A stretch of 56,828 nt of DNA from an uncultured Bacteroidales bacterium (lineage in GTDB: Bacteria; Bacteroidota; Bacteroidia; Bacteroidales; FEN-979): contig CAIKNA010000343.1 of assembly GCA_903828645.1 (NCBI GenBank), forward strand, positions 1-56,828, written 5' to 3'. How positions within the stretch are numbered: the first letter of the stretch is position 1; each line of letters starts with the position of its first letter. The position numbers and the translations under genes are program-made. Positions 1-56,828 of this stretch are shown here, in pieces. The notes under the pieces are model-generated. The model ran no database searches, was not told the origin of the DNA, and worked only from the letters and a program-made list of their open reading frames with translations.

Positions 1-203
1 ACATTGTCCTGTACGAAAAGCACTTCGGCCATGTTGCCGGCCCTTCGTTCGGCCAGGTAAAGCAGGATCAGCGCGATGGCGCTCAAAAGTTGCAGACTCA
101 TCCCCACAACGGCAACCCATTTCACCTGCATATGGGATTTGCTGAATAGAATACCAATTATGGTGAGAACCGGTATAATGATGAACAGTGTCAGAATACT
201 CAT
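1..203 (-). CDS. nuoM: NADH-quinone oxidoreductase subunit M (NuoM), N-terminal fragment
   Basis: The first 67 residues of NuoM, an antiporter-like proton-pumping membrane subunit of complex I; the rest lies beyond the left edge. The ATG is at 203 and the fragment begins MSILTLFIIIPVLTIIGILF, a hydrophobic first helix, followed by a short loop and a second membrane segment. It starts 12 bp after the nuoL stop codon in the same direction, the usual L-M order. The identification rests mainly on operon position because the conserved core is outside the window. Confidence 0.85.
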   Translation of the reverse strand, partial: MSILTLFIIIPVLTIIGILFSKSHMQVKWVAVVGMSLQLLSAIALILLYLAERRAGNMAEVLFVQDN

Positions 204-215
204 GATTCTTTCGGA

Positions 216-2141
216 TTAGTTGGTCATTAAATAGGTGAATAACAAGGTGATCAGCACAACACCGGATACAAAAACAAGTGCATACTGCTGCAACTGCCCC
301 GACTGAAACCGCTTGATGCGTTCGGAGGTTTCGTTGGTCACATAGGCCATTCCGTTCATGGCACCATCCACGATATGGCGGTCGAACCAGGCGATCGGAC
401 GGGAAACATAGTTGAAGATGATCTTCTTAGTGATAAAAAGATATACTTCATCGATGTAAAATTTGTGAAAGGCTGCTTTTGAAAAACCGCCAAGTGCATT
501 GTATATCCGGTCGGGAAGGTCTGTCTCTTTGCGGTAGAAGATCATGGCGGTAAAAATCCCGATCAGTCCCACCAGTACGGCCGGAATGGCGATGCCGATT
601 TCAAGGTGCGACTGGAATGGCATGCGGTCGGAGGTGACAAAACCCGAGAAAGGAATCAATCCGGCCAGGAGGGCGCCAACGGCCAGGAACATCAGGGGGA
701 TGGTCATCAGTTTCGGCGCTTCGTGCGGGGTGTGGTGGTAATGGGTCTCTTTTCCCCAGAAAACGGAAAAATAGAGGCGGAACATGTAAAAGGCGGTCAA
801 TCCCGAAACGATCATTTCGACCCAGTAAAGCATCAGGCTTTTCTCGTGTCCCGCAGCGAGGATCTCGTCTTTGCTGAAGAACCCCGACAATGGAGGAACT
901 CCGGCGATGGCCAGGCAGGCAATCAAAAAGGTTGCATGGGTGATGGGCAGGTATTTCCGCAACCCGCCCATTTCATTCATCACATTGCTGTGAACGGCAT
1001 GAATGATGGCCCCGGCAGCGAGGAACAGGAGTGATTTGAAAAATGCATGGGTGAAGAGGTGGAACATGGAGGCCATGTACCCCAGTCCTTCATGTCCGCC
1101 ATATCCCGAAACGCCGAGGGCAAACATCATCATGCCGATCTGCGACATGGTGGAGTATGCCAGCACACGTTTGATGTCGAACTGGGTGCAGGCGATGATG
1201 GCGGCAAATATGGAACTGAATGCCCCCACATACATCACCACATCAAGGGCAACGGGGGCTGCAAATATGTAAATGGGGAAAAGGCGTGCAACCAGGTAAA
1301 CGCCGGCAACAACCATCGTGGCGGCATGGATCAGCGCCGACACAGGCGTTGGGCCTTCCATCGCGTCGGGCAGCCAGATGTGCAGCGGGAACATGGCCGA
1401 TTTTCCTGCACCGCCCATGAAGATGAAGATCATGGACCAGGTCATGGTCGATAATCCAAGGAACATGATCCCGGTTCCTGAAGAGAATGCCGGGCTGTTG
1501 GCACCCGTGAGGGTCAGAAAATCAAAAGTTCCGGTGGAAAAGGAGAGCATCAGGATCCCGATGAGGAAACCCAGGTCGGCAAACCGGGTGACGATAAAGG
1601 CTTTCTTGGAGGCTGCAACCGCAGAATCTTTGGTATAATAGAAACCGATAAGCAGGTAGGAGGAAACACCCACGAGTTCCCAGAAAATGTACATCTGGAA
1701 GATGTTGGTGGCAACAACTAACCCGAGCATGGAGAAGCTGAACAAAGAGAGGGTGGCAAAAAAGCGCATGAACCCCTTTTCACCATCCATGTAACCGATG
1801 GAATAGAGATGCACCATGAATGAAACCGTGGTGATCACGATCAGCATCATGATCGAGATGGGATCGAGAAGCACTCCCATGTCGATGTGCAGGGTGTCGG
1901 TCAGGTTCAGCCAGCGGACATTGAAGGCCAGGAACTTCTGAAATGAGCCGTCGGCAGCTTTTTCAAGCACAAAAAAGTACTTGTAGGCGGTGACCAGTGA
2001 CAGGATCCACATGACAAACAGGCCTGCGGTTCCGGCAATCCCGGAAACCAGCGGTTTAAAACGGTTCCCGAACAGCCCCACCACCACAAACATGAACAGG
2101 GGGATGAGCAGGATCCAAACGGTGTAACTGAAATCGATCAT
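216..2141 (-). CDS. nuoL: NADH-quinone oxidoreductase subunit L (NuoL)
   Basis: Largest antiporter-like membrane subunit of complex I, 641 residues, normal for the family. The central proton-antiporter domain is clear: residues around 145-160 read FWELVGVSSYLLIGFYYT and a later stretch contains MEGPTPVSALIHAATMVVAGVY, the classic NuoL signature with the conserved Lys/Glu/His residues of the proton path. Many predicted membrane helices; the C-terminal part (about 560-641) fits the long lateral helix and final TM segment. It lies between nuoK and nuoM. The 68-bp gap to nuoK is filled with heptamer and TCACG-type repeats, the only sizeable spacer in the operon. Confidence 0.98.
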   Translation of the reverse strand: MIDFSYTVWILLIPLFMFVVVGLFGNRFKPLVSGIAGTAGLFVMWILSLVTAYKYFFVLEKAADGSFQKFLAFNVRWLNLTDTLHIDMGVLLDPISIMMLIVITTVSFMVHLYSIGYMDGEKGFMRFFATLSLFSFSMLGLVVATNIFQMYIFWELVGVSSYLLIGFYYTKDSAVAASKKAFIVTRFADLGFLIGILMLSFSTGTFDFLTLTGANSPAFSSGTGIMFLGLSTMTWSMIFIFMGGAGKSAMFPLHIWLPDAMEGPTPVSALIHAATMVVAGVYLVARLFPIYIFAAPVALDVVMYVGAFSSIFAAIIACTQFDIKRVLAYSTMSQIGMMMFALGVSGYGGHEGLGYMASMFHLFTHAFFKSLLFLAAGAIIHAVHSNVMNEMGGLRKYLPITHATFLIACLAIAGVPPLSGFFSKDEILAAGHEKSLMLYWVEMIVSGLTAFYMFRLYFSVFWGKETHYHHTPHEAPKLMTIPLMFLAVGALLAGLIPFSGFVTSDRMPFQSHLEIGIAIPAVLVGLIGIFTAMIFYRKETDLPDRIYNALGGFSKAAFHKFYIDEVYLFITKKIIFNYVSRPIAWFDRHIVDGAMNGMAYVTNETSERIKRFQSGQLQQYALVFVSGVVLITLLFTYLMTN

Positions 2142-2149
2142 ATGTCAGC

Positions 2150-2206
2150 AATTTACGATTTACGATTTTTGATTTACGATTTTCCCGTCACGCATCACGC
2201 GACACG
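2150..2206. repeat. ATTTACG heptamer repeats plus TCACG-type repeat in the nuoK-nuoL spacer
   Basis: Positions 2150-2183 carry imperfect tandem copies of the 7-bp word ATTTACG. Positions 2186-2206 carry a second unit, CGTCACGCATCACGCG followed by ACACG. The same heptamer occurs near 26521, 26613, 46805 and 50705, and the second unit near 31953 (inside ispG) and 43600. They fill most of the gap between nuoK and nuoL inside an otherwise tightly packed operon. Confidence 0.85.
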
Positions 2207-2209
2207 ACT

Positions 2210-2527
2210 TTAAAACTTCATTTCATTCATCTTCTCCACATCGATGTTCACAAGGCGGCGGTAAATGTTGATGATGATGGCAATGGCCATGGATGCCTCC
2301 GCTGCGGCAACAGCAATGATGAAAATGCTGAAAAACATTCCCTCCAGATGATCAGGGTAGAGGATTTTGTTAAAGGCAACAAAGTTGATGTTGACGGAAT
2401 TAAGGATCAGCTCGGTTGACATGAGGATCGTGATCAGGTTTTTCCTGACCAGGAATCCATAAATACCGACAAAGAACATGATGGTGCCGGTGATCAAAAA
2501 CCAGGTTAATGGTACGCCTTCGAACAT
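2210..2527 (-). CDS. nuoK: NADH-quinone oxidoreductase subunit K (NuoK)
   Basis: Small membrane subunit of the complex I proton-pumping arm, 105 residues, typical size. Three predicted membrane helices. The second carries the conserved glutamate in STELILNSVNINFVAF and the third starts AAAEASMAIAIIINIYRR, both diagnostic for NuoK (MrpC-like). It follows nuoJ by 21 bp and precedes nuoL. The protein acts in the inner membrane next to NuoJ and NuoA. Confidence 0.97.
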   Translation of the reverse strand: MFEGVPLTWFLITGTIMFFVGIYGFLVRKNLITILMSTELILNSVNINFVAFNKILYPDHLEGMFFSIFIIAVAAAEASMAIAIIINIYRRLVNIDVEKMNEMKF

Positions 2528-2548
2528 ATCGTCTGGATGTTAAATAGG

Positions 2549-3061
2549 TTAATCTTTACGTTTCTTTGCAAGGATGATGGCTCCTACCATGGCGGCCAGC
2601 AACAGGATACTGATCACTTCAAACGGCAGGGCATATCCGAATTTTTCAGTACTGATGAGGCTCTTCGCGATCACGCGGATGTTGGTACGCTCGCTTCCGG
2701 AGGCAATCTCCACCGGGAATTTATGCTGCAAAATGGTTGCAATTGTGATCAAAGCGCCGCCAGCAGCCACAAGGAAGGCCGGGATGATTTTTTTCAGATC
2801 GGGTTTTTCCAGTTTCTCGGCAATGTGGCTGGTAAGGAGGATCGAAAAGATGATCAGCACCACAATGCCGCCGGCATAGAGGGTAAGTTGTATGGCTGCA
2901 AGGAAGTTGAACCTCAGCAGGAAATACATGCCCCCGGTGGCTACCAGCACAAACAACAGGAAGGTGGCCGCCCGAAGGATACGCCGGCTGGTCACAGTCA
3001 GAATGGAAAAAACGATAATGACTGCCGAGAAGATCGCAAACATCAATTGATTTGGTGTCAT
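2549..3061 (-). CDS. nuoJ: NADH-quinone oxidoreductase subunit J (NuoJ)
   Basis: Complex I membrane subunit, 170 residues from the chosen start MTPNQLMFAIFSAVIIVFS. The reading frame stays open about 49 codons further upstream, but those residues are the wrong frame of nuoI; the ATG at 3061 overlaps the nuoI stop as ATGA, a typical translational coupling. The conserved helix-3 region reads LRFNFLAAIQLTLYAGGIVVLIIF, the NuoJ family hallmark that undergoes the pi-bulge transition in known structures. Five membrane segments are expected. Confidence 0.96.
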   Translation of the reverse strand: MTPNQLMFAIFSAVIIVFSILTVTSRRILRAATFLLFVLVATGGMYFLLRFNFLAAIQLTLYAGGIVVLIIFSILLTSHIAEKLEKPDLKKIIPAFLVAAGGALITIATILQHKFPVEIASGSERTNIRVIAKSLISTEKFGYALPFEVISILLLAAMVGAIILAKKRKD

Positions 3062-3540
3062 TCTACAATATCTTTTATGATGGATGATCCGGGTTGATTC
3101 AAGGTTTTGTTCAGTTTTGACCGGTCGAACACCGCATGTTCGAACTCCTGTCCCCAGGCCAGTGCATCCGACGGGCATGCTTTGATGCACAACCCGCAAA
3201 AGGTGCACATTCCAAGGTGGTAGATGTGCCTGTCGATGATGCGCTTCTTCTTGCCGTCGGGCATGTCGATCTTCGCCTGGATGATCTCGATCGTTCCATT
3301 GGGGCAGGCGGTTTCACAGATCCCGCATCCGGTGCAGCGATGTTCGTTATGGTCATTGTGCGGCATGATCACTTCACCCTTGAACCGGTCGTACATTTTC
3401 AGGGTCTTCCGGTTTTCCGGGTACTGCTGGGTCACGATCTCCCAGGGGCTGAAGAAGTATCTTCCGGTTACCTTCATCCCCGTCAGGAGCGATTTAACCG
3501 TGTGAAAGATATCTGCAAAGTATTCGAAAATGCTGTTCAT
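3058..3540 (-). CDS. nuoI: NADH-quinone oxidoreductase subunit I (NuoI), 2x[4Fe-4S]
   Basis: Ferredoxin-like peripheral-arm subunit carrying iron-sulfur clusters N6a and N6b that pass electrons towards NuoB. It has 160 residues with two classic motifs, CTGCGICETACPNG and CTFCGLCIKACPSD, each a CxxCxxCxxxCP. Its stop overlaps the nuoJ start by 4 bp, and the nuoH stop lies only 6 bp upstream. In full complex I operons nuoE, nuoF and nuoG precede nuoH; here they are absent, so the electron donor feeding NuoI cannot be read from this locus. Confidence 0.97.
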   Translation of the reverse strand: MNSIFEYFADIFHTVKSLLTGMKVTGRYFFSPWEIVTQQYPENRKTLKMYDRFKGEVIMPHNDHNEHRCTGCGICETACPNGTIEIIQAKIDMPDGKKKRIIDRHIYHLGMCTFCGLCIKACPSDALAWGQEFEHAVFDRSKLNKTLNQPGSSIIKDIVE

Positions 3541-3546
3541 AGTTTT

Positions 3547-4635
3547 CTAAAAATGCCAACCCATTAATACGATAAATGCCATGATAAGAATATTGACCAG
3601 GTTGATGGGCAAAAGGTATTTCCATTCCAGGGTCAGTAACTGGTCGATCCTCAAACGGGGGAAGGTCCATTTGAACCACATCATCACCCAGATAACAAAA
3701 AAGGTTTTACCGATGTACCAGACAAATGGCGGTATAAAATCCATCACATGGTTGAAGCCTGCCCAGGATCCGACATGGAACGGCATCCAGCCTCCCAGGA
3801 ATACGGTGGCGGCGATGGAGGCTACGATAAACATGTTCATGTACTCGGCCAGGAAGAAAAAGGCAAACTTGATCCCCGAATATTCGGTATGGAATCCTGC
3901 CGTCAGCTCCGATTCGGCTTCAGCCAGGTCAAAGGGACCGCGGTTTGTTTCGGCGGTGCTTGAGATCAGGAATATGATGAATGCGATAAATGCCGGGATA
4001 TGTCCCTTGAAAATGAACCAGCCGTCTCTTTGTCCTTCCACGATCTCGGAAAACTGCATCGTTCCGGCCAGGATGATGATGGTTATCAGCGAAAGCCCTA
4101 CCGAAAGTTCATAACTGACGATCTGGGCGCCCGAACGCATGGCTCCGATGAGAGAGTATTTGTTGTTGCTCGACCAGCCGGCCAGCAGGATACCTACGAC
4201 CCCCAGCGATGAAACGGCAATTACGTACAGAACGCCGATGTCAAAATCGATGGCGTGCAGCCCCTTTGCAAACGGGATGGCCGCGATGGCCATAAACGAG
4301 GCGATAATCACAATGAACGGGGCCAGGTTGAAAAGCAGCTGGTCGGCATTTTTTATATAGATCAGCTCTTTCAGCATCAGCTTGATAAAGTCGGCGATGG
4401 TCTGAAAAAAGCCATAGGGGCCAACCCGGTTAGGGCCGACCCGGTTCTGCATAAAAGCGCAGACCTTTCGTTCGGCATATACCAGGAACAACCCGACCAG
4501 CGCATAAAAGAGCAGGATGGCCACCCCAATGATGACCATTTCCACGGCAACAGCCCAGAAAGCCGGCAGGTTGTCGTTAAGGAACTTATCGATCCATTGG
4601 TTGAATGACGTAAAGTCGTAGATGCTAAAATTCAT
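3547..4635 (-). CDS. nuoH: NADH-quinone oxidoreductase subunit H (NuoH)
   Basis: Membrane subunit linking peripheral and membrane arms and forming much of the quinone chamber; 362 residues. Recognisable conserved stretches include [20 protein letters not shown], the loop [27 protein letters not shown], and [17 protein letters not shown]-type sequence near the end. About eight membrane helices. It follows nuoD directly with a 12-bp gap, where most other phyla place nuoEFG, and precedes nuoI by 6 bp. Confidence 0.98.
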
Positions 4636-4647
4636 AGATACTTTTTA

Positions 4648-5775
4648 TTATCTGTCAATATCCGGAATAACATAATCAAGGGAACCGCCAATGGCAACCA
4701 GGTCGGCAATCTTCACCCCGCGGCTTATATGATCAAGGGCGCTGAGGTTGGAAAAGTTGGGTGAACGGAATTTCATGCGGTAGGGAGTCTTATTGCCATC
4801 GCTGATGCAATATACACCCAGTTCGCCACGGGATGCCTCCACGCGCTGGTAATACTCCCCGGCAGGAAGTTTGAGCACTGCTTTCATCTTCGCTGAATAA
4901 TCACCTGCGGGAATGTTGTCGATGAGTTGCTCGATAATCCTCATCGATTCATGCATCTCATTCATTCTCATCATATAGCGTTCAAATGTATCACCTTTGG
5001 TTCCGAGGATCTCCCTGAAATCAACTTTATCGTAAACACCATAAGGATGGTGCTTGCGCACATCGCAGGAAAAACCGGATGCACGGCCCGAAGGGCCCGT
5101 AACGCCATAACTGATGGCATCTTCTTTTGACAGAAGTCCAACGCCCTTGGTGCGCATCTGCATGATCATGTTGCCGGTGAGCAGATCATCATAGTCCCTG
5201 ATCTTCTTGCGGAAATATTTAATGAACGCTTTTACATTCTTCTGGAAATCGGGATGGATATCCATCATCAGCCCGCCGGGCGTATAAGAGCTGTGCAGCA
5301 ACCGTGAACCGAATGACTCCTCGAAAATATCAAGAATTTTTTCGCGGTCGCGCAGACCATAAAAGTAACAGGTAAGCCCGCCCATGTCCATCCCGAAACT
5401 GCACCACCAGAGCTGGTGGGAAGCGATGCGGTTGAGTTCGTCGATGATGGTGCGGATGTATTTTACACGTTCGGGAACCTCCACCTCGAGCGCCTTTTCA
5501 ACAAGCAGGCAGACGGCGTGGTTGTTAATATGTGCCGACAGGTAGTCCATCCGGTCGGTGAGGTGGATGATCTGGGGGTAGGTATCCTTCTCACACATCT
5601 TCTCTATGCCGCGGTGGATATATCCGCAGTGAGGCTTGAGGCTTTTAACGATCTCTCCCTGGAGTGAAACAACCAACCGCAGCACACCATGGGTAGAGGG
5701 GTGCTGGGGCCCCATATTTATATGGTACTCCTCCTCCTCGACATTTTTAACAGGCAGGTTAATGACTTCTTTCAT
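4648..5775 (-). CDS. nuoD: NADH-quinone oxidoreductase subunit D (NuoD)
   Basis: 49-kDa-type subunit, which forms the quinone-binding site with NuoB; 375 residues. The N-terminal loop NMGPQHPSTHGVLRL contains the quinone-site histidine, and later segments GCTPGG-like SSYTPGGLMMD and YRMKFRSPNFSNLSAL fit NuoD/hydrogenase large-subunit relatives. NuoC is a separate gene that ends 3 bp upstream, so there is no NuoCD fusion here. The four nickel cysteines of hydrogenases are not present. Confidence 0.97.
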   Translation of the reverse strand: MKEVINLPVKNVEEEEYHINMGPQHPSTHGVLRLVVSLQGEIVKSLKPHCGYIHRGIEKMCEKDTYPQIIHLTDRMDYLSAHINNHAVCLLVEKALEVEVPERVKYIRTIIDELNRIASHQLWWCSFGMDMGGLTCYFYGLRDREKILDIFEESFGSRLLHSSYTPGGLMMDIHPDFQKNVKAFIKYFRKKIRDYDDLLTGNMIMQMRTKGVGLLSKEDAISYGVTGPSGRASGFSCDVRKHHPYGVYDKVDFREILGTKGDTFERYMMRMNEMHESMRIIEQLIDNIPAGDYSAKMKAVLKLPAGEYYQRVEASRGELGVYCISDGNKTPYRMKFRSPNFSNLSALDHISRGVKIADLVAIGGSLDYVIPDIDR

Positions 5776-5778
5776 ACC

Positions 5779-6237
5779 TTAAAGTTCTACGATGTTAACT
5801 TCATCAACATAATCTTTGCGAAGCGGATGGCCGATCCAGCCCTCTTCGAGGAAAAACCTGCGAAGGTCGGGATGGTTGTTAAAGCGGATGCCCATCAGGT
5901 CGTAAACTTCCCGCTCGTGCAACTCGGCAGTTCTCCAGATGTCGCACACGGTATCGACGGCGCCGTTTATGCGGTCGTCGGTGCGCACCTTGAGTACCAG
6001 CTGATGTTTGTGGGTGGTTGATTCGAGGTGGTAAACGACTTCAAGAAATTTCACCATGTCGACGCCCGACAAACAAAAGAGGTAATCGAATGCCATATCA
6101 GGCTCAGACTTCAGTCTGAGGGAAAGGTCGTGCATCTTTGCCGGCGGGATGACGAAGGTGAGGAATTGTTTATTCTCCTGGTATTCTGCGTCGGGAACCA
6201 GACCCAGAATGCGCTCCTTCAATGCTGCGTTGTCCAT
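5779..6237 (-). CDS. nuoC: NADH-quinone oxidoreductase subunit C (NuoC)
   Basis: 30-kDa-type peripheral-arm subunit, 152 residues. The C-terminal signature HEREVYDLMGIRFNNHPDLRRFFLEEGWIGHPLRKDY is unmistakable. Residues of about 45-51 (LSLRLKSEP) are encoded by an 18-bp TTCAG-centred palindrome at 6103-6120, related to one inside the lipid kinase gene at 35350; this looks like an in-frame repeat insertion replacing a variable linker. It lies between nuoB and nuoD with very short gaps. Confidence 0.96.
   Translation of the reverse strand: MDNAALKERILGLVPDAEYQENKQFLTFVIPPAKMHDLSLRLKSEPDMAFDYLFCLSGVDMVKFLEVVYHLESTTHKHQLVLKVRTDDRINGAVDTVCDIWRTAELHEREVYDLMGIRFNNHPDLRRFFLEEGWIGHPLRKDYVDEVNIVEL
6103..6120. 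repeat. In-frame TTCAG-centred palindrome inside nuoC
   Basis: CTCAGACT-TC-AGTCTGAG: an 8-bp perfect stem around a central TC. The palindrome at 35350-35369 has the same architecture (consensus CTSAGRCTTCAGYCTSAG). Read in nuoC it encodes part of LSLRLKSEP without breaking the frame. Confidence 0.8.
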
Positions 6238-6250
6238 TTTGGGAAATTAT

Positions 6251-6802
6251 CTATTTTAATTCTACGGTTTTTTTCGGATGTGCCATTGTTTCCAGCTTGA
6301 TCTTTCGCTGGAGCTGCATTACTCCGTACAGCAGCGACTCGGGACGAGGCGGGCAGCCGGGGATATAAACATCCACGGGAATTACATGGTCCACACCGCG
6401 CACCACGTGATAGGAGTTGTAAAAAAACGGGCCGCCGGAAACAGCGCAGGCGCCCATGGCGATCACATATTTTGGGTCAGACATCTGGTCATACAACCGC
6501 TTGAGAACCGGCGCCATTTTGTTGACGATCGTTCCGGCAACCACGATAACGTCGGCCTGCCGGGGAGAGGCGCGGTAAACTTCGATCCCGAACCGGCTGA
6601 AATCATGGCGTGAAGCGCCGGTGGCCATCATTTCAATGCCGCAGCAACTGGTTGCAAAGGTTAACGGCCAAAGCGAATTGGAACGGCCCCAGTCCATAAC
6701 GGCATCAAGGGTGGTCATCAGGATGTTTCCACCGGATTGTTTAAATAAATCAAGGGTTTCATTGTCGCGGAAATCCGCATCCTTCATGTTTTTTATTCCC
6801 AT
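6251..6802 (-). CDS. nuoB: NADH-quinone oxidoreductase subunit B (NuoB), [4Fe-4S] N2
   Basis: PSST-type subunit holding cluster N2, which reduces quinone. The four ligand cysteines are visible: [11 protein letters not shown] (two adjacent Cys), [10 protein letters not shown] and [10 protein letters not shown]. The chosen start [11 protein letters not shown] at 6802 gives 183 residues and overlaps the nuoA end by 10 bp. It is supported by AAAGGAG at 6816-6810, seven bases upstream, an unusually good Shine-Dalgarno for this phylum. The next Met (6787) is the alternative start. Confidence 0.96.
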
Positions 6803-7143
6803 TTTAAAGCTCCTTTCTTCCATGCATACAACAGGCCGAGTCCCAATACGAAAAAGAAAATAACGATCTCGATAAAAGCGGTCATTCCCAATTCTTTCAT
6901 CACCACGGCCCATGGAAAAATGAAGACACTTTCAACATCGAAGACCAGGAATATAATGGCGAACAGATAATACCCCACGTTGAACTGCAGCCAGGTCAAT
7001 CCCTCGGTGGGGATGCCGCACTCGTAAGGTTCGGCTTTCTGGGGATTGGTGGAATTGGGCGCGGCAAAGTGGGCGAAAACGATGGCGAATCCCACCAGAA
7101 AAGCCCCAACGATAAAAAACAGGATAAGACTTTCAGCACTCAT
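6793..7143 (-). CDS. nuoA: NADH-quinone oxidoreductase subunit A (NuoA)
   Basis: First gene of the complex I operon, 116 residues with three membrane helices. The conserved segment [11 protein letters not shown] with the quinone-loop cysteine, and [12 protein letters not shown] in helix 2, identify NuoA. The ATG at 7143 follows a TAnnTTTG promoter element at 7180-7173. The gene overlaps the nuoB start by 10 bp, consistent with translational coupling. Confidence 0.97.
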
Positions 7144-7172
7144 AGTGAATCTTTTAACAGGTGTTTGGGCGG

Positions 7173-7180
7173 CAAAGTTA
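7173..7180 (-). promoter_or_regulatory. Bacteroidota -7 promoter element upstream of the nuo operon
   Basis: TAACTTTG on the minus strand matches TAnnTTTG exactly and predicts a start of transcription about 20-25 nt before the nuoA ATG. A -33 TTG at the ideal 19-20-nt spacing is not clear; the nearest TTG (7198-7196) is about 15 nt away. Confidence 0.6.
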
Positions 7181-7317
7181 AAAATTAATCTGAGACAACC
7201 TAACCGGATATGGGAAACAACACAAATATCCCGTTTTTATTTGCCTGATTACAGGGGGCTTGCGATATTGGGGCTGTAATATCTCAAGAGCGGGGTTGAT
7301 ATTTGTCAATGAATGAC

Positions 7318-7407
7318 GGCAATGAAAGCAATGAAAACAATGAAAGCAATGAAAACAATGAAGGCAATGAAGGCAATGAAAACAATGAAAGCAATGAAGG
7401 CAGTGAA
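7318..7407. repeat. 9-bp minisatellite (RRCAATGAA), ten copies
   Basis: Ten tandem units of nine bases alternate GG, AG or AA in the first two positions, followed by CAATGAA (last copy CAGTGAA). The array lies between the nuo promoter region and the 3' end of the HEAT-repeat gene. A second array of the same unit lies at 20951-21040. It is readable as (A-M-K)n in one frame but no gene is supported there. The remaining 7181-7317 shows no feature. Confidence 0.9.
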
Positions 7408-7423
7408 GGAATGGCTGGGTGAA

Positions 7424-7942
7424 TTACTTTTTCATATATTGCAGGGCCGCCAGGTAAATTTTCCGGATGCTGTTTTTTTCTTCCCGGTTGCAGATGGATT
7501 CAATGGCGGGGATCAGGTCCTTGTTCCGGTTTGTTTTTATTTTGACAATTTGTCCCAGTGCATAAGAAGCGCTCCACCGCACCACGGTGCCCGGGTGTTC
7601 GGAATTGACAAGTAAATTCCCAATTGCTTCATCCAGATTGCCGGGATGGAGGTGTGCAATATTCCCGATGACTTTTGCCGATTCCCATTTTATTCTCGGC
7701 GCTTTTTCGGAGAGGGTTCTCGCAACAAAGTCGAGGCAGGCTAAGGTTGCAATCTCCGGGCTGCTTTTTGTCGCACATTCGATGGCCTCTATGCACGTCG
7801 CTTTAACCGGATCTTTTGATGCACTGGCAAAGCCGATCAGGTCGCCGACTTTTCCGGGATTGGTCAGAAGCCAGCTGCAGAGTGCTTCCGTTTTTTCTTT
7901 TGGTTTTAAGGCTTTGTCGTTGAGCAGTTCCTGGAAATCCAT
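7424..7942 (-). CDS. HEAT-repeat protein
   Basis: 172 residues, all-helical. It contains successive helix pairs such as PRIKWESAKVIGNIAHLHPGNLDEAIGNLL and GTVVRWSASYALGQIVK, which fit HEAT/PBS-lyase-like scaffold repeats. No signal peptide or membrane segment, so probably a cytoplasmic protein-binding scaffold. It sits alone between the 9-bp array and a hypothetical membrane protein. Partner unknown. Confidence 0.75.
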   Translation of the reverse strand: MDFQELLNDKALKPKEKTEALCSWLLTNPGKVGDLIGFASASKDPVKATCIEAIECATKSSPEIATLACLDFVARTLSEKAPRIKWESAKVIGNIAHLHPGNLDEAIGNLLVNSEHPGTVVRWSASYALGQIVKIKTNRNKDLIPAIESICNREEKNSIRKIYLAALQYMKK

Positions 7943-8069
7943 GGTCTATGCTGTTTTATTTGACCGAATGTAATATTTTCCCGTTCCCGGGAATTCCGGC
8001 TCTTTTACAATCAGTATTCATTATTTTTGAAGCACGGTTTTTGCGAGCCATGATATTCAGATTTTGTGC

Positions 8070-8645
8070 TTATTTTCTTATCAGGCCAAATTTTGTACTA
8101 TCAGCAGCCGTAATCGTTGGATAGATATCGTCAGAAGTATTAGGTATGCCATCTATCCCCGAGGAGAACAAATAGTACTTGCTGCCGACTTTTTTGTAAT
8201 TGAATTTTGTCTTTTTGTTTACACTGTTTCTCGATAGTAAAATGAAAATAAGACATTTATCTTTGTATTCAAAAATGCCATATAGAATAAGTCCAAGACC
8301 AACAAATGCTCCAATGAATGGTATCAGACATAAAAGTCCTATAAGATAGGGTGGTCTTTGGGTTATCGGGGTAAATGATCTTATCACTCCCCTAATTTTG
8401 ACAATTCCGTTTTGAACAATTCCCAGGAAGTTTGTCTCGTCTGAGTTTGAAGAAAATGCCCGTTTGGGAATCAGCAAGAATCTTTTGTCGGCCAGTACAA
8501 GAAAAAATTTCACCCCACTTAAGGAAAAACCTATAAACAATGAAATAATGATTAATGCTAAAATTCTTTTTCGGAATTCAGTGATAAAATGAAGCTTATA
8601 AAAATCCCGGTAATCTGACAAGGTAATTTGAAATTCAATTTCCAT
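8070..8645 (-). CDS. Hypothetical membrane protein (YcxB-like N-terminus)
   Basis: About 191 residues from MEIEFQITLSDYRDFYKLHF, a beginning that resembles YcxB-like proteins; an upstream in-frame ATG at 8741 is less convincing. Two hydrophobic segments (ILALIIISLFIGFSL and a longer IGLLCLIPFIGAFVGLGLILYG). The C-terminus contains YYLFSSGIDGIPNTSDDIYP, the same pattern as the calcium-binding SxGxDGxxxTxDDI loop of secretion pseudopilins. The gene is clearly more AT-rich than its neighbours, suggesting acquisition. Function unknown. Confidence 0.55.
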   Translation of the reverse strand: MEIEFQITLSDYRDFYKLHFITEFRKRILALIIISLFIGFSLSGVKFFLVLADKRFLLIPKRAFSSNSDETNFLGIVQNGIVKIRGVIRSFTPITQRPPYLIGLLCLIPFIGAFVGLGLILYGIFEYKDKCLIFILLSRNSVNKKTKFNYKKVGSKYYLFSSGIDGIPNTSDDIYPTITAADSTKFGLIRK

Positions 8646-8791
8646 TTTTATTTCCAGTTCAATTGGACCATATAATTTCAAATTTGCATGCATGTATTGA
8701 ATTGCAACAACAAATATAGTTTTTTCCGGAAACCATCTCAAAAACGCGTGTTGTCAGGAACTCTTTGCAGCATATACTTATAAAATTATTA

Positions 8792-8813
8792 AATATATGT
8801 TGCAACATCTATT
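8792..8813. promoter_or_regulatory. Candidate MarR operator (near-perfect palindrome)
   Basis: Centred on the perfect palindrome ATGTTGCAACAT (8797-8808) and extending to 22 bp with a single mismatched pair. It covers the predicted -33 TTG (8800-8802) of the doxX-marR promoter, the position where a MarR-type repressor would block RNA polymerase. Confidence 0.6.
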
Positions 8814-8830
8814 GTTTATACGTACATTTG
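8799..8830 (+). promoter_or_regulatory. Bacteroidota promoter for doxX-marR
   Basis: -7 element TACATTTG at 8823-8830 matches TAnnTTTG exactly. GTTG at 8799-8802 gives the -33 element with 20 nt between. Predicted transcription start is about 8837, roughly 45 nt before the doxX-like ATG. The rest of 8646-8790 is AT-rich with no other feature recognised. Confidence 0.7.
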
Positions 8831-8882
8831 CAACGATCATTTAATCAATATTAATCTAAATCAAGCGTTGAAATTTAAAACC

Positions 8883-9239
8883 ATGAATACAGAAACATCT
8901 AAAACCAGAAAAATAGCAGCCTGGGTCATCGCAGGATTGCTGACAGCTCTTTACTTTTTCAGTGCCAGCGGCAAACTCTTCCTTCATCCCGAACAAATGG
9001 AACAATTCAAGTTAGGCGACTGGCGGATCATTATTGCTTTGGGCGAAATAACTTCGGCATTGTTATTCCTCTTTCCGAAAACAAACAAATACGGGGTATT
9101 GTTGTTAAGTTCGTACATGGGGGGAGCCATCATTCTTCACATGACAAACGGATTGAACATCGTGATGCCCAGTGTTGTGTTGGTATTAGTCTGGGTTGTC
9201 GGATTCTTAAGAAATCCCGAACTCTTCAGAATAGCCTGA
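8883..9239 (+). CDS. DoxX-like family membrane protein
   Basis: About 118 residues with four predicted membrane helices. The motif LYFFSASGKLF...MEQFKLGDWRIIIALGEI fits the DoxX-like family (small quinol-oxidase-related/oxidative-stress proteins). An in-frame TTG at 8868 precedes the ATG at 8883, which is preferred. The stop is 1 bp from the marR ATG, so the two genes form an operon, and the operator upstream suggests autoregulation by that MarR protein. DoxX-like proteins are often linked to thiol or oxidant stress; this is inference. Confidence 0.8.
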   Translation: MNTETSKTRKIAAWVIAGLLTALYFFSASGKLFLHPEQMEQFKLGDWRIIIALGEITSALLFLFPKTNKYGVLLLSSYMGGAIILHMTNGLNIVMPSVVLVLVWVVGFLRNPELFRIA

Positions 9240-9240
9240 C

Positions 9241-9708
9241 ATGTCACTTGAAGATGAACTGAAAGGTCGATTCCGGAACGAATACCACCGGGGGCTGATC
9301 AACCTCATATACACCACAAAACTATTGGGGTATGAGTTTCTGCAGACGCTAAAGGAGCATGGTATTGCCGAACAGCAATACAATGTGCTGAGAATCCTTC
9401 GCGGGTTTCATTCCGAATCGCCGCTTTGCATCGGTTTTATTAAAGAGCGCATGCTCGACAAAGACCCGGATGTAAGCCGCATTGTTGACCGGCTTTTTGA
9501 AAAGGGGCTGGTCAGCAGAAAAGAAAACCCGGAAGACAGGAGACAAAAATCGGTGGAAATTACTGAAAACGGATTGGCCCTGCTCAACAGCATGTTCCCT
9601 TGCGAGCAAAAAGCCGACACCCTGCTTAATAATTTGACATCAGACGAAATCAAAGAGTTGAATCGCCTTTTAGACAAAATCAGGAACATTCCCGGGGGTT
9701 CATCCTGA
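9241..9708 (+). CDS. MarR family transcriptional regulator
   Basis: 155 residues, winged helix. The recognition region reads GIAEQQYNVLRILRGFHSES...IKERMLDKDPDVSRIVDRLFEKGLVSRKENPEDRRQKSVEITENGLALL; the DRR in the wing and the dimerisation helices at both ends are typical of MarR. No cysteine-based sensor is obvious apart from C-terminal region Cys in FPCEQKAD. It is co-transcribed with the DoxX-like gene and probably binds the palindrome at 8792-8813. Confidence 0.9.
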   Translation: MSLEDELKGRFRNEYHRGLINLIYTTKLLGYEFLQTLKEHGIAEQQYNVLRILRGFHSESPLCIGFIKERMLDKDPDVSRIVDRLFEKGLVSRKENPEDRRQKSVEITENGLALLNSMFPCEQKADTLLNNLTSDEIKELNRLLDKIRNIPGGSS

Positions 9709-9748
9709 GATACCCGGTGAGATAATTTCCTTCAACTGCTGATTTGAC

Positions 9749-9796
9749 AAACAGCCGATCCACTTGTCGCTTTGGCGAAATGTGGATCGGCTGTTT
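9749..9796. terminator. Bidirectional hairpin terminator between marR and the giant T9SS gene
   Basis: A 15-bp perfect stem (AAACAGCCGATCCAC at 9749-9763 pairing with 9782-9796) encloses a loop that itself contains TCGC/GCGA. The stem starts with A residues and ends with T residues, so it can work in both directions between two converging genes. Confidence 0.8.
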
Positions 9797-9814
9797 AATC
9801 AACATTATCTGGTA

Positions 9815-12800
9815 TTATCTTGCAATCACAAGTTTGAGTGTTTCGGCATAATCGTCGGCAACAACCTTTACAAAATAGAGCCCGTCGGGCATCTCCGAAA
9901 GTGAAAATTCGTGGCTCTTTTCTCCTGTCATCGCAGCATTCAGCAATTTCTCGCCGCGCATGCCATAGATCTCGATTTTCAACTTCCCGTATTGTTTTTC
10001 GCCCTTTTGTTCGAGTGTGAACCTGCCGGTGGTCGGGTTCGGGTAGATATTGAACTTGGGTGATACCGCGAGGGATGGTTGTTCCTGTTCTCCTGCGGTT
10101 ACCGTTGAAACCAGCGAAGGAGGCAAGGTTCCGCAGTATGCGTTTGTGCTGGTGATGTAAGCGTGCATATACCCGCCAGGTTCTACGGTCGTCGTCGGCA
10201 GGAAAGAGATTTGCACGCCGGCGATGAACCTGGCACTGCCTCCGTTCTGGACAAGAAAAGTATTGCCGCCTCCAGCCACCGTGATGGTGTTGGATGCATC
10301 GAAACAAAGGGAAAGTGGGGATGGAACAGTACCATTTACAGTCGCATTGGCGGCAACAACGATCATGATGATCACATTTGAGGTGGCAGGATTTCCCGTT
10401 ACGCAGGAGTAGTTGGAAGTCAGCACACATGTAACCTGATCGTTGTAAGAGGGTATGTAGGAATATGTCGGCAGGCCGGATCCCACGTTAACACCATTGA
10501 CTTTCCACTGGTAGGATGGAGTCGATCCGCCGTTTACCGGGGTTGCGGTAAAGGTGACAAAAGTACCCGGAGGAACAGGGTTGGACGAAGCAGCGATGGT
10601 GACACCTGCGGGAAGGATGGGATTGACTGTAAGGGTTACATTCCTGACAATGGCGGTACCCAGTGCATCCGTCACCGTGACAGAATAGGCAGTTGTCACT
10701 GCCGGATATGCCATGGGATTGACAACCGAAGGATCCGACAAACTCCCCGACGGGCTCCAGGCATAAGTATATGGTGAAATGCCGCCCGACGGATTTGCAT
10801 TCAGCTGCGCAGTCGCCCCCGGACAGATTGCTGCCGGCGTGGCGGCAGGAGTGGACAGTAACGTCGGGACCCATTGGATCCGGTTCCACGTATCGTTGTC
10901 GTTTGCCTCCCCTGACCATGTTCCTGAATAATCAACAAAGTAAACATATCCCGCATTCACGGTTTTGGTGACATTGCTCGAACCGCCCCAGGTATTTGCC
11001 GGAAACACGGCATTCCGGATGGTTCTGATCTGGCTGTTATCAATGGTGAGCAAGGTGCCGCCTAAAGTACCATCCTGGAAAGTACACCCGGTAAATGAGT
11101 GGGCCAGGTCGATGGTACTTCCCGATTTAACGTTCACTCCGCCTGCCGACATGTTTTTAAACGTGCAATAATCGGCTGCGATGGTGCCGCCGGAATTCAC
11201 ATTGAGGGTATATCTTGCAGCAGGCACATTGGCCCTGACCGTCACAGGGCCCCCTGTAGTTCCTTCGATATCGAGCTTCCCGCCGGTGTTCACATTGAGT
11301 GTTCTCGTGTCACACAGTACCAGCGATGAAGTTACCGGAAGGAACAAGGTGCCGGCATCATTCACGGTAACATCGCCATTTACCAGGAGGCTGTATCCAT
11401 TGAGGTCGTACAGACCGTTATCAATTGTCAGATTGCCTCCGAACTGGCAGCTCGTATTGCCGACCTGGGTCACTGAATAGCCCGTTGTTTTGTTAATGGT
11501 CAGGTGATGAAAATACCCCGCCGAACCCGAATAAGTCAAAAGGGCGTTGTTAACGCCTGCGAATACAAAGGTGTTCATCTGCGAAGCATTGGCCAGGACG
11601 CCTGAAGCTGCGACGGTAAAATTATTCCACATGGTGTGGGTAAGCCCGTTCACGTTGTCGTTCCATGTTCCGCTGCTGACCAGACCGTCGCCAAGGCACA
11701 TGATATTGGCATTGGGGCGGAAGGATCCTGCGCTTTTATTGATGACCAGGTTGTTGAAATATTCCTGCGGTGCGGCTGTTGAAAGATACTGGTCGGTCGT
11801 ACCGTTAAAAGTGACTGTGGAATAATTTCCGGGATCAAATCCAAATTCTGTCGAATAATCGGTATTGGCATTTGTCCAGTTTTTCCCGAGGAAAATCTGC
11901 ACACCATACATGTCATTTGCATTCAAACCGGCATTAAGGTCAATGGTCAGGTTTCCGCTGATATTCAGGTTTGAAGGATAGTTCATTTCCAGACTGCCGT
12001 CGAGGATATGAAGATCGTTAAGGCAGGTTACATTGCTCATGAGTTCCAATGCATCATAGTAGGCGTAGGTTTTATTCAGGCTCATGTTGTAGAATGTTTC
12101 TGATGAGAGTATATCCGCGTCCATGGCGCCATCGAACACCACGGTACTCGTACCCGCATCGAAGCCGGCACTGCCGGCCAGGTTGTTCCAGTTTCCTTCA
12201 ACATTGGTTGTGTAAACACCCGCCGTCAGAAGGCCGGATTGAATCGTAACACTCCCTTTAATGTCGGTATTGGCTATAATATTAATGGTGTTGGAGAGGG
12301 GTGCATCTTTCATTCCTGAAGTTTCGTGGTCACGGATAAATGAATAGGCCACCGGCGAGCTGTTATCTGCAACAGCCTTATTGATGATCACATTGCGTAC
12401 ATATCCTCCGTTGGCCGAATAAAAGCTCGCATCCGTCGGCCCGTAAAATTCGATGGTACCTCCATCCGGAGTGTAATCTGAACTGTTTGCAGCAAATCCC
12501 CTTGCGGTTCTGATGGTTCCGCCGGTTATGCTTTCAGAAAAGGTGTAGGATGCGTTATTATAAACATAAACCCCCACATTTTTAAAATCAAGAATGCCGT
12601 TCGTCATGACGATCCCTCCGTTGCCGTTATAGGGCCAGTAACTGTCGGAACCATTCCCGCCATACACATTGAAATTCCCGCCATAGATATTCAGGTAACC
12701 CTTGAGGTCAACCCAACCGGCCATGTTGTAGAGGTTTATGGTACCACCGGTGTTGAGGTACCAGTTTCCGGCAATGCCATTGTCGGCCAGTGAATTGGCT

Positions 12801-15800
12801 GTAAATGTGCCTGAAAGAACATCCACAGCACCTGCGGTCCAGTCGTAATTGTTGCAGATAACGTTCCCTCCGTTCACCCTGAATGCTCCTGCCGATTTAT
12901 TGACTTCAAGGTTATAGAACGTTTCAGTAGTACAGTATTGATGTGCTGACCCATTGAAAACAACTTTTCCAGATCCCTCCGCAAAGGCAGACGGGCCGGC
13001 ATTGTTGCTCCAGTTCCCGGTCACTTCGACCGTATTGTTCAACGGATCAAAGACGCCGCTATCAATCACAAGATTGCCTTGTACGGTCAGGGTGGTTGTA
13101 TAGGAATTGTCAAAACTTGTGGTTCCTGTCGGGCTTATCGTGAGGTTGTGAAAGTAGTCGCCAACACCCGGTCTAATGGATTGGTTTACCCCGTCAAATA
13201 CAAAAGTACCGTAATTGCATATAAAATGGTTGTTGTTGTAGAACGGTCCCCGGAGAATCAGTGAATGGGTGGAATAACCCCCGAAAGTTGCATTGGGCTG
13301 AATTGCAAGATAACCATTGATGGCAAGGTCTGTTGTTGAATAGTAGCTCAATCCCAGCTCGTATCCCGAAGTTTTGTAGATGCCCACATTGTAAAATGAG
13401 CAATTGTCGGCATAACTGTTGATATAGCTGTCGGTACTCCCTGCAAAATCGACAAATCCATTGGTTAACTGAACATTGGCTCCACTTTTAAATTCCCACC
13501 ATCCATAGATCCACATGACCGCTGAAGCGGTAATATTTGCCGTTGAGCCGCTTTCCCAGTAGGCGCTTCCCATTACGTTCAAAACACCCACGGAATTGTC
13601 CATGGCCAGCTGACCATAGATGTGCATATCCCCGTTTATGGTCAGCGTATTGCCGCTTACCAGCAATGTGCCTCCGGAATAGAGGGTTAGGTTATTGCAG
13701 GCTTTTGCCGTATAATCGATAATACAGGGCATGTTCACGTTGGGAATGATCACGTCTTCGTCGGCAGTGGGAACGTGCTCCAATGACCAGTTGGGCGCAT
13801 TGCCCCAGTAATTGTTAAAGTTACCGGTCCAGTAATTGGGCGCCTTTGCTGAAACATTAATGGTATAATCTTCAACTTCACCATACGGTGTAACGCCGCA
13901 GGGATCGACTGTGCCTGTATAGGTAATTCTAACCCGCATGGTGCAGTTTCCCATTGTTTGCCCGGCGGGAGGCACGATGGTTGCTGTGTATGGCCCCACC
14001 CCCGGGTTTCCGGTAACAGTGATTTGTTCGCCGGCATCAGAAAAACTTCCGTTCCTGTTCCAGTCGACCCAGATTCCGCACTGATCGGCAGTGTAGCCAT
14101 TTCCGTTTGTGACAGTGGCGTGTATTATTCCATTCACAGGTAAATTTGTCGACTGGGTCGATGTGTAGTCTGCATAATTAAGGCAGGCTGATGTATTGTC
14201 GATGGAGCCGGCCTGCACCCTGCTGATATATTCATCGCATCCCCCGGAGGCAGTGCAACCTGTTCCGAAGCTGAATGCCGCGACCCTGGTGCGTCTGACC
14301 TGACCTGCTCCAATATACTGGGTGGTAAACCAGAATGTTTTATCGTCGGTCGGGTCAATGGACATTCCGCTGTAATCGCCCCAACGGTCGGCTCCGGTCT
14401 GAGAATACGCTCCCGCCCAAATGTTTTGTTCGGCAATGGTCATTACGCCGGGGGTATCTCCATTCCTCCGGCCGGTATACCGGATGGAAGGATAGGTATT
14501 TGTACTCGAAACCGAATATCCCACCGCAATATCCTTATACTGGTTTTGAGAGATACTTCCGCACCAGCGGCTGTCGGCATCGGGCGCGTAGGTTCCCTGC
14601 TGGTAAACGTACCATCCGCCGGTAGTCCGCCTTAATTCGTACCATCTTATCCCAGCATGATCCGTGTTATCCACGTCAACGCTGTGGCAGCATACCAGCG
14701 ACTGGTAACTTCCGAAGTTACGGTACTGGGCTTTATGCATGAGCACCAGGGGTATTGCATCGACTCTCTGGGAGGTTCCCTTTTGATAGATGTTCACTCT
14801 CCACGCGCCAAAATTTGCATCAAACGGAGCCACATCGAGTTGTTGTGTACGGCTGAAGGTCGATGCCGAAGGTGTTGCCCAGTTGGCTGTCATTGTGTAA
14901 AGCCACAGTTGGTCACTTCCTCCCCATGCGTCATCATTGATGGTTACAAACTGGCCTGAAGTTCCGCTGGCTGCCCATGCGCCGTCATTGTCGAACGGGA
15001 GAATGCAGTGAAATCCGCTGTTGGGTCTCCAGGGGTTCGAAAATTGGATGAAAGTTGCTGTTGAATTGCCCGCAAGCATGGCGCTCCTGTCGAGAACTCC
15101 GACATCCAGTCCGCCCCCGAGATTGGCCGAAAAATAATAGCCATCGCGCCATACGCCATATTTCGCATAATCGGGATCATTGGAGCCGTAATAATAGACC
15201 CAGCGATACCAGCTTCCGGTAGGGTCGTTGGTCTGAGAAACCGCGACCCTGACATAATGAGGCGCCTCACTGGTAAAATCACAGAAGAACCAGCGATCGG
15301 CCTGCTGGTCGTAGAGTATCACAGGGTCAACCCCCTGGCCTGAACTTCCGGGCATGCCTGCCCAGATGGTATTTTCTTCGGTGGGACCATAAACAGAGGT
15401 CCCGGTTTTATCATAAATCTGGAAGGAGACGTTGATGGTCTGAAAATAGTAGTTCGGACCGGCTTCTCCATTGCAATCGGGGGGAAACCAGCCATTCGGA
15501 TTGCCGTCAAAATTTAACAGTGGCGCCTTGTTCCCCGGCACAGTCCCCATTTGCTGTTGCCAGACAGGGTCAGGGCCCTGTGGCAAAGCTGTGGCTGCAA
15601 AGGGATATAACCTTTCCTGCGCTTCATCTTCTCTTTCTGCCTGCCTGTCTTCTGAGGCAGGGGAGACAATGGGCATCACCCTCAATGGCGGAGAAACATC
15701 AAAGTAAACGGGTGTTTTCACAACCGGTACCGGAGATGAACCGGTCTGAGCGCTGCCAGCGACAGAACACCACAGAAGTGCAAAGATCAAAAGGGCCAAA

Positions 15801-15820
15801 CGTGTAAACAGGTTTTTCAT
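9815..15820 (-). CDS. Giant secreted protein with GEVED domain, repetitive beta-rich body and T9SS type A sorting domain
   Basis: 2,001 residues from MKNLFTRLALLIFALLWCSV, a clear signal peptide. Residues about 60-520 look like a propeller-type region (WFFCDFTSEAPHYVRVAVSQ). A GEVED domain ends near residue 645 (PYGEVEDYTINV). From about 660 to 1640 there are repeated beta-helix-like units built on NLTINKS/LVINKSAGSF and GNLTIDNG. Next comes a PKD-like segment at about 1660 (CPGATAQLNANPSGG...YTYAWSPSG), then a second Ig-like stretch. The last 80 residues, starting FNIYPNPTTGRFTLEQ, are the T9SS C-terminal signal. Probably an exported surface or matrix protein. It has its own promoter and sits downstream of a two-component pair. 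Confidence 0.9.
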   Translation of the reverse strand: MKNLFTRLALLIFALLWCSVAGSAQTGSSPVPVVKTPVYFDVSPPLRVMPIVSPASEDRQAEREDEAQERLYPFAATALPQGPDPVWQQQMGTVPGNKAPLLNFDGNPNGWFPPDCNGEAGPNYYFQTINVSFQIYDKTGTSVYGPTEENTIWAGMPGSSGQGVDPVILYDQQADRWFFCDFTSEAPHYVRVAVSQTNDPTGSWYRWVYYYGSNDPDYAKYGVWRDGYYFSANLGGGLDVGVLDRSAMLAGNSTATFIQFSNPWRPNSGFHCILPFDNDGAWAASGTSGQFVTINDDAWGGSDQLWLYTMTANWATPSASTFSRTQQLDVAPFDANFGAWRVNIYQKGTSQRVDAIPLVLMHKAQYRNFGSYQSLVCCHSVDVDNTDHAGIRWYELRRTTGGWYVYQQGTYAPDADSRWCGSISQNQYKDIAVGYSVSSTNTYPSIRYTGRRNGDTPGVMTIAEQNIWAGAYSQTGADRWGDYSGMSIDPTDDKTFWFTTQYIGAGQVRRTRVAAFSFGTGCTASGGCDEYISRVQAGSIDNTSACLNYADYTSTQSTNLPVNGIIHATVTNGNGYTADQCGIWVDWNRNGSFSDAGEQITVTGNPGVGPYTATIVPPAGQTMGNCTMRVRITYTGTVDPCGVTPYGEVEDYTINVSAKAPNYWTGNFNNYWGNAPNWSLEHVPTADEDVIIPNVNMPCIIDYTAKACNNLTLYSGGTLLVSGNTLTINGDMHIYGQLAMDNSVGVLNVMGSAYWESGSTANITASAVMWIYGWWEFKSGANVQLTNGFVDFAGSTDSYINSYADNCSFYNVGIYKTSGYELGLSYYSTTDLAINGYLAIQPNATFGGYSTHSLILRGPFYNNNHFICNYGTFVFDGVNQSIRPGVGDYFHNLTISPTGTTSFDNSYTTTLTVQGNLVIDSGVFDPLNNTVEVTGNWSNNAGPSAFAEGSGKVVFNGSAHQYCTTETFYNLEVNKSAGAFRVNGGNVICNNYDWTAGAVDVLSGTFTANSLADNGIAGNWYLNTGGTINLYNMAGWVDLKGYLNIYGGNFNVYGGNGSDSYWPYNGNGGIVMTNGILDFKNVGVYVYNNASYTFSESITGGTIRTARGFAANSSDYTPDGGTIEFYGPTDASFYSANGGYVRNVIINKAVADNSSPVAYSFIRDHETSGMKDAPLSNTINIIANTDIKGSVTIQSGLLTAGVYTTNVEGNWNNLAGSAGFDAGTSTVVFDGAMDADILSSETFYNMSLNKTYAYYDALELMSNVTCLNDLHILDGSLEMNYPSNLNISGNLTIDLNAGLNANDMYGVQIFLGKNWTNANTDYSTEFGFDPGNYSTVTFNGTTDQYLSTAAPQEYFNNLVINKSAGSFRPNANIMCLGDGLVSSGTWNDNVNGLTHTMWNNFTVAASGVLANASQMNTFVFAGVNNALLTYSGSAGYFHHLTINKTTGYSVTQVGNTSCQFGGNLTIDNGLYDLNGYSLLVNGDVTVNDAGTLFLPVTSSLVLCDTRTLNVNTGGKLDIEGTTGGPVTVRANVPAARYTLNVNSGGTIAADYCTFKNMSAGGVNVKSGSTIDLAHSFTGCTFQDGTLGGTLLTIDNSQIRTIRNAVFPANTWGGSSNVTKTVNAGYVYFVDYSGTWSGEANDNDTWNRIQWVPTLLSTPAATPAAICPGATAQLNANPSGGISPYTYAWSPSGSLSDPSVVNPMAYPAVTTAYSVTVTDALGTAIVRNVTLTVNPILPAGVTIAASSNPVPPGTFVTFTATPVNGGSTPSYQWKVNGVNVGSGLPTYSYIPSYNDQVTCVLTSNYSCVTGNPATSNVIIMIVVAANATVNGTVPSPLSLCFDASNTITVAGGGNTFLVQNGGSARFIAGVQISFLPTTTVEPGGYMHAYITSTNAYCGTLPPSLVSTVTAGEQEQPSLAVSPKFNIYPNPTTGRFTLEQKGEKQYGKLKIEIYGMRGEKLLNAAMTGEKSHEFSLSEMPDGLYFVKVVADDYAETLKLVIAR

Positions 15821-15861
15821 TTCATTGGGGGTTTTAGGTTTCAGGTATGATAAGGTTATGT

Positions 15862-15892
15862 CAAAAATAGCAGAAACCGATGTGCAGCGCAA
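15862..15892 (-). promoter_or_regulatory. Promoter of the giant T9SS gene
   Basis: On the minus strand TATTTTTG (15869-15862) matches TAnnTTTG. TTG (15892-15890) lies 20 nt upstream, the expected -33 spacing. The predicted start of transcription leaves a leader of about 35 nt before the ATG at 15820. Confidence 0.7.
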
Positions 15893-15962
15893 CCGGATAA
15901 ACATATGATTTTTCCAACCGGGAAAAAGACCGCGGAATGGAACTTTTGCATGCCTTGAGGTG

Positions 15963-16598
15963 CTATACCAGACGTTCTTTCATTGCTTTGACCACAGCTT
16001 CGGATTTGGAGTTTACATGAAGCTTTTTGTAAATGCTGTTGATGTGGGTTCTTACTGTTCCGATAGATATGAAACAGGAGTCGGCGATCATCTTGTAACT
16101 GTCGCCCCTGACAAGGCATTTCAGGATATCCAGCTCCCTTGACGATATGGCGTATTCATTGTCCTGAGCCGGCAATGCCTTGCTGAAAAACTGAAGAACC
16201 ATACGGGCAATTTCGCCGGTCATCGGCGACCCCCCGTGATAAAGTTCGGTAATTGCCTCTATGATCTGCACGGCACCCGATTTCTTCAGCAGGTAACCGG
16301 TTGCCCCGGCACACAGTGCTTCAAACACCCTGTTCCGGTCTTCAAAAACGGTAAAAATGAGGACATTGATGGCGGGAAATTGCTTTTTAACCATGGCCGT
16401 GGCTTCAATCCCCGAAATACCCGGCATGTCGATGTCCATGAGGATTACATCCGTTTCCGCTTCAGAACAGTTCTGCAGAACCGTGGAACAATCGGGCCAG
16501 GCCCCGGCAAGCAACATGGATTCAGTTCCCATGATCAGGTGCGAAAGGCTTTTCCTCAGGGAATCGTTGTCTTCGTATATTGAAACTCTGATTGGCAA
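15963..16598 (-). CDS. NarL/LuxR-type response regulator
   Basis: About 211 residues: a receiver domain (acidic pair in PIRVSIYEDND, phospho-acceptor Asp in VILMDIDMPGISG, switch Thr/Lys in LIFTVFEDRN and GYLLKKSG), then a LuxR-type helix-turn-helix (ISSRELDILKCLVRGDSYKMIADSCFISIGTVRTHINSIYKKL). There is no ATG near the natural start; TTG at 16598, just before PIRVSIYED, fits the domain boundary, and TTG at 16655 is the alternative. It follows the hybrid-like kinase at 16679 and is probably its partner. Confidence 0.88.
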   Translation of the reverse strand: MPIRVSIYEDNDSLRKSLSHLIMGTESMLLAGAWPDCSTVLQNCSEAETDVILMDIDMPGISGIEATAMVKKQFPAINVLIFTVFEDRNRVFEALCAGATGYLLKKSGAVQIIEAITELYHGGSPMTGEIARMVLQFFSKALPAQDNEYAISSRELDILKCLVRGDSYKMIADSCFISIGTVRTHINSIYKKLHVNSKSEAVVKAMKERLV

Positions 16599-16678
16599 AA
16601 CAGGGGCGGTTTTAATTGCTACAACAATATTACAACCTGGCAGACTGGAAAACAATCATATGAATATATGAATCTCCA

Positions 16679-19600
16679 TTATATAAATCTCATTTTCACG
16701 GTGATCTGTGTTCCTGCTCCCGGCCGGGATTGAATGGTCAGCGATCCTCCGGCCAGGCCGGCACGTTTCCGCATGTTTTTCACCCCGTTCCGGGAGGTCG
16801 GTTTCGCCGGATCGAACCCGATCCCGTCGTCACGGATGACCAGGATGAGGCAGCCCGACTCCTCCCTGAAGCTGATCCAGGCATTTTCACATTGTGCATA
16901 TTTAATGAGATTGTTCACAGCCTCTTTGGCAATCAGGTAGAGGTTGCGCCTGGCTTCCATCTGCAACCTCAGCGTTGCTAATTTTTCGGGGAAGTCGAAA
17001 TTGAACCGGATGTTTTTCGATTCGAACAGCGGGATTGCATATTCCCTGATCCTCAGCCCCAGGTCCCGGAATTTATCATTGGCAGGGGTTACCGTCCAGA
17101 TGATGTCGTCGATGCGTTCAAGCATCTCCCTTGCGCTGCTCCCGATTTCGCCGATCATGCCAGCGGATTTCAGGTTAACCGGTTGCCCGCCAACAATGTC
17201 GCTGAGGATGGAAATACTGCTCAGGGTGGAACTCACATCATCGTGCAGGTCGGTGGCAATGCGGGTGCGAAGCCGTTCCACTTTCAGCATTTGTTTTATC
17301 CGGTTATTGTAAACGAATGCAACCAATGCAACCAATGCAAGGATGCAAAGAAGAAAAAACCACCATGTTTGCCAGAAAAAAGGGTTGATGATTATTTGAA
17401 TGGATTCCAGGCAGTTTTCCCAACCGTCACCCTGGGTGGCACTGACAAAAAATGTATATTTCCCCGGAGGAAGGTTCGTGTACCGGCCTTCCCGGGATGT
17501 TTCTGCTGCAACCCATTCCTTGTCGTATCCGAGGAGTTTGTACCGGTAATATATTTGTCCGGTGTGATGATAACTGATCGCAGTATAGTGGAACGTCAGG
17601 TTATTTTGATCGGCAGTAAGGCTGATTGCAACGGGGGTTCCGTTGTAAAACCTTTCGGGACTGGCTTTGCCGTTAATCTCCATCGCTTCGAACACCAGGT
17701 TGAGCGACGCTTTTCCCGTGTACCTTAAATTCTTCACATTCTTTGTTTCAAAACCCAATGAATCGCCCAGGTATATGTTGCCGGAATGGTCAATGTAAAT
17801 CTTTCCGGAACCGCCCGGGTTTTCATGAAGCCCGTTTTGATTGTCAATCACCTGAAAACGTTCCCGGTATGGATCAACATAAAGCAACCCGTTGTTGATA
17901 ACCCACAAACCCGCATCAGGATCCCTGGCAATCCAGGCTGTACCGGGGTCGTTCATCCCGTTGCCCGAATGAAAAAGTTTAACACCAAATGAGCCGCCGG
18001 CATGTACATCCACCCTTACCAGCCCGGCAAAATCAATGGCGATCCACATTCTGCCGAGGGAGTCCTTTTCCAGCCCGTTCACCCACTTCTTTTGAATGCC
18101 ATATTTCTGAAGGGTATCCATCAGGGAATTGTCGAAAATATTTTTTACCGGGTCATAGATGCTGATGCCGAACCTGCAACCCATCCAGACCCTGTTTAAG
18201 TTATCCGTTTGTATTGCCAGGAAGTGGGTCCCCTCCAGCAATGATCCGGGATCGCCGGGTATGTGTTTAAAGTAATCCGCTTTTTTCCGGGTTTTATCAA
18301 TCCGGATGATGCCATCAAGACGCGTTCCCACCCATAAATTGCCTTCATGATCCTCATTCATCCCATATACCACCGGGAGTTCGGAGAGTTGCAACGGTTT
18401 CCCGTCGGGCGTTCGGTAAATCCTCAGAAGGTTTGCTGCGCGGTCATAATAACAAAGATTGCTGCGGGTACTAACCCAGAGCCTGCCCTGCGAGTCCTGA
18501 TAAAACTGGTTGACAGAGAGTCCTTCCCGGGGTAACGGCTGATCGAACTGAACCAGGCTCCACAAATTTTTCCTGGTATCCAGTACCGGCACTCCCTTGC
18601 ATTGATAAGCCCCAATAAATAATTTCCCGGTCTCCTGGTCTTTAAAAAAATCACTGATCCAGATAAATTTGTATGGCACTCTTACCTGCTGAAAGGAACA
18701 ATAGTCCTTGTTTTCGATATCGATCCCATCTCCCCAGGTCCAGAGATCCTGATGATCGTTAAAATAAGCCACACCCAGGATATGATCCGAAGAGAGGGAC
18801 CTCGGATTTTTCGGATCATGTTTGTAAAAACAGAACGCATGGCTCTTTTTGTTGAAAACCCCAAGCCCCATGTCATCAGTCGCTAGCCAGAATTCATCCT
18901 TGCTTCTGTGTATCATATGCAGGATTGTAATTCCCCAACTGGCCGGCGTATAAATTCTCCATTGTTCGGTCTTCAGGTCAAAACACCCCACCCCTACACC
19001 CCATCCGCAGGCCCACAGGAGTCCTTTTGAACCTAAAAACATCTCACTTATAATCAAATCTACCCCGGGGGGGCCATTGTAATAGCGGTCGATCACTTTG
19101 CTTACCGTATCAAACCTTACCAATCCCATGCTGGTTCCCAGCAGGAATGCCCGGGGATCCCGGGGATCAGACAGAATGGCGGTCACCGCGTTATAGTAAT
19201 ATTCACGCTGCTGCGGTTGGTTGCAACTGTTAATTTTTATTTGCCTGAATTGTCTGCCATTCGAGGCTGCATGGACAATTCCATTTACGGTTGCAATCCA
19301 AACAGAACCTTTCCCAGCTTCGAAAAATGAGTTGATCCTCCGTACCGGGAAACCACCCCTGTTCTTAACATCGAATGGAAAATTCCCCAGTCTTCGGGTA
19401 TGCGGATTGTAGATGCTCAGGCCATTATCTGTGCCGATCCAGATCATGGAATCGCTTGCCTGGTATAGCGTGTATATGGTATTATCAACCAGAGAGGCTG
19501 TGTCGCCGGGAACGGAGCGAAAAATTTTCATATCATGGCCATCATACCTGGCCAGTCCGTTTGTAGTGCCAATCCAGATATATCCCTGGAAATCCTGTAT

Positions 19601-19807
19601 GGCACATAAAACAGTATTGGAAGGCAACCCGTTTTCCCTGGTAAGACGGTTAAAACTGAGCTGTCCCGGGTTTTTGACCGCCGGATTTCCAATCCCGGTA
19701 ACGGTCAAAGGCAGGAACCCCATCCCGGTGAAAATAGCGATCATCCGGAATAATCGAAACACAGAGGGTTTGTTCGCGGGTAATTGCCCGTATGTATAAC
19801 GCTTCAT
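16679..19807 (-). CDS. Two-component sensor kinase with beta-propeller sensor, Y_Y_Y and HisKA_3/HATPase domains
   Basis: 1,042 residues from MKRYTYGQLPANKPSVFRLF. The first ~700 residues hold repeated two-component propeller blades (FQGYIWIGTTNGLARYD, SMIWIGTDNGLSIYN, NLWVGTRLDGIIRID), then a Y_Y_Y-type module (YYRYKLLGYDKEWVAAE...NLPPGKYTF), then one membrane helix (WWFFLLCILALVALVAFVY). The HisKA_3 box ATDLHDDVSSTLSSI puts the phospho-His at 855, followed by the HATPase region (IRDDGIGFDPAK...NMRKRAGLAGGSLTI). No receiver or AraC domain is fused, so it is not a true hybrid; the separate NarL regulator follows. The propeller is probably periplasmic. Confidence 0.9.
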   Translation of the reverse strand: MKRYTYGQLPANKPSVFRLFRMIAIFTGMGFLPLTVTGIGNPAVKNPGQLSFNRLTRENGLPSNTVLCAIQDFQGYIWIGTTNGLARYDGHDMKIFRSVPGDTASLVDNTIYTLYQASDSMIWIGTDNGLSIYNPHTRRLGNFPFDVKNRGGFPVRRINSFFEAGKGSVWIATVNGIVHAASNGRQFRQIKINSCNQPQQREYYYNAVTAILSDPRDPRAFLLGTSMGLVRFDTVSKVIDRYYNGPPGVDLIISEMFLGSKGLLWACGWGVGVGCFDLKTEQWRIYTPASWGITILHMIHRSKDEFWLATDDMGLGVFNKKSHAFCFYKHDPKNPRSLSSDHILGVAYFNDHQDLWTWGDGIDIENKDYCSFQQVRVPYKFIWISDFFKDQETGKLFIGAYQCKGVPVLDTRKNLWSLVQFDQPLPREGLSVNQFYQDSQGRLWVSTRSNLCYYDRAANLLRIYRTPDGKPLQLSELPVVYGMNEDHEGNLWVGTRLDGIIRIDKTRKKADYFKHIPGDPGSLLEGTHFLAIQTDNLNRVWMGCRFGISIYDPVKNIFDNSLMDTLQKYGIQKKWVNGLEKDSLGRMWIAIDFAGLVRVDVHAGGSFGVKLFHSGNGMNDPGTAWIARDPDAGLWVINNGLLYVDPYRERFQVIDNQNGLHENPGGSGKIYIDHSGNIYLGDSLGFETKNVKNLRYTGKASLNLVFEAMEINGKASPERFYNGTPVAISLTADQNNLTFHYTAISYHHTGQIYYRYKLLGYDKEWVAAETSREGRYTNLPPGKYTFFVSATQGDGWENCLESIQIIINPFFWQTWWFFLLCILALVALVAFVYNNRIKQMLKVERLRTRIATDLHDDVSSTLSSISILSDIVGGQPVNLKSAGMIGEIGSSAREMLERIDDIIWTVTPANDKFRDLGLRIREYAIPLFESKNIRFNFDFPEKLATLRLQMEARRNLYLIAKEAVNNLIKYAQCENAWISFREESGCLILVIRDDGIGFDPAKPTSRNGVKNMRKRAGLAGGSLTIQSRPGAGTQITVKMRFI

Positions 19808-19843
19808 GCGAGGAGAGACAAGTGATATTATAGAAACCCTTGT

Positions 19844-19851
19844 CAAACATA
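19844..19851 (-). promoter_or_regulatory. -7 element for the sensor kinase
   Basis: TATGTTTG on the minus strand, an exact TAnnTTTG match 36-43 nt upstream of the kinase ATG at 19807. No clear -33 TTG. The opposite strand of the same 116-bp divergent spacer only shows TACTTTTA for the EFR1 gene. Confidence 0.5.
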
Positions 19852-19922
19852 CGAAATTTTTCCTACTTTTAAACCCCAATCATATACCCGCAAAACCAGG
19901 TTCTATTTTCTTTTTTAGGTTT

Positions 19923-20996
19923 ATGGAGACTGCTCTTTCGATCTACTTTTTTTCAGGCACCGGAAATGCCCGGAATGTAGCCGGTTGGTTTGCCGGGGTT
20001 GCTTCGGATGAGAATATTCCGGCTAGAACGATTGATATTGCCTCAACCGGCCGGAAAAATATTCAACCTCCCCCACCCGGTTCACTGGTGGGGTTTATCT
20101 CTCCCACCCATGGCTTCAACTACCCTCCGGCCATGATGTTCTTCATCTTCCGGTTTCCCCGGTCGAAGGGGAACCGGGCTTTCCTGATGAACACCCGGGC
20201 CGGGCTGAAGCTTTCGAAGTGGTTCATTCCCGGGCTGAGCGGTATTGCACTGTGGCTGTCGGCCCTGGTCCTGCTGCTGAAAGGCTACCGGATCGTGGGA
20301 CTTCGATCCATCGACCTTCCCTCAAACTGGATCTCTTTCCACCCGGGCGTAAAGGAGAATGTTGTAGAATCGATTTACGCTCATTGCAAAGGAATCACGG
20401 TGAAATTTGCAAGGAAAATCCTAAGCGGAAAAAAAGTCTATACTGCCTTCCGCGACATCATCCAGGATTTGCTGGTCAGCCCGGTGAGCATCGGGTATTT
20501 TTTCGTCGGACGGTTTATTCTGGCCAAATCATTTTATGCGACCAACGCCTGCGACCAATGTGACCTTTGCATCAACAACTGCCCCGTGAAAGCCATCCTG
20601 ACCATTGATAAGCGCCCCTTCTGGTCTTACCGCTGCGAAAGCTGCATGAGATGCATGAACGAATGCCCGAAAAGGGCTATCGAAACCGCCCATGGTTACC
20701 TCATCGGCATCATGTGCCTGCTAAACATATGGATCATGATTTGGTTCTGGCAGGGAGTGAGCGCCTTTATCACCATCCCTGCCGACAATGGCTGGGCGCA
20801 GGCCGCAGTAACATTTACCAGGTGGGGAGTAACTTTCGTGGTAATGGTCATTTCTTACCGGATGTACCATTATTTGCTGCGGATCCCGGTCATCCGGCAA
20901 CTTTTTTACATTACCTCGGCTACCAGATATAAGTTCTGGAGGCGATACAAACCATTGAAGGCAATGAAGGCAATGCAGGCAATGAAAACAATGTAG
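19923..20996 (+). CDS. EFR1-type ferrodoxin: flavodoxin-like domain plus 2x[4Fe-4S] ferredoxin
   Basis: 357 residues. An N-terminal flavodoxin fold begins ALSIYFFSGTGNARNVA (phosphate-binding loop at 11-15). Two ferredoxin motifs follow at about 210-250, CDQCDLCINNCPVKA and CESCMRCMNECPKRA. One or two hydrophobic segments come after (LIGIMCLLNIWIMIWFW, WGVTFVVMVISY). This fits the EFR1 family of membrane-linked electron carriers. The last 15 residues, KPLKAMKAMQAMKTM, and the stop codon are encoded by the 9-bp repeat array at 20951-21040, so the natural C-terminus has been extended or replaced by repeat sequence. An earlier in-frame ATG at 19806 is not used. Confidence 0.85.
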   Translation: METALSIYFFSGTGNARNVAGWFAGVASDENIPARTIDIASTGRKNIQPPPPGSLVGFISPTHGFNYPPAMMFFIFRFPRSKGNRAFLMNTRAGLKLSKWFIPGLSGIALWLSALVLLLKGYRIVGLRSIDLPSNWISFHPGVKENVVESIYAHCKGITVKFARKILSGKKVYTAFRDIIQDLLVSPVSIGYFFVGRFILAKSFYATNACDQCDLCINNCPVKAILTIDKRPFWSYRCESCMRCMNECPKRAIETAHGYLIGIMCLLNIWIMIWFWQGVSAFITIPADNGWAQAAVTFTRWGVTFVVMVISYRMYHYLLRIPVIRQLFYITSATRYKFWRRYKPLKAMKAMQAMKTM

Positions 20997-21040
20997 GCAA
21001 TACAGGCAATGAAAACAATGTTGGCAAGGAAGGCAAGGAA
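20951..21040. repeat. Second 9-bp array (GGCAATGAA type), ten copies, overlapping the EFR1 stop codon
   Basis: Ten degenerate 9-bp units related to the array at 7318-7407. Positions 20971-20993 form the left arm of a 23-bp perfect inverted repeat with 21427-21449. A one-mismatch copy of that 23-mer follows at 20998-21020. Confidence 0.85.
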
Positions 21041-21077
21041 GGGGGAAAGGTAGGTTTGATGGTGGAGGAAGGTAGTT

Positions 21078-21361
21078 TTATGGCATTTCGGGATGGGTTG
21101 CGGTTTTCAGGATTGTAAATAACAGTCTGTTTACTTCATCGCATTTTTTTGTTGCAGGAGAGGCTTTTTCGTGTGTAAGGTATCCGGTTGAACAAAGAAG
21201 TTTAAGCCAGAATTCGGTTTCACGGGCCTCTTTATAGGCAATTGACAGCCGGTGGCAAAATTCAGAACATACTCCCGTTTTTCCCTTGTCAGGTATTGAT
21301 AAATGAAAACAATTTCCACGGCCAGATCAAAACTCCTATCTTTGATGACATTCTCTTTCAT
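21078..21361 (-). pseudogene. Four-helix-bundle protein (S23/IVP family), internally deleted and frameshifted
   Basis: The first part, MKENVIKDRSFDLAVEIVFI followed by YQYLTREKREYVL, matches the start of the four-helix-bundle family also known from 23S rRNA intervening sequences. The usual middle (KQLLRSGTSIGANV-type) is missing. The end of the family continues in another frame from about 21260 (FCHRLSIAYKEARETEFWL to the stop at 21078-21080, ending KTATHPEMP). About 25-30 codons are deleted, with a frame change at the junction. It is flanked on both sides by inverted 9-bp repeats. Confidence 0.75.
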
Positions 21362-21426
21362 GAACTTTTTCAACTTAATCCGCCAAAAACCCAAAAGTCA
21401 ACCCCGTGTTAAAAACTTAATATTCG

Positions 21427-21449
21427 CATTGTTTTCATTGCCTGCATTG
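21427..21449. repeat. Right arm of the 23-bp inverted repeat flanking the four-helix-bundle pseudogene
   Basis: The sequence CATTGTTTTCATTGCC plus TGCATTG is the exact reverse complement of 20971-20993. Together the arms bound a 479-bp unit containing the pseudogene. Confidence 0.85.
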
Positions 21450-21472
21450 TTTGCATTCCATAATTACCAACC

Positions 21473-22027
21473 ATGATTTACCTCGACAACACCCTCCTCT
21501 CCGACGATATCAAGTCAACGTTCTTCTGCTGCGACATGGCCAAATGCAAAGGGGCCTGTTGCGTGGAGGGTGATGCCGGTGCACCGCTTGATGAGGAGGA
21601 GATTTCGCTGCTCGAAGATTACATTGACGACATCAAGCCCTTTATGGTGCAGGAGGGCATCGATGAGGTGGAGATGCTTGGCGTGTTTGACTATGATGCC
21701 GGGGGAAATTTCGTAACCCCGCTGATTCACGGGAAGGAATGCGCATTTGTCTATTTTGAGGATGGCATTGCCCGGTGTGCCGTCGAAAAGGCATTCCAGG
21801 AGAAAAAAATTCCCTTTGCAAAGCCGATCTCCTGTCACCTCTACCCCATCCGGATCAAAACCACCCCCGTCAATGATCTGCTCAATTACCACAAATGGCC
21901 CATCTGCCAGAAGGCACTGGTAAAAGGTTATAACGAAAAAATACCCCTTTACCAGTTCCTGGAAGGGGCATTGATCCGTAAGTACGGCCGGACGTGGTAT
22001 AACCGGCTTGTTAAGTTACTGCGTTAG
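21473..22027 (+). CDS. DUF3109 family cysteine-rich protein
   Basis: 184 residues. Conserved cysteines occur in FFCCDMAKCKGACCVEGDAG, in KECAFVYFEDGIARCAVEKA and in ISCHLYPIR...WPICQKA; this arrangement suggests metal or Fe-S binding, as in YkgJ/DUF3109 proteins. The function is not established. Its last 17 bp overlap the end of the converging ferritin gene. Confidence 0.8.
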   Translation: MIYLDNTLLSDDIKSTFFCCDMAKCKGACCVEGDAGAPLDEEEISLLEDYIDDIKPFMVQEGIDEVEMLGVFDYDAGGNFVTPLIHGKECAFVYFEDGIARCAVEKAFQEKKIPFAKPISCHLYPIRIKTTPVNDLLNYHKWPICQKALVKGYNEKIPLYQFLEGALIRKYGRTWYNRLVKLLR

Positions 22028-22550
22028 CCCCGCCGCTGATAGCCAATGCTGCCCGCTTGGCCGCAGCCATGGCCGCAAATTCCTTGTCCATCATGAACTG
22101 GCCTCCCCGGTCGCTTCCGGCCAGTTTGATCTGGTCGAGGATGCTTCGGACAGTACTCTCCTCCTCTATCTGCTCGGTGATGTACCATTGCAGGTAATTT
22201 GCCGAAGTAAAATCCTTCTCCTTGGTACAGGTCGCATAAAGGTCATTGATCGAAGCCGAAATGTACTCTTCATGTACCAACACCTGTTGAAAAACATCCG
22301 GTAGCGATTTGAAAGCTGCATCAGGGGCATCCAGTGCCGGTATGACCGCGGTGCCTCCCCGGTCGTTGATGTAGTGAACCAGTTTCAGCATGTGAATCCG
22401 TTCCTCTTCGGTTTGCACATAAAGCCAGTTGGCTGCGCCGGGATATCCGTTCCGTTCGGCCCATGAGGCCATCGACAGGTATATGCGGGAAGAGTGTTCC
22501 TCTCGTTTGATCTGCTCGTTTATCGCTTTTTCTACGTTTTTGCTGATCAT
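22011..22550 (-). CDS. ftnA: Ferritin (FtnA-type)
   Basis: 179 residues from MISKNVEKAINEQIKREEHS, a non-haem iron-storage ferritin. Ferroxidase ligands are visible: Glu in NEQIKREEHSSRIYLSMASW, EExxH-type in YVQTEEERIHMLKLVHY, Glu in VLVHEEYISASINDLY and Gln/Glu in YLQWYITEQIEEE. A TTG three codons upstream is disregarded. Only 26 bp separate it from atpG, and no TAnnTTTG is visible there, so it is probably read through from the atp operon. Confidence 0.93.
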   Translation of the reverse strand: MISKNVEKAINEQIKREEHSSRIYLSMASWAERNGYPGAANWLYVQTEEERIHMLKLVHYINDRGGTAVIPALDAPDAAFKSLPDVFQQVLVHEEYISASINDLYATCTKEKDFTSANYLQWYITEQIEEESTVRSILDQIKLAGSDRGGQFMMDKEFAAMAAAKRAALAISGGANAVT

Positions 22551-22576
22551 GTTGAACAAGTTTGAATGAAAATAAT

Positions 22577-23467
22577 TTACCCTTTCAACGCCTCCGCCCC
22601 GGATACGATTTCGAGGATGGCATTGGTAATGGCATTCTGGCGAGCCTTGTTGTAAGAGATGTTGAGGTTGCGCAGGAGATCCTTGGCATTTTCGGTGGCC
22701 TTGTTCATGGCCGTCATGCGTGCTCCCTGCTCGGAGGCGAAGGAATCAAGCACCGATTTGAAAAGCTGAATGCGCAGTGTTTTCGGAATAAGTTCGCGTA
22801 CGATGGTCTCCTGGTCGGGCTCAAAAATGTAATCTGATTCCACTTTGGCAACCGAAGCCGGGGTTGTGGCTCCGGGAGGAGTAATGGGCAGGTATTGTTC
22901 AACAATCAACTGCTGTACGGCCGCATTTTTGAACTGGTTATAAATCAGGTCTATCCTGTCAAACTCTTTGCCGGCAAACCCTTTCATCAGTTTTTCGGCA
23001 AGGATGGAGGCATTGGCAAAGGTTAGCTGGTCAAACAGTTCATCGTGCGATTCCAGGACATTGTATTTCCTTTTACGGAAATATTCCGTGGCTTTACGGC
23101 CAATGGTGATGAAACAAACGTTGTTCTGAAGAAACTGCTGGCGGTAGGTGGTCGTGGTAAGTTGCACGGCCGTTTTGATGATGTTTGAGTTGAATGCGCC
23201 GCATAATCCCCGGTTGGAGGCAATGACGACAAGCAATATCTTTTCGGGTTTGCGGGCCTGGGAGAATACGTTTTCGTCGGAACTGTCAATCGTGGCGCTC
23301 AGGTTTTGCAGGATTTCCCGCAACTTGGCGGCATAGGGTCTCAGTTTGATGATGCCCGTTTGCGCCCTGCGCAACTTGGAGGCCGCCACCATTTTCATGG
23401 CATTGGTAATCTGTTGGGTCGATTTTACCGATGCAATCCGAATACGTACTTCCTTCAGTCCGGCCAT
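22577..23467 (-). CDS. atpG: ATP synthase F1 gamma subunit
   Basis: Central rotor stalk of F1Fo ATP synthase, 296 residues. N-terminus MAGLKEVRIRIASVKSTQQITNAMKMVAASKLRRAQ and C-terminus ARMTAMNKATENAKDLLRNLNISYNKARQNAITNAILEIVSGAEAL are the two coiled-coil halves typical of AtpG. Last atp gene of the operon, 9 bp after atpA. Confidence 0.97.
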   Translation of the reverse strand: MAGLKEVRIRIASVKSTQQITNAMKMVAASKLRRAQTGIIKLRPYAAKLREILQNLSATIDSSDENVFSQARKPEKILLVVIASNRGLCGAFNSNIIKTAVQLTTTTYRQQFLQNNVCFITIGRKATEYFRKRKYNVLESHDELFDQLTFANASILAEKLMKGFAGKEFDRIDLIYNQFKNAAVQQLIVEQYLPITPPGATTPASVAKVESDYIFEPDQETIVRELIPKTLRIQLFKSVLDSFASEQGARMTAMNKATENAKDLLRNLNISYNKARQNAITNAILEIVSGAEALKG

Positions 23468-23476
23468 TTAATTCTC

Positions 23477-25066
23477 TTATTTCTTTTCCTCGTATTTTTT
23501 GGACAGATCTTTCGCAGTCTGCTCCATTATTTTCAAATCCTCATCCAGCAGTTTGCCTGCTTTTAAATTATCAAGAACTGCCTGGTGATTTTCGTCCATG
23601 AAATGCAGGTACTCTGTCTGAAAATTATTGATGCTCCTGACCGGGATGTTCCGCAACAATCCGCGGGTACCACAAAAGATGATGGCGATTTGTTTTTCGA
23701 CCGTCATGGGTGAATACTGGGGTTGCTTGAGGATTTCCACATTACGTGCCCCTTTGTCGAGAACGGCTTTGGTCGCGGCATCGAGGTCGGAACCGAATTT
23801 CGAAAAGGCTTCGAGTTCGCGATATTCGGCCTGGTCGAGTTTAAGGGTTCCGGCAATTTTCTTCATCGATTTGATCTGGGCGTTTCCTCCCACGCGCGAC
23901 ACCGAAATACCCACATTGATGGCGGGGCGGATGCCTGCATTGAACAGGGCTGTTTCGAGGAAGATCTGTCCGTCGGTGATGGAGATCACATTGGTGGGAA
24001 TGTATGCCGATACGTCTCCTGCCTGGGTTTCGATGATCGGGAGGGCTGTAAGGGATCCTCCTCCTTTTACCATGTTCTTAAGCGTGTCGGGAAGGTCGTT
24101 CATCTGGCGGGCAATCTCATCTGACGAGATAATCCTGGCGGCACGCTCCAGCAAACGGGAGTGGAGGTAGAACACATCGCCGGGATAGGCTTCGCGTCCG
24201 GGAGGGCGGCGAAGCAGCAGGGAAACTTCACGATAGGCCACAGCCTGTTTTGACAAGTCGTCATAGATTACCAGGGCGGGCCGGCCCGTATCCCGGAAAA
24301 ATTCACCGATGGCGGCGCCTGCAAACGGTGCATAATACTGCATGGCTGCAGGATCGGATGCAGTTGACGAAACCACCACCGTGTAGTCCATGGCTCCTTT
24401 TTCTTCAAGTGTCTTGACGATATTGGCGACCGTCGAGCCCTTCTGGCCCACCGCCACGTAAATGCAATATACGGTTTCTCCCCTGGCGTGAAATTCCTTC
24501 TGGTTGATGATGGTGTCGATGGCGATGGCGGTTTTACCGGTCTGGCGGTCGCCTATGATCAACTCGCGTTGTCCGCGCCCGATCGGGATCATCGCATCGA
24601 TGGGTTTGATTCCGGTTTGCAACGGCTGGTTCACCGGCTGGCGGTAGATAACTCCCGGGGCTTTCCTTTCCAGGGGCATTTCATAGCGTACACCTTCAAT
24701 CTTTCCTTTGCCGTCGATCGGCTCTCCGAGGGTATCGATCACACGGCCGAGAAGGCCCTCCCCAACTTCGATGGAGGCAATGCGGCGGGTGCGCTTCACA
24801 ACATCACCCTCTTTGATTTCCAGGTAATCTCCCAGCAAAACAGCGCCGACATTGTCGGCCTCAAGGTTTAAAACAATGCCCTTCAGCCCGTTTTTCTCAA
24901 ATTCAATCAACTCTCCGCATTCGACATTGTTCATACCATAGATCCGGGCAATGCCGTCTCCAACCGTAAGAACCACACCAACTTCCTCAAGTTCCTTCTC
25001 GCTCTGGTAACCGGCCAGTTCCCTGCGCAAGATTGCCGTAACTTCTGCGGGTTTAATATCAGCCAT
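23477..25066 (-). CDS. atpA: ATP synthase F1 alpha subunit
   Basis: 529 residues. Walker A at about 170-177 (GDRQTGKT), the alpha-subunit pattern [82 protein letters not shown], and ISRVGGNAQ-type [16 protein letters not shown]. It forms the hexamer with AtpD, which is not encoded here. Located between atpH and atpG. Confidence 0.98.
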
Positions 25067-25079
25067 AAGTCAATTTTTA

Positions 25080-25640
25080 CTAAAATTCTTTTTTATACAA
25101 ATTTATTTTCGTGATGGCAATACGCATCTCTTCTATTTCCCTGCGTATGCTTGCATCGTACTGCTTGTCCTGCCAGTTCAGCACGAATCCTCCTATCAGC
25201 GATTCATCAATTTCAGCTTTCAGATCGATCTCTGAATGGGTGTATTTTTCCATCAGCTCCATCACCTGTTTCCTGATGTCTTCATCGGGCAGAACCGGTG
25301 ATTTGAAATGAACGGTGAGGATGTTCCGGTACACCTGGTAGAGTTCAACCAGTTGGGTCGCAATGGCAGGAATGAATGATTCCCTGTTTTTCCTGACCAT
25401 GATCAGCAGGTAGGTCAGGGTAAGCGGGTGAATATTCCCGCCGAAAATATCCTGAAGGATGGCCAGCTTTTTCCCGGAATTGACGATGGGGCTTTTCAAC
25501 AACAGTCTCAGTTCCTTACTCTCTTCACACGCCTTTGAAATCAGCAGGCTGTCCTTGTAGACCTCTTCCACCACGCTCTTTTCGAGTGCAAGTTCAAACA
25601 ATGCTTTTGCATAACGCTCCGCTACCAAAGAAACACTCAT
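25080..25640 (-). CDS. atpH: ATP synthase F1 delta subunit
   Basis: 186 residues; connects the F1 head to the peripheral stalk. Begins MSVSLVAERYAKALFELALE, the typical OSCP/delta start, and contains LTYLLIMVRKNRESFIPAIATQLVELYQ. It ends DESLIGGFVLNWQDKQYDASIRREI, the family's C-terminal motif. It lies 13 bp before atpA and 4 bp after atpF. Confidence 0.95.
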   Translation of the reverse strand: MSVSLVAERYAKALFELALEKSVVEEVYKDSLLISKACEESKELRLLLKSPIVNSGKKLAILQDIFGGNIHPLTLTYLLIMVRKNRESFIPAIATQLVELYQVYRNILTVHFKSPVLPDEDIRKQVMELMEKYTHSEIDLKAEIDESLIGGFVLNWQDKQYDASIRREIEEMRIAITKINLYKKEF

Positions 25641-25644
25641 CCGG

Positions 25645-26139
25645 TTAGTTGAATTTAACTTCTTTTAATAACTCCTGAACATATTCTTCCTGCTTTTGGG
25701 GGTCGGAGAGTTCGCGCTGTAAAATAAATTTGGCGAGGGTAAGTGAACTTTCGGCAATCTGGTTTTTCAGTTCGGTCATGGCTGCCATCTTTTCATTGTG
25801 GATGCTGGCCTTGGCACCTTCAACGATGCGTGAAGCTTCCTCCCCTGCCTTGATCCGAGCCTCTTCGAACAACCTGTCGCGGATTTTGCGGGCTTCGTTG
25901 AGAATGGCATCCCGTTCGTTCTTGGCCTCCTGCAAAAGTTGTTCATTGCTGAATTTCAGCTGCTTCATCTCTTCTCTTGCCTGATTTGCCGAATTCAGTG
26001 CTTCGTGGATGGAGGTCTCACGTTCCCTGAGCATCTGAAGGATAGGTTTCCAGGCATATTTTCCAAGGACAAACACCAGAAATAGAAAAGCCAGTGTCAT
26101 CCAGAAAATCAGGCCCAGTCCCGGAGTGATTAATTCCAT
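25645..26139 (-). CDS. atpF: ATP synthase Fo subunit b
   Basis: 164 residues. One N-terminal membrane helix (GLIFWMTLAFLFLVFVLGKYAW) is followed by a long charged coiled coil (REREKTSIHEAL-type to EEASRIVEGAKASIHNEKMAAM), the peripheral stalk of Fo. The gap to atpE is 85 bp and to atpH 4 bp. Confidence 0.95.
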   Translation of the reverse strand: MELITPGLGLIFWMTLAFLFLVFVLGKYAWKPILQMLRERETSIHEALNSANQAREEMKQLKFSNEQLLQEAKNERDAILNEARKIRDRLFEEARIKAGEEASRIVEGAKASIHNEKMAAMTELKNQIAESSLTLAKFILQRELSDPQKQEEYVQELLKEVKFN

Positions 26140-26224
26140 ATCGGATTGTTTTAAGTATTTGTGAATTGATAAAGTTCTTTACGGATGAACCAACCGTTCC
26201 TCCGTAAAGAACCTGCTGTTGCTG

Positions 26225-26494
<270 letters not shown>

Positions 26495-26519
26495 TTATTA
26501 AGGTTAGTAAAACAAAAAC

Positions 26520-26645
26520 AATTTACGATTTACGATTTACGATTTACGATTTACGATTTACGATTTTGGATTTTAGAGATTTGCATGCTATATCGTAGAC
26601 TATTATTATTTTGAAAATCGTAAATCGTAAATCTAAAATCGTAAA
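26520..26645. repeat. Inverted ATTTACG heptamer arrays in the atpB-atpE spacer
   Basis: Six perfect ATTTACG copies (26521-26562) plus two degenerate ones run in one direction. Positions 26613-26645 hold the inverted word AATCGTA several times. The two arms can pair over about 20 bp (the left arm around 26548-26567), giving a large hairpin in the atp transcript between the a and c subunit genes. Confidence 0.85.
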
Positions 26646-26647
26646 TT

Positions 26648-27808
26648 CTAATGGTGTTCCGGCTCAATCGTTGCCAGCCCGAAGTAGAGTGCCGACAACA
26701 GGGTGAAAACGTATGCCTGGATGAAGGCGACAAGCAGTTCCAGCAGATCCATAAAAATCATGAAGGCAACCGAAACAACCGAAACCCCCAGCCCCAGCGC
26801 GGCGCTTATCGCGCCGAAAATGAAGATCAGGCTTACGAATCCAAGTACAATGATGTGCCCGGCGGTAATGTTTGCAAAGAGACGGATCATCAATACGAAT
26901 GGTTTGGTGATGATCCCGATGATTTCAACAATCGGCATCAGCGGCACCGGGAATTTCAGCCACCAGGGAACCCCGGGGGTGTTGACGATATCGACCCAAT
27001 AGTGCTTGTTTCCGCTGATCGTGGTAATGATGAAGGTGAAAACAGCCATGACCAGCGTAACGGCAATGTTACCGGTAACATTGGCGCCACCGGGAAAAAA
27101 CGGTACCAGGCCGAGCAGGTTGTTGAATATGATGAAAAAGAAGATGGTCAGTAAAAATGGCATGAATTTCTCATACTTTTTCTCGCCGATGGAACTCTTG
27201 GCAATATCATCGCGGACGAAAATGATCAACGGCTCGAGAAAGGACTGCATTCCGCTGGGCGCCTTCCCCCTGTTGCGGGTATAAGCCCTTGCAACGGAAG
27301 TAAAGATCAGGAACAGGAAGAAGGTATTCAGCAAAATGGCGAAAACGATTTTTGTGATGGAAAAATCATACAGTGCCGGGCCTGCTGCCGCCAGATGCTC
27401 ATTTGCCCCTTCACGGAAAATTTTATCTTTGTGCGGACCTTCGGGGTCAAGCTTAAAACCCTGGTAACTGTGCGTTTCGTTGTGGAACCGGCTTGACAGG
27501 AAAACATAAAGTTTGCCGTCATAAAGCAGGATGACCGGGAGTGGGATGGTAAGGTGCAGGTTGCCGATGGTGGCCACATGCCATTCATGGTTGTCAAGCA
27601 CGTGTTCCATGATCATTTTCCCGGCATTGAATTTCTCACCGGGATTGCTTTCAGGTTTTTGAAACTTTTCCGAAACACTGTCATTCGCCGGAACAAGCAT
27701 GGTGTGATCCTGAACGGATGCAAACATCCTGCCTGAGAACAGGGCCAGGATCACCAGGCAGAAAACAAGAAAACGACGTACAGGTAAGTGCGATTTGTAT
27801 GCTGTCAT
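26648..27808 (-). CDS. atpB: ATP synthase Fo subunit a
   Basis: 386 residues, with the long N-terminal extension common in Bacteroidota: a signal-like first helix (RRFLVFCLVILALFSGRMFA) and about 130 extra residues before the core. The core contains MIRLFANITAGHIIVLGFVSL, including the essential Arg of the proton path, and AFIQAYVFTLLSALYFG. First gene of the atp operon. The ATG is at 27808 behind a TAnnTTTG element. Confidence 0.96.
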   Translation of the reverse strand: MTAYKSHLPVRRFLVFCLVILALFSGRMFASVQDHTMLVPANDSVSEKFQKPESNPGEKFNAGKMIMEHVLDNHEWHVATIGNLHLTIPLPVILLYDGKLYVFLSSRFHNETHSYQGFKLDPEGPHKDKIFREGANEHLAAAGPALYDFSITKIVFAILLNTFFLFLIFTSVARAYTRNRGKAPSGMQSFLEPLIIFVRDDIAKSSIGEKKYEKFMPFLLTIFFFIIFNNLLGLVPFFPGGANVTGNIAVTLVMAVFTFIITTISGNKHYWVDIVNTPGVPWWLKFPVPLMPIVEIIGIITKPFVLMIRLFANITAGHIIVLGFVSLIFIFGAISAALGLGVSVVSVAFMIFMDLLELLVAFIQAYVFTLLSALYFGLATIEPEHH

Positions 27809-27836
27809 GAAACCACTTGCGTTGCTTTAATCAGTG

Positions 27837-27844
27837 CAAAAATA
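27837..27844 (-). promoter_or_regulatory. -7 element of the atp operon
   Basis: TATTTTTG on the minus strand, an exact TAnnTTTG match 29-36 nt before the atpB ATG. It is divergent from the tolC-like gene's element at 27931. Confidence 0.55.
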
Positions 27845-27930
27845 GAAAATAAAATTGAATTGTGAACATGCCGGTTTGTAACCAATTAACAATTTGTTCG
27901 TCTCAATGCCTCAGTATAATTTATAATTAC

Positions 27931-27938
27931 TACTTTTG
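27931..27938 (+). promoter_or_regulatory. -7 element of the tolC-adaptor-tsaB operon
   Basis: TACTTTTG, an exact TAnnTTTG match 24 nt before the ATG at 27962. The expected -33 TTG is not clear. Confidence 0.55.
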
Positions 27939-27961
27939 AACTCTTATAAAAACCCTTGAAA

Positions 27962-29416
27962 ATGCAAGCGTATCATTTTAAATTCCGGCTTACAGCCTGT
28001 TTGTTAATTGCTTTTTTGGGAATTTCAGCCATTTGTCAGGCTCAAAAAATATGGACCCTGGAAGATTGCATCAATTACGCCCTGGAAAACAATCTCGACA
28101 TCAACAAGCAACTGTTCACCGTTGAGAGTAGCAAAGAGGCCCTGCTGCAGAGCGGCCTCAACATGTTGCCGAATCTCAACGCCAACGGCACGAATGTGTG
28201 GAATTTCGGACAAACGATCGACCAGTATACCAATACTTTTGCAACGAACACGGTTCGTTCCAACAATTTCTACATTGCGAGCAATGTAACCCTTTTTTCA
28301 GGCCTTCAGAAACTAAACACCTTCAAGGAAAACAAAATAAACCTGATGGCCAGCAATTATGATGTGGATGTATTGAAAAACAGCATTTCGCTGTCTGTCG
28401 CCGGGTTTTATCTTCAAATCCTGTTCAATCTCGAATTGCTGGATGTGGCAAAAGAGCAGCTGCAAATTACCACTGCGCAATCGGAACGCATCGAGAAAAT
28501 GGTTAATGCCGGCGCCTCTGCCAGGGGCGACCTGCTGAATATCCTGGCTCAGAAAGCTACCGAGCAGTTGAACGTGGTGGATTATGAAAACCAGCTTTAC
28601 ATATCCAATATCTCCCTTCAGCAGATGATAAACCTGCCGGTAACGCGCGACTTCAAGGTTGAAAAGCCTCTGCTGAAAGCCGTTCAGCCTCCGAAAGACA
28701 AAATAACGGTCGACGTCATCTTTGAACACGCCATGAAAACCCGGCCGGAGATCAGGAGCGCCCAGCTGAGGGTGGAGAGTGCGCAAAAAAGACTGGCTAT
28801 TGCCCGCGGTTACGTTCAGCCGGTACTTTCGCTGAGCGGTTCATGGGGGACCGGGTATTCGGGTGTTGCCCGGCAGGTTGATCCCAATGTTCCTCCGAAA
28901 TTTTTAATCGATTCCGTCGGGTTTACCAAAACGTCCCATGAAGCCGTGATGGTCGGACAGGCAAGTTATTCGTACCGCACAAAGTCCTTTACCGACCAGT
29001 TGAGGGACAACAGCAACCAGTCGGTCGGTTTTTACCTGAACATCCCGATCTTCAACGGTTGGACAGGACGGTCGGCCATCAGCCAGGCGAAAATTCAAAA
29101 ATCACAGTTGGAACTCGATCTTGGTATCAAGACAAACGACCTCCGGAAAGCCATTGAGCAGGCCTATGCCGATGCAACATCTGCCCTCCAGAAATATTCG
29201 GCTTCGGAGGAGAAGGTAAAAGCCCAGACAGAGGCATTCAAATATGCCCAGCAAAAGTTTGATGTCGGCGTGATGACCTCTTTTGATTACAACCAAAATA
29301 AAAAAGATCTTACAACGGCTCAATCCGATTTGCTTCAGGCAAAATATAATTTTATTTTCAAAACGACCATTCTTGAATTCTACATGGGGAATCCCATTAA
29401 GATTGATCGTGAATAA
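27962..29416 (+). CDS. TolC-family outer membrane channel protein
   Basis: About 484 residues. Signal peptide MQAYHFKFRLTACLLIAFLG up to a QAQ cleavage region, then the OEP start IWTLEDCINYALENNLDINKQ. Two halves of long helices: LQIL...LDVAKEQLQITTAQSERIEKMVNAGASARGDLL, and later AIEQAYADATSALQKYSASEEKVKAQTEAFKYAQQKFDVGVMTSFDYNQNKKDL. Forms a trimeric outer-membrane/periplasmic tunnel. The adaptor gene follows 17 bp later, but no inner-membrane transporter follows. Confidence 0.92.
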   Translation: MQAYHFKFRLTACLLIAFLGISAICQAQKIWTLEDCINYALENNLDINKQLFTVESSKEALLQSGLNMLPNLNANGTNVWNFGQTIDQYTNTFATNTVRSNNFYIASNVTLFSGLQKLNTFKENKINLMASNYDVDVLKNSISLSVAGFYLQILFNLELLDVAKEQLQITTAQSERIEKMVNAGASARGDLLNILAQKATEQLNVVDYENQLYISNISLQQMINLPVTRDFKVEKPLLKAVQPPKDKITVDVIFEHAMKTRPEIRSAQLRVESAQKRLAIARGYVQPVLSLSGSWGTGYSGVARQVDPNVPPKFLIDSVGFTKTSHEAVMVGQASYSYRTKSFTDQLRDNSNQSVGFYLNIPIFNGWTGRSAISQAKIQKSQLELDLGIKTNDLRKAIEQAYADATSALQKYSASEEKVKAQTEAFKYAQQKFDVGVMTSFDYNQNKKDLTTAQSDLLQAKYNFIFKTTILEFYMGNPIKIDRE

Positions 29417-29433
29417 CCCATAACATCTCACCA

Positions 29434-30819
29434 ATGACCAGGAAGATTTCAAAAAAGAAGATATGGATCATTATTGCTATCGTGGCAGTTGTGGCCATTA
29501 TTGTTGTTGCTGCCGTAATCAAAGGCAAGGGAAGCGATGCAACCAAAGTTGCCACCGAAAAGGTGATGAAACGGACCATCATCCAGACCGTCTCTTCCAA
29601 CGGCAAGATACAGCCCGAAAAGGATATCAAGATCAGCCCCTACATCTCCGGCGAGGTCGTTGAACTGTATGTTAAAGAGGGAAACCAGGTAAAAAAGGGC
29701 GACCTTCTCGCAAAAATAGATCCGGAAATTTATATTTCCCAGTTTGATCAGAGCGAAGCCGCGGTAAACACGCAGAAAGCCAACCTGGCAACTTCAAAGG
29801 CACGGCTTGCCCAGCTGAAGGCCCAGTTTGAAAACGCACGGCTCTCTTTCGACCGCCAGGACAAGTTGTTCCAGCAAAGTGTGATCTCAAAGGCAGAATA
29901 TGACCAGGCCAAATCGGCATTTCAGGTTGCCCAGGCCCAGGTTACCGCCGGGGAAGAGGATATAAAAGCCTCCGAGTTCATGGTCAAAAATTCAGAAGCA
30001 TCACTGAAAAGATCAAGGGAGGACCTTACCCGCACGGCGATATTTGCGCCAAACGACGGGACTGTATCCAAACTGAGTGTTTTACAGGGAGAAAGGGTTA
30101 CCGGGGCATCACAATTCTCAAGCGGTACGGAAATCATGCGCATTGCCAACCTCAACGAGATGGAAGCCCAGGTGCAGGTGAACGAGAACGACATTGTCAG
30201 GGTTAAAATGGGCGACACCGCGCTGATAGAGGTGGATGCTTACCTGAACAGGAAGTTCAAGGGGATCGTAACCGAAATCGCCACTTCGGCCAACACCACC
30301 GGGGTGAGTGTTGACCAGGTTACCAACTTCAATGTAAAAATTCACCTCCTGAAAGAGTTTTACAAAGACCTGCTGGTCGGGAAAGAGGTCAACTATTCTC
30401 CCTTCCGCCCGGGAATGTCGTGTACCGTTGAAATTCAGACAGAAACAGCAGAAAACACGATAACGGTCCCCATCCAGGCCGTAACCACCCGGATTGCCAA
30501 AGACAGCCTTGACAAGTTCAATGAAAAGAATAAAACCAAGAAGGCCACCGGCGATGAGGAGGTAGAGGTTGTTTCCACTGCCAAGAAGAATGACAAGATC
30601 CAGGAGTGTGTTTTTGTACTGAGCGATGGCACCGCGAAAAAAGTCGACGTTAAAACAGGCGTCCAGGATAACACCTATATCCAGGTTATCAGTGGACTGA
30701 AAGCCGGAGACGAGATCATCACGGCGCCTTACAGCGCTGTATCGAAACTCCTGAAGGACGGGGACAAGGTGAAGAAAGTTGACAAGAAAGACTTGTTCAC
30801 CAAGGAGAAAGAAAAATAG
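29434..30819 (+). CDS. HlyD/RND-type periplasmic adaptor subunit
   Basis: 461 residues. N-terminal membrane anchor IWIIIAIVAVVAIIVVAAVI, biotinyl-lipoyl halves (ISPYISGEVVELYVKEGNQVKKGDLLAKIDP and RTAIFAPNDGTVSKLSVLQGERV), a long alpha hairpin in between, a beta-barrel region and a MacA-like C-terminus. It connects an inner-membrane pump to the preceding TolC-like channel. In many Bacteroidota the next genes encode MacB-type ABC permeases; here tsaB follows after 3 bp, so the pump is elsewhere or missing. Confidence 0.92.
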   Translation: MTRKISKKKIWIIIAIVAVVAIIVVAAVIKGKGSDATKVATEKVMKRTIIQTVSSNGKIQPEKDIKISPYISGEVVELYVKEGNQVKKGDLLAKIDPEIYISQFDQSEAAVNTQKANLATSKARLAQLKAQFENARLSFDRQDKLFQQSVISKAEYDQAKSAFQVAQAQVTAGEEDIKASEFMVKNSEASLKRSREDLTRTAIFAPNDGTVSKLSVLQGERVTGASQFSSGTEIMRIANLNEMEAQVQVNENDIVRVKMGDTALIEVDAYLNRKFKGIVTEIATSANTTGVSVDQVTNFNVKIHLLKEFYKDLLVGKEVNYSPFRPGMSCTVEIQTETAENTITVPIQAVTTRIAKDSLDKFNEKNKTKKATGDEEVEVVSTAKKNDKIQECVFVLSDGTAKKVDVKTGVQDNTYIQVISGLKAGDEIITAPYSAVSKLLKDGDKVKKVDKKDLFTKEKEK

Positions 30820-30822
30820 TGC

Positions 30823-31560
30823 ATGGCACTTATCCTCTGCATTGAAACTGCCACGGAAGTATGTTCCGTGGCATTGTTCCTGGATGAAAAACTACTTGGC
30901 GTCAAAGAATCCTCGGCCCGGAATGTCCATTCCGCGATGCTGACAACATTCATTGGTGAAATCATCAATTCTTCGGGGTTCAGCTACGGCAGCCTGGATG
31001 CCATCGCGGTAAGCATGGGTCCCGGTTCGTATACCGGTCTGCGGATTGGCGTGGCCACGGTAAAAGGGTTGTGCTACGCGCTTGACAAGCCCATGATTGC
31101 GGTTCCGACACTGCAGGCGATGGCGGCTGGGATAAATTACAAATTACAAATTACAAATGACGGGGCGGGTGAGAATATTGAATATCGAAGACCGGGTTCT
31201 CTGTTGATTTGTCCGATGATCGATGCGCGCAGGATGGAGGTGTATTGCGGGGTTTTTGATCATGCCAACAGGGAGGTGCGTGAGGTCAGGGCTGAAGTTA
31301 TCGATGAATTTTCATTCGGCGAGTTTCTGGCAGACCACGTGGTGGTTTTCGGCGGAGAGGGGGCTGATAAAAGCAAGCCATTCCTGAGTAATCATCCGAA
31401 TGCCCTGTTTATGGATGGATTCCAGGCATCAGCCCTGTTCATGGCCGGCATTGCTGCAGAAAAATCGAGGCAGCAGCAGTTCGAAAACCTCGCATATTTT
31501 GAACCGTTTTACCTGAAAGATTTTGTTGCAGGAAAACCGAGGGTGAAGGGGCTGCGTTAG
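30823..31560 (+). CDS. tsaB: tRNA N6-threonylcarbamoyladenosine biosynthesis protein TsaB
   Basis: 245 residues. ASKHA-fold start ILCIETATEVCSVALF and SMGPGSYTGLRIGVATVKGLCYA are diagnostic. TsaB pairs with TsaD to make t6A37 in tRNAs. Residues about 104-126 (GINYKLQITNDG and following) are encoded by tandem AAATTAC copies at 31134-31157 and break the usual short link between LQAMA and the MIDARRMEVY motif, so an in-frame repeat insertion is likely. It follows the adaptor gene by 3 bp. Confidence 0.92.
   Translation: MALILCIETATEVCSVALFLDEKLLGVKESSARNVHSAMLTTFIGEIINSSGFSYGSLDAIAVSMGPGSYTGLRIGVATVKGLCYALDKPMIAVPTLQAMAAGINYKLQITNDGAGENIEYRRPGSLLICPMIDARRMEVYCGVFDHANREVREVRAEVIDEFSFGEFLADHVVVFGGEGADKSKPFLSNHPNALFMDGFQASALFMAGIAAEKSRQQQFENLAYFEPFYLKDFVAGKPRVKGLR
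31134..31157. repeat. In-frame AAATTAC heptamer array inside tsaB
   Basis: Three consecutive AAATTAC units in the frame NYKLQITN. Same 7-bp period as the ATTTACG arrays but a different word. Confidence 0.75.
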
Positions 31561-31600
31561 GCTGTGGTTGTTATGATCCACGTTTTTAGAACTTATCACA

Positions 31601-32794
31601 ATGATACCTGAAAATCCGTACCGATATCATACAAGGGTTGTCAACATTGGAAATCTTCCGCTCGGCGGAGAGAACCCGGTTCGGGTACAATCCATGACAA
31701 GCACCGATACCCTCGATACCCGTTCAACCGTTTTCCAGGCCATCCGGATGATCGAAGCCGGCTGCGAATATGTGCGTATTGCCGTACCCTACATGAAGGA
31801 GGCAGAAAACCTGCGTGAAATTAAAAGCGAACTTCGCCGTCAGGGATACCACACCCCCATTATTGCCGATGTGCATTTCAATGCCCGGATTGCCGAAGTG
31901 GCCGCGGGAATTGTTGAGAAGGTAAGGATCAACCCCGGAAACTACCTGCCGTCGCGCATCACGCGTCACGCTTCGCGCGTTGCCGATGCCAACGAGGTTC
32001 TGGAACAAATGGCCGACCGGCTTTCGCCTTTGCTGAAAATCTGCAGGGAACACGGTACGGCGATCCGCATCGGGGTAAATCACGGTTCGCTCTCCGACCG
32101 GATCATGGATCTTTATGGCGACACGCCCCTTGGCATGGTCGAATCGGCGCTTGAATTTGCGCGTATTTGCGAAAGCCTCTCTTTTCACGACCTTGTTTTC
32201 TCCATGAAGGCCAGCAATATCAGGATGATGATCGCGGCAAACCGGCTCCTGGCCGAGCGAATGCAGCAGAGCGGGATGAACTACCCCATCCACCTTGGGG
32301 TAACGGAGGCCGGCACCGGGGAAGAGGGGCGGATAAAATCGGCCATCGGGATCGGCAGCCTGCTGGCCGACGGCATCGGAGATACCATCAGGGTTTCGCT
32401 GACGGAAGATCCTGAGTTTGAAATTCCCGCGGCATACAGCATCCTGCAATCGGCGGGCGTCCGCATCACGAAAACCGAGTTTGTCTCCTGTCCCTCCTGC
32501 GGAAGAACCCAGTTCAACATCCAGGAAGCGCTCCGTGAAATCCAGGCGAAAACATCACACCTGAAAGGGTTGAAGATCGCGGTGATGGGTTGCGTCGTAA
32601 ATGGCCCGGGTGAAATGGCCGATGCACATTACGGGTTTGTGGGTGCTGGAAGCGGGAAAATACACCTCTACAAGGGGCAAAAATTAATCAAAAAAAACAT
32701 AGACGAATCCCGTGCGGTCGAAGCCCTGGTGGAACTCATCAGGGAGTCGGGCGATTGGATTGATGAAACAACCCGCCCGGCAGCATTACTTTAG
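31601..32794 (+). CDS. ispG: 4-hydroxy-3-methylbut-2-enyl diphosphate synthase IspG, two-domain form
   Basis: [4Fe-4S] enzyme of the MEP isoprenoid pathway, 397 residues. TIM-barrel start NPVRVQSMTSTDT, then IADVHFN, NHGSLSDRIM and GVTEAGTGEEGRIKSAIGIGSLLADGIGDTIRVSLTEDP. Cluster ligands are C297 and C300 (SCPSCGRT), C331 (VMGCVVNGPGE) and E338. The barrel sequence is of the plant/Chlamydia/Bacteroidota long type, but the extra A* domain (about 200 residues) normally between the barrel and the Fe-S domain is missing. Residues 118-128 (SRITRHASRVA) come from an in-frame TCACG-type repeat. Its end overlaps the converging DUF2142 gene by 9 bp. Confidence 0.95.
   Translation: MIPENPYRYHTRVVNIGNLPLGGENPVRVQSMTSTDTLDTRSTVFQAIRMIEAGCEYVRIAVPYMKEAENLREIKSELRRQGYHTPIIADVHFNARIAEVAAGIVEKVRINPGNYLPSRITRHASRVADANEVLEQMADRLSPLLKICREHGTAIRIGVNHGSLSDRIMDLYGDTPLGMVESALEFARICESLSFHDLVFSMKASNIRMMIAANRLLAERMQQSGMNYPIHLGVTEAGTGEEGRIKSAIGIGSLLADGIGDTIRVSLTEDPEFEIPAAYSILQSAGVRITKTEFVSCPSCGRTQFNIQEALREIQAKTSHLKGLKIAVMGCVVNGPGEMADAHYGFVGAGSGKIHLYKGQKLIKKNIDESRAVEALVELIRESGDWIDETTRPAALL
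31953..31979. repeat. In-frame TCACG-type repeat inside ispG
   Basis: CGCGCATCACGCGTCACG followed by CTTCGCGCG. It matches the intergenic units at 2186-2206 and, inverted, at 43600-43634. It encodes SRITRHASR. Confidence 0.75.
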
Positions 32795-34642
32795 TTTATG
32801 GTACGTAATGACCATGTCGTCGAAATAGGAGGAATCGGCTCCGTTGTAAAAAAGATAGATGCCGGTTTCCTTCTTATTCATATTCACCGGAATGGTAAAT
32901 TTCAGCCTGATATGTTCCCAGCCTGAACTATCCTTTCCCTCCGGTTCGCTTTTTCCGCTATAAAAAGTATCTTCCCCTCCTGAAATGACGATACATCCCG
33001 CAGTTCCGTACCTCCAGACTCCGACATCGAGGATATCGCCACGGCAGCAATTGAACAGGCGGTAGGTAAAGGCATACTGGCTTTTCGGGGTCAGTTTTGC
33101 TGAAAACCCTCCCTCTCTTGCTTTTTCACCGCTCCGGGTATATGAATTTCCCAAATAAACAGCGGGCACGTTCGTTTCAAAGCAATTGTCGCCTGTCACT
33201 TTCTCAGCGTTACAGAAAATTGTAACAGATTCGAATTCCGAGGGGATGTAATACCTGATATAAATCGTGCGGGTGGTCAGGGTCAAACCAATCATTGAAA
33301 ACAACATAACCAGCGGAACGACAATTTTTAAATTATTGAGCGCTGGGTTGTAAAACAAGATGAAAAGAATCGGAAATACAGGAATAAAGTACCTTCCCTG
33401 GATGGTATAGGTTGTATCGCATCCTACAGCGTCCCAGGTTAAATGCTGCGACAGAAGGATCAGCCCGATAATTACGGTCAGCACGAGGAATAAAACTAAT
33501 CTTTGATTCAGTTTGATCTTAATAAATCTGCGGCCGTCGGTAACAGCAACAATAAAAAGCACGGAATAAGAGACATAGATGAACCACATCGGCAACTGCG
33601 TGTCAAGCCATCCAAAAACACCAATACAGCCCTGGAAATACATATCGAAGGTATGGATCATGGAATTGACAAAAACATGCCACAGGTGCAGCCCGTGAGT
33701 CATGATATAGTGAGCTTGAGCATGCATATCCGCTCCTTTGGTCATGGTTGCAGCGTCACGGAATTCAACATTGTACATGCTGTATGGCAAATAAACGCTG
33801 TTCATCCTGACTGACCAGAAAAGCGCTGTTCCTGATGCAACAAGAAACAGGATGATCAGCCTGATATAATAGGTTTTTACACCGGGAAATTTTCTTTTCG
33901 GGATTAAAAAGACCAGCATGATCAGTGGCGTATAGATCAGTTTTGCCGCCGCGAGCAATACCGTCAACAGGGCCAGGATGATGAATTTTTTGCCTGTAAA
34001 TTCCAGGTCTGAAAAAGCAATTTTTAAGACAAAGGCTATCGTGAAAAAGGACAACGAATTGGTTACGACGTCGGCGCTTAACGACATGTTTATAAATACC
34101 GACATGGGCAGCAGCGCGGCTAAAACAAAGAACCATTGATAAAACGGGATTGTTCTTATGGTAAAGAAAAGAATGATGATCCAGAAAATCAGCGCAAAAA
34201 GCCTTGCCCCGTAAAATAGAAACAAGGGTGGCAAATTGAGATTCCTGAGAACAAACAACGCCGTTGCCTGGGGAAAGTAGGAAACCGGGGAGTACATTGC
34301 CGTGTTAGGAAAATCGACGAACCTTTTCTCTTCCCGGTTCAATTTTATGTTAAATGGTTCGCAAATAATTTTACGGTTTGTTTTTGCATGCATGTTCCCG
34401 ATCAGATTGACAAATGGTTCAGTAATCTTCACAAGGCTTGCCGGGATGTATCCTCCAAGCCGGTTGTTTTGTCTTACCGCCATAAAATTCCCTTCCGAAA
34501 CCTGCCAGGCCCTGTAGAAATGGTTGATTTCATCGGGCGATTGAAAAGGGGGTGTCAGTATCAGCAGCATCAAACCAAAGATGGAGGCGAAAATGACAAA
34601 AAATGTTTCCGGTCTGATCCTGTCAAAATGTAAACCTGTCAT
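32786..34642 (-). CDS. DUF2142-type polytopic membrane protein
   Basis: 618 residues with about ten membrane helices. The first periplasmic loop reads PPFQSPDEINHFYRAWQVSEG, the family hallmark with an acidic pair as in GT-C glycosyltransferases. The last ~170 residues form a soluble beta-rich domain (AKLTPKSQYAFTYRLFN...GIYLFYNGADSSYFDDMVITYH). Likely transfers sugars from a lipid carrier. Last gene of a four-gene cluster with the lipid kinase, O-antigen ligase-like and amidase genes. Confidence 0.8.
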   Translation of the reverse strand: MTGLHFDRIRPETFFVIFASIFGLMLLILTPPFQSPDEINHFYRAWQVSEGNFMAVRQNNRLGGYIPASLVKITEPFVNLIGNMHAKTNRKIICEPFNIKLNREEKRFVDFPNTAMYSPVSYFPQATALFVLRNLNLPPLFLFYGARLFALIFWIIILFFTIRTIPFYQWFFVLAALLPMSVFINMSLSADVVTNSLSFFTIAFVLKIAFSDLEFTGKKFIILALLTVLLAAAKLIYTPLIMLVFLIPKRKFPGVKTYYIRLIILFLVASGTALFWSVRMNSVYLPYSMYNVEFRDAATMTKGADMHAQAHYIMTHGLHLWHVFVNSMIHTFDMYFQGCIGVFGWLDTQLPMWFIYVSYSVLFIVAVTDGRRFIKIKLNQRLVLFLVLTVIIGLILLSQHLTWDAVGCDTTYTIQGRYFIPVFPILFILFYNPALNNLKIVVPLVMLFSMIGLTLTTRTIYIRYYIPSEFESVTIFCNAEKVTGDNCFETNVPAVYLGNSYTRSGEKAREGGFSAKLTPKSQYAFTYRLFNCCRGDILDVGVWRYGTAGCIVISGGEDTFYSGKSEPEGKDSSGWEHIRLKFTIPVNMNKKETGIYLFYNGADSSYFDDMVITYHKLK

Positions 34643-34652
34643 GCCGTTGCTT

Positions 34653-35621
34653 TTATTTTCCGGTTACAATCCTGATGCACCGTGGCTGGATATCAAAAGT
34701 AAAGGGGGTATGGCCCAGCGACTCCCCGTCGGTTTCAAGAAACACCTTCCCTGTTGACCTGATGCGGATGTGTTGGCCCTTAAAGGTTGCGACCATCGGA
34801 AGGTCGACCAGTGAACCGTCGAAAAGTTTCCTGGCATACCGCACCACCAGCCATTTTGAAGTCTTTTTAATCAGGGTCACATCGAGCAGCCCGTCATCCG
34901 GAATGGCAAAAGGGACCTGCATCATGCCCCCTCCATTGTATTTGCAGATCCCGACATTCATAGAAAATATCTCTCCCTTGAAAACTGTTTTTCCATCCAC
35001 CTCGATCACCGCTTCAATGAATTTATATTGGAAAAGACTTGCAAAAACAAAATACATGTAGGTAAGCTGCCCGCCCAGTCCTTTTTCTTTCAGGAGGTTG
35101 GTCTTCTTCGCCACCAGTGCATCGTAACCCATTCCTGCCACATTCATGAAATAGCGATTTACCTGGTCGTCATTGTGATGGTAAGTTACGCTGCCAGCGT
35201 CCTGCAAAAAGGTCTTCTTCTGTTTCAGGAGGTGAATGGCCTTCAGGTAATCAAACGGGATGTCGAACATGCGGCACCAGTCGTTCCCGGTTCCTACAGG
35301 GATCATGCCGAGGGTAAATCCCGGGGATTCAGCCACGGGGGGAGAGGAGCCTGAGGCTTCAGCCTCAGGGTGGAGGAGGCCGTTGAGCACCTCGTTGAGG
35401 GTTCCGTCACCCCCCACCACGCATATGTTCGTGTACCCGCTGCGGATGGATTCCGCGGCAATTTCAGTGGCATGGCCTCTCCGCGTGGTAAGCCGGAAAT
35501 CAAAACAGATCTTTTCATCGGTGAGCAGCCGTTGAATTTTTGGCCAGTCTTTCGTTCCCTTTTTCACCCCGGCGTTGGGATTTACGATCATGAGCCATTT
35601 ATCTGGCGATTCGGTTTGCAT
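34653..35621 (-). CDS. Diacylglycerol/lipid kinase family protein (YegS/DagK-like)
   Basis: 322 residues. Opens WLMIVNPNAGVKKGTKDW. Has the nucleotide motif VVGGDGTLNEVLNG (70-81) and GMIPVGTGNDWCRMFDIP. Phosphorylates diacylglycerol or a related lipid. Between the two catalytic motifs residues 84-99 (HPEAEASGSSPPVAES) are encoded by a region with a TTCAG-centred palindrome and read like inserted low-complexity linker; the family normally has only a few residues there. It lies 7 bp from the O-antigen ligase stop. Confidence 0.9.
   Translation of the reverse strand: MQTESPDKWLMIVNPNAGVKKGTKDWPKIQRLLTDEKICFDFRLTTRRGHATEIAAESIRSGYTNICVVGGDGTLNEVLNGLLHPEAEASGSSPPVAESPGFTLGMIPVGTGNDWCRMFDIPFDYLKAIHLLKQKKTFLQDAGSVTYHHNDDQVNRYFMNVAGMGYDALVAKKTNLLKEKGLGGQLTYMYFVFASLFQYKFIEAVIEVDGKTVFKGEIFSMNVGICKYNGGGMMQVPFAIPDDGLLDVTLIKKTSKWLVVRYARKLFDGSLVDLPMVATFKGQHIRIRSTGKVFLETDGESLGHTPFTFDIQPRCIRIVTGK
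35350..35369. repeat. In-frame TTCAG-centred palindrome inside the lipid kinase gene
   Basis: CCTGAGGCT-TC-AGCCTCAGG, a perfect 9-bp stem around TC. Same design as 6103-6120 in nuoC. It encodes PEAEASG in frame. Confidence 0.8.
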
Positions 35622-35628
35622 GTGAATA

Positions 35629-37308
35629 TTATTTTATCTCCCTGCTGAAAATGACCTCCTTTTCCTTCCGGGTAAAGAGAAAGAGTGTGTAAAAAATGGC
35701 AAAAAACGACACCCCGGTTTGTGATTCTATGGTGTCGTCGGTCAACATCGACAAAACGGAGATGATCAGGAATATCATGAAAAAATAATCATCAAAGCGA
35801 TGCAGCATCACCGGGGGATAAAAGATGGCACCCAAAAACCAGAGAAGACCCAGAATGCCGAACCCGATGAAAATGGAGAGGAACTGGTTGTGCGAACGCC
35901 ATCGCTGATCGGGCGCAAGCCTGGTATGTATTTTTTCGTATTGGGCCCCGAATGCAAGGTTCATGTCGCCGGTGCCAACGCCTGTGAGCCAGTTGTCGCG
36001 GATAATCCCGATGGAAGCTTTCCAGAATTCCAGGCGCTGCATGAGCGTGGAGCCTGTCGGGTTTCCCGTTTCCCGGTAGTTGTCAAAGCCCCAGAGAAAC
36101 TCATAAATCCGTCCCCTCAGGCTGAACTCTTTCATGAAAATGTAGTTGGCCGTGCCTTTTTCAATGGCGTCAATCTCGCCGGGTGCCAGCTTTTCAACAG
36201 CATCGGCATCCTTCCGCCATCCTTTGGAGGTCATGTAACGAACTACGGTATAGGCGATTGTTTCGTTTTTCTTATTCAGGCTGTCGAAGGATATCCGGCT
36301 TCGTTTATTCCAGGCGCTGCGCATTTCATCCCACTGGATATAGATCCACAGCCGGTTCCCGTTTTCGGTCTGGCTGGAATAAAGGTTATGGATGTATGGA
36401 TTTCCGCGCGAAGTGCACTTTTCGAGTTTTGTCAGATCCACCGGGTTCACGTGGTAATAATCCCTGACGACCGACCGGAGGGATAAAAACAGGGTGGAGA
36501 CCAGGATCAGGATGCTGATGACAAGGATCGTCCTCAACCATTGGTTCCTGGTTTTAAAAATCAGCACAGGGATCAGGATAAGCAGGGTGATCAGGAAAAT
36601 GGACAACCCGGTAAATGATTGCGATATGACAATGTAGACAAACAGCCAGACCAGCACCAGCATCATCAATCCCTTTTGCCAGGCGGGAAACAGATTGCGT
36701 TTTAACAGGAAAAAAATAAGGGAATAGATGCTGAGGGCGAGCAGCAAACTGAAGATGATGTGCGACACATTATGGGAAACATCGCGGATATCGATATACT
36801 GATGCGTCACGATCAGCCAGGAATTAAACACAGACCGCACCAGCACGGCAAGGACAAATAAAAGCATGAACCGGTAAAAACCATTTTTTTCGAATGGTGC
36901 CGATGTTGAAAGGATCAGCGGAAGGAGTAAAATGGGGAACTTCGTACGCAGATCTTTGACTGCATAACCAAAATCGGTTGTAAAGATCAGCCCGAGGATG
37001 TGGATCAGGAAGATCGAACTGAAGATCAAAGCCGCTTTATTCCTCGAAAATTGCCTGAATCCGTCGCCGATTCCTTTTAAAAGCAGCCAGGCTGAGACCG
37101 GGAGTATTTGCGTGGCAACCTGCCATCCCGTAAGCCCCGCCAGGGAAGATTTGAATTTTTTTACCTCAAACCGCTCCACGATCCATCCGCCTGCCAACAT
37201 CATCTGCCCGATGCTTAACCCGAGTTTTGAGAATGGCAATGATGCAATGGTCACCCCAAGGGCGAAAATGTACCAGTACCGTTCGAATTGTTTCCAGGTG
37301 ATGGACAT
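35629..37308 (-). CDS. O-antigen ligase/Wzy-like membrane protein
   Basis: 559 residues from MSITWKQFERYWYIFALGV; an upstream in-frame Met is not preferred because it overlaps the amidase gene. About eleven membrane helices and a large periplasmic loop. The Wzy_C signature WLTGVGTGDMNLAFG...RWRSHNQFLSIFIGFGILGLLWFLGAIFY is clear, as in WaaL-type ligases and Wzy polymerases. Likely joins or polymerises surface glycans. It starts 10 bp after the amidase stop. Confidence 0.85.
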   Translation of the reverse strand: MSITWKQFERYWYIFALGVTIASLPFSKLGLSIGQMMLAGGWIVERFEVKKFKSSLAGLTGWQVATQILPVSAWLLLKGIGDGFRQFSRNKAALIFSSIFLIHILGLIFTTDFGYAVKDLRTKFPILLLPLILSTSAPFEKNGFYRFMLLFVLAVLVRSVFNSWLIVTHQYIDIRDVSHNVSHIIFSLLLALSIYSLIFFLLKRNLFPAWQKGLMMLVLVWLFVYIVISQSFTGLSIFLITLLILIPVLIFKTRNQWLRTILVISILILVSTLFLSLRSVVRDYYHVNPVDLTKLEKCTSRGNPYIHNLYSSQTENGNRLWIYIQWDEMRSAWNKRSRISFDSLNKKNETIAYTVVRYMTSKGWRKDADAVEKLAPGEIDAIEKGTANYIFMKEFSLRGRIYEFLWGFDNYRETGNPTGSTLMQRLEFWKASIGIIRDNWLTGVGTGDMNLAFGAQYEKIHTRLAPDQRWRSHNQFLSIFIGFGILGLLWFLGAIFYPPVMLHRFDDYFFMIFLIISVLSMLTDDTIESQTGVSFFAIFYTLFLFTRKEKEVIFSREIK

Positions 37309-37318
37309 AGGGCGGCTG

Positions 37319-38107
37319 CTATAGGGTAAAATGGTCCCAATCCATTCCGATGGTAAATGAATTGCGGAATTGCGCAAGGTCGCCGGCAGAAAATGTCACT
37401 GTTTCAACCACCTCAGCTCCCTCTCCGGCCGCGAAAATAACCTTTCCCTTTGCGTCAATGGCCATGGAGTCGCCCGAATGCCATGTACCGAATCCATCGT
37501 TGCCGGTGCGGTTGACCCCTGCCACGAAGGACTGGTTTTCAATTGCCCGCGCCGCCAGCAGGGTTTTCCAAACATGAGCGCGGCTTGCCGGCCAGTTGGC
37601 AAGACATACCAACAGGTCATAACCATAATTTCCGTCGTGCCAGTTATTTTTGATCCAAACCGGAAAGCGGAGATCGAAACAGATAACCGTTGAAATTTTC
37701 CACCCCTTCACCTCCACAACCTGTTTTTGATGGCCCCGGTTGAAAATACGGTACTCTTCACTCAAACGGGAAAGGTGGCGTTTGTCGTAGGTCTCAAAAT
37801 TCCCCTCCGGGTGCATGCAAACCAGGCGGTTATAACAATCGGTCCCCTCGCAGACCAACAGGGTGGCCATGATCACGGCATTCTTTTCCCGTGCCTTGAG
37901 CCGGAGAAACTGCATCGACGGGCCATCCATTGGCTCGGCACATGCGGTCGTATTGATGGAAAAGCCGGTGCTGAATGTCTCTGGCAACAAGATCAGGTCG
38001 GTCGGTACGCTGATCCGGTCAAGCAATTGATCAAAATGGCCGAGATTTTCCTGTACATCTTCCCAGAAAAGGTTTGTCTGAATGAGCGTTACCCTTAAAT
38101 CCTGCAT
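37319..38107 (-). CDS. Carbon-nitrogen hydrolase (omega-amidase/YafV type)
   Basis: 262 residues. Catalytic triad E43 (LLPETFSTGF), K109 (YDKRHLSR) and C143 (VICFDLRFPVW). The sequence around the Cys and the CLANWPASRAHVWKTLLAARAIENQSFVAGVNRTG stretch fit YafV/Nit2-like omega-amidases, which hydrolyse alpha-ketoglutaramate in methionine salvage and glutamine transamination. First gene of the minus-strand cluster, divergent from pgk. Confidence 0.9.
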   Translation of the reverse strand: MQDLRVTLIQTNLFWEDVQENLGHFDQLLDRISVPTDLILLPETFSTGFSINTTACAEPMDGPSMQFLRLKAREKNAVIMATLLVCEGTDCYNRLVCMHPEGNFETYDKRHLSRLSEEYRIFNRGHQKQVVEVKGWKISTVICFDLRFPVWIKNNWHDGNYGYDLLVCLANWPASRAHVWKTLLAARAIENQSFVAGVNRTGNDGFGTWHSGDSMAIDAKGKVIFAAGEGAEVVETVTFSAGDLAQFRNSFTIGMDWDHFTL

Positions 38108-38168
38108 TTTTTTGTTTATTAAATCAAGGTAAAATTAAAAATATATGCGTTGTGGTGGTTAAAAATTT

Positions 38169-38176
38169 TAATTTTG
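38169..38176 (+). promoter_or_regulatory. -7 element for pgk
   Basis: TAATTTTG matches TAnnTTTG. The predicted transcript begins near 38183, which excludes the GTG at 38152 and favours the ATG at 38191 or 38203. Confidence 0.55.
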
Positions 38177-38190
38177 CGTGGATAATACAA

Positions 38191-39393
38191 ATGAAAAAAA
38201 CCATGCAAACGATTGATAATTTTACATTTAAAGACAAAAAGGCGCTGATCAGGGTCGATTTCAACGTGCCGCTCGACAGCAACAATCAAATTACCGATAC
38301 CAACCGCATTGATGCGACCATTCCGACCATTACCAAAATATTGAACGATGGCGGGGCGGTGATCCTGATGTCGCACCTGGGACGGCCAAAGGGTGGTCCC
38401 GAAGAAAAATATTCCCTCCGGCATGTGATCCCGTATCTTTCGCAGAAGCTGAACCGGCCGGTAAAGTTTGCCGATGACTGCATCGGGAAGTCTGCCACCG
38501 ACCTCTCCGCTTCGTTGAAACCGGGAGAGGTGCTGCTGCTCGAAAATCTCCGGTTTTACAAGGAAGAGGAGAAGGGCGACCGTGAATTTGCCAGGAAATT
38601 ATCGCTCCTTGGCGACATGTATGTGAATGATGCCTTTGGAACCGCACACCGTGCCCATGCCTCCACCGCAATCATTGCCGAATTTTTCCCTAAAACAAAG
38701 ATGTTCGGCTATGTCATGGCCAACGAGATCATCAACATCGACAAATGCCTGAAGGACGGCAAACATCCGATCACCGCCATCCTGGGCGGGGCAAAGGTTT
38801 CGACAAAGATCGAGATCATCAACCACCTGATGGACAAAGTTGACAACCTGATCATCGGCGGCGGCATGATGTTCACCTTTATCAAGGCGCAGGGCGGAGA
38901 GATCGGTGCCTCGATGGTAGAGGATGATTACATCGAAATGGCCAAAAGCATCATGGAACGAGCCAAAGCGAAGGGGGTCAACCTCTACCTTCCGCCGGAT
39001 GCAGTGCTGGCCGACGCCTTCTCAAACGATGCCAACAAAAAGACCAGCAGCGCGTTCGAAATCCAGGTTCCATGGATGGGCCTCGATATCGGGCCATCGG
39101 CCTGTGCAAAATTCGACCATGTGATCGAACAATCGGGAACCATTCTTTGGAACGGTCCGATGGGCGTGTTTGAAATGAACAACTATGAGGCCGGCACGAA
39201 ATTCATTGCCCTGGCCCTTGCCCGGGTCACTGAGAAAGGCACCTTTACGCTGGTGGGTGGCGGTGATTCCGTTGCCGCAATCAATAAATATGGCCTGGCA
39301 GATAAAGTAAGCTATGTTTCCACCGGCGGCGGCGCCATGCTTGAATACATCGAAGGCAAGGAACTTCCGGGGATCAAGGCAATCACGGGGTAA
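38191..39393 (+). CDS. pgk: Phosphoglycerate kinase
   Basis: 400 residues from MKKTMQTIDNFTFKDKKALI (ATG at 38203, MQTIDNF, equally possible). Glycolytic ATP-forming enzyme. Signatures: ALIRVDFNVPLD near the start, LMSHLGRPKGG, NDAFGTAHRAHAST, and the C-terminal nucleotide site GGGDSVAAINKYG...STGGGAMLEYIEGKELPG. Single gene between two oppositely oriented clusters. Its end overlaps the converging glycosyltransferase end by 11 bp. Confidence 0.97.
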   Translation: MKKTMQTIDNFTFKDKKALIRVDFNVPLDSNNQITDTNRIDATIPTITKILNDGGAVILMSHLGRPKGGPEEKYSLRHVIPYLSQKLNRPVKFADDCIGKSATDLSASLKPGEVLLLENLRFYKEEEKGDREFARKLSLLGDMYVNDAFGTAHRAHASTAIIAEFFPKTKMFGYVMANEIINIDKCLKDGKHPITAILGGAKVSTKIEIINHLMDKVDNLIIGGGMMFTFIKAQGGEIGASMVEDDYIEMAKSIMERAKAKGVNLYLPPDAVLADAFSNDANKKTSSAFEIQVPWMGLDIGPSACAKFDHVIEQSGTILWNGPMGVFEMNNYEAGTKFIALALARVTEKGTFTLVGGGDSVAAINKYGLADKVSYVSTGGGAMLEYIEGKELPGIKAITG

Positions 39394-40456
39394 CGGATCT
39401 CCTGTTGACGATCACCTCCCTGTACATCATAAGATAGTCGTCAACACACCGGCTCCAGCTAAATTTCTGTGCATGGGCGACCATGGAGGCAGAAAATGTC
39501 TCTTCCTGCCGTTCGCACAGGTCCAGACCGTTTTTAACCACTTCGGCCATGTGGTCTGGATCGAAATTTTGCCAGTAAAAGGCATGATTGCCGCCAATCT
39601 CGGGCAGGGAGGCACAGGTGCTGGTGAAGACCGGTTTCCCTAAGAGCATGGCCTCGATCACCGGCATCCCGAACCCCTCGGCCAGCGAAGGAAATAAAAA
39701 AGCGCGGCAATGGGAGTACAACCAGTAGCGGTCGCTGTCTGAAATTTTTCCCGGCAGGTGCACCCTTCCGTTCATTTTCGACGCATCAACCAGTTCAAGG
39801 ATTCTTTTTGCATATGCCGAATCGTTGTCGCCGGCGATCACGAGATCGTATTCCGGAAATTTCTTCATCATGGGTACTAGTACCCCGAAATTTTTCTTGG
39901 CTGAGATGATCCCGATCGTAAAGAAGAAATTTCTGTTCGTCAGAAACCCGGGCTTTGGCGCCCCCGGAAATGATTTTACGCTGATCCCGTTATAAATACG
40001 GAACAAAGGCTTCTCTTTTACATCAAGGTAATCAACGACCTGGCTCCGGGTGTAATCGGAAATGACCGATACGGCCGACGACCGGTCAATGTTTTGCTGC
40101 AGTTTCTTCAGGTAATGGGCCGCTTTCCTTCTATCTTTTTCCACCATGAAATTCAGGTCGTGAATGGTGAGGATCCACGGGGTATTCCGGTTGGGCAGGT
40201 AGGATGGAAACTGATAGAGCGAGTGCCAGATGTCGTATGTGCGGTTCAACCGGGGAAAGTATCTCTTCTGAAGATTCACCTTCTCCAGGTTAACCAGCCC
40301 CCAATCTCCCGGGGGAAAGTTTCCCGGGCACAAATAATCGAGGGTATCACCGGGCAGGTTCTTTTTTGACAGGGTTTCGGCAAAATTGATTGAAAAACTG
40401 CCAATCCCGGAATTCAAATTCCTTGTTTTATAAAGGTCGATCAGCAGACGGGACAT
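39383..40456 (-). CDS. Glycosyltransferase family 4 (GT-B)
   Basis: 357 residues. Retaining GT-B fold: N-terminal RTYDIWHSLYQFPSYLP...ILTIHDLNF, a core FFFTIGIISAKKNFGVLVPMMKKFPEYDLVIAGD, and the EX7E motif in FPSLAEGFGMPVIEAMLLGKPVFTS. Likely builds surface polysaccharide. Its start overlaps the end of the methyltransferase gene by 29 bp, which suggests translational coupling. Confidence 0.9.
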   Translation of the reverse strand: MSRLLIDLYKTRNLNSGIGSFSINFAETLSKKNLPGDTLDYLCPGNFPPGDWGLVNLEKVNLQKRYFPRLNRTYDIWHSLYQFPSYLPNRNTPWILTIHDLNFMVEKDRRKAAHYLKKLQQNIDRSSAVSVISDYTRSQVVDYLDVKEKPLFRIYNGISVKSFPGAPKPGFLTNRNFFFTIGIISAKKNFGVLVPMMKKFPEYDLVIAGDNDSAYAKRILELVDASKMNGRVHLPGKISDSDRYWLYSHCRAFLFPSLAEGFGMPVIEAMLLGKPVFTSTCASLPEIGGNHAFYWQNFDPDHMAEVVKNGLDLCERQEETFSASMVAHAQKFSWSRCVDDYLMMYREVIVNRRSVTP

Positions 40457-41537
40457 CGTGGTTTATTATTTTTTTGGAACCGGATTTCTTGTACAACCCG
40501 TAGATCTCATGCCCGATGTTACGCTCCGGTGAAAGACGGAGCATCGAAAAATGGTGCACCAGGCTGTATAAACCCGTTATCCACCTGGCGCCGGGCCGGA
40601 TATACCATTTATCCAGTATTTTTTCTTTGTTGAATTCAACTCTTTTCAATTCCCCTGCTTTTTCTTGGATAAAGAGGTCAGCCTGGGTTTTCCTTGATGC
40701 CGGGCTCATCAATGCCTTACTTTCTTTCCATCCCAGTCCCCGGAGAGTGGTTTTAAAGGTATAAGTATGATAGTCAACCGCACTGAATCCTTTTTGGGTC
40801 AGGAGATTTTTCAGCCCTTTCCCGTCAAAATAATTCACATGGTTTATCAGGAGTTCGGAGGGGGCATTTCCGAATTTCAGCGATAAATAATGTTTCCATA
40901 TATCTTCGCGGCCATTGGGAGTGATGAAGTGAAACAGGCCGTTTGGTTTCATATAGGCATGCACATTTTCAACCACTTTTGAGATGTCGTTTACATGTTC
41001 CAGGATATCGCGGGCAATGACCAGGTCGAACCTGTTTTCAAAGCTGCCGGTAAAATTGTCCGGATTTTCCCGGATTGTTTCAAAACCATGTTGTTCATGG
41101 TTAAAATTGAGCACTTCCGGGTTGATATCCATCACCGTAATTCCGATCCCGGGAAAGGCAAACTGCAATCCTGCTGCGAAATAGCCTGAACCTGGCCCCA
41201 GTTCCAGAACAGACCGGGGGAAGATTTGCTTCAATTTCAGCTGGTAACCAAACACAACTCCCCTTCGAAAGTTTCTTTCACAGTTTTTAAACTGCTCTTC
41301 CCTGCTGGTCCTTAAGAATTCTTCGATATAATAGGCCAGGCAGCCTTTTGCCGTCTCCCCGCCGTTCAACATCGGATCCAGCTGGATGTGGCGGCACTTT
41401 TCACACAGCACGACGTTGCTTGTTTTTATATCCCAGTAGTCGACGATCCCTATTTGCCTGCCCGTTTTTTCCCGGCAGATGGTGCAAGGTTGTTCCCTGT
41501 CCACAAGATCTCCGTTAAACTGCGATTTCAGGGCCAT
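40428..41537 (-). CDS. Class I SAM-dependent methyltransferase with N-terminal zinc-ribbon-like region
   Basis: 369 residues. Residues 18-45 hold two cysteine pairs (CTICREKTG and CEKCRH), as in the methyltransf_13/14 C-methyltransferase-like group. The SAM motif is VLELGPGSGYFAAGLQFAFPGIGITVMDINPE and the post-motif RFDLVIARDILEHVNDISKVVEN. Operon with a glycosyltransferase suggests action on a sugar or lipid-linked intermediate. Substrate unknown. Confidence 0.85.
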   Translation of the reverse strand: MALKSQFNGDLVDREQPCTICREKTGRQIGIVDYWDIKTSNVVLCEKCRHIQLDPMLNGGETAKGCLAYYIEEFLRTSREEQFKNCERNFRRGVVFGYQLKLKQIFPRSVLELGPGSGYFAAGLQFAFPGIGITVMDINPEVLNFNHEQHGFETIRENPDNFTGSFENRFDLVIARDILEHVNDISKVVENVHAYMKPNGLFHFITPNGREDIWKHYLSLKFGNAPSELLINHVNYFDGKGLKNLLTQKGFSAVDYHTYTFKTTLRGLGWKESKALMSPASRKTQADLFIQEKAGELKRVEFNKEKILDKWYIRPGARWITGLYSLVHHFSMLRLSPERNIGHEIYGLYKKSGSKKIINHDVPSADRPL

Positions 41538-41541
41538 GGGG

Positions 41542-42048
41542 TTACCAGCTTGGAAATTTAATCTCCCCGCCGAAGGCCTTCATCAGTTTCGGGAAGACCT
41601 CCGCGACATGGCTGTAAAAAACCGATCCCTTTTTATCCTGCGCTGTGAGCCATTTCTCTTTGGGGTCGATACTTTTGAAGATGAACATCAGGATGCTGAT
41701 CAGGATCACCCCTTTGACCAGTCCGAGAACCGCCCCGCCAAGATGGTTGATGAACCCCATGCCTACCACGTCGACCAGTTTCTCGGTCAGTTTTGCCACC
41801 AGCATCACAACAATCACCACCACCATGAAGGTGATGGAAAAAGAGAGGATCGGCAGCCATTTCCGCGAGGGGTGCAGGTGTTCCATGAGGGTGGCATCGA
41901 GGTAGTTTGAAAAATGAACCGCAACATAAATTCCCAATACCAGTGCCACGATCGAGGCCAGTGAAATGATAATTCCCTTGCGGTAACCCTGGAACAGGAA
42001 AAGCACAAGGATGACGAGGATGATGTAGTCGATGAAATTCAGGGACAT
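41542..42048 (-). CDS. CvpA family membrane protein
   Basis: 168 residues with four predicted helices: FIDYIILVILVLFLFQGYRKGIIISLASIVALVLGIYVAVHFS, a central segment, and GMGFINHLGGAVLGLVKGVILISILMFIF, the CvpA signature. CvpA proteins are associated with envelope integrity and colicin V export. It sits 4 bp after the ABC ATPase. Confidence 0.88.
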   Translation of the reverse strand: MSLNFIDYIILVILVLFLFQGYRKGIIISLASIVALVLGIYVAVHFSNYLDATLMEHLHPSRKWLPILSFSITFMVVVIVVMLVAKLTEKLVDVVGMGFINHLGGAVLGLVKGVILISILMFIFKSIDPKEKWLTAQDKKGSVFYSHVAEVFPKLMKAFGGEIKFPSW

Positions 42049-42052
42049 TCCG

Positions 42053-42799
42053 TTACCGTTTTAGCCTGGAGGTGAGTTCCGTTCCGAATACAAATTCGTT
42101 CAATTCAACATTGTCTGTGTGCAGGATCGTCTCCTTGTCGCCCCGCCACCACAACTCCCCCTTGTAGATATAGGCGACGCTGTCGCCGATGCTGAGTACC
42201 GAGTTCATGTCGTGGGTGTTGACAATCGTCGTAATTTCATACTCTTCGGTAATCTCCCTGATCAGGTGGTCGATCACCCCGGAGGTGTGGGGATCGAGCC
42301 CCGAATTGGGTTCATCGCAAAAAAGATATTGCGGTTTCATGGCAATGGCCCTTGCGATGGCAACGCGTTTGCGCATCCCCCCGCTGAGTTCGGAGGGCAT
42401 GAGTTGGTTGACATTTTCCAGGTTGACCCGGTTCAGCACGAAATTGACCCGTTCAAGTTTTTCCTCCGGCGACTGCGAAGTAAACATATTCAGCGGGAAC
42501 ATCACATTTTCCTCTACATCCATCGAGTCGAACAGTGCGCCGCCCTGGAACAGCATTCCGATCTCCTGTCGCAAGATTTTGCGCTCCTGAAAATTCATCG
42601 TGGTAAAATTGCGGTCGTCATAGATTACCATCCCGTTGTCGACTTCAAACAACCCGACCAGGCACTTCATCAGCACCGTCTTTCCCGAACCGCTCTGCCC
42701 GATGATCAGGTTCGTTTTGCCTTTTTCGAAAATGCAGGAAACATTCTTCAGAACATGATGTTCCCCAAAGCTTTTATTGATGTTGCGGGCCTCGATCAT
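42053..42799 (-). CDS. ABC transporter ATP-binding protein (MlaF-like)
   Basis: 248 residues. Walker A GQSGSGKT at 34-41, signature LSGGMRKRVAIARAI, Walker B YLFCDEPNSGLDP and H-loop NTHDMNSVLSIGD. The GLDP.TSGVIDHLI pattern and pairing with an MlaE permease identify it as the phospholipid/sterol (Mla) type. It overlaps the permease gene by 4 bp. Confidence 0.92.
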   Translation of the reverse strand: MIEARNINKSFGEHHVLKNVSCIFEKGKTNLIIGQSGSGKTVLMKCLVGLFEVDNGMVIYDDRNFTTMNFQERKILRQEIGMLFQGGALFDSMDVEENVMFPLNMFTSQSPEEKLERVNFVLNRVNLENVNQLMPSELSGGMRKRVAIARAIAMKPQYLFCDEPNSGLDPHTSGVIDHLIREITEEYEITTIVNTHDMNSVLSIGDSVAYIYKGELWWRGDKETILHTDNVELNEFVFGTELTSRLKR

Positions 42800-43539
42800 G
42801 TGAGCAGGAGTTGTGTTAACACCAGGTTGAACAAAATGATGATCACGCTGCTGAAAACAACGGCTTTGGTGCTGGCCCGGCCGACTTCAAGCGCTCCTCC
42901 CTCGGTAATGTATCCATAAAAACCAGAGACGGAGGAGATGATGAAGGCAAAAAAGATCGTCTTCGTGAGCGCATAAAAGATGGTATATCCCATAAAATCG
43001 ACCCTGATCCCCTGTACAAAATCGTTCGTTGAGGTGAGCCCGGTTGCAACCATGGCAAACCAGCCTCCGAGGATGCCCATCCACATGCTGAATACGATCA
43101 GCACGGGGTTGATTAAAATGGAAGCCACAATTTTGGGAAATATCAGGTAATTTGCCGAATTCACACCCATGATCTCCAGCGCGTCGATCTGCTCGGTAAC
43201 CCGCATGGTGCCGATCTCCGAAGCAATGCGCGAGCCGACCTTCCCGGCAAGGATCAGGCTGATGACCGTTGGCGAAAATTCAAGGATCACGCTCTGGCGG
43301 ACGGTAAAACCGACCATCGACATCGGGATCAGCGGGCTGGTGATGTTGTAGGCCGTCTGGATGGAGACAACCGCACCCATGAAGGCTGAAATGAAAGCCA
43401 CGATGCCCAGCGATTCAAGGCCAAGGCTGTTAATTTCGGTCATCAGCTGGTTCCAGAATATCCTGAGCTTTTGCGGCCGGCTGAAGACCTTTTGCATCAG
43501 CAGCACGTAATTCCCGATGGTTGTAAATACCTTGATCAT
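42796..43539 (-). CDS. MlaE-type ABC transporter permease
   Basis: 247 residues, five or six membrane segments. Conserved parts: AFISAFMGAVVSIQTAYNI, SVILEFSPTVISLILAGKVGSRIASEIGTMRVTEQIDALEIMGVN and GYITEGGALEVGRASTKAVV. Moves phospholipids between membranes with the ATPase that follows. An MlaD (MCE) partner is not in the window. First gene of a five-gene minus-strand operon; a weak promoter (TACTTTAG) lies at 43559-43552. Confidence 0.92.
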   Translation of the reverse strand: MIKVFTTIGNYVLLMQKVFSRPQKLRIFWNQLMTEINSLGLESLGIVAFISAFMGAVVSIQTAYNITSPLIPMSMVGFTVRQSVILEFSPTVISLILAGKVGSRIASEIGTMRVTEQIDALEIMGVNSANYLIFPKIVASILINPVLIVFSMWMGILGGWFAMVATGLTSTNDFVQGIRVDFMGYTIFYALTKTIFFAFIISSVSGFYGYITEGGALEVGRASTKAVVFSSVIIILFNLVLTQLLLT

Positions 43540-43599
43540 AAAATGTTTTTGCTAAAGTACCAAAATTCGGTGAATCTGCGTTTATAGGGAGGGAAAAAC

Positions 43600-43634
43600 G
43601 TGAATAGTGACACATGACGCGTGATACGTGACGG
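43600..43634. repeat. TCACG-type repeat, inverted orientation
   Basis: GTGA-based units (GTGACACATGACGCGTGA followed by TACGTGACGG). The reverse complement contains ATCACGCGTCA, as in 2186-2206 and ispG. It sits in the divergent spacer between mlaE and the small lipoprotein gene. Confidence 0.7.
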
Positions 43635-43669
43635 ATATTTTAAGTACTTTTATCGTGGAATTAATTCTC

Positions 43670-43810
43670 ATGAAGATATTGCGGTTTCGGTTGATTTTGG
43701 TGGTTGTTCCGGTTATTGTGATGTTGCTTGCCTGGTCGTGCAGTTCGCAGCGGTATTCTTCTCATCGAACGGGTCATCCCAGTGGATGCGATTGTCCGAA
43801 GTTCAAATAA
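43670..43810 (+). CDS. Small predicted lipoprotein, 46 residues
   Basis: MKILRFRLILVVVPVIVMLL continues into AWSCSS, a hydrophobic signal followed by a lipobox-like Cys. The short polar tail ends GHPSGCDCPKFK, with a CxC pair that recurs in tiny Bacteroidota membrane-anchored proteins. The longer upstream Met is disfavoured because it would put charged residues before the signal. Function unknown. Confidence 0.55.
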   Translation: MKILRFRLILVVVPVIVMLLAWSCSSQRYSSHRTGHPSGCDCPKFK

Positions 43811-43852
43811 ATCAAAAAAATATCCTTTTTTATTATCATTGAGACGATCTGA

Positions 43853-44557
43853 ATGCAACTCTCCCTGTTTCAGTCAAAACCACGTGCCGCCAGCCCCACC
43901 CCTGCCCGTTTCGGCGAGAAAATCAGGCTGGTGCTCGGCCCCAAACTTCCCGCCGGGGCGGTGGAGGATGTTGTGGATCAGCTGGTCGAAAACCCCATCA
44001 ACCTGAAGGTCGTGCGCGAGCGCACTTCAAAGTCGGGCGATTTTCGCGCCGCCCACAAGGATGATCCTGCCCGCATCACGGTAAACGGCAACCTGAACCC
44101 TTACGCTTTTTTGATCACCCTGGTGCACGAAGTGGCCCACCACCACGTGAATCTTGATCACACGCGTGCGTTGCAAAAGTTCTCCCTGCGCCGCAAAAAG
44201 CGGCCGCTGCCCCACGGCATGGAGTGGAAAGAAAAGTTCCGGCTGCTAATGGAGCCCTACCTGCATGAAGCTGTTTTTCCCGTGGATATCCTGCCTGTGA
44301 TCATCCGGTATCTTGAAAACCCCAAAGCCTCATCCTCGGCCGATCACCATTTATCAAAAGTGCTGAAAAAGTACGATCCGCCCGATGCCACGATCAGGCT
44401 GGAAGAACTTCCCCCGGATGCAGTTTTCACCCTCCACGGACGGCGAACTTTCCAGAAAAAGGAGAAGATCAGAACCCGCTACCGTTGCATCTGCCTGAAT
44501 ACCAACAGGGTTTACCTTGTTAGCGCGGGTGCGCCCGTAGAGAGCGTTAACGGATAA
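43853..44557 (+). CDS. SprT-like zinc metalloprotease domain protein
   Basis: 234 residues. Zinc motif HEVAHHH at 92-98 in LITLVHEVAHHHVNLDHTRA, and a downstream PLPHGMEWKEKFR with the third His, as in SprT/Spartan proteins. The C-terminus (YRCICLNTNRVYLVSAGAPV) fits a degenerate zinc ribbon. SprT-like proteases in eukaryotes act on DNA-protein crosslinks; the bacterial role is unclear. Confidence 0.88.
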   Translation: MQLSLFQSKPRAASPTPARFGEKIRLVLGPKLPAGAVEDVVDQLVENPINLKVVRERTSKSGDFRAAHKDDPARITVNGNLNPYAFLITLVHEVAHHHVNLDHTRALQKFSLRRKKRPLPHGMEWKEKFRLLMEPYLHEAVFPVDILPVIIRYLENPKASSSADHHLSKVLKKYDPPDATIRLEELPPDAVFTLHGRRTFQKKEKIRTRYRCICLNTNRVYLVSAGAPVESVNG

Positions 44558-44586
44558 AACATTTTTTCCGCTCGTAAATTTTTTTG

Positions 44587-44616
44587 TTGAAATGGTTCAA
44601 AAATGTCGTATATTTG
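44587..44616 (+). promoter_or_regulatory. Promoter of the tail-fibre-like gene
   Basis: TATATTTG at 44609-44616 matches TAnnTTTG. TTG at 44587-44589 lies 19 nt upstream, the expected -33 spacing. Confidence 0.65.
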
Positions 44617-44680
44617 CCTAACCGCAGAGCGCATTTCCGTGTCGGCTATTTCCCGAATCTTTAAAAATTTCCCTCCCTTT

Positions 44681-44724
44681 TCCCTGACCTTTCTCTGACC
44701 TTCCGCTAACCTTTCTTTAACTTG
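44681..44724. repeat. 11-bp direct repeats, four copies
   Basis: TCCCTGACCTT, TCTCTGACCTT, CCGCTAACCTT and TCTTTAACTTG in tandem, in the leader of the 44892 gene. The 11-bp period equals one DNA helical turn. Confidence 0.7.
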
Positions 44725-44891
44725 CCCACAGTTTAGGAATCATTGAAGCATTATCAAAGTGCGATAAGACACGATCAAATTGCAAAAATTATACTTGCTT
44801 AATCAATAATATTTCGAAAAAAAATAAATAGTGCATCAAAACGTTTATCGTGCTGATTAAATACAAATTATTCACAATAGCCAGCCAGATC

Positions 44892-46718
44892 ATGAGAAAT
44901 CTTTTTATTTTATTTTTCCTGTTCCTGATTTCGGGAATGCCCGTATTCTCCCAGGTGGCCATCAACACCGACGGCTCATTGCATGACACTTCGGCGATGC
45001 TGGATGTTAAAAGTGATTCCCTGGGAATGCTGATGCCAAGGATGACCATGCAGCAGCGGGATCTGATTCTCCTCCCCGCCACCGGGCTGATGATCTTTCA
45101 AACCGATTCCAATCCCGGTTTTTATTACAATGCCGGCACACCGGGTGCACCAATCTGGTCCAATATTGGCAATACCGGTTCGCAATGGCTTTTAACGGGC
45201 AACAGCGGCACAGACCCTGCTGCAAACTTTATCGGGACCACCGATGGTTCACCCCTGACCTTCAGGGTAAATAACGAACTTGCAGGCCGGATAGAAATTG
45301 CCCTCCAGAACACCTCGATCGGTTACCAGTCGCTAAACGCCAATACAACCGGGATAAACAATGTTGCCAGTGGCTTCCAGGCACTTTATTCCAATACCAG
45401 CGGGGTTGAAAATACGGCAAACGGCTTCCAGTCACTGTATCATAACACAACGGGAAACGGCAATACGGCAAATGGGATCGTCGCACTCTATTCAAACACA
45501 ACGGGAACAGGCAACACGGGAATCGGTTATGCCGCATTGAATGCCAACACGACCGCCAATGGCAACACGGCCATCGGTGACCAGGCGCTTGCTGTCAACA
45601 CAACCGGCGACCAGAACACATCCTGCGGATGGAAGGCGCTCAACGCCAACACTACGGGATATGGCAATTCTGCCCTGGGAGTCAGGGCGCTTCTTAACAA
45701 TACCACCGGGCACCTAAACACAGCAACAGGAACCGATGCACTCTATGCCAATACCTCCGGAGTTGTTAATGTAGCCGATGGAGCAGAGGCATTGTTGTCA
45801 AATACGACCGGAGAGGGGAACGTGGCGATTGGAGCCAGTGCGTTGAATAAAAATACTACCGGAAACAGCAATACTGCCACGGGAATGCAGGCATTGCAAT
45901 TTAATATCTTCGGGTTCGGTAATGTTGCCGATGGAAACGAAGCATTGATGTACAACCTGGGAGGATACAATAATGTGGCAAACGGGTTCGAAACCTTACA
46001 CAGCAATACCACAGGGGGGAATAATGTTGCCGACGGAGCATATGCGCTTTTATCAAATCTGTCAGGAAATAACAATGTTGCCTGCGGATATGATGCGCTT
46101 GAACTTAATGTTACAGGCGATAACAATATAGCCATTGGTAATGCATCTGGTACGACTGGCAGTTTCTTCAACACCATCAGCATTGGTAATTACGGCTGGC
46201 TGAATGCCGCCTCGAACCAGGCATTCATCGGCAATGCAAGTACGGGTTGGATCGGGGGCTGGGTGGGCTGGAGCACCTATTCGGATGCCAGGATTAAAAA
46301 CGATATCCGGGAGGATGTGAAAGGGATTGATTTCATCAACCGCCTGCGACCGGTAACCTACCACCGGAGCATCAAAGCCATGGCTGAACTTACGGGAAAC
46401 AAGGAAACCGATGACTTTCCCGGTAAATATGATGTGGAACAGGTTAAATACAGCGGTTTCCTGGCACAGGAAGTTGAGCAGGCAGCCAAAGAATCGGGAT
46501 ATGATTTCAGCGGTATCAAAGCCCCGGCAAACAGCAAAGAGCTGTATTCGCTGAGTTATGAGCAGTTCGTGGTTCCGCTGGTCAAGGCAGTGCAGGAGCT
46601 GAATGCAAAAAATGATGCGCTGAGACTGGCAAACGAATCCCAGGAAAAAACGAACGAAGACTTGAAACTGCAGATTTCACAGTTAATGCAAAGGATCGAA
46701 AAATTAGAAAGTAAATAA
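44892..46718 (+). CDS. Repeat-rich secreted tail-fibre-like protein with S74 chaperone domain
   Basis: 608 residues from MRNLFILFFLFLISGMPVFS, a signal peptide. The head domain AINTDGSLHDTSAMLDVKSD...MLMPRMT is shared with the three proteins at 51609-56522. Residues about 140-430 are some 18 tandem repeats of 16 residues (pattern NTTGxxNTAxGxxALxx), the beta-helical type seen in YadA-like heads and tail fibres. An intramolecular-chaperone (peptidase S74) domain begins around YSDARIKNDIRED, with S464-D465 at the expected self-cleavage site. A coiled coil ends the protein. Trimeric surface fibre is inferred; no phage genes are nearby. Confidence 0.85.
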   Translation: MRNLFILFFLFLISGMPVFSQVAINTDGSLHDTSAMLDVKSDSLGMLMPRMTMQQRDLILLPATGLMIFQTDSNPGFYYNAGTPGAPIWSNIGNTGSQWLLTGNSGTDPAANFIGTTDGSPLTFRVNNELAGRIEIALQNTSIGYQSLNANTTGINNVASGFQALYSNTSGVENTANGFQSLYHNTTGNGNTANGIVALYSNTTGTGNTGIGYAALNANTTANGNTAIGDQALAVNTTGDQNTSCGWKALNANTTGYGNSALGVRALLNNTTGHLNTATGTDALYANTSGVVNVADGAEALLSNTTGEGNVAIGASALNKNTTGNSNTATGMQALQFNIFGFGNVADGNEALMYNLGGYNNVANGFETLHSNTTGGNNVADGAYALLSNLSGNNNVACGYDALELNVTGDNNIAIGNASGTTGSFFNTISIGNYGWLNAASNQAFIGNASTGWIGGWVGWSTYSDARIKNDIREDVKGIDFINRLRPVTYHRSIKAMAELTGNKETDDFPGKYDVEQVKYSGFLAQEVEQAAKESGYDFSGIKAPANSKELYSLSYEQFVVPLVKAVQELNAKNDALRLANESQEKTNEDLKLQISQLMQRIEKLESK

Positions 46719-46804
46719 AATAGAAAGACTTTGCATTCATCTCTTTTTTCATGCCAGGTAACATCAGGAGCAGACCAAACCATGGCGAGGAGTACGATTG
46801 TTCC

Positions 46805-46837
46805 TAATCGTAAATCGTAAATCGTAAATCGTAAATC
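46805..46837. repeat. AATCGTA heptamer array upstream of manC
   Basis: Four to five tandem copies of the inverted ATTTACG word, ending 9 bp before the manC -7 element, where a -33 element should be. Confidence 0.8.
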
Positions 46838-46845
46838 TTTTTGCT

Positions 46846-46853
46846 TATGTTTG
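46846..46853 (+). promoter_or_regulatory. -7 element of manC
   Basis: TATGTTTG, exact TAnnTTTG match 23 nt before the ATG at 46876. The -33 region is occupied by the heptamer array. Confidence 0.55.
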
Positions 46854-46875
46854 TATAAATTTAAACCCTACTGAC

Positions 46876-47979
46876 ATGGCAAGGTCAAAACACAATTTCT
46901 GCGTGATCATGGCCGGTGGTATCGGCGCACGGTTCTGGCCCATGAGCCGTACAAGCCACCCCAAACAATTCATCGATATCCTGGGAACGGGGGAAACGCT
47001 GATCCAGCAGACTTATAAACGGTTCAAACGCATCTGTCCGAAAGAGAACATCTACATTGTCACCAATGAGATTTACAAAACCCTGGTCCAGACGCAAATC
47101 CCGGAGATCACCAGCCAGCAGATCCTGATGGAGCCATCGCGCCGCAACACCGCTCCCTGCGTTGCCTATGCCAATTATTGCATCCTTGAACGCGATCCAA
47201 ATGCCCGCATCGTGGTAGCACCTTCCGATCATATCATTCTCAAGGAGGAGATCTTCCTGCAGAATGTTGAATCGGCCCTGGAGGCTGCCACGGAACACGA
47301 CTGGCTGCTCACCCTCGGCATCCGCCCCAGCAGGCCCGACACCGGCTACGGCTACATCCAGTATGTGGATGGAAAAAAACATGTTTACCCAAAAGAGAAG
47401 CAGATCAGGAAGGTGAAGACCTTCACAGAAAAACCCAACCTGGAACTCGCACAGACATTTCTTCAGTGCGGTGATTTCCTTTGGAATGCCGGAATATTTA
47501 TCTGGTCGCTGAAGAGCATCATGAAAGCCTTCGAACAATACCTTCCGGATGTGGACGGCCTCTTCAAACTGGGAGTGGGGAAATATGGAACCAAAGATGA
47601 AAAAGCGTTCATTGCCTCTACTTACACCGTATGCAAAAGCATCTCCATCGACTACGGCGTCATGGAAAATGCCGATAACGTTTATGTGCTGGCCGCCGAC
47701 TTCGGCTGGTCCGACCTTGGTACCTGGGGTTCACTCTATGAAAACCGGACCAGGGATAAAAAGGGGAATACGGTGGTTGGAAAACACGTGATGCTGTACG
47801 ATTCCTCCAACTGCATTATTAACATGCCAAAAGATAAAGTTGCGGTTCTGCAGGGACTCAACGATTACATTGTCGTTGAGTCGGAAAATGTTCTCTTGGT
47901 TTGCCGTAAAACAGACGAGCAGCAAATAAGGCAGTTTGTCAACGATGTGATGCTCGAAAAAGGGGAGAAATACGTTTGA
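46876..47979 (+). CDS. manC: Mannose-1-phosphate guanylyltransferase
   Basis: 367 residues, the GMP-only length. Makes GDP-mannose for surface glycans. The nucleotidyltransferase start is CVIMAGGIGARFWPMSRTSHPKQFIDI, followed by MEPSRRNTAPCVAYANY, VAPSDHIIL, RPDTGYGYIQY, FTEKPN and FLWNAGIFIW. No PMI (cupin) domain follows, so isomerisation is done by another protein. Confidence 0.95.
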   Translation: MARSKHNFCVIMAGGIGARFWPMSRTSHPKQFIDILGTGETLIQQTYKRFKRICPKENIYIVTNEIYKTLVQTQIPEITSQQILMEPSRRNTAPCVAYANYCILERDPNARIVVAPSDHIILKEEIFLQNVESALEAATEHDWLLTLGIRPSRPDTGYGYIQYVDGKKHVYPKEKQIRKVKTFTEKPNLELAQTFLQCGDFLWNAGIFIWSLKSIMKAFEQYLPDVDGLFKLGVGKYGTKDEKAFIASTYTVCKSISIDYGVMENADNVYVLAADFGWSDLGTWGSLYENRTRDKKGNTVVGKHVMLYDSSNCIINMPKDKVAVLQGLNDYIVVESENVLLVCRKTDEQQIRQFVNDVMLEKGEKYV

Positions 47980-48106
47980 TCCTGCTTCCTTTGTGAATTC
48001 TCCGGTTATCATCGAAAATCCCATACCTTTGATAACCAGATGAAAATATATTTCATCCTTTACCGTTAACTAATAAATATTACCACGATCAAATAAATGC
48101 GAACCG

Positions 48107-48150
48107 AATTTGCATTTTGTTTTTGCATTTTGATTTTTGCATTTTTTTAT
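48107..48150. repeat. 13-bp direct repeats (TTTGCATTTTG), three copies
   Basis: Three TTTTGCATTTT blocks spaced 13 bp apart in the 218-bp spacer between manC and the kinase gene. No perfect TAnnTTTG is seen there. Confidence 0.65.
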
Positions 48151-48197
48151 CCCGGTGACCGAATTTTTAACAATTTCTCTGTAATTAACATCAGCCG

Positions 48198-49700
48198 GTG
48201 GACATATACCTCAGAAAAAGACGATGGAAGCTGTTTCTTTTTGCAGCCGCACTGCTCATCGTAGCCGCATCGCTCTATTACACCAACATCCTGGTCACCG
48301 AGATCAGAAAGGATGAACGCAAGAATGTGGAGATATGGGCCGATGCCATCCATCAGAAGGCCGACCTTGTAAATTATACCAACAATCTTTTTGAACAACT
48401 CAAGTCGGAAGAGCGGAAAAGGGTTTCGATTGTAGCCGAGGCCCAGCGTCGCATTCTTACGGCTACCTCGAATGAGGACCTGAACTTTTTTCTCAGCATC
48501 ATCGGCGAAAACACTACCATCCCGGTAATTGTGACCGACGAATCGGGCAGGATCATGACCTCCCGCAACACAAACCTGGGCGACTCGGTAAAAGTACTCG
48601 AAGGAGGTCTCAAACAGGAATTTTCAGCTTACCCGCCCATCGTTGTAAAATACCTTTTTAACACGAAAATCTATCTTTATTACAAGGATTCCAACATCTT
48701 TGCCAAGCTGAAGACGGTGCTTGACGACCTGATCCGTTCATTTTTCTCTGAAGTGGTTATCAATTCCGCCTCCGTTCCGGTGATCATCACCGACAGTACC
48801 GGCCGGAACGTTTACCAGTCGGGAAACATCCCCGAAAACAAACTTCATGATAAAACCTGGGTGGCGAATACCCTTAAATCGATGGCTTCGCAAAATACCC
48901 CTATCAGGATCGACCTGGCTGATACCGGTGTGCACTTTATTTTTTACCAGGATTCATTTCTGCTCACGCAACTGAAGTATTATCCTGTCGTACAACTGGG
49001 GGTCATTTTTGTTTTCCTGCTGATCGCCTACCTCCTTTTCAGTTATGCGCGCAAGTCGGAGCAGAACCAGGTGTGGGTGGGGCTGGCAAAGGAGACCGCT
49101 CATCAGCTCGGTACCCCGCTTTCGTCGATGGTGGCCTGGATGGAACTTTTAAAATTAAAGGGGCTCGACGAAGAGACCATCCGCGAAATTGAGAAGGATG
49201 TTCAGCGGCTGGAGACCATTACCGACCGGTTCTCCAAGATCGGCTCGGCGACCAGGCTCGAAAAGACCAACATCGTTGCCGTGGTATACGATACGGTCGG
49301 GTATATCCGCTCGAGGATCTCCGCAAAGGTTACTTTCGATATCAAGCCCGGACCGGAACAGGAGATTATCATCCCCCTGAATCTTCATCTTTTTGAATGG
49401 GTCATTGAAAACCTGTGTAAAAACGCCGTGGATGCCATGGAGGGAAATGGCAATGTGAACATTGAAATTACCGATGACATTGACCACATCCACATTGATG
49501 TAGGCGATACCGGCAAGGGGATCCCGAAATCGCGGTTCAAAACCATCTTCAGGCCCGGGTATACCAGCAAGGCCCGCGGATGGGGGCTTGGACTGACCCT
49601 GACCAAGCGTATCGTCGAGAATTATCATTCCGGCAAGATCTTTGTAAAATCTTCGACCCTCAACAAGGGAACCACGTTCCGCATCATCCTGAAAAAATAG
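48198..49700 (+). CDS. Membrane sensor histidine kinase
   Basis: 500 residues from a GTG start (MDIYLRKRRWKLFLFAAALL). Two membrane helices at about 12-32 and 263-283 enclose a ~230-residue sensor. The H-box KETAHQLGTPLSSMVAW has H302. HATPase parts are ENLCKNAVDAMEG (N box), VGDTGKGIPKS (G1) and RGWGLGLTLTKRIV (G2). HQLGTP in place of the usual HELRTP places it in a Bacteroidota HisKA subfamily. No receiver gene is adjacent; hemW follows after 4 bp. Confidence 0.92.
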   Translation: MDIYLRKRRWKLFLFAAALLIVAASLYYTNILVTEIRKDERKNVEIWADAIHQKADLVNYTNNLFEQLKSEERKRVSIVAEAQRRILTATSNEDLNFFLSIIGENTTIPVIVTDESGRIMTSRNTNLGDSVKVLEGGLKQEFSAYPPIVVKYLFNTKIYLYYKDSNIFAKLKTVLDDLIRSFFSEVVINSASVPVIITDSTGRNVYQSGNIPENKLHDKTWVANTLKSMASQNTPIRIDLADTGVHFIFYQDSFLLTQLKYYPVVQLGVIFVFLLIAYLLFSYARKSEQNQVWVGLAKETAHQLGTPLSSMVAWMELLKLKGLDEETIREIEKDVQRLETITDRFSKIGSATRLEKTNIVAVVYDTVGYIRSRISAKVTFDIKPGPEQEIIIPLNLHLFEWVIENLCKNAVDAMEGNGNVNIEITDDIDHIHIDVGDTGKGIPKSRFKTIFRPGYTSKARGWGLGLTLTKRIVENYHSGKIFVKSSTLNKGTTFRIILKK

Positions 49701-49704
49701 CCTC

Positions 49705-50859
49705 TTGGCCGGAATTTACATCCATATCCCTTTTTGCAGGCGTAAATGCCACTACTGCAACTTCTTTTCACTGGCCTCCGGCAAGCTGAAAGAACCATTC
49801 CTCCCCACCCTTAAAAAAGAGATCGCGCTCACCCGTGAATACCTGGCGGGAGAACCCGTGAACACAATCTATTTCGGAGGGGGAACCCCGTCGCTTTACC
49901 GGCCGGGGGAGTTGCAGGAGGTGATGGAGCTCCTTACCCCCGCCCCCGGCCCCTCCCCCAGGGGGGAGGGGAGTGTGCTTAGTGAGGTTACGATAGAATT
50001 GAATCCTGATGATGTGACGGAGGAGTTTGTGGCGGAACTTAAGCAGACCTGGTTCAACCGGTTCAGCCTGGGGGTGCAGTCGTTTTCGGATGAGGATCTG
50101 ATATACCTCAACAGGTCGCATACAGCCGGCCAGGCGCTCCGTGCTGTGAAACTCCTCCATGAAGCGGGTTACGAAAATATCAGCATCGACCTGATCTATG
50201 GCATTCCGTCTGTCGCTCCCGGCATATGGCAGCAAAATCTTGAAACCGCATTTTCACTCGATGTTCCGCATATTTCGGCCTATGCCCTGACGGTTGAACC
50301 GGGAACCCCGCTGGCCTGGATGATCGGCAAACAGAAATCGCCTCCTGTTTGCGATGAATTGCAGGCGGATCAGTTCAGGATGCTGGTGGAAAAAACGAGG
50401 GAACATGGTTACCTGCAGTATGAAATTTCTAACTTCTGCAAACCGGGGCACCATGCCATCCACAATACCAGCTACTGGAACGGGATCTCCTACCTCGGGC
50501 TCGGCCCTTCGGCGCATAGCTACAACGGCACATCCAGGCGGTGGAATGTTTCAAACCTGTCGAAATACATCGGCTGCCTGAACAACAGCGAATGCATTTA
50601 CGAGGAGGAGCAACTGACCTCCACACAGAAATACAATGAATACGTGATGACCTCGCTTCGAACCATGTGGGGATGCGACGGGAAAAAAATAATTTTAGAT
50701 TTTGGATTTACGATTTACGATTTTTTCAGAAAAAATGCGTTGCCCATGATCGGGAAAGGATGGCTCACGGAGATCTCTGGGGTCTGGTTCCTGACGGACG
50801 AGGGGAAGTTTTTTGCCGACGGGATTGCGGCGGAGCTGTTTTATACAATGAAGGAATAA
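49705..50859 (+). CDS. hemW: Radical SAM haem-chaperone HemW (coproporphyrinogen oxidase-like)
   Basis: 384 residues starting at a TTG four bases after the kinase stop; MAGIYIHIPFCRRKCHYCNF has the CxxxCxxC motif at C11, C15 and C18. Further family motifs are YFGGGTPSLY, RFSLGVQSF, SIDLIYGIP and NTSYWNGISYLGLGPSAHSY. HemW proteins deliver haem to target enzymes rather than oxidising coproporphyrinogen. Two in-frame repeat insertions stand out: residues 78-93 (TPAPGPSPRGEGS) and about 329-341 (ILDFGFTIYDFF). Confidence 0.93.
   Translation: MAGIYIHIPFCRRKCHYCNFFSLASGKLKEPFLPTLKKEIALTREYLAGEPVNTIYFGGGTPSLYRPGELQEVMELLTPAPGPSPRGEGSVLSEVTIELNPDDVTEEFVAELKQTWFNRFSLGVQSFSDEDLIYLNRSHTAGQALRAVKLLHEAGYENISIDLIYGIPSVAPGIWQQNLETAFSLDVPHISAYALTVEPGTPLAWMIGKQKSPPVCDELQADQFRMLVEKTREHGYLQYEISNFCKPGHHAIHNTSYWNGISYLGLGPSAHSYNGTSRRWNVSNLSKYIGCLNNSECIYEEEQLTSTQKYNEYVMTSLRTMWGCDGKKIILDFGFTIYDFFRKNALPMIGKGWLTEISGVWFLTDEGKFFADGIAAELFYTMKE
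49935..49974. repeat. In-frame GC-rich palindromic insertion inside hemW
   Basis: Contains a 10-bp stem, CCCCTCCCCC at 49951-49960 region pairing with GGGGGAGGGG, with a short loop. It encodes TPAPGPSPRGEG. The GC content is far above that of the flanking hemW sequence. Confidence 0.8.
50691..50727. repeat. In-frame ATTTACG heptamers inside hemW
   Basis: ATTTTAGATTTTGG followed by two ATTTACG copies, the same degenerate-plus-perfect order as 26549-26576 in the atp spacer. It encodes ILDFGFTIYDFF. Confidence 0.75.
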
Positions 50860-51608
50860 ATTTCACTGACGTTATAACATCAGTTGGATATTTGCTGCGG
50901 TTACATCATAGCTACCTGATAGCTACTCCATAGCTACAGGTTAACACCGGCTTGCTAGGGGGATAAAGGGTTCTATGATCCGGGACGATAGGAGGAACAA
51001 GGGTGATTGATCGAAGGGATCATGTAAAGCGATTGTATTTCTGCCTGTTAAGTTCATAAATTGGGAAGATGCAGTTGTACTATTTTAATTGATGCCTGTG
51101 ATTGTCCAGGCAGGCGGCAGGTTATCGCCGTTGACGTTTTAGGCTGGCCGGCATCAGGCATGACTTAGAATGAGGTTCCTGGGGATTTGACCAAAATATC
51201 TCAATCCGGGTGATCACTTCGCGGCTGAATGCCTCCCAGGGATAAATTTTTGCTTGCTGGTATGATTGCGATCGATCAATTTTTATGGGTTTAATGTCAA
51301 CAATTTCCGGGTAATATTTCTTTTTTTTACAGGAATTATTCCTTTTTTTTTTCCGGATTATAACGGCCGGTAACCTTTCCGCATTCCTTGTTATCAATCT
51401 ATCTTTGAACCTGCCTTGGTTTGTTGCCGCATTATCATCAGTTAACTGGTTGAAAACTGCCTTCCAACCATCGTAAAGATTCCTGTTTCACCGGCAGTTG
51501 GATATGATGGAAAGTCGTCTGTGTTATTTTCCAAACGTAAAGAAATTTACAGTCTTTTGCTTTCTGATTTTGTGAATAGCTTATGCACCAATAATAACAG
51601 TGTTTATC
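50860..51608. other. 749-bp spacer without a recognisable gene
   Basis: It contains three 11-bp direct repeats (50907-50939), a near-palindrome around 50868-50887, and AT-rich stretches with homopolymer T runs near 51320-51350. The open frames (for example on the minus strand at 51122-51397) give basic, low-complexity products with no recognised family. No TAnnTTTG promoter was found for the gene at 51609. Confidence 0.5.
50907..50939. repeat. 11-bp direct repeats (ATAGCTAC core), three copies
   Basis: CATAGCTACCT, GATAGCTACTC and CATAGCTACAG in tandem, followed by GTTAACACC. Same 11-bp spacing as the array at 44681. Confidence 0.75.
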
Positions 51609-52811
51609 ATGAAAAAAAAACTGTCTTTTCCCGTTTTCTTTGTCTGGTTTTTCCTGATGACAGCCATTCATGCCTTTCCCCAGACCGCCATCAACAATGA
51701 TGGCAGCCTGCCTGATCCTTCGGCCGGGCTAGATATGAAATTTTCAACCAAGGGATTTTTACCACCCAGGATGACCTATGCTCAGGTGATCGCCATCACC
51801 AATCCTGTGTCTGGACTATACTTATTCTGCACCGATTGCGGACCAACCTCTACCGGCTCCCTGGTCATGTTTATGAACGGAGCCTGGTATATGCTCAACA
51901 GTGATTGTTTAACTACCCCTTCTGCGCCTGTTGCCGGGAATTCGGTACCATCATTAACCCAGATCACCTGGAACTGGAATACCGTTTATGGCGCCATTGG
52001 TTATAAATGGAATACGGTAAATAACTTTGCAACAGCCATAGAAATGGGTTCAGCTACAACAAAAATGGAAACAGGTTTGACCTGTGGCACCCCCTATATT
52101 CGCTATGTATGGGCCTATAATAGTTGCGGAAATTCACAACCCGTGGTTCTGTCCCATTCAACCTTGACCTGCGTGACCTGCCTGCCTATTACGGATCCCC
52201 GTGACGGAAAAAATTATAACACTGTATTGATCGGTACTCAATGCTGGATGGCCCAGAACCTGAATGTAGGTACCCGGATAAACGGATCGGTGAACCAAAC
52301 AAATAACGGGACAGTTGAAAAGCACTGTTACAGTGATAATGAAGCCAATTGTACGATTTATGGAGGACTGTATCAATGGAATGAAATGATGAATTATACA
52401 ACGTCAAGCAATTCAAATCCAAGTGGCCGGCAAGGTATATGTCCAGCCGGCTGGCATGTACCTTCAGACGCAGAATGGTGCCAGATGGAAATATTCCTGG
52501 ATCCTACTGTGATTTGCACGAATTCCGGCAATCTTGGTACAAATATAGGCGGAATGCTAAAGGAAACAGGGACGACTCATTGGTCAAGTCCGAATACCGG
52601 TGCAACCAATAGCAGTGGGTTCATGGCATTGCCAGGTGGATACAGAAGTGGTGGGTTCTCATACCTCACTACAGGCGCAGATTTCTGGACCACCACCGAA
52701 TATACAACTTCCAATGGCTATGACTACTTCCTGGGCTATGGCAGTTCACAGATTACGAAGTCCATCGATCCCAAGACCGATTCTTATTCATGTCGGTGCG
52801 TAAAGGATTAA
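51609..52811 (+). CDS. Secreted protein: INTDGS head, one fibronectin-like repeat, Fib_succ_major domain
   Basis: About 400 residues. ATG at 51609 (GTG at 51600 ignored); signal peptide MKKKLSFPVFFVWFFLMTAI. Head: AINNDGSLPDPSAGLDMKFSTKGFLPPRMT. One fibronectin-like repeat (PVAGNSVPSLTQITWNWNTVYGAIGYKWNT...YVWAYNSCG). From about residue 195 a Fibrobacter succinogenes major paralogous domain: DPRDGKNYNTVLIGTQCWMAQNL, CPAGWHVPSDAEWCQME, GGYRSGGF, FWTTTEYT, and the end SYSCRCVKD. C-type-lectin-like fold is expected. No T9SS tail. First of three tandem paralogues. Confidence 0.88.
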   Translation: MKKKLSFPVFFVWFFLMTAIHAFPQTAINNDGSLPDPSAGLDMKFSTKGFLPPRMTYAQVIAITNPVSGLYLFCTDCGPTSTGSLVMFMNGAWYMLNSDCLTTPSAPVAGNSVPSLTQITWNWNTVYGAIGYKWNTVNNFATAIEMGSATTKMETGLTCGTPYIRYVWAYNSCGNSQPVVLSHSTLTCVTCLPITDPRDGKNYNTVLIGTQCWMAQNLNVGTRINGSVNQTNNGTVEKHCYSDNEANCTIYGGLYQWNEMMNYTTSSNSNPSGRQGICPAGWHVPSDAEWCQMEIFLDPTVICTNSGNLGTNIGGMLKETGTTHWSSPNTGATNSSGFMALPGGYRSGGFSYLTTGADFWTTTEYTTSNGYDYFLGYGSSQITKSIDPKTDSYSCRCVKD

Positions 52812-52828
52812 TTTTCAACATAAAAATC

Positions 52829-54013
52829 ATGTATAAAATGGGAAAGTCATCCATTATTTTCATTGCCTTATTATTGATCGGGAACCAGCTTCATTCACAG
52901 GTCAGCATCAATACCGATGGGAGTCAGCCGGATCCTTCGGCAGGAGTAGAGGTGAAATTCAACAACAGAGGGATTCTTCCACCCCGCATGACGAATGCGG
53001 AGATGAGCACCATTGCCAACCCTGCCAATGGGTTGATGGTTTACTGTACTGATTGCGGGGCAACCGGGACCGGTGCGATGATGATGTTTAAAGGTGGTAG
53101 TTGGATTGCAATGAATGTCAACTGCATCAATCCTGCAACACCTTTTGCAGGTACAAATGTGCCATCATTGACACAGATCATATGGAACTGGAACCCGGTT
53201 GCCGGTGCAAACGGATATAAATGGAATACGATAAATAATTATTCAACAGCCATCGATATGATTTCCGCCACTGCAATGACTGAAACAGGTTTGACCTGTG
53301 GTAAACCCTATACTCGTTACGTCTGGGCCTATAACGGCTGCGGGTTTTCCACGCCGATATCTCTTTTTCAAATGACTTCTGCCTGTCCATTCGTTTGTGA
53401 TTCTTCATTCACAATTTTCCATATGACATCCGGAGGTGTTGCACCCGTTAGTAAATTGGTTACTTATGGCACGGTGACCAATATCCCAGGCGCGACTACC
53501 AAATGCTGGATTACGAGTAACCTTGGTGCCGACCATCAGGCAACTGCAGTTAGCGATGCTACCGAAACCTCGGCAGGCTGGTATTGGCAATTTAACCGCA
53601 AACAGGGGTATAAACTTGCTGATGATGGTACGACCAGAACACCCAATACTACTTGGATATACCCTATAAGTGAAACTTCTGACTGGATAACAGCCAATGA
53701 CCCGTGCAACATCGAGTTAGGCACCACATGGCGTTTACCAACTTATACGGAGTGGTATAATGTTGACAATACCGGCGGCTGGACCACGTGGACCGGCCCG
53801 TGGGGTTCTGGCTTGAAACTACATGCTGCCGGGGGCCTGGACGCCAACTATGGTTCGCTGTATGGGAGTCGCGGCTTGGCCGGCCAGTACTGGAGTAGTA
53901 CGCAGGGCGGTCCCACTGGCAGCTCGTACCTGTCCTTCAGCATTAATCACAGCTACGCGGACTATCTCAATAAGGCGTTCGGTATGTCCGTCCGCTGCGT
54001 CAGAGACTTTTGA
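52829..54013 (+). CDS. Secreted paralogue 2: INTDGS head, one repeat, lectin-like tail
   Basis: 394 residues from MYKMGKSSIIFIALLLIGNQ, 17 bp after the previous stop (ATG 52790 would overlap and has no signal peptide). Head: SINTDGSQPDPSAGVEVKFNNRGILPPRMT. One repeat ending YVWAYNGCGF. The tail (CWITSNLGADHQATAV...WYWQFNRKQGYK...WRLPTYTEWYNVDNTGGW...YWSSTQ...MSVRCVRDF) is a divergent Fib_succ_major/lectin-like domain, more like paralogue 3 than paralogue 1. The final 40 residues differ strongly from paralogue 3 while the framework is kept. Confidence 0.82.
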   Translation: MYKMGKSSIIFIALLLIGNQLHSQVSINTDGSQPDPSAGVEVKFNNRGILPPRMTNAEMSTIANPANGLMVYCTDCGATGTGAMMMFKGGSWIAMNVNCINPATPFAGTNVPSLTQIIWNWNPVAGANGYKWNTINNYSTAIDMISATAMTETGLTCGKPYTRYVWAYNGCGFSTPISLFQMTSACPFVCDSSFTIFHMTSGGVAPVSKLVTYGTVTNIPGATTKCWITSNLGADHQATAVSDATETSAGWYWQFNRKQGYKLADDGTTRTPNTTWIYPISETSDWITANDPCNIELGTTWRLPTYTEWYNVDNTGGWTTWTGPWGSGLKLHAAGGLDANYGSLYGSRGLAGQYWSSTQGGPTGSSYLSFSINHSYADYLNKAFGMSVRCVRDF

Positions 54014-54059
54014 TAGAGGGCTCAGCAAAATGCCAACTCAACAGTAAAACAACTTCAAC

Positions 54060-56522
54060 ATGAAAAAATCATTCATCATTTCCTCATTCTTATTCCTGGC
54101 AGGAATACAGCTTTATGCCCAGATCAGCATCAATACCGATGGAAGCCCTCCAAACCCCTCTGCAGGGCTGGATGTGAAGTTTAACAACAAAGGCCTTTTG
54201 CCACCAAGGATGACCAATAATCAGATCAATGCGATCGTCAATCCTGCTACCGGGCTGATGGTCTTTTGCTCGGATTGTGCGAATGGGACCGGGGCTATGG
54301 CAGTTTTCAGCAATGGACACTGGAACTCGGTCGTCACGGGTTGCCCGGCGACGGAAGCCCCGGTTGCGGGGTCGCATATACCCTATGTAAACCAGATCAC
54401 CTGGAACTGGAACACGGTGGCAGGCGCAATCGGTTACAGATGGAATACCGAAGCTGTTTATAACACCTCCACCATCGTAGGCGCAACCCCCACATATATA
54501 GAGGCAGGGCTTGTGTGCAACACCCTTTATAAGCGATACGCCTGGGCTTATGGAGCCTGCGGGTACTCATCCATCCCTGTTGAACTCTCGCAAACCACCA
54601 CTTCGGACCCTCCTGCACCTACAGCCAGTACCCCAGTTCCCTCTGTAAACCAAATCGTATGGAACTGGATGGCTGTACCCGGCGCCACAGGGTATAAATG
54701 GGACACTACCTTCAATTATGCAACGGCTGCCGATATGGGCTCAGCTACAACAAAAACCGAGACCGGGCTGGCCTGTAACACACTTTATACGAGATATGTA
54801 TGGGCATACAGCGCCTGCGGAAACTCACCCTATCTTGTCATGACTGCCACCTTCACGATGCCCCCTCCCGCACCTGCAGCCGGAACCCCGGTTCCCTCGT
54901 TAAACCAGATCGTATGGAACTGGAATACAGTTTCAGGAGCAACTGGATACAAATGGAACACGACGAATACTTATGCGACCGCCGTGGATATGGGAATTGC
55001 CACCACCCAAACTGAAACAGGACTGGGCTGCTACACCGCCTATTCAAGATATATATGGGCTTATAATGCCTGCGGAGCATCCCTGGCAACCATATTAACT
55101 TCAACAACTTTGTGGGCCTCCGTGGCGAGTCCGCTCGCCGGAACCCATGTAGTCTCCTATAACAACATTCTGTGGAAATGGAATAAAGTGGCCGGCGCGA
55201 CCGGGTACAAATGGGGTGTGGTCAATAATTACAATTTAGCGACAGATGTTGGATCCGATACGGCAAGACTTCAGATCAACCTGATCTGCAACAGCCAGTA
55301 TACAACCTATGTATGGGCCTATAATTCGTGCGTTGGATCTGCCCCCACCCTGATGACGGCTACAACCTTAAACCTTGTTCCCGGGGCTCCCATATATGCC
55401 GAAGGCACCCCATCGGTAACAGAAATTACCTGGCACTGGACCCCCGGGTTATATGCATCGGGGTCTAAATGGAATACTGTAAACGATTACACTAACGCCA
55501 TTGACGTTGGTTATACCTTCATGCATACCGAAACGGGGCTTACCTGCAATACCTCATATACAAGATATGTCTGGGATTATGATTTCTGCACCTTTTCTCC
55601 TGTTACGACCATCACGGCCAGTACCCTTATGGACAACCCTCCCCCTAAGCCACTTGCTGGGACACAAGTTGCGGCAACCATGCAGATCCAGTGGAACTGG
55701 AGTGCGGTGCAGGGTGCGAACGGGTACAAATGGAATACCTGGAACGACTACACATCGGCACTCGATATGGGCCCCGTAACAACAAAAACAGAAACAGGGC
55801 TCACCTGTTCAACTCCTTATGAAAGGTACGTGTGGGCCTATAGCACATGCGGGTATTCAATGCCATTATCCGTTTCTCAAACAACCAATGCATGCTTCCC
55901 ATGCGGATCTTTCATTACCGTAAATCATATTGCAGGAACAGTAGCGCCGGTTTCAAAAACGGTGATATACGGCACAGTTACGAATATTCCGGGAGAAACC
56001 ACCAAATGCTGGATTACCAGCAACCTTGGCTCAGACCATCAGGCAACAGCAGTAACTGATACAAATGAAGCGTCAGCCGGGTGGTATTGGCAATTTAACC
56101 GGCAGCAGGGGTATAAACACGATGGGACCACCCGTACACCAAATACAATCTGGATTTCAAATATCAATGAAATTTCAGATTGGACAATTGACAATGACCC
56201 ATGCGCAATCGAACTTGGTGAAAACTGGCGTATTCCGACTTATGCTGAATGGCTCAATGTTAACAATACGGGCGGTTGGACGGGTTGGAATGACGTCTGG
56301 AACTCCGGCCTCAGATTACACGTTGCCGGCTACCTCCTGGACCTTAATGGTGCGTTGCACGGCAGGGGCAAAAACGGCGAATACGTCGGGTGCTACTGGA
56401 GCAGTACGCAGGACTTCTGGACATACTCCACCGGTTATGCCCTTGCCTTCCAGGTTCTCCAATGCTACGTGGGCAACCTCAGCAAGTCTGCCGGCTATAC
56501 CATCCGTTGTGTTCTGGAATAA
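54060..56522 (+). CDS. Secreted paralogue 3: INTDGS head, six fibronectin-like repeats, lectin-like tail
   Basis: 820 residues. Signal peptide MKKSFIISSFLFLAGIQLYA; head SINTDGSPPNPSAGLDVKFNNKGLLPPRMT. Six repeats of about 85 residues (100-610) each contain WNWNTVxGAxGYKWNT, a T/E-T-G-L-x-C segment and YVWAYxxCG; the fifth has lost several key residues (HWTPGLYASGSKWNT). The tail from about 615 carries CWITSNLGSDHQATAV, WYWQFNRQQGYK, WRIPTYAEWLNVNNTGGW, YWSSTQ and TIRCVLE. It is likely a long stalk presenting a binding tip at the cell surface. Export route unknown: no T9SS domain seen. Confidence 0.85.
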   Translation: MKKSFIISSFLFLAGIQLYAQISINTDGSPPNPSAGLDVKFNNKGLLPPRMTNNQINAIVNPATGLMVFCSDCANGTGAMAVFSNGHWNSVVTGCPATEAPVAGSHIPYVNQITWNWNTVAGAIGYRWNTEAVYNTSTIVGATPTYIEAGLVCNTLYKRYAWAYGACGYSSIPVELSQTTTSDPPAPTASTPVPSVNQIVWNWMAVPGATGYKWDTTFNYATAADMGSATTKTETGLACNTLYTRYVWAYSACGNSPYLVMTATFTMPPPAPAAGTPVPSLNQIVWNWNTVSGATGYKWNTTNTYATAVDMGIATTQTETGLGCYTAYSRYIWAYNACGASLATILTSTTLWASVASPLAGTHVVSYNNILWKWNKVAGATGYKWGVVNNYNLATDVGSDTARLQINLICNSQYTTYVWAYNSCVGSAPTLMTATTLNLVPGAPIYAEGTPSVTEITWHWTPGLYASGSKWNTVNDYTNAIDVGYTFMHTETGLTCNTSYTRYVWDYDFCTFSPVTTITASTLMDNPPPKPLAGTQVAATMQIQWNWSAVQGANGYKWNTWNDYTSALDMGPVTTKTETGLTCSTPYERYVWAYSTCGYSMPLSVSQTTNACFPCGSFITVNHIAGTVAPVSKTVIYGTVTNIPGETTKCWITSNLGSDHQATAVTDTNEASAGWYWQFNRQQGYKHDGTTRTPNTIWISNINEISDWTIDNDPCAIELGENWRIPTYAEWLNVNNTGGWTGWNDVWNSGLRLHVAGYLLDLNGALHGRGKNGEYVGCYWSSTQDFWTYSTGYALAFQVLQCYVGNLSKSAGYTIRCVLE

Positions 56523-56684
56523 TAGTTCAATTTGGATACAACACCAAAGAAAAGGTTTTCAGTCTTGTAATAGCTCTGGCAGAGTGCCATCCTGATGAGG
56601 AGGTTCATCTCCGAATCGAAGATGGCAAACCTGGCACGGAAATGACATTTTTCTATGTCAGGTGGGGCTGGCGGTTAAGGTGTT
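56523..56684. other. Spacer between the paralogue cluster and the last gene
   Basis: 162 bp between converging genes with no recognised feature. No reverse transcriptase, template repeat or terminator stem is evident. Confidence 0.4.
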
Positions 56685-56828
56685 TTACCTGTCAAACCTC
56701 AGAAACGTTCCCAGCGGGAGTTTTCTTTTACCCTTGTCGGCGAAATAAAACTCCCCGCTCTGCATGCCGGGGATTTCACCGAAACGGGTTTTAACCAGGT
56801 TTTCGGGAATCAGCGACGAAAATCCCAT
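56685..56828 (-). CDS. C-terminal fragment of an unidentified protein
   Basis: The last 47 codons of a minus-strand gene that enters from the right edge; the final CAT of the window may be an internal Met. Sequence includes FGEIPGMQSGEFYFADKGKR and ends LPLGTFLRFDR. No family recognised with confidence. Confidence 0.5.
   Translation of the reverse strand: MGFSSLIPENLVKTRFGEIPGMQSGEFYFADKGKRKLPLGTFLRFDR

Follow-up and report, generated by a model that had tools for sequence, protein, structure and literature searches.

Free-standing S23 four-helix-bundle genes between matched inverted minisatellite arrays, with a decayed copy between EFR1 and DUF3109 genes

A decayed S23 gene between inverted arrays

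The window, by which we mean the whole stretch of 56,828 nucleotides analysed here, carries on its forward strand a gene for an EFR1 family ferredoxin (NF038196; 19806-20996) and, downstream of it, a DUF3109 gene (PF11307; 21473-22027). The interval between the two genes is bounded by inverted arrays of a 9-bp minisatellite. The left arm (20956-21042, forward strand) is built of GGCAATGAA-like units, is G-rich when read inward and overlaps the last EFR1 codons; TRF reported it at 20956-21042 with a score of 90, and a period-27 row at 20962-21040 with a score of 116. The right arm (21427-21459, reverse strand) comprises 3-4 units of the same array in inverted orientation and ends 13 bp before the DUF3109 start. 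The initial annotation had drawn attention to a 23-bp inverted repeat here, and its halves, 20971-20993 on the forward strand of the left arm and 21427-21449 within the right arm, are indeed exact reverse complements that each occur once in the window; ungapped extension lengthens the pair to 31 nt at 90% (20963-20993/21427-21457). Both arms proved to be 9-bp arrays as described there, and the further array placed near 7318 is present at 7313-7407. The EFR1 frame enters the left array (20950-20996) and ends KAMKAMQAMKTM, whereas EFR1 in L057 and L063 ends otherwise, ahead of the array; in the window, the array is now coding for the EFR1 end.

Between the arms lies a pseudogene of the S23/IVP four-helix-bundle family (21078-21361, reverse strand; ATG at 21359-21361, stop at 21078-21080), the decayed gene that had been recognised from the sequence. 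A tblastn search with the intact L062 orthologue placed S23 residues 1-34 at 21361-21260 and residues 59-116 at 21263-21090 in a different frame, and residues 35-58 are absent from the copy. The remnant matches PF05635 with 34.6 bits, against a cut-off of 33.8; the ORF, frame-shifted, is dead, and both arms are still present. The leader 5' of the S23 start (21362-21412, reverse strand) contains a GATTAAG motif at 21374-21380. In the predicted fold of the cassette the 23-bp stem closes, and the overall fold is unexceptional (z -1.67, with 7/100 shuffles equally stable). An Rfam search of 18500-24500 matched no family. For the DUF3109 gene, the nearest named relatives come from metagenome assemblies of Bacteroidales and Bacteroidetes, and we accordingly assign the window to the phylum Bacteroidota. 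A second inverted array pair occurs elsewhere in the window (26520-26567/26614-26647; ATTTACG unit, 33 nt at 94%), where the 46-bp gap is too small for a gene; L002, another S23 gene of the home genome, has arms of this unit.

The initial annotation had named two observations that would count against its proposal, namely arms common elsewhere without the gene, and no other family member flanked by such arrays. The first is true of the window's 9-bp unit, since the pattern CAATGN4CAATGN4CAATG, allowing at most one mismatch, matches 158 times in the home genome against 1 match for the reversed control, with exact matches spread over 22 contigs. Solo arrays being this frequent, we rejected arrays as an S23-specific mark. 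The second holds for the 9-bp unit in the home genome, where stretches of up to 1.5 kb on each side of the five remaining S23 matches did not contain it, and is false for arrays generally. L002 has inverted arms of 47 bp, and L003 has inverted arms of 44 bp at 100%; L004 shows only a weak 16-bp pair (E 0.006), and no inverted arms were detected at L001 or at L006, which itself falls below the Pfam cut-off.

Inverted arrays at S23 genes of the clade and beyond

We assembled 96 S23 loci, comprising the 6 home-genome matches to PF05635, 30 top-scoring loci of relatives and 60 further loci in the genus and family, and searched for arms by blastn (E<1e-3) between the 350-bp flanks of each S23 match; L215 was left out owing to a short flank, leaving 95 testable loci. 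Inverted arms were found at 80/95 and direct ones at 5/95 (63 and 5 at E<1e-6), while 15/95 were without significant inverted arms. The inverted cases comprise 3/6 loci of the home genome, 25/30 of the top-scoring relatives and 52/59 lower in the list. Five places within the family that were initially passed over, and lie outside the 95, gave inverted arms in all four testable cases, the fifth having too short a flank. Gene calls were ORF-based and many of the genomes are metagenome assemblies, yet complete isolate plasmids agree. In this clade, inverted repeat arrays generally flank free-standing S23 genes on both sides, and in this respect the repeat-bounded cassette suggested by the initial annotation stands; its single shared 9-bp unit was wrong, as the unit is locus-specific, both arms of any one locus having the same one.

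Two controls were applied. Among neighbouring ORFs in the same stretches, inverted arms were found for 3/103; one of the three (L224:1399-1698) is an S23 gene itself, another (L224:497-1264) is the neighbour of that S23, and the third (L241:4623-4910) adjoins a Y1 transposase gene. When left arms were paired with the right arms of other loci, 13/475 combinations matched, indicating that two loci rarely have the same arm sequence. Each arm is a short tandem array whose unit, usually 7-9 bp long, varies by locus, and G exceeds C reading inward at 88/95 armed loci (the armed subset of 133 loci, separate from the 95 testable ones). As arm sequence varies between places and matches within each, gene and arrays look like one hairpin-bounded unit. 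Arrays are also common between genes without S23, which might suggest that the intergenic regions of this clade are simply rich in minisatellites, with S23 genes merely among them. Such a coincidence is contradicted by the ratio of 80 inverted to 5 direct cases, which is unlike random-array insertion, as well as by both controls, and we regard it as highly improbable.

S23/IVP matches are present in 53/61 genomes of the relatives set and in 116/148 of the phylum-wide set, a genome of the genus or family having 1-22 copies, and among the matches listed most places have no internal stop. Intact members score far above the cut-off of 24 against TIGR02436 (four helix bundle protein), with 128 bits for L187 and 126.9 bits for L310, and relatives in the PDB include 2gsc and 2rld.

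The association was also examined in the reverse direction. In the window together with 80 loci retrieved with the DUF3109 protein as query, 7 inverted tandem-array intervals of 200-900 bp were found in 972,881 bases (6 sequences), and 7/7 hold S23; all lie at the DUF3109 site, so the result is specific, yet not independent of that site, and the stricter filter used dropped the armed loci L063 and L076. Of the inverted intervals in other sets, home-genome stretches chosen for 9-bp arrays contributed 3 (S23 in 1), relatives chosen for S23 contributed 43 (S23 in 38), sdhB loci 5 (S23 in 4) and 30 Y1 loci none, so that 8/51 inverted intervals in the home-genome, relatives and sdhB sets are without S23. 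Direct intervals numbered 9 in the relatives (4 with S23) and 0 in the home-genome, sdhB and Y1 sets. Directly 3' of sdhB in G019 (L371, 2252-3116), about 815 bp lie between inverted GTCATTAGG arrays with no S23 match; an array-bounded arrangement is not confined to S23.

A phylum-wide search of 148 genomes gave 10 inverted and 1 direct case among its best 30 S23 loci. Of 40 plasmid records, 19 S23 loci were examined, with inverted arms at 10 and direct arms at 2 (L311 and L324 have both kinds); the inverted loci comprise 8 from Cyanobacteriota, 1 from Azospirillum (Pseudomonadota) and 1 from Gemmatirosa (Gemmatimonadota). Two of the cyanobacterial loci, L310 and L317, are near copies, and several sub-threshold plasmid loci, including Riemerella L316, have short arms by eye. 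On cyanobacterial plasmids S23 often lies between genes of the same strand, and in L308, L311 and L312 it is found inside CRISPR operons (cas6-S23-cas4, cas10-S23-cmr3).

Across 126 S23 loci, 63 genes lie sense and 20 antisense to co-directional neighbours; neighbours are differently arranged at 29, and 14 could not be judged. The sense bias, the presence of S23 in operons such as sdhA-S23-sdhB and cas6-S23-cas4, and the lack of stops in most listed places would suit a resident regulatory module that spread by vertical descent and rearrangement and not by mobility, its S23 protein binding to the hairpin on the transcript that encodes it and regulating the operon. We think this unlikely in view of the antisense copies, the patchy presence at both sites examined and the finding of matching arms on related S23 genes located at separate sites, the latter two described below. 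A GATTAA motif precedes the start of the PF05635 match by 25-85 nt in 48/96 S23 loci, compared with 57/1446 background windows; the leader consensus, seen in about half of S23 loci, has CTTTT some 15-20 nt ahead of GATTAA. A conserved hairpin around the motif was rejected, because among 35 leaders 2224/5000 half-swap permutations paired as well, and we therefore keep GATTAA as a sequence motif only.

Site occupancy and the matching of arms to genes

The initial annotation had proposed a look for empty sites between EFR1 and DUF3109, and these exist. From 80 DUF3109 loci in total, 23 were viewed for site content and 15 entered the S23 and arm test; the query was an orthologue, as a distant S23 in tblastn had found S23 in just 1/7 loci of this site. 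Seven of the 15 have near-complete S23 matches (57-80% identical to the L062 protein, and in L066 split over two frames), all seven with inverted arms; L061, L065 and L091 keep only the first 22-29 S23 residues and have no inverted arms, and 5/15 are without S23. The unit is GGCAATGCA (9 bp) in L059, L062, L063 and L067, GGAATGCA (8 bp) in L066 and L073 and AGAAATGT (8 bp) in L076, and this drift from 9 to 8 bp appears in both arms of each locus. Just 5' of the DUF3109 start, L060 and L092 carry other minisatellites; their units, GGATCCCGGCGGATT and GATATCGTCCCGATG, measure about 15 bp by eye. A tblastn search with the orthologue gave no S23 match in L060.

At the second site, between sdhA and sdhB, 5 of 30 loci have S23 between arrays (1 by eye) and 18 have S23-less gaps of 32-184 bp, while 7/30 could not be parsed (L354, L360, L362, L363, L370, L372 and L374, of which L370 has an armed S23 upstream). 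The S23-less gaps mostly contain one-way arrays of other units, and in G032 and G035 a short palindromic array pair without S23. The array ends are ragged, and the comparison of occupied with S23-less sites covered only the length of the gap and what it contains. S23 occupancy is patchy at both sites, and it is on this patchiness that we infer mobility of the cassettes. No very recent copy pair was seen among the sampled loci, where the closest S23 pair within one genome is 86% identical at the amino acid level; recent bursts were rejected, the best relative lying in the same genome for just 6/82 sampled loci. The lack of near-identical copies in the sampled genomes speaks against a high rate of mobility.

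In L091 a Y1 transposase gene (PF01797, 93.7 bits; 5280-5753, reverse strand) occupies the place of the S23 remainder and adjoins the first 22-29 S23 codons; L061 and L065 are similar by eye only. Together with the inverted ends, scattered sites and variable copy number, the gene in L091 would accord with a unit resembling a DNA transposon: the arrays would serve as terminal inverted repeats, and a transposase, for example of the Y1/REP-associated type, would act on them in trans. The end sequences of the cassettes differ between loci, however, and the Y1 genes of the clade have short REP-like palindromes instead. Of 30 Y1 loci, in which no array interval was seen, 25 entered the arm test and 24 were tested after L259 had been left out for a short flank; 8/24 gave inverted and 7 direct repeats, none array-like by eye. 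These different ends led us to reject a RAYT as the mover of S23 cassettes, and we hold the transposon explanation to be quite improbable. At L255, L262, L264, L274 and L275, the Y1 gene lies between short inverted repeats built around a REP-like palindrome (AGCCCTGAAAGGGCG and similar sequences).

Across sites, the arm unit corresponds to the S23 lineage. For pairs of loci without a shared neighbour gene, drawn from the 95 that are armed out of 133, protein identity correlates with the overlap of arm 6-mers (Mantel r 0.316), a value reached in 0/999 permutations, the highest of which gave 0.064. TTAAGT arms, for instance, are common to related S23 genes at different sites (L190, L196, L203, L205, L212 and L225); three pairs among them have a neighbour gene in common, the remaining pairs none. 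The TTAAGT array pattern matched G019 nowhere except in its two S23 arms, though the reversed control matches 4 times there; solo TTAAGT arrays are also present in G000, G002, G013, G033 and G036, and these counts are softened by non-empty reversed controls (G033 8, G036 21, G008 5, G019 4). We read the correspondence as arms inherited together with the S23 gene, the rival being a lineage-specific choice of target.

In the latter case the arms would belong to the target, S23 inserting at the apex of pre-existing palindromic array pairs and each lineage preferring its own array family. Gene-less palindromic pairs do exist (26520-26567/26614-26647 in the window, L326-L328, L337, L338 and the sdhA-sdhB gaps of G032 and G035), solo arrays are common, and rRNA intervening sequences (IVS), according to passages of PMC4990558, replaced the former tetraloops of rRNA helices. 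No S23 remnants were seen by eye in the gene-less pairs L326-L328 and L336-L338, with a profile search at L169, covering L336, only. Against target choice stand the sdhA-sdhB S23 genes in species of three genera (G005 and G010; G028 and G031; G024), which share GATTAGG-type arms, whereas the parsed S23-less sdhA-sdhB gaps of the home genus carry other units (the S23 arms of G007 and G025 differ), as well as the confinement of TTAAGT matches to the S23 arms in G019, with the control count given above. On balance we find insertion into ready-made array pairs possible and somewhat unlikely.

Returning to joint inheritance of arms and gene, we compared the order of variant units between the two arms. 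It is mirrored at p<0.05 in 13/40 testable loci, where about 2 are expected, and 8 of the 13 are at the smallest p that the test allows; loci were admitted to the test for having arms, so the count of 13/40 is a guide only. The mirrored order points to copying from arm to arm, and the 27/40 loci without mirroring at p<0.05 fit independent slippage of a shared unit.

Relation to rRNA intervening sequences and other repeat systems

The closest known parallel is the 23S rRNA intervening sequence. In Coxiella, according to passages of PMC4990558, the ends form a 28-bp stem that RNase III processes and whose loop contains the S23 ORF. Like the IVS, the cassettes have an ORF of the PF05635 family in the loop between complementary terminal arms; unlike it, they lie between protein genes (in the window, EFR1 and DUF3109) and not in an rRNA helix, and their arms are tandem minisatellites with lineage-specific units. 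Since the window cassette lacks the rRNA location, we do not file it as an IVS. On the best reading, the cassette is a counterpart of the 23S-rRNA intervening sequence that stands alone between protein genes, often inside operons, and it probably works like an IVS. For the window itself we favour, with moderate confidence, a decayed cassette made up of an inward G-rich array, a leader, an S23/IVP ORF and the inverted array, with the IVS-like working argued from this resemblance.

In such a working, the arms, once transcribed, would form a long stem by base pairing and leave the S23 ORF in its loop, and double-strand-specific processing (by RNase III in the rRNA case) would separate the S23 RNA from its neighbours. 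Because the S23 RNA would be separable by processing, we propose that the unit can be tolerated inside operons. Arms and gene would be inherited as one unit, in which tandem slippage alters the repeat while fold-back copying between the arms may help to keep them complementary. New sites might be reached by an RNA route aided by an Avd-like S23 protein, which is our favoured guess; S23 is weakly similar to the Avd model NF033474 of diversity-generating retroelements (28 bits, cut-off 80), and passages of PMC10053308 also suggest homology between PF05635 and Avd.

It is tempting to go further and to see in S23 cassettes widespread selfish hairpin-bounded elements of at least four phyla, whose protein recognises and co-diversifies with its own arms, the rRNA IVS being a special case that landed in rRNA and the solo arrays being footprints, as REPs are of RAYTs. 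We put this forward tentatively, as a possibility that we do not favour. To our knowledge S23/IVP proteins have no known job outside rRNA, and the recurrent matched inverted arrays give the family a testable function in hairpin binding or processing. The same architecture offers a single origin for rRNA intervening sequences and for S23 genes that stand alone, and it explains part of the puzzling tandem repeats of short unit found between genes in bacteria. Arms that change in sequence yet remain complementary are also well suited to testing whether fold-back copying occurs in bacterial DNA.

REP sequences are coupled to Y1 transposases (RAYT). The cassettes resemble this system in having dispersed short repeats matched to a protein lineage, with solo copies in the same genome, and differ from it in being without a Y1 transposase, the Y1 genes of the clade having different, palindromic ends. 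Compared with DNA transposons and MITEs, terminal inverted repeats are present (80/95 loci), but their sequence is seldom common between loci. Intergenic heptamer repeats of the TAACTGA type, from Beggiatoaceae, cyanobacteria and Bacteroidetes, likewise form 7-mer tandem arrays between genes, but in the passages concerned are described mainly as direct repeats near start codons (PMC4679880); in the main text of that paper, the terms S23, four helix and intervening do not occur.

A literature search returned, among the matches listed, no recognisable description of S23 genes between matched inverted arrays. Four helix bundle genes are named in PMC5524665 and PMC8700078, in the passages found without repeat arms. 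In Table 5 of the former, two strains of Flavobacterium columnare have a four helix bundle gene between the guanylate kinase and nicotinate-nucleotide adenylyltransferase genes, possibly another operon-embedded S23.
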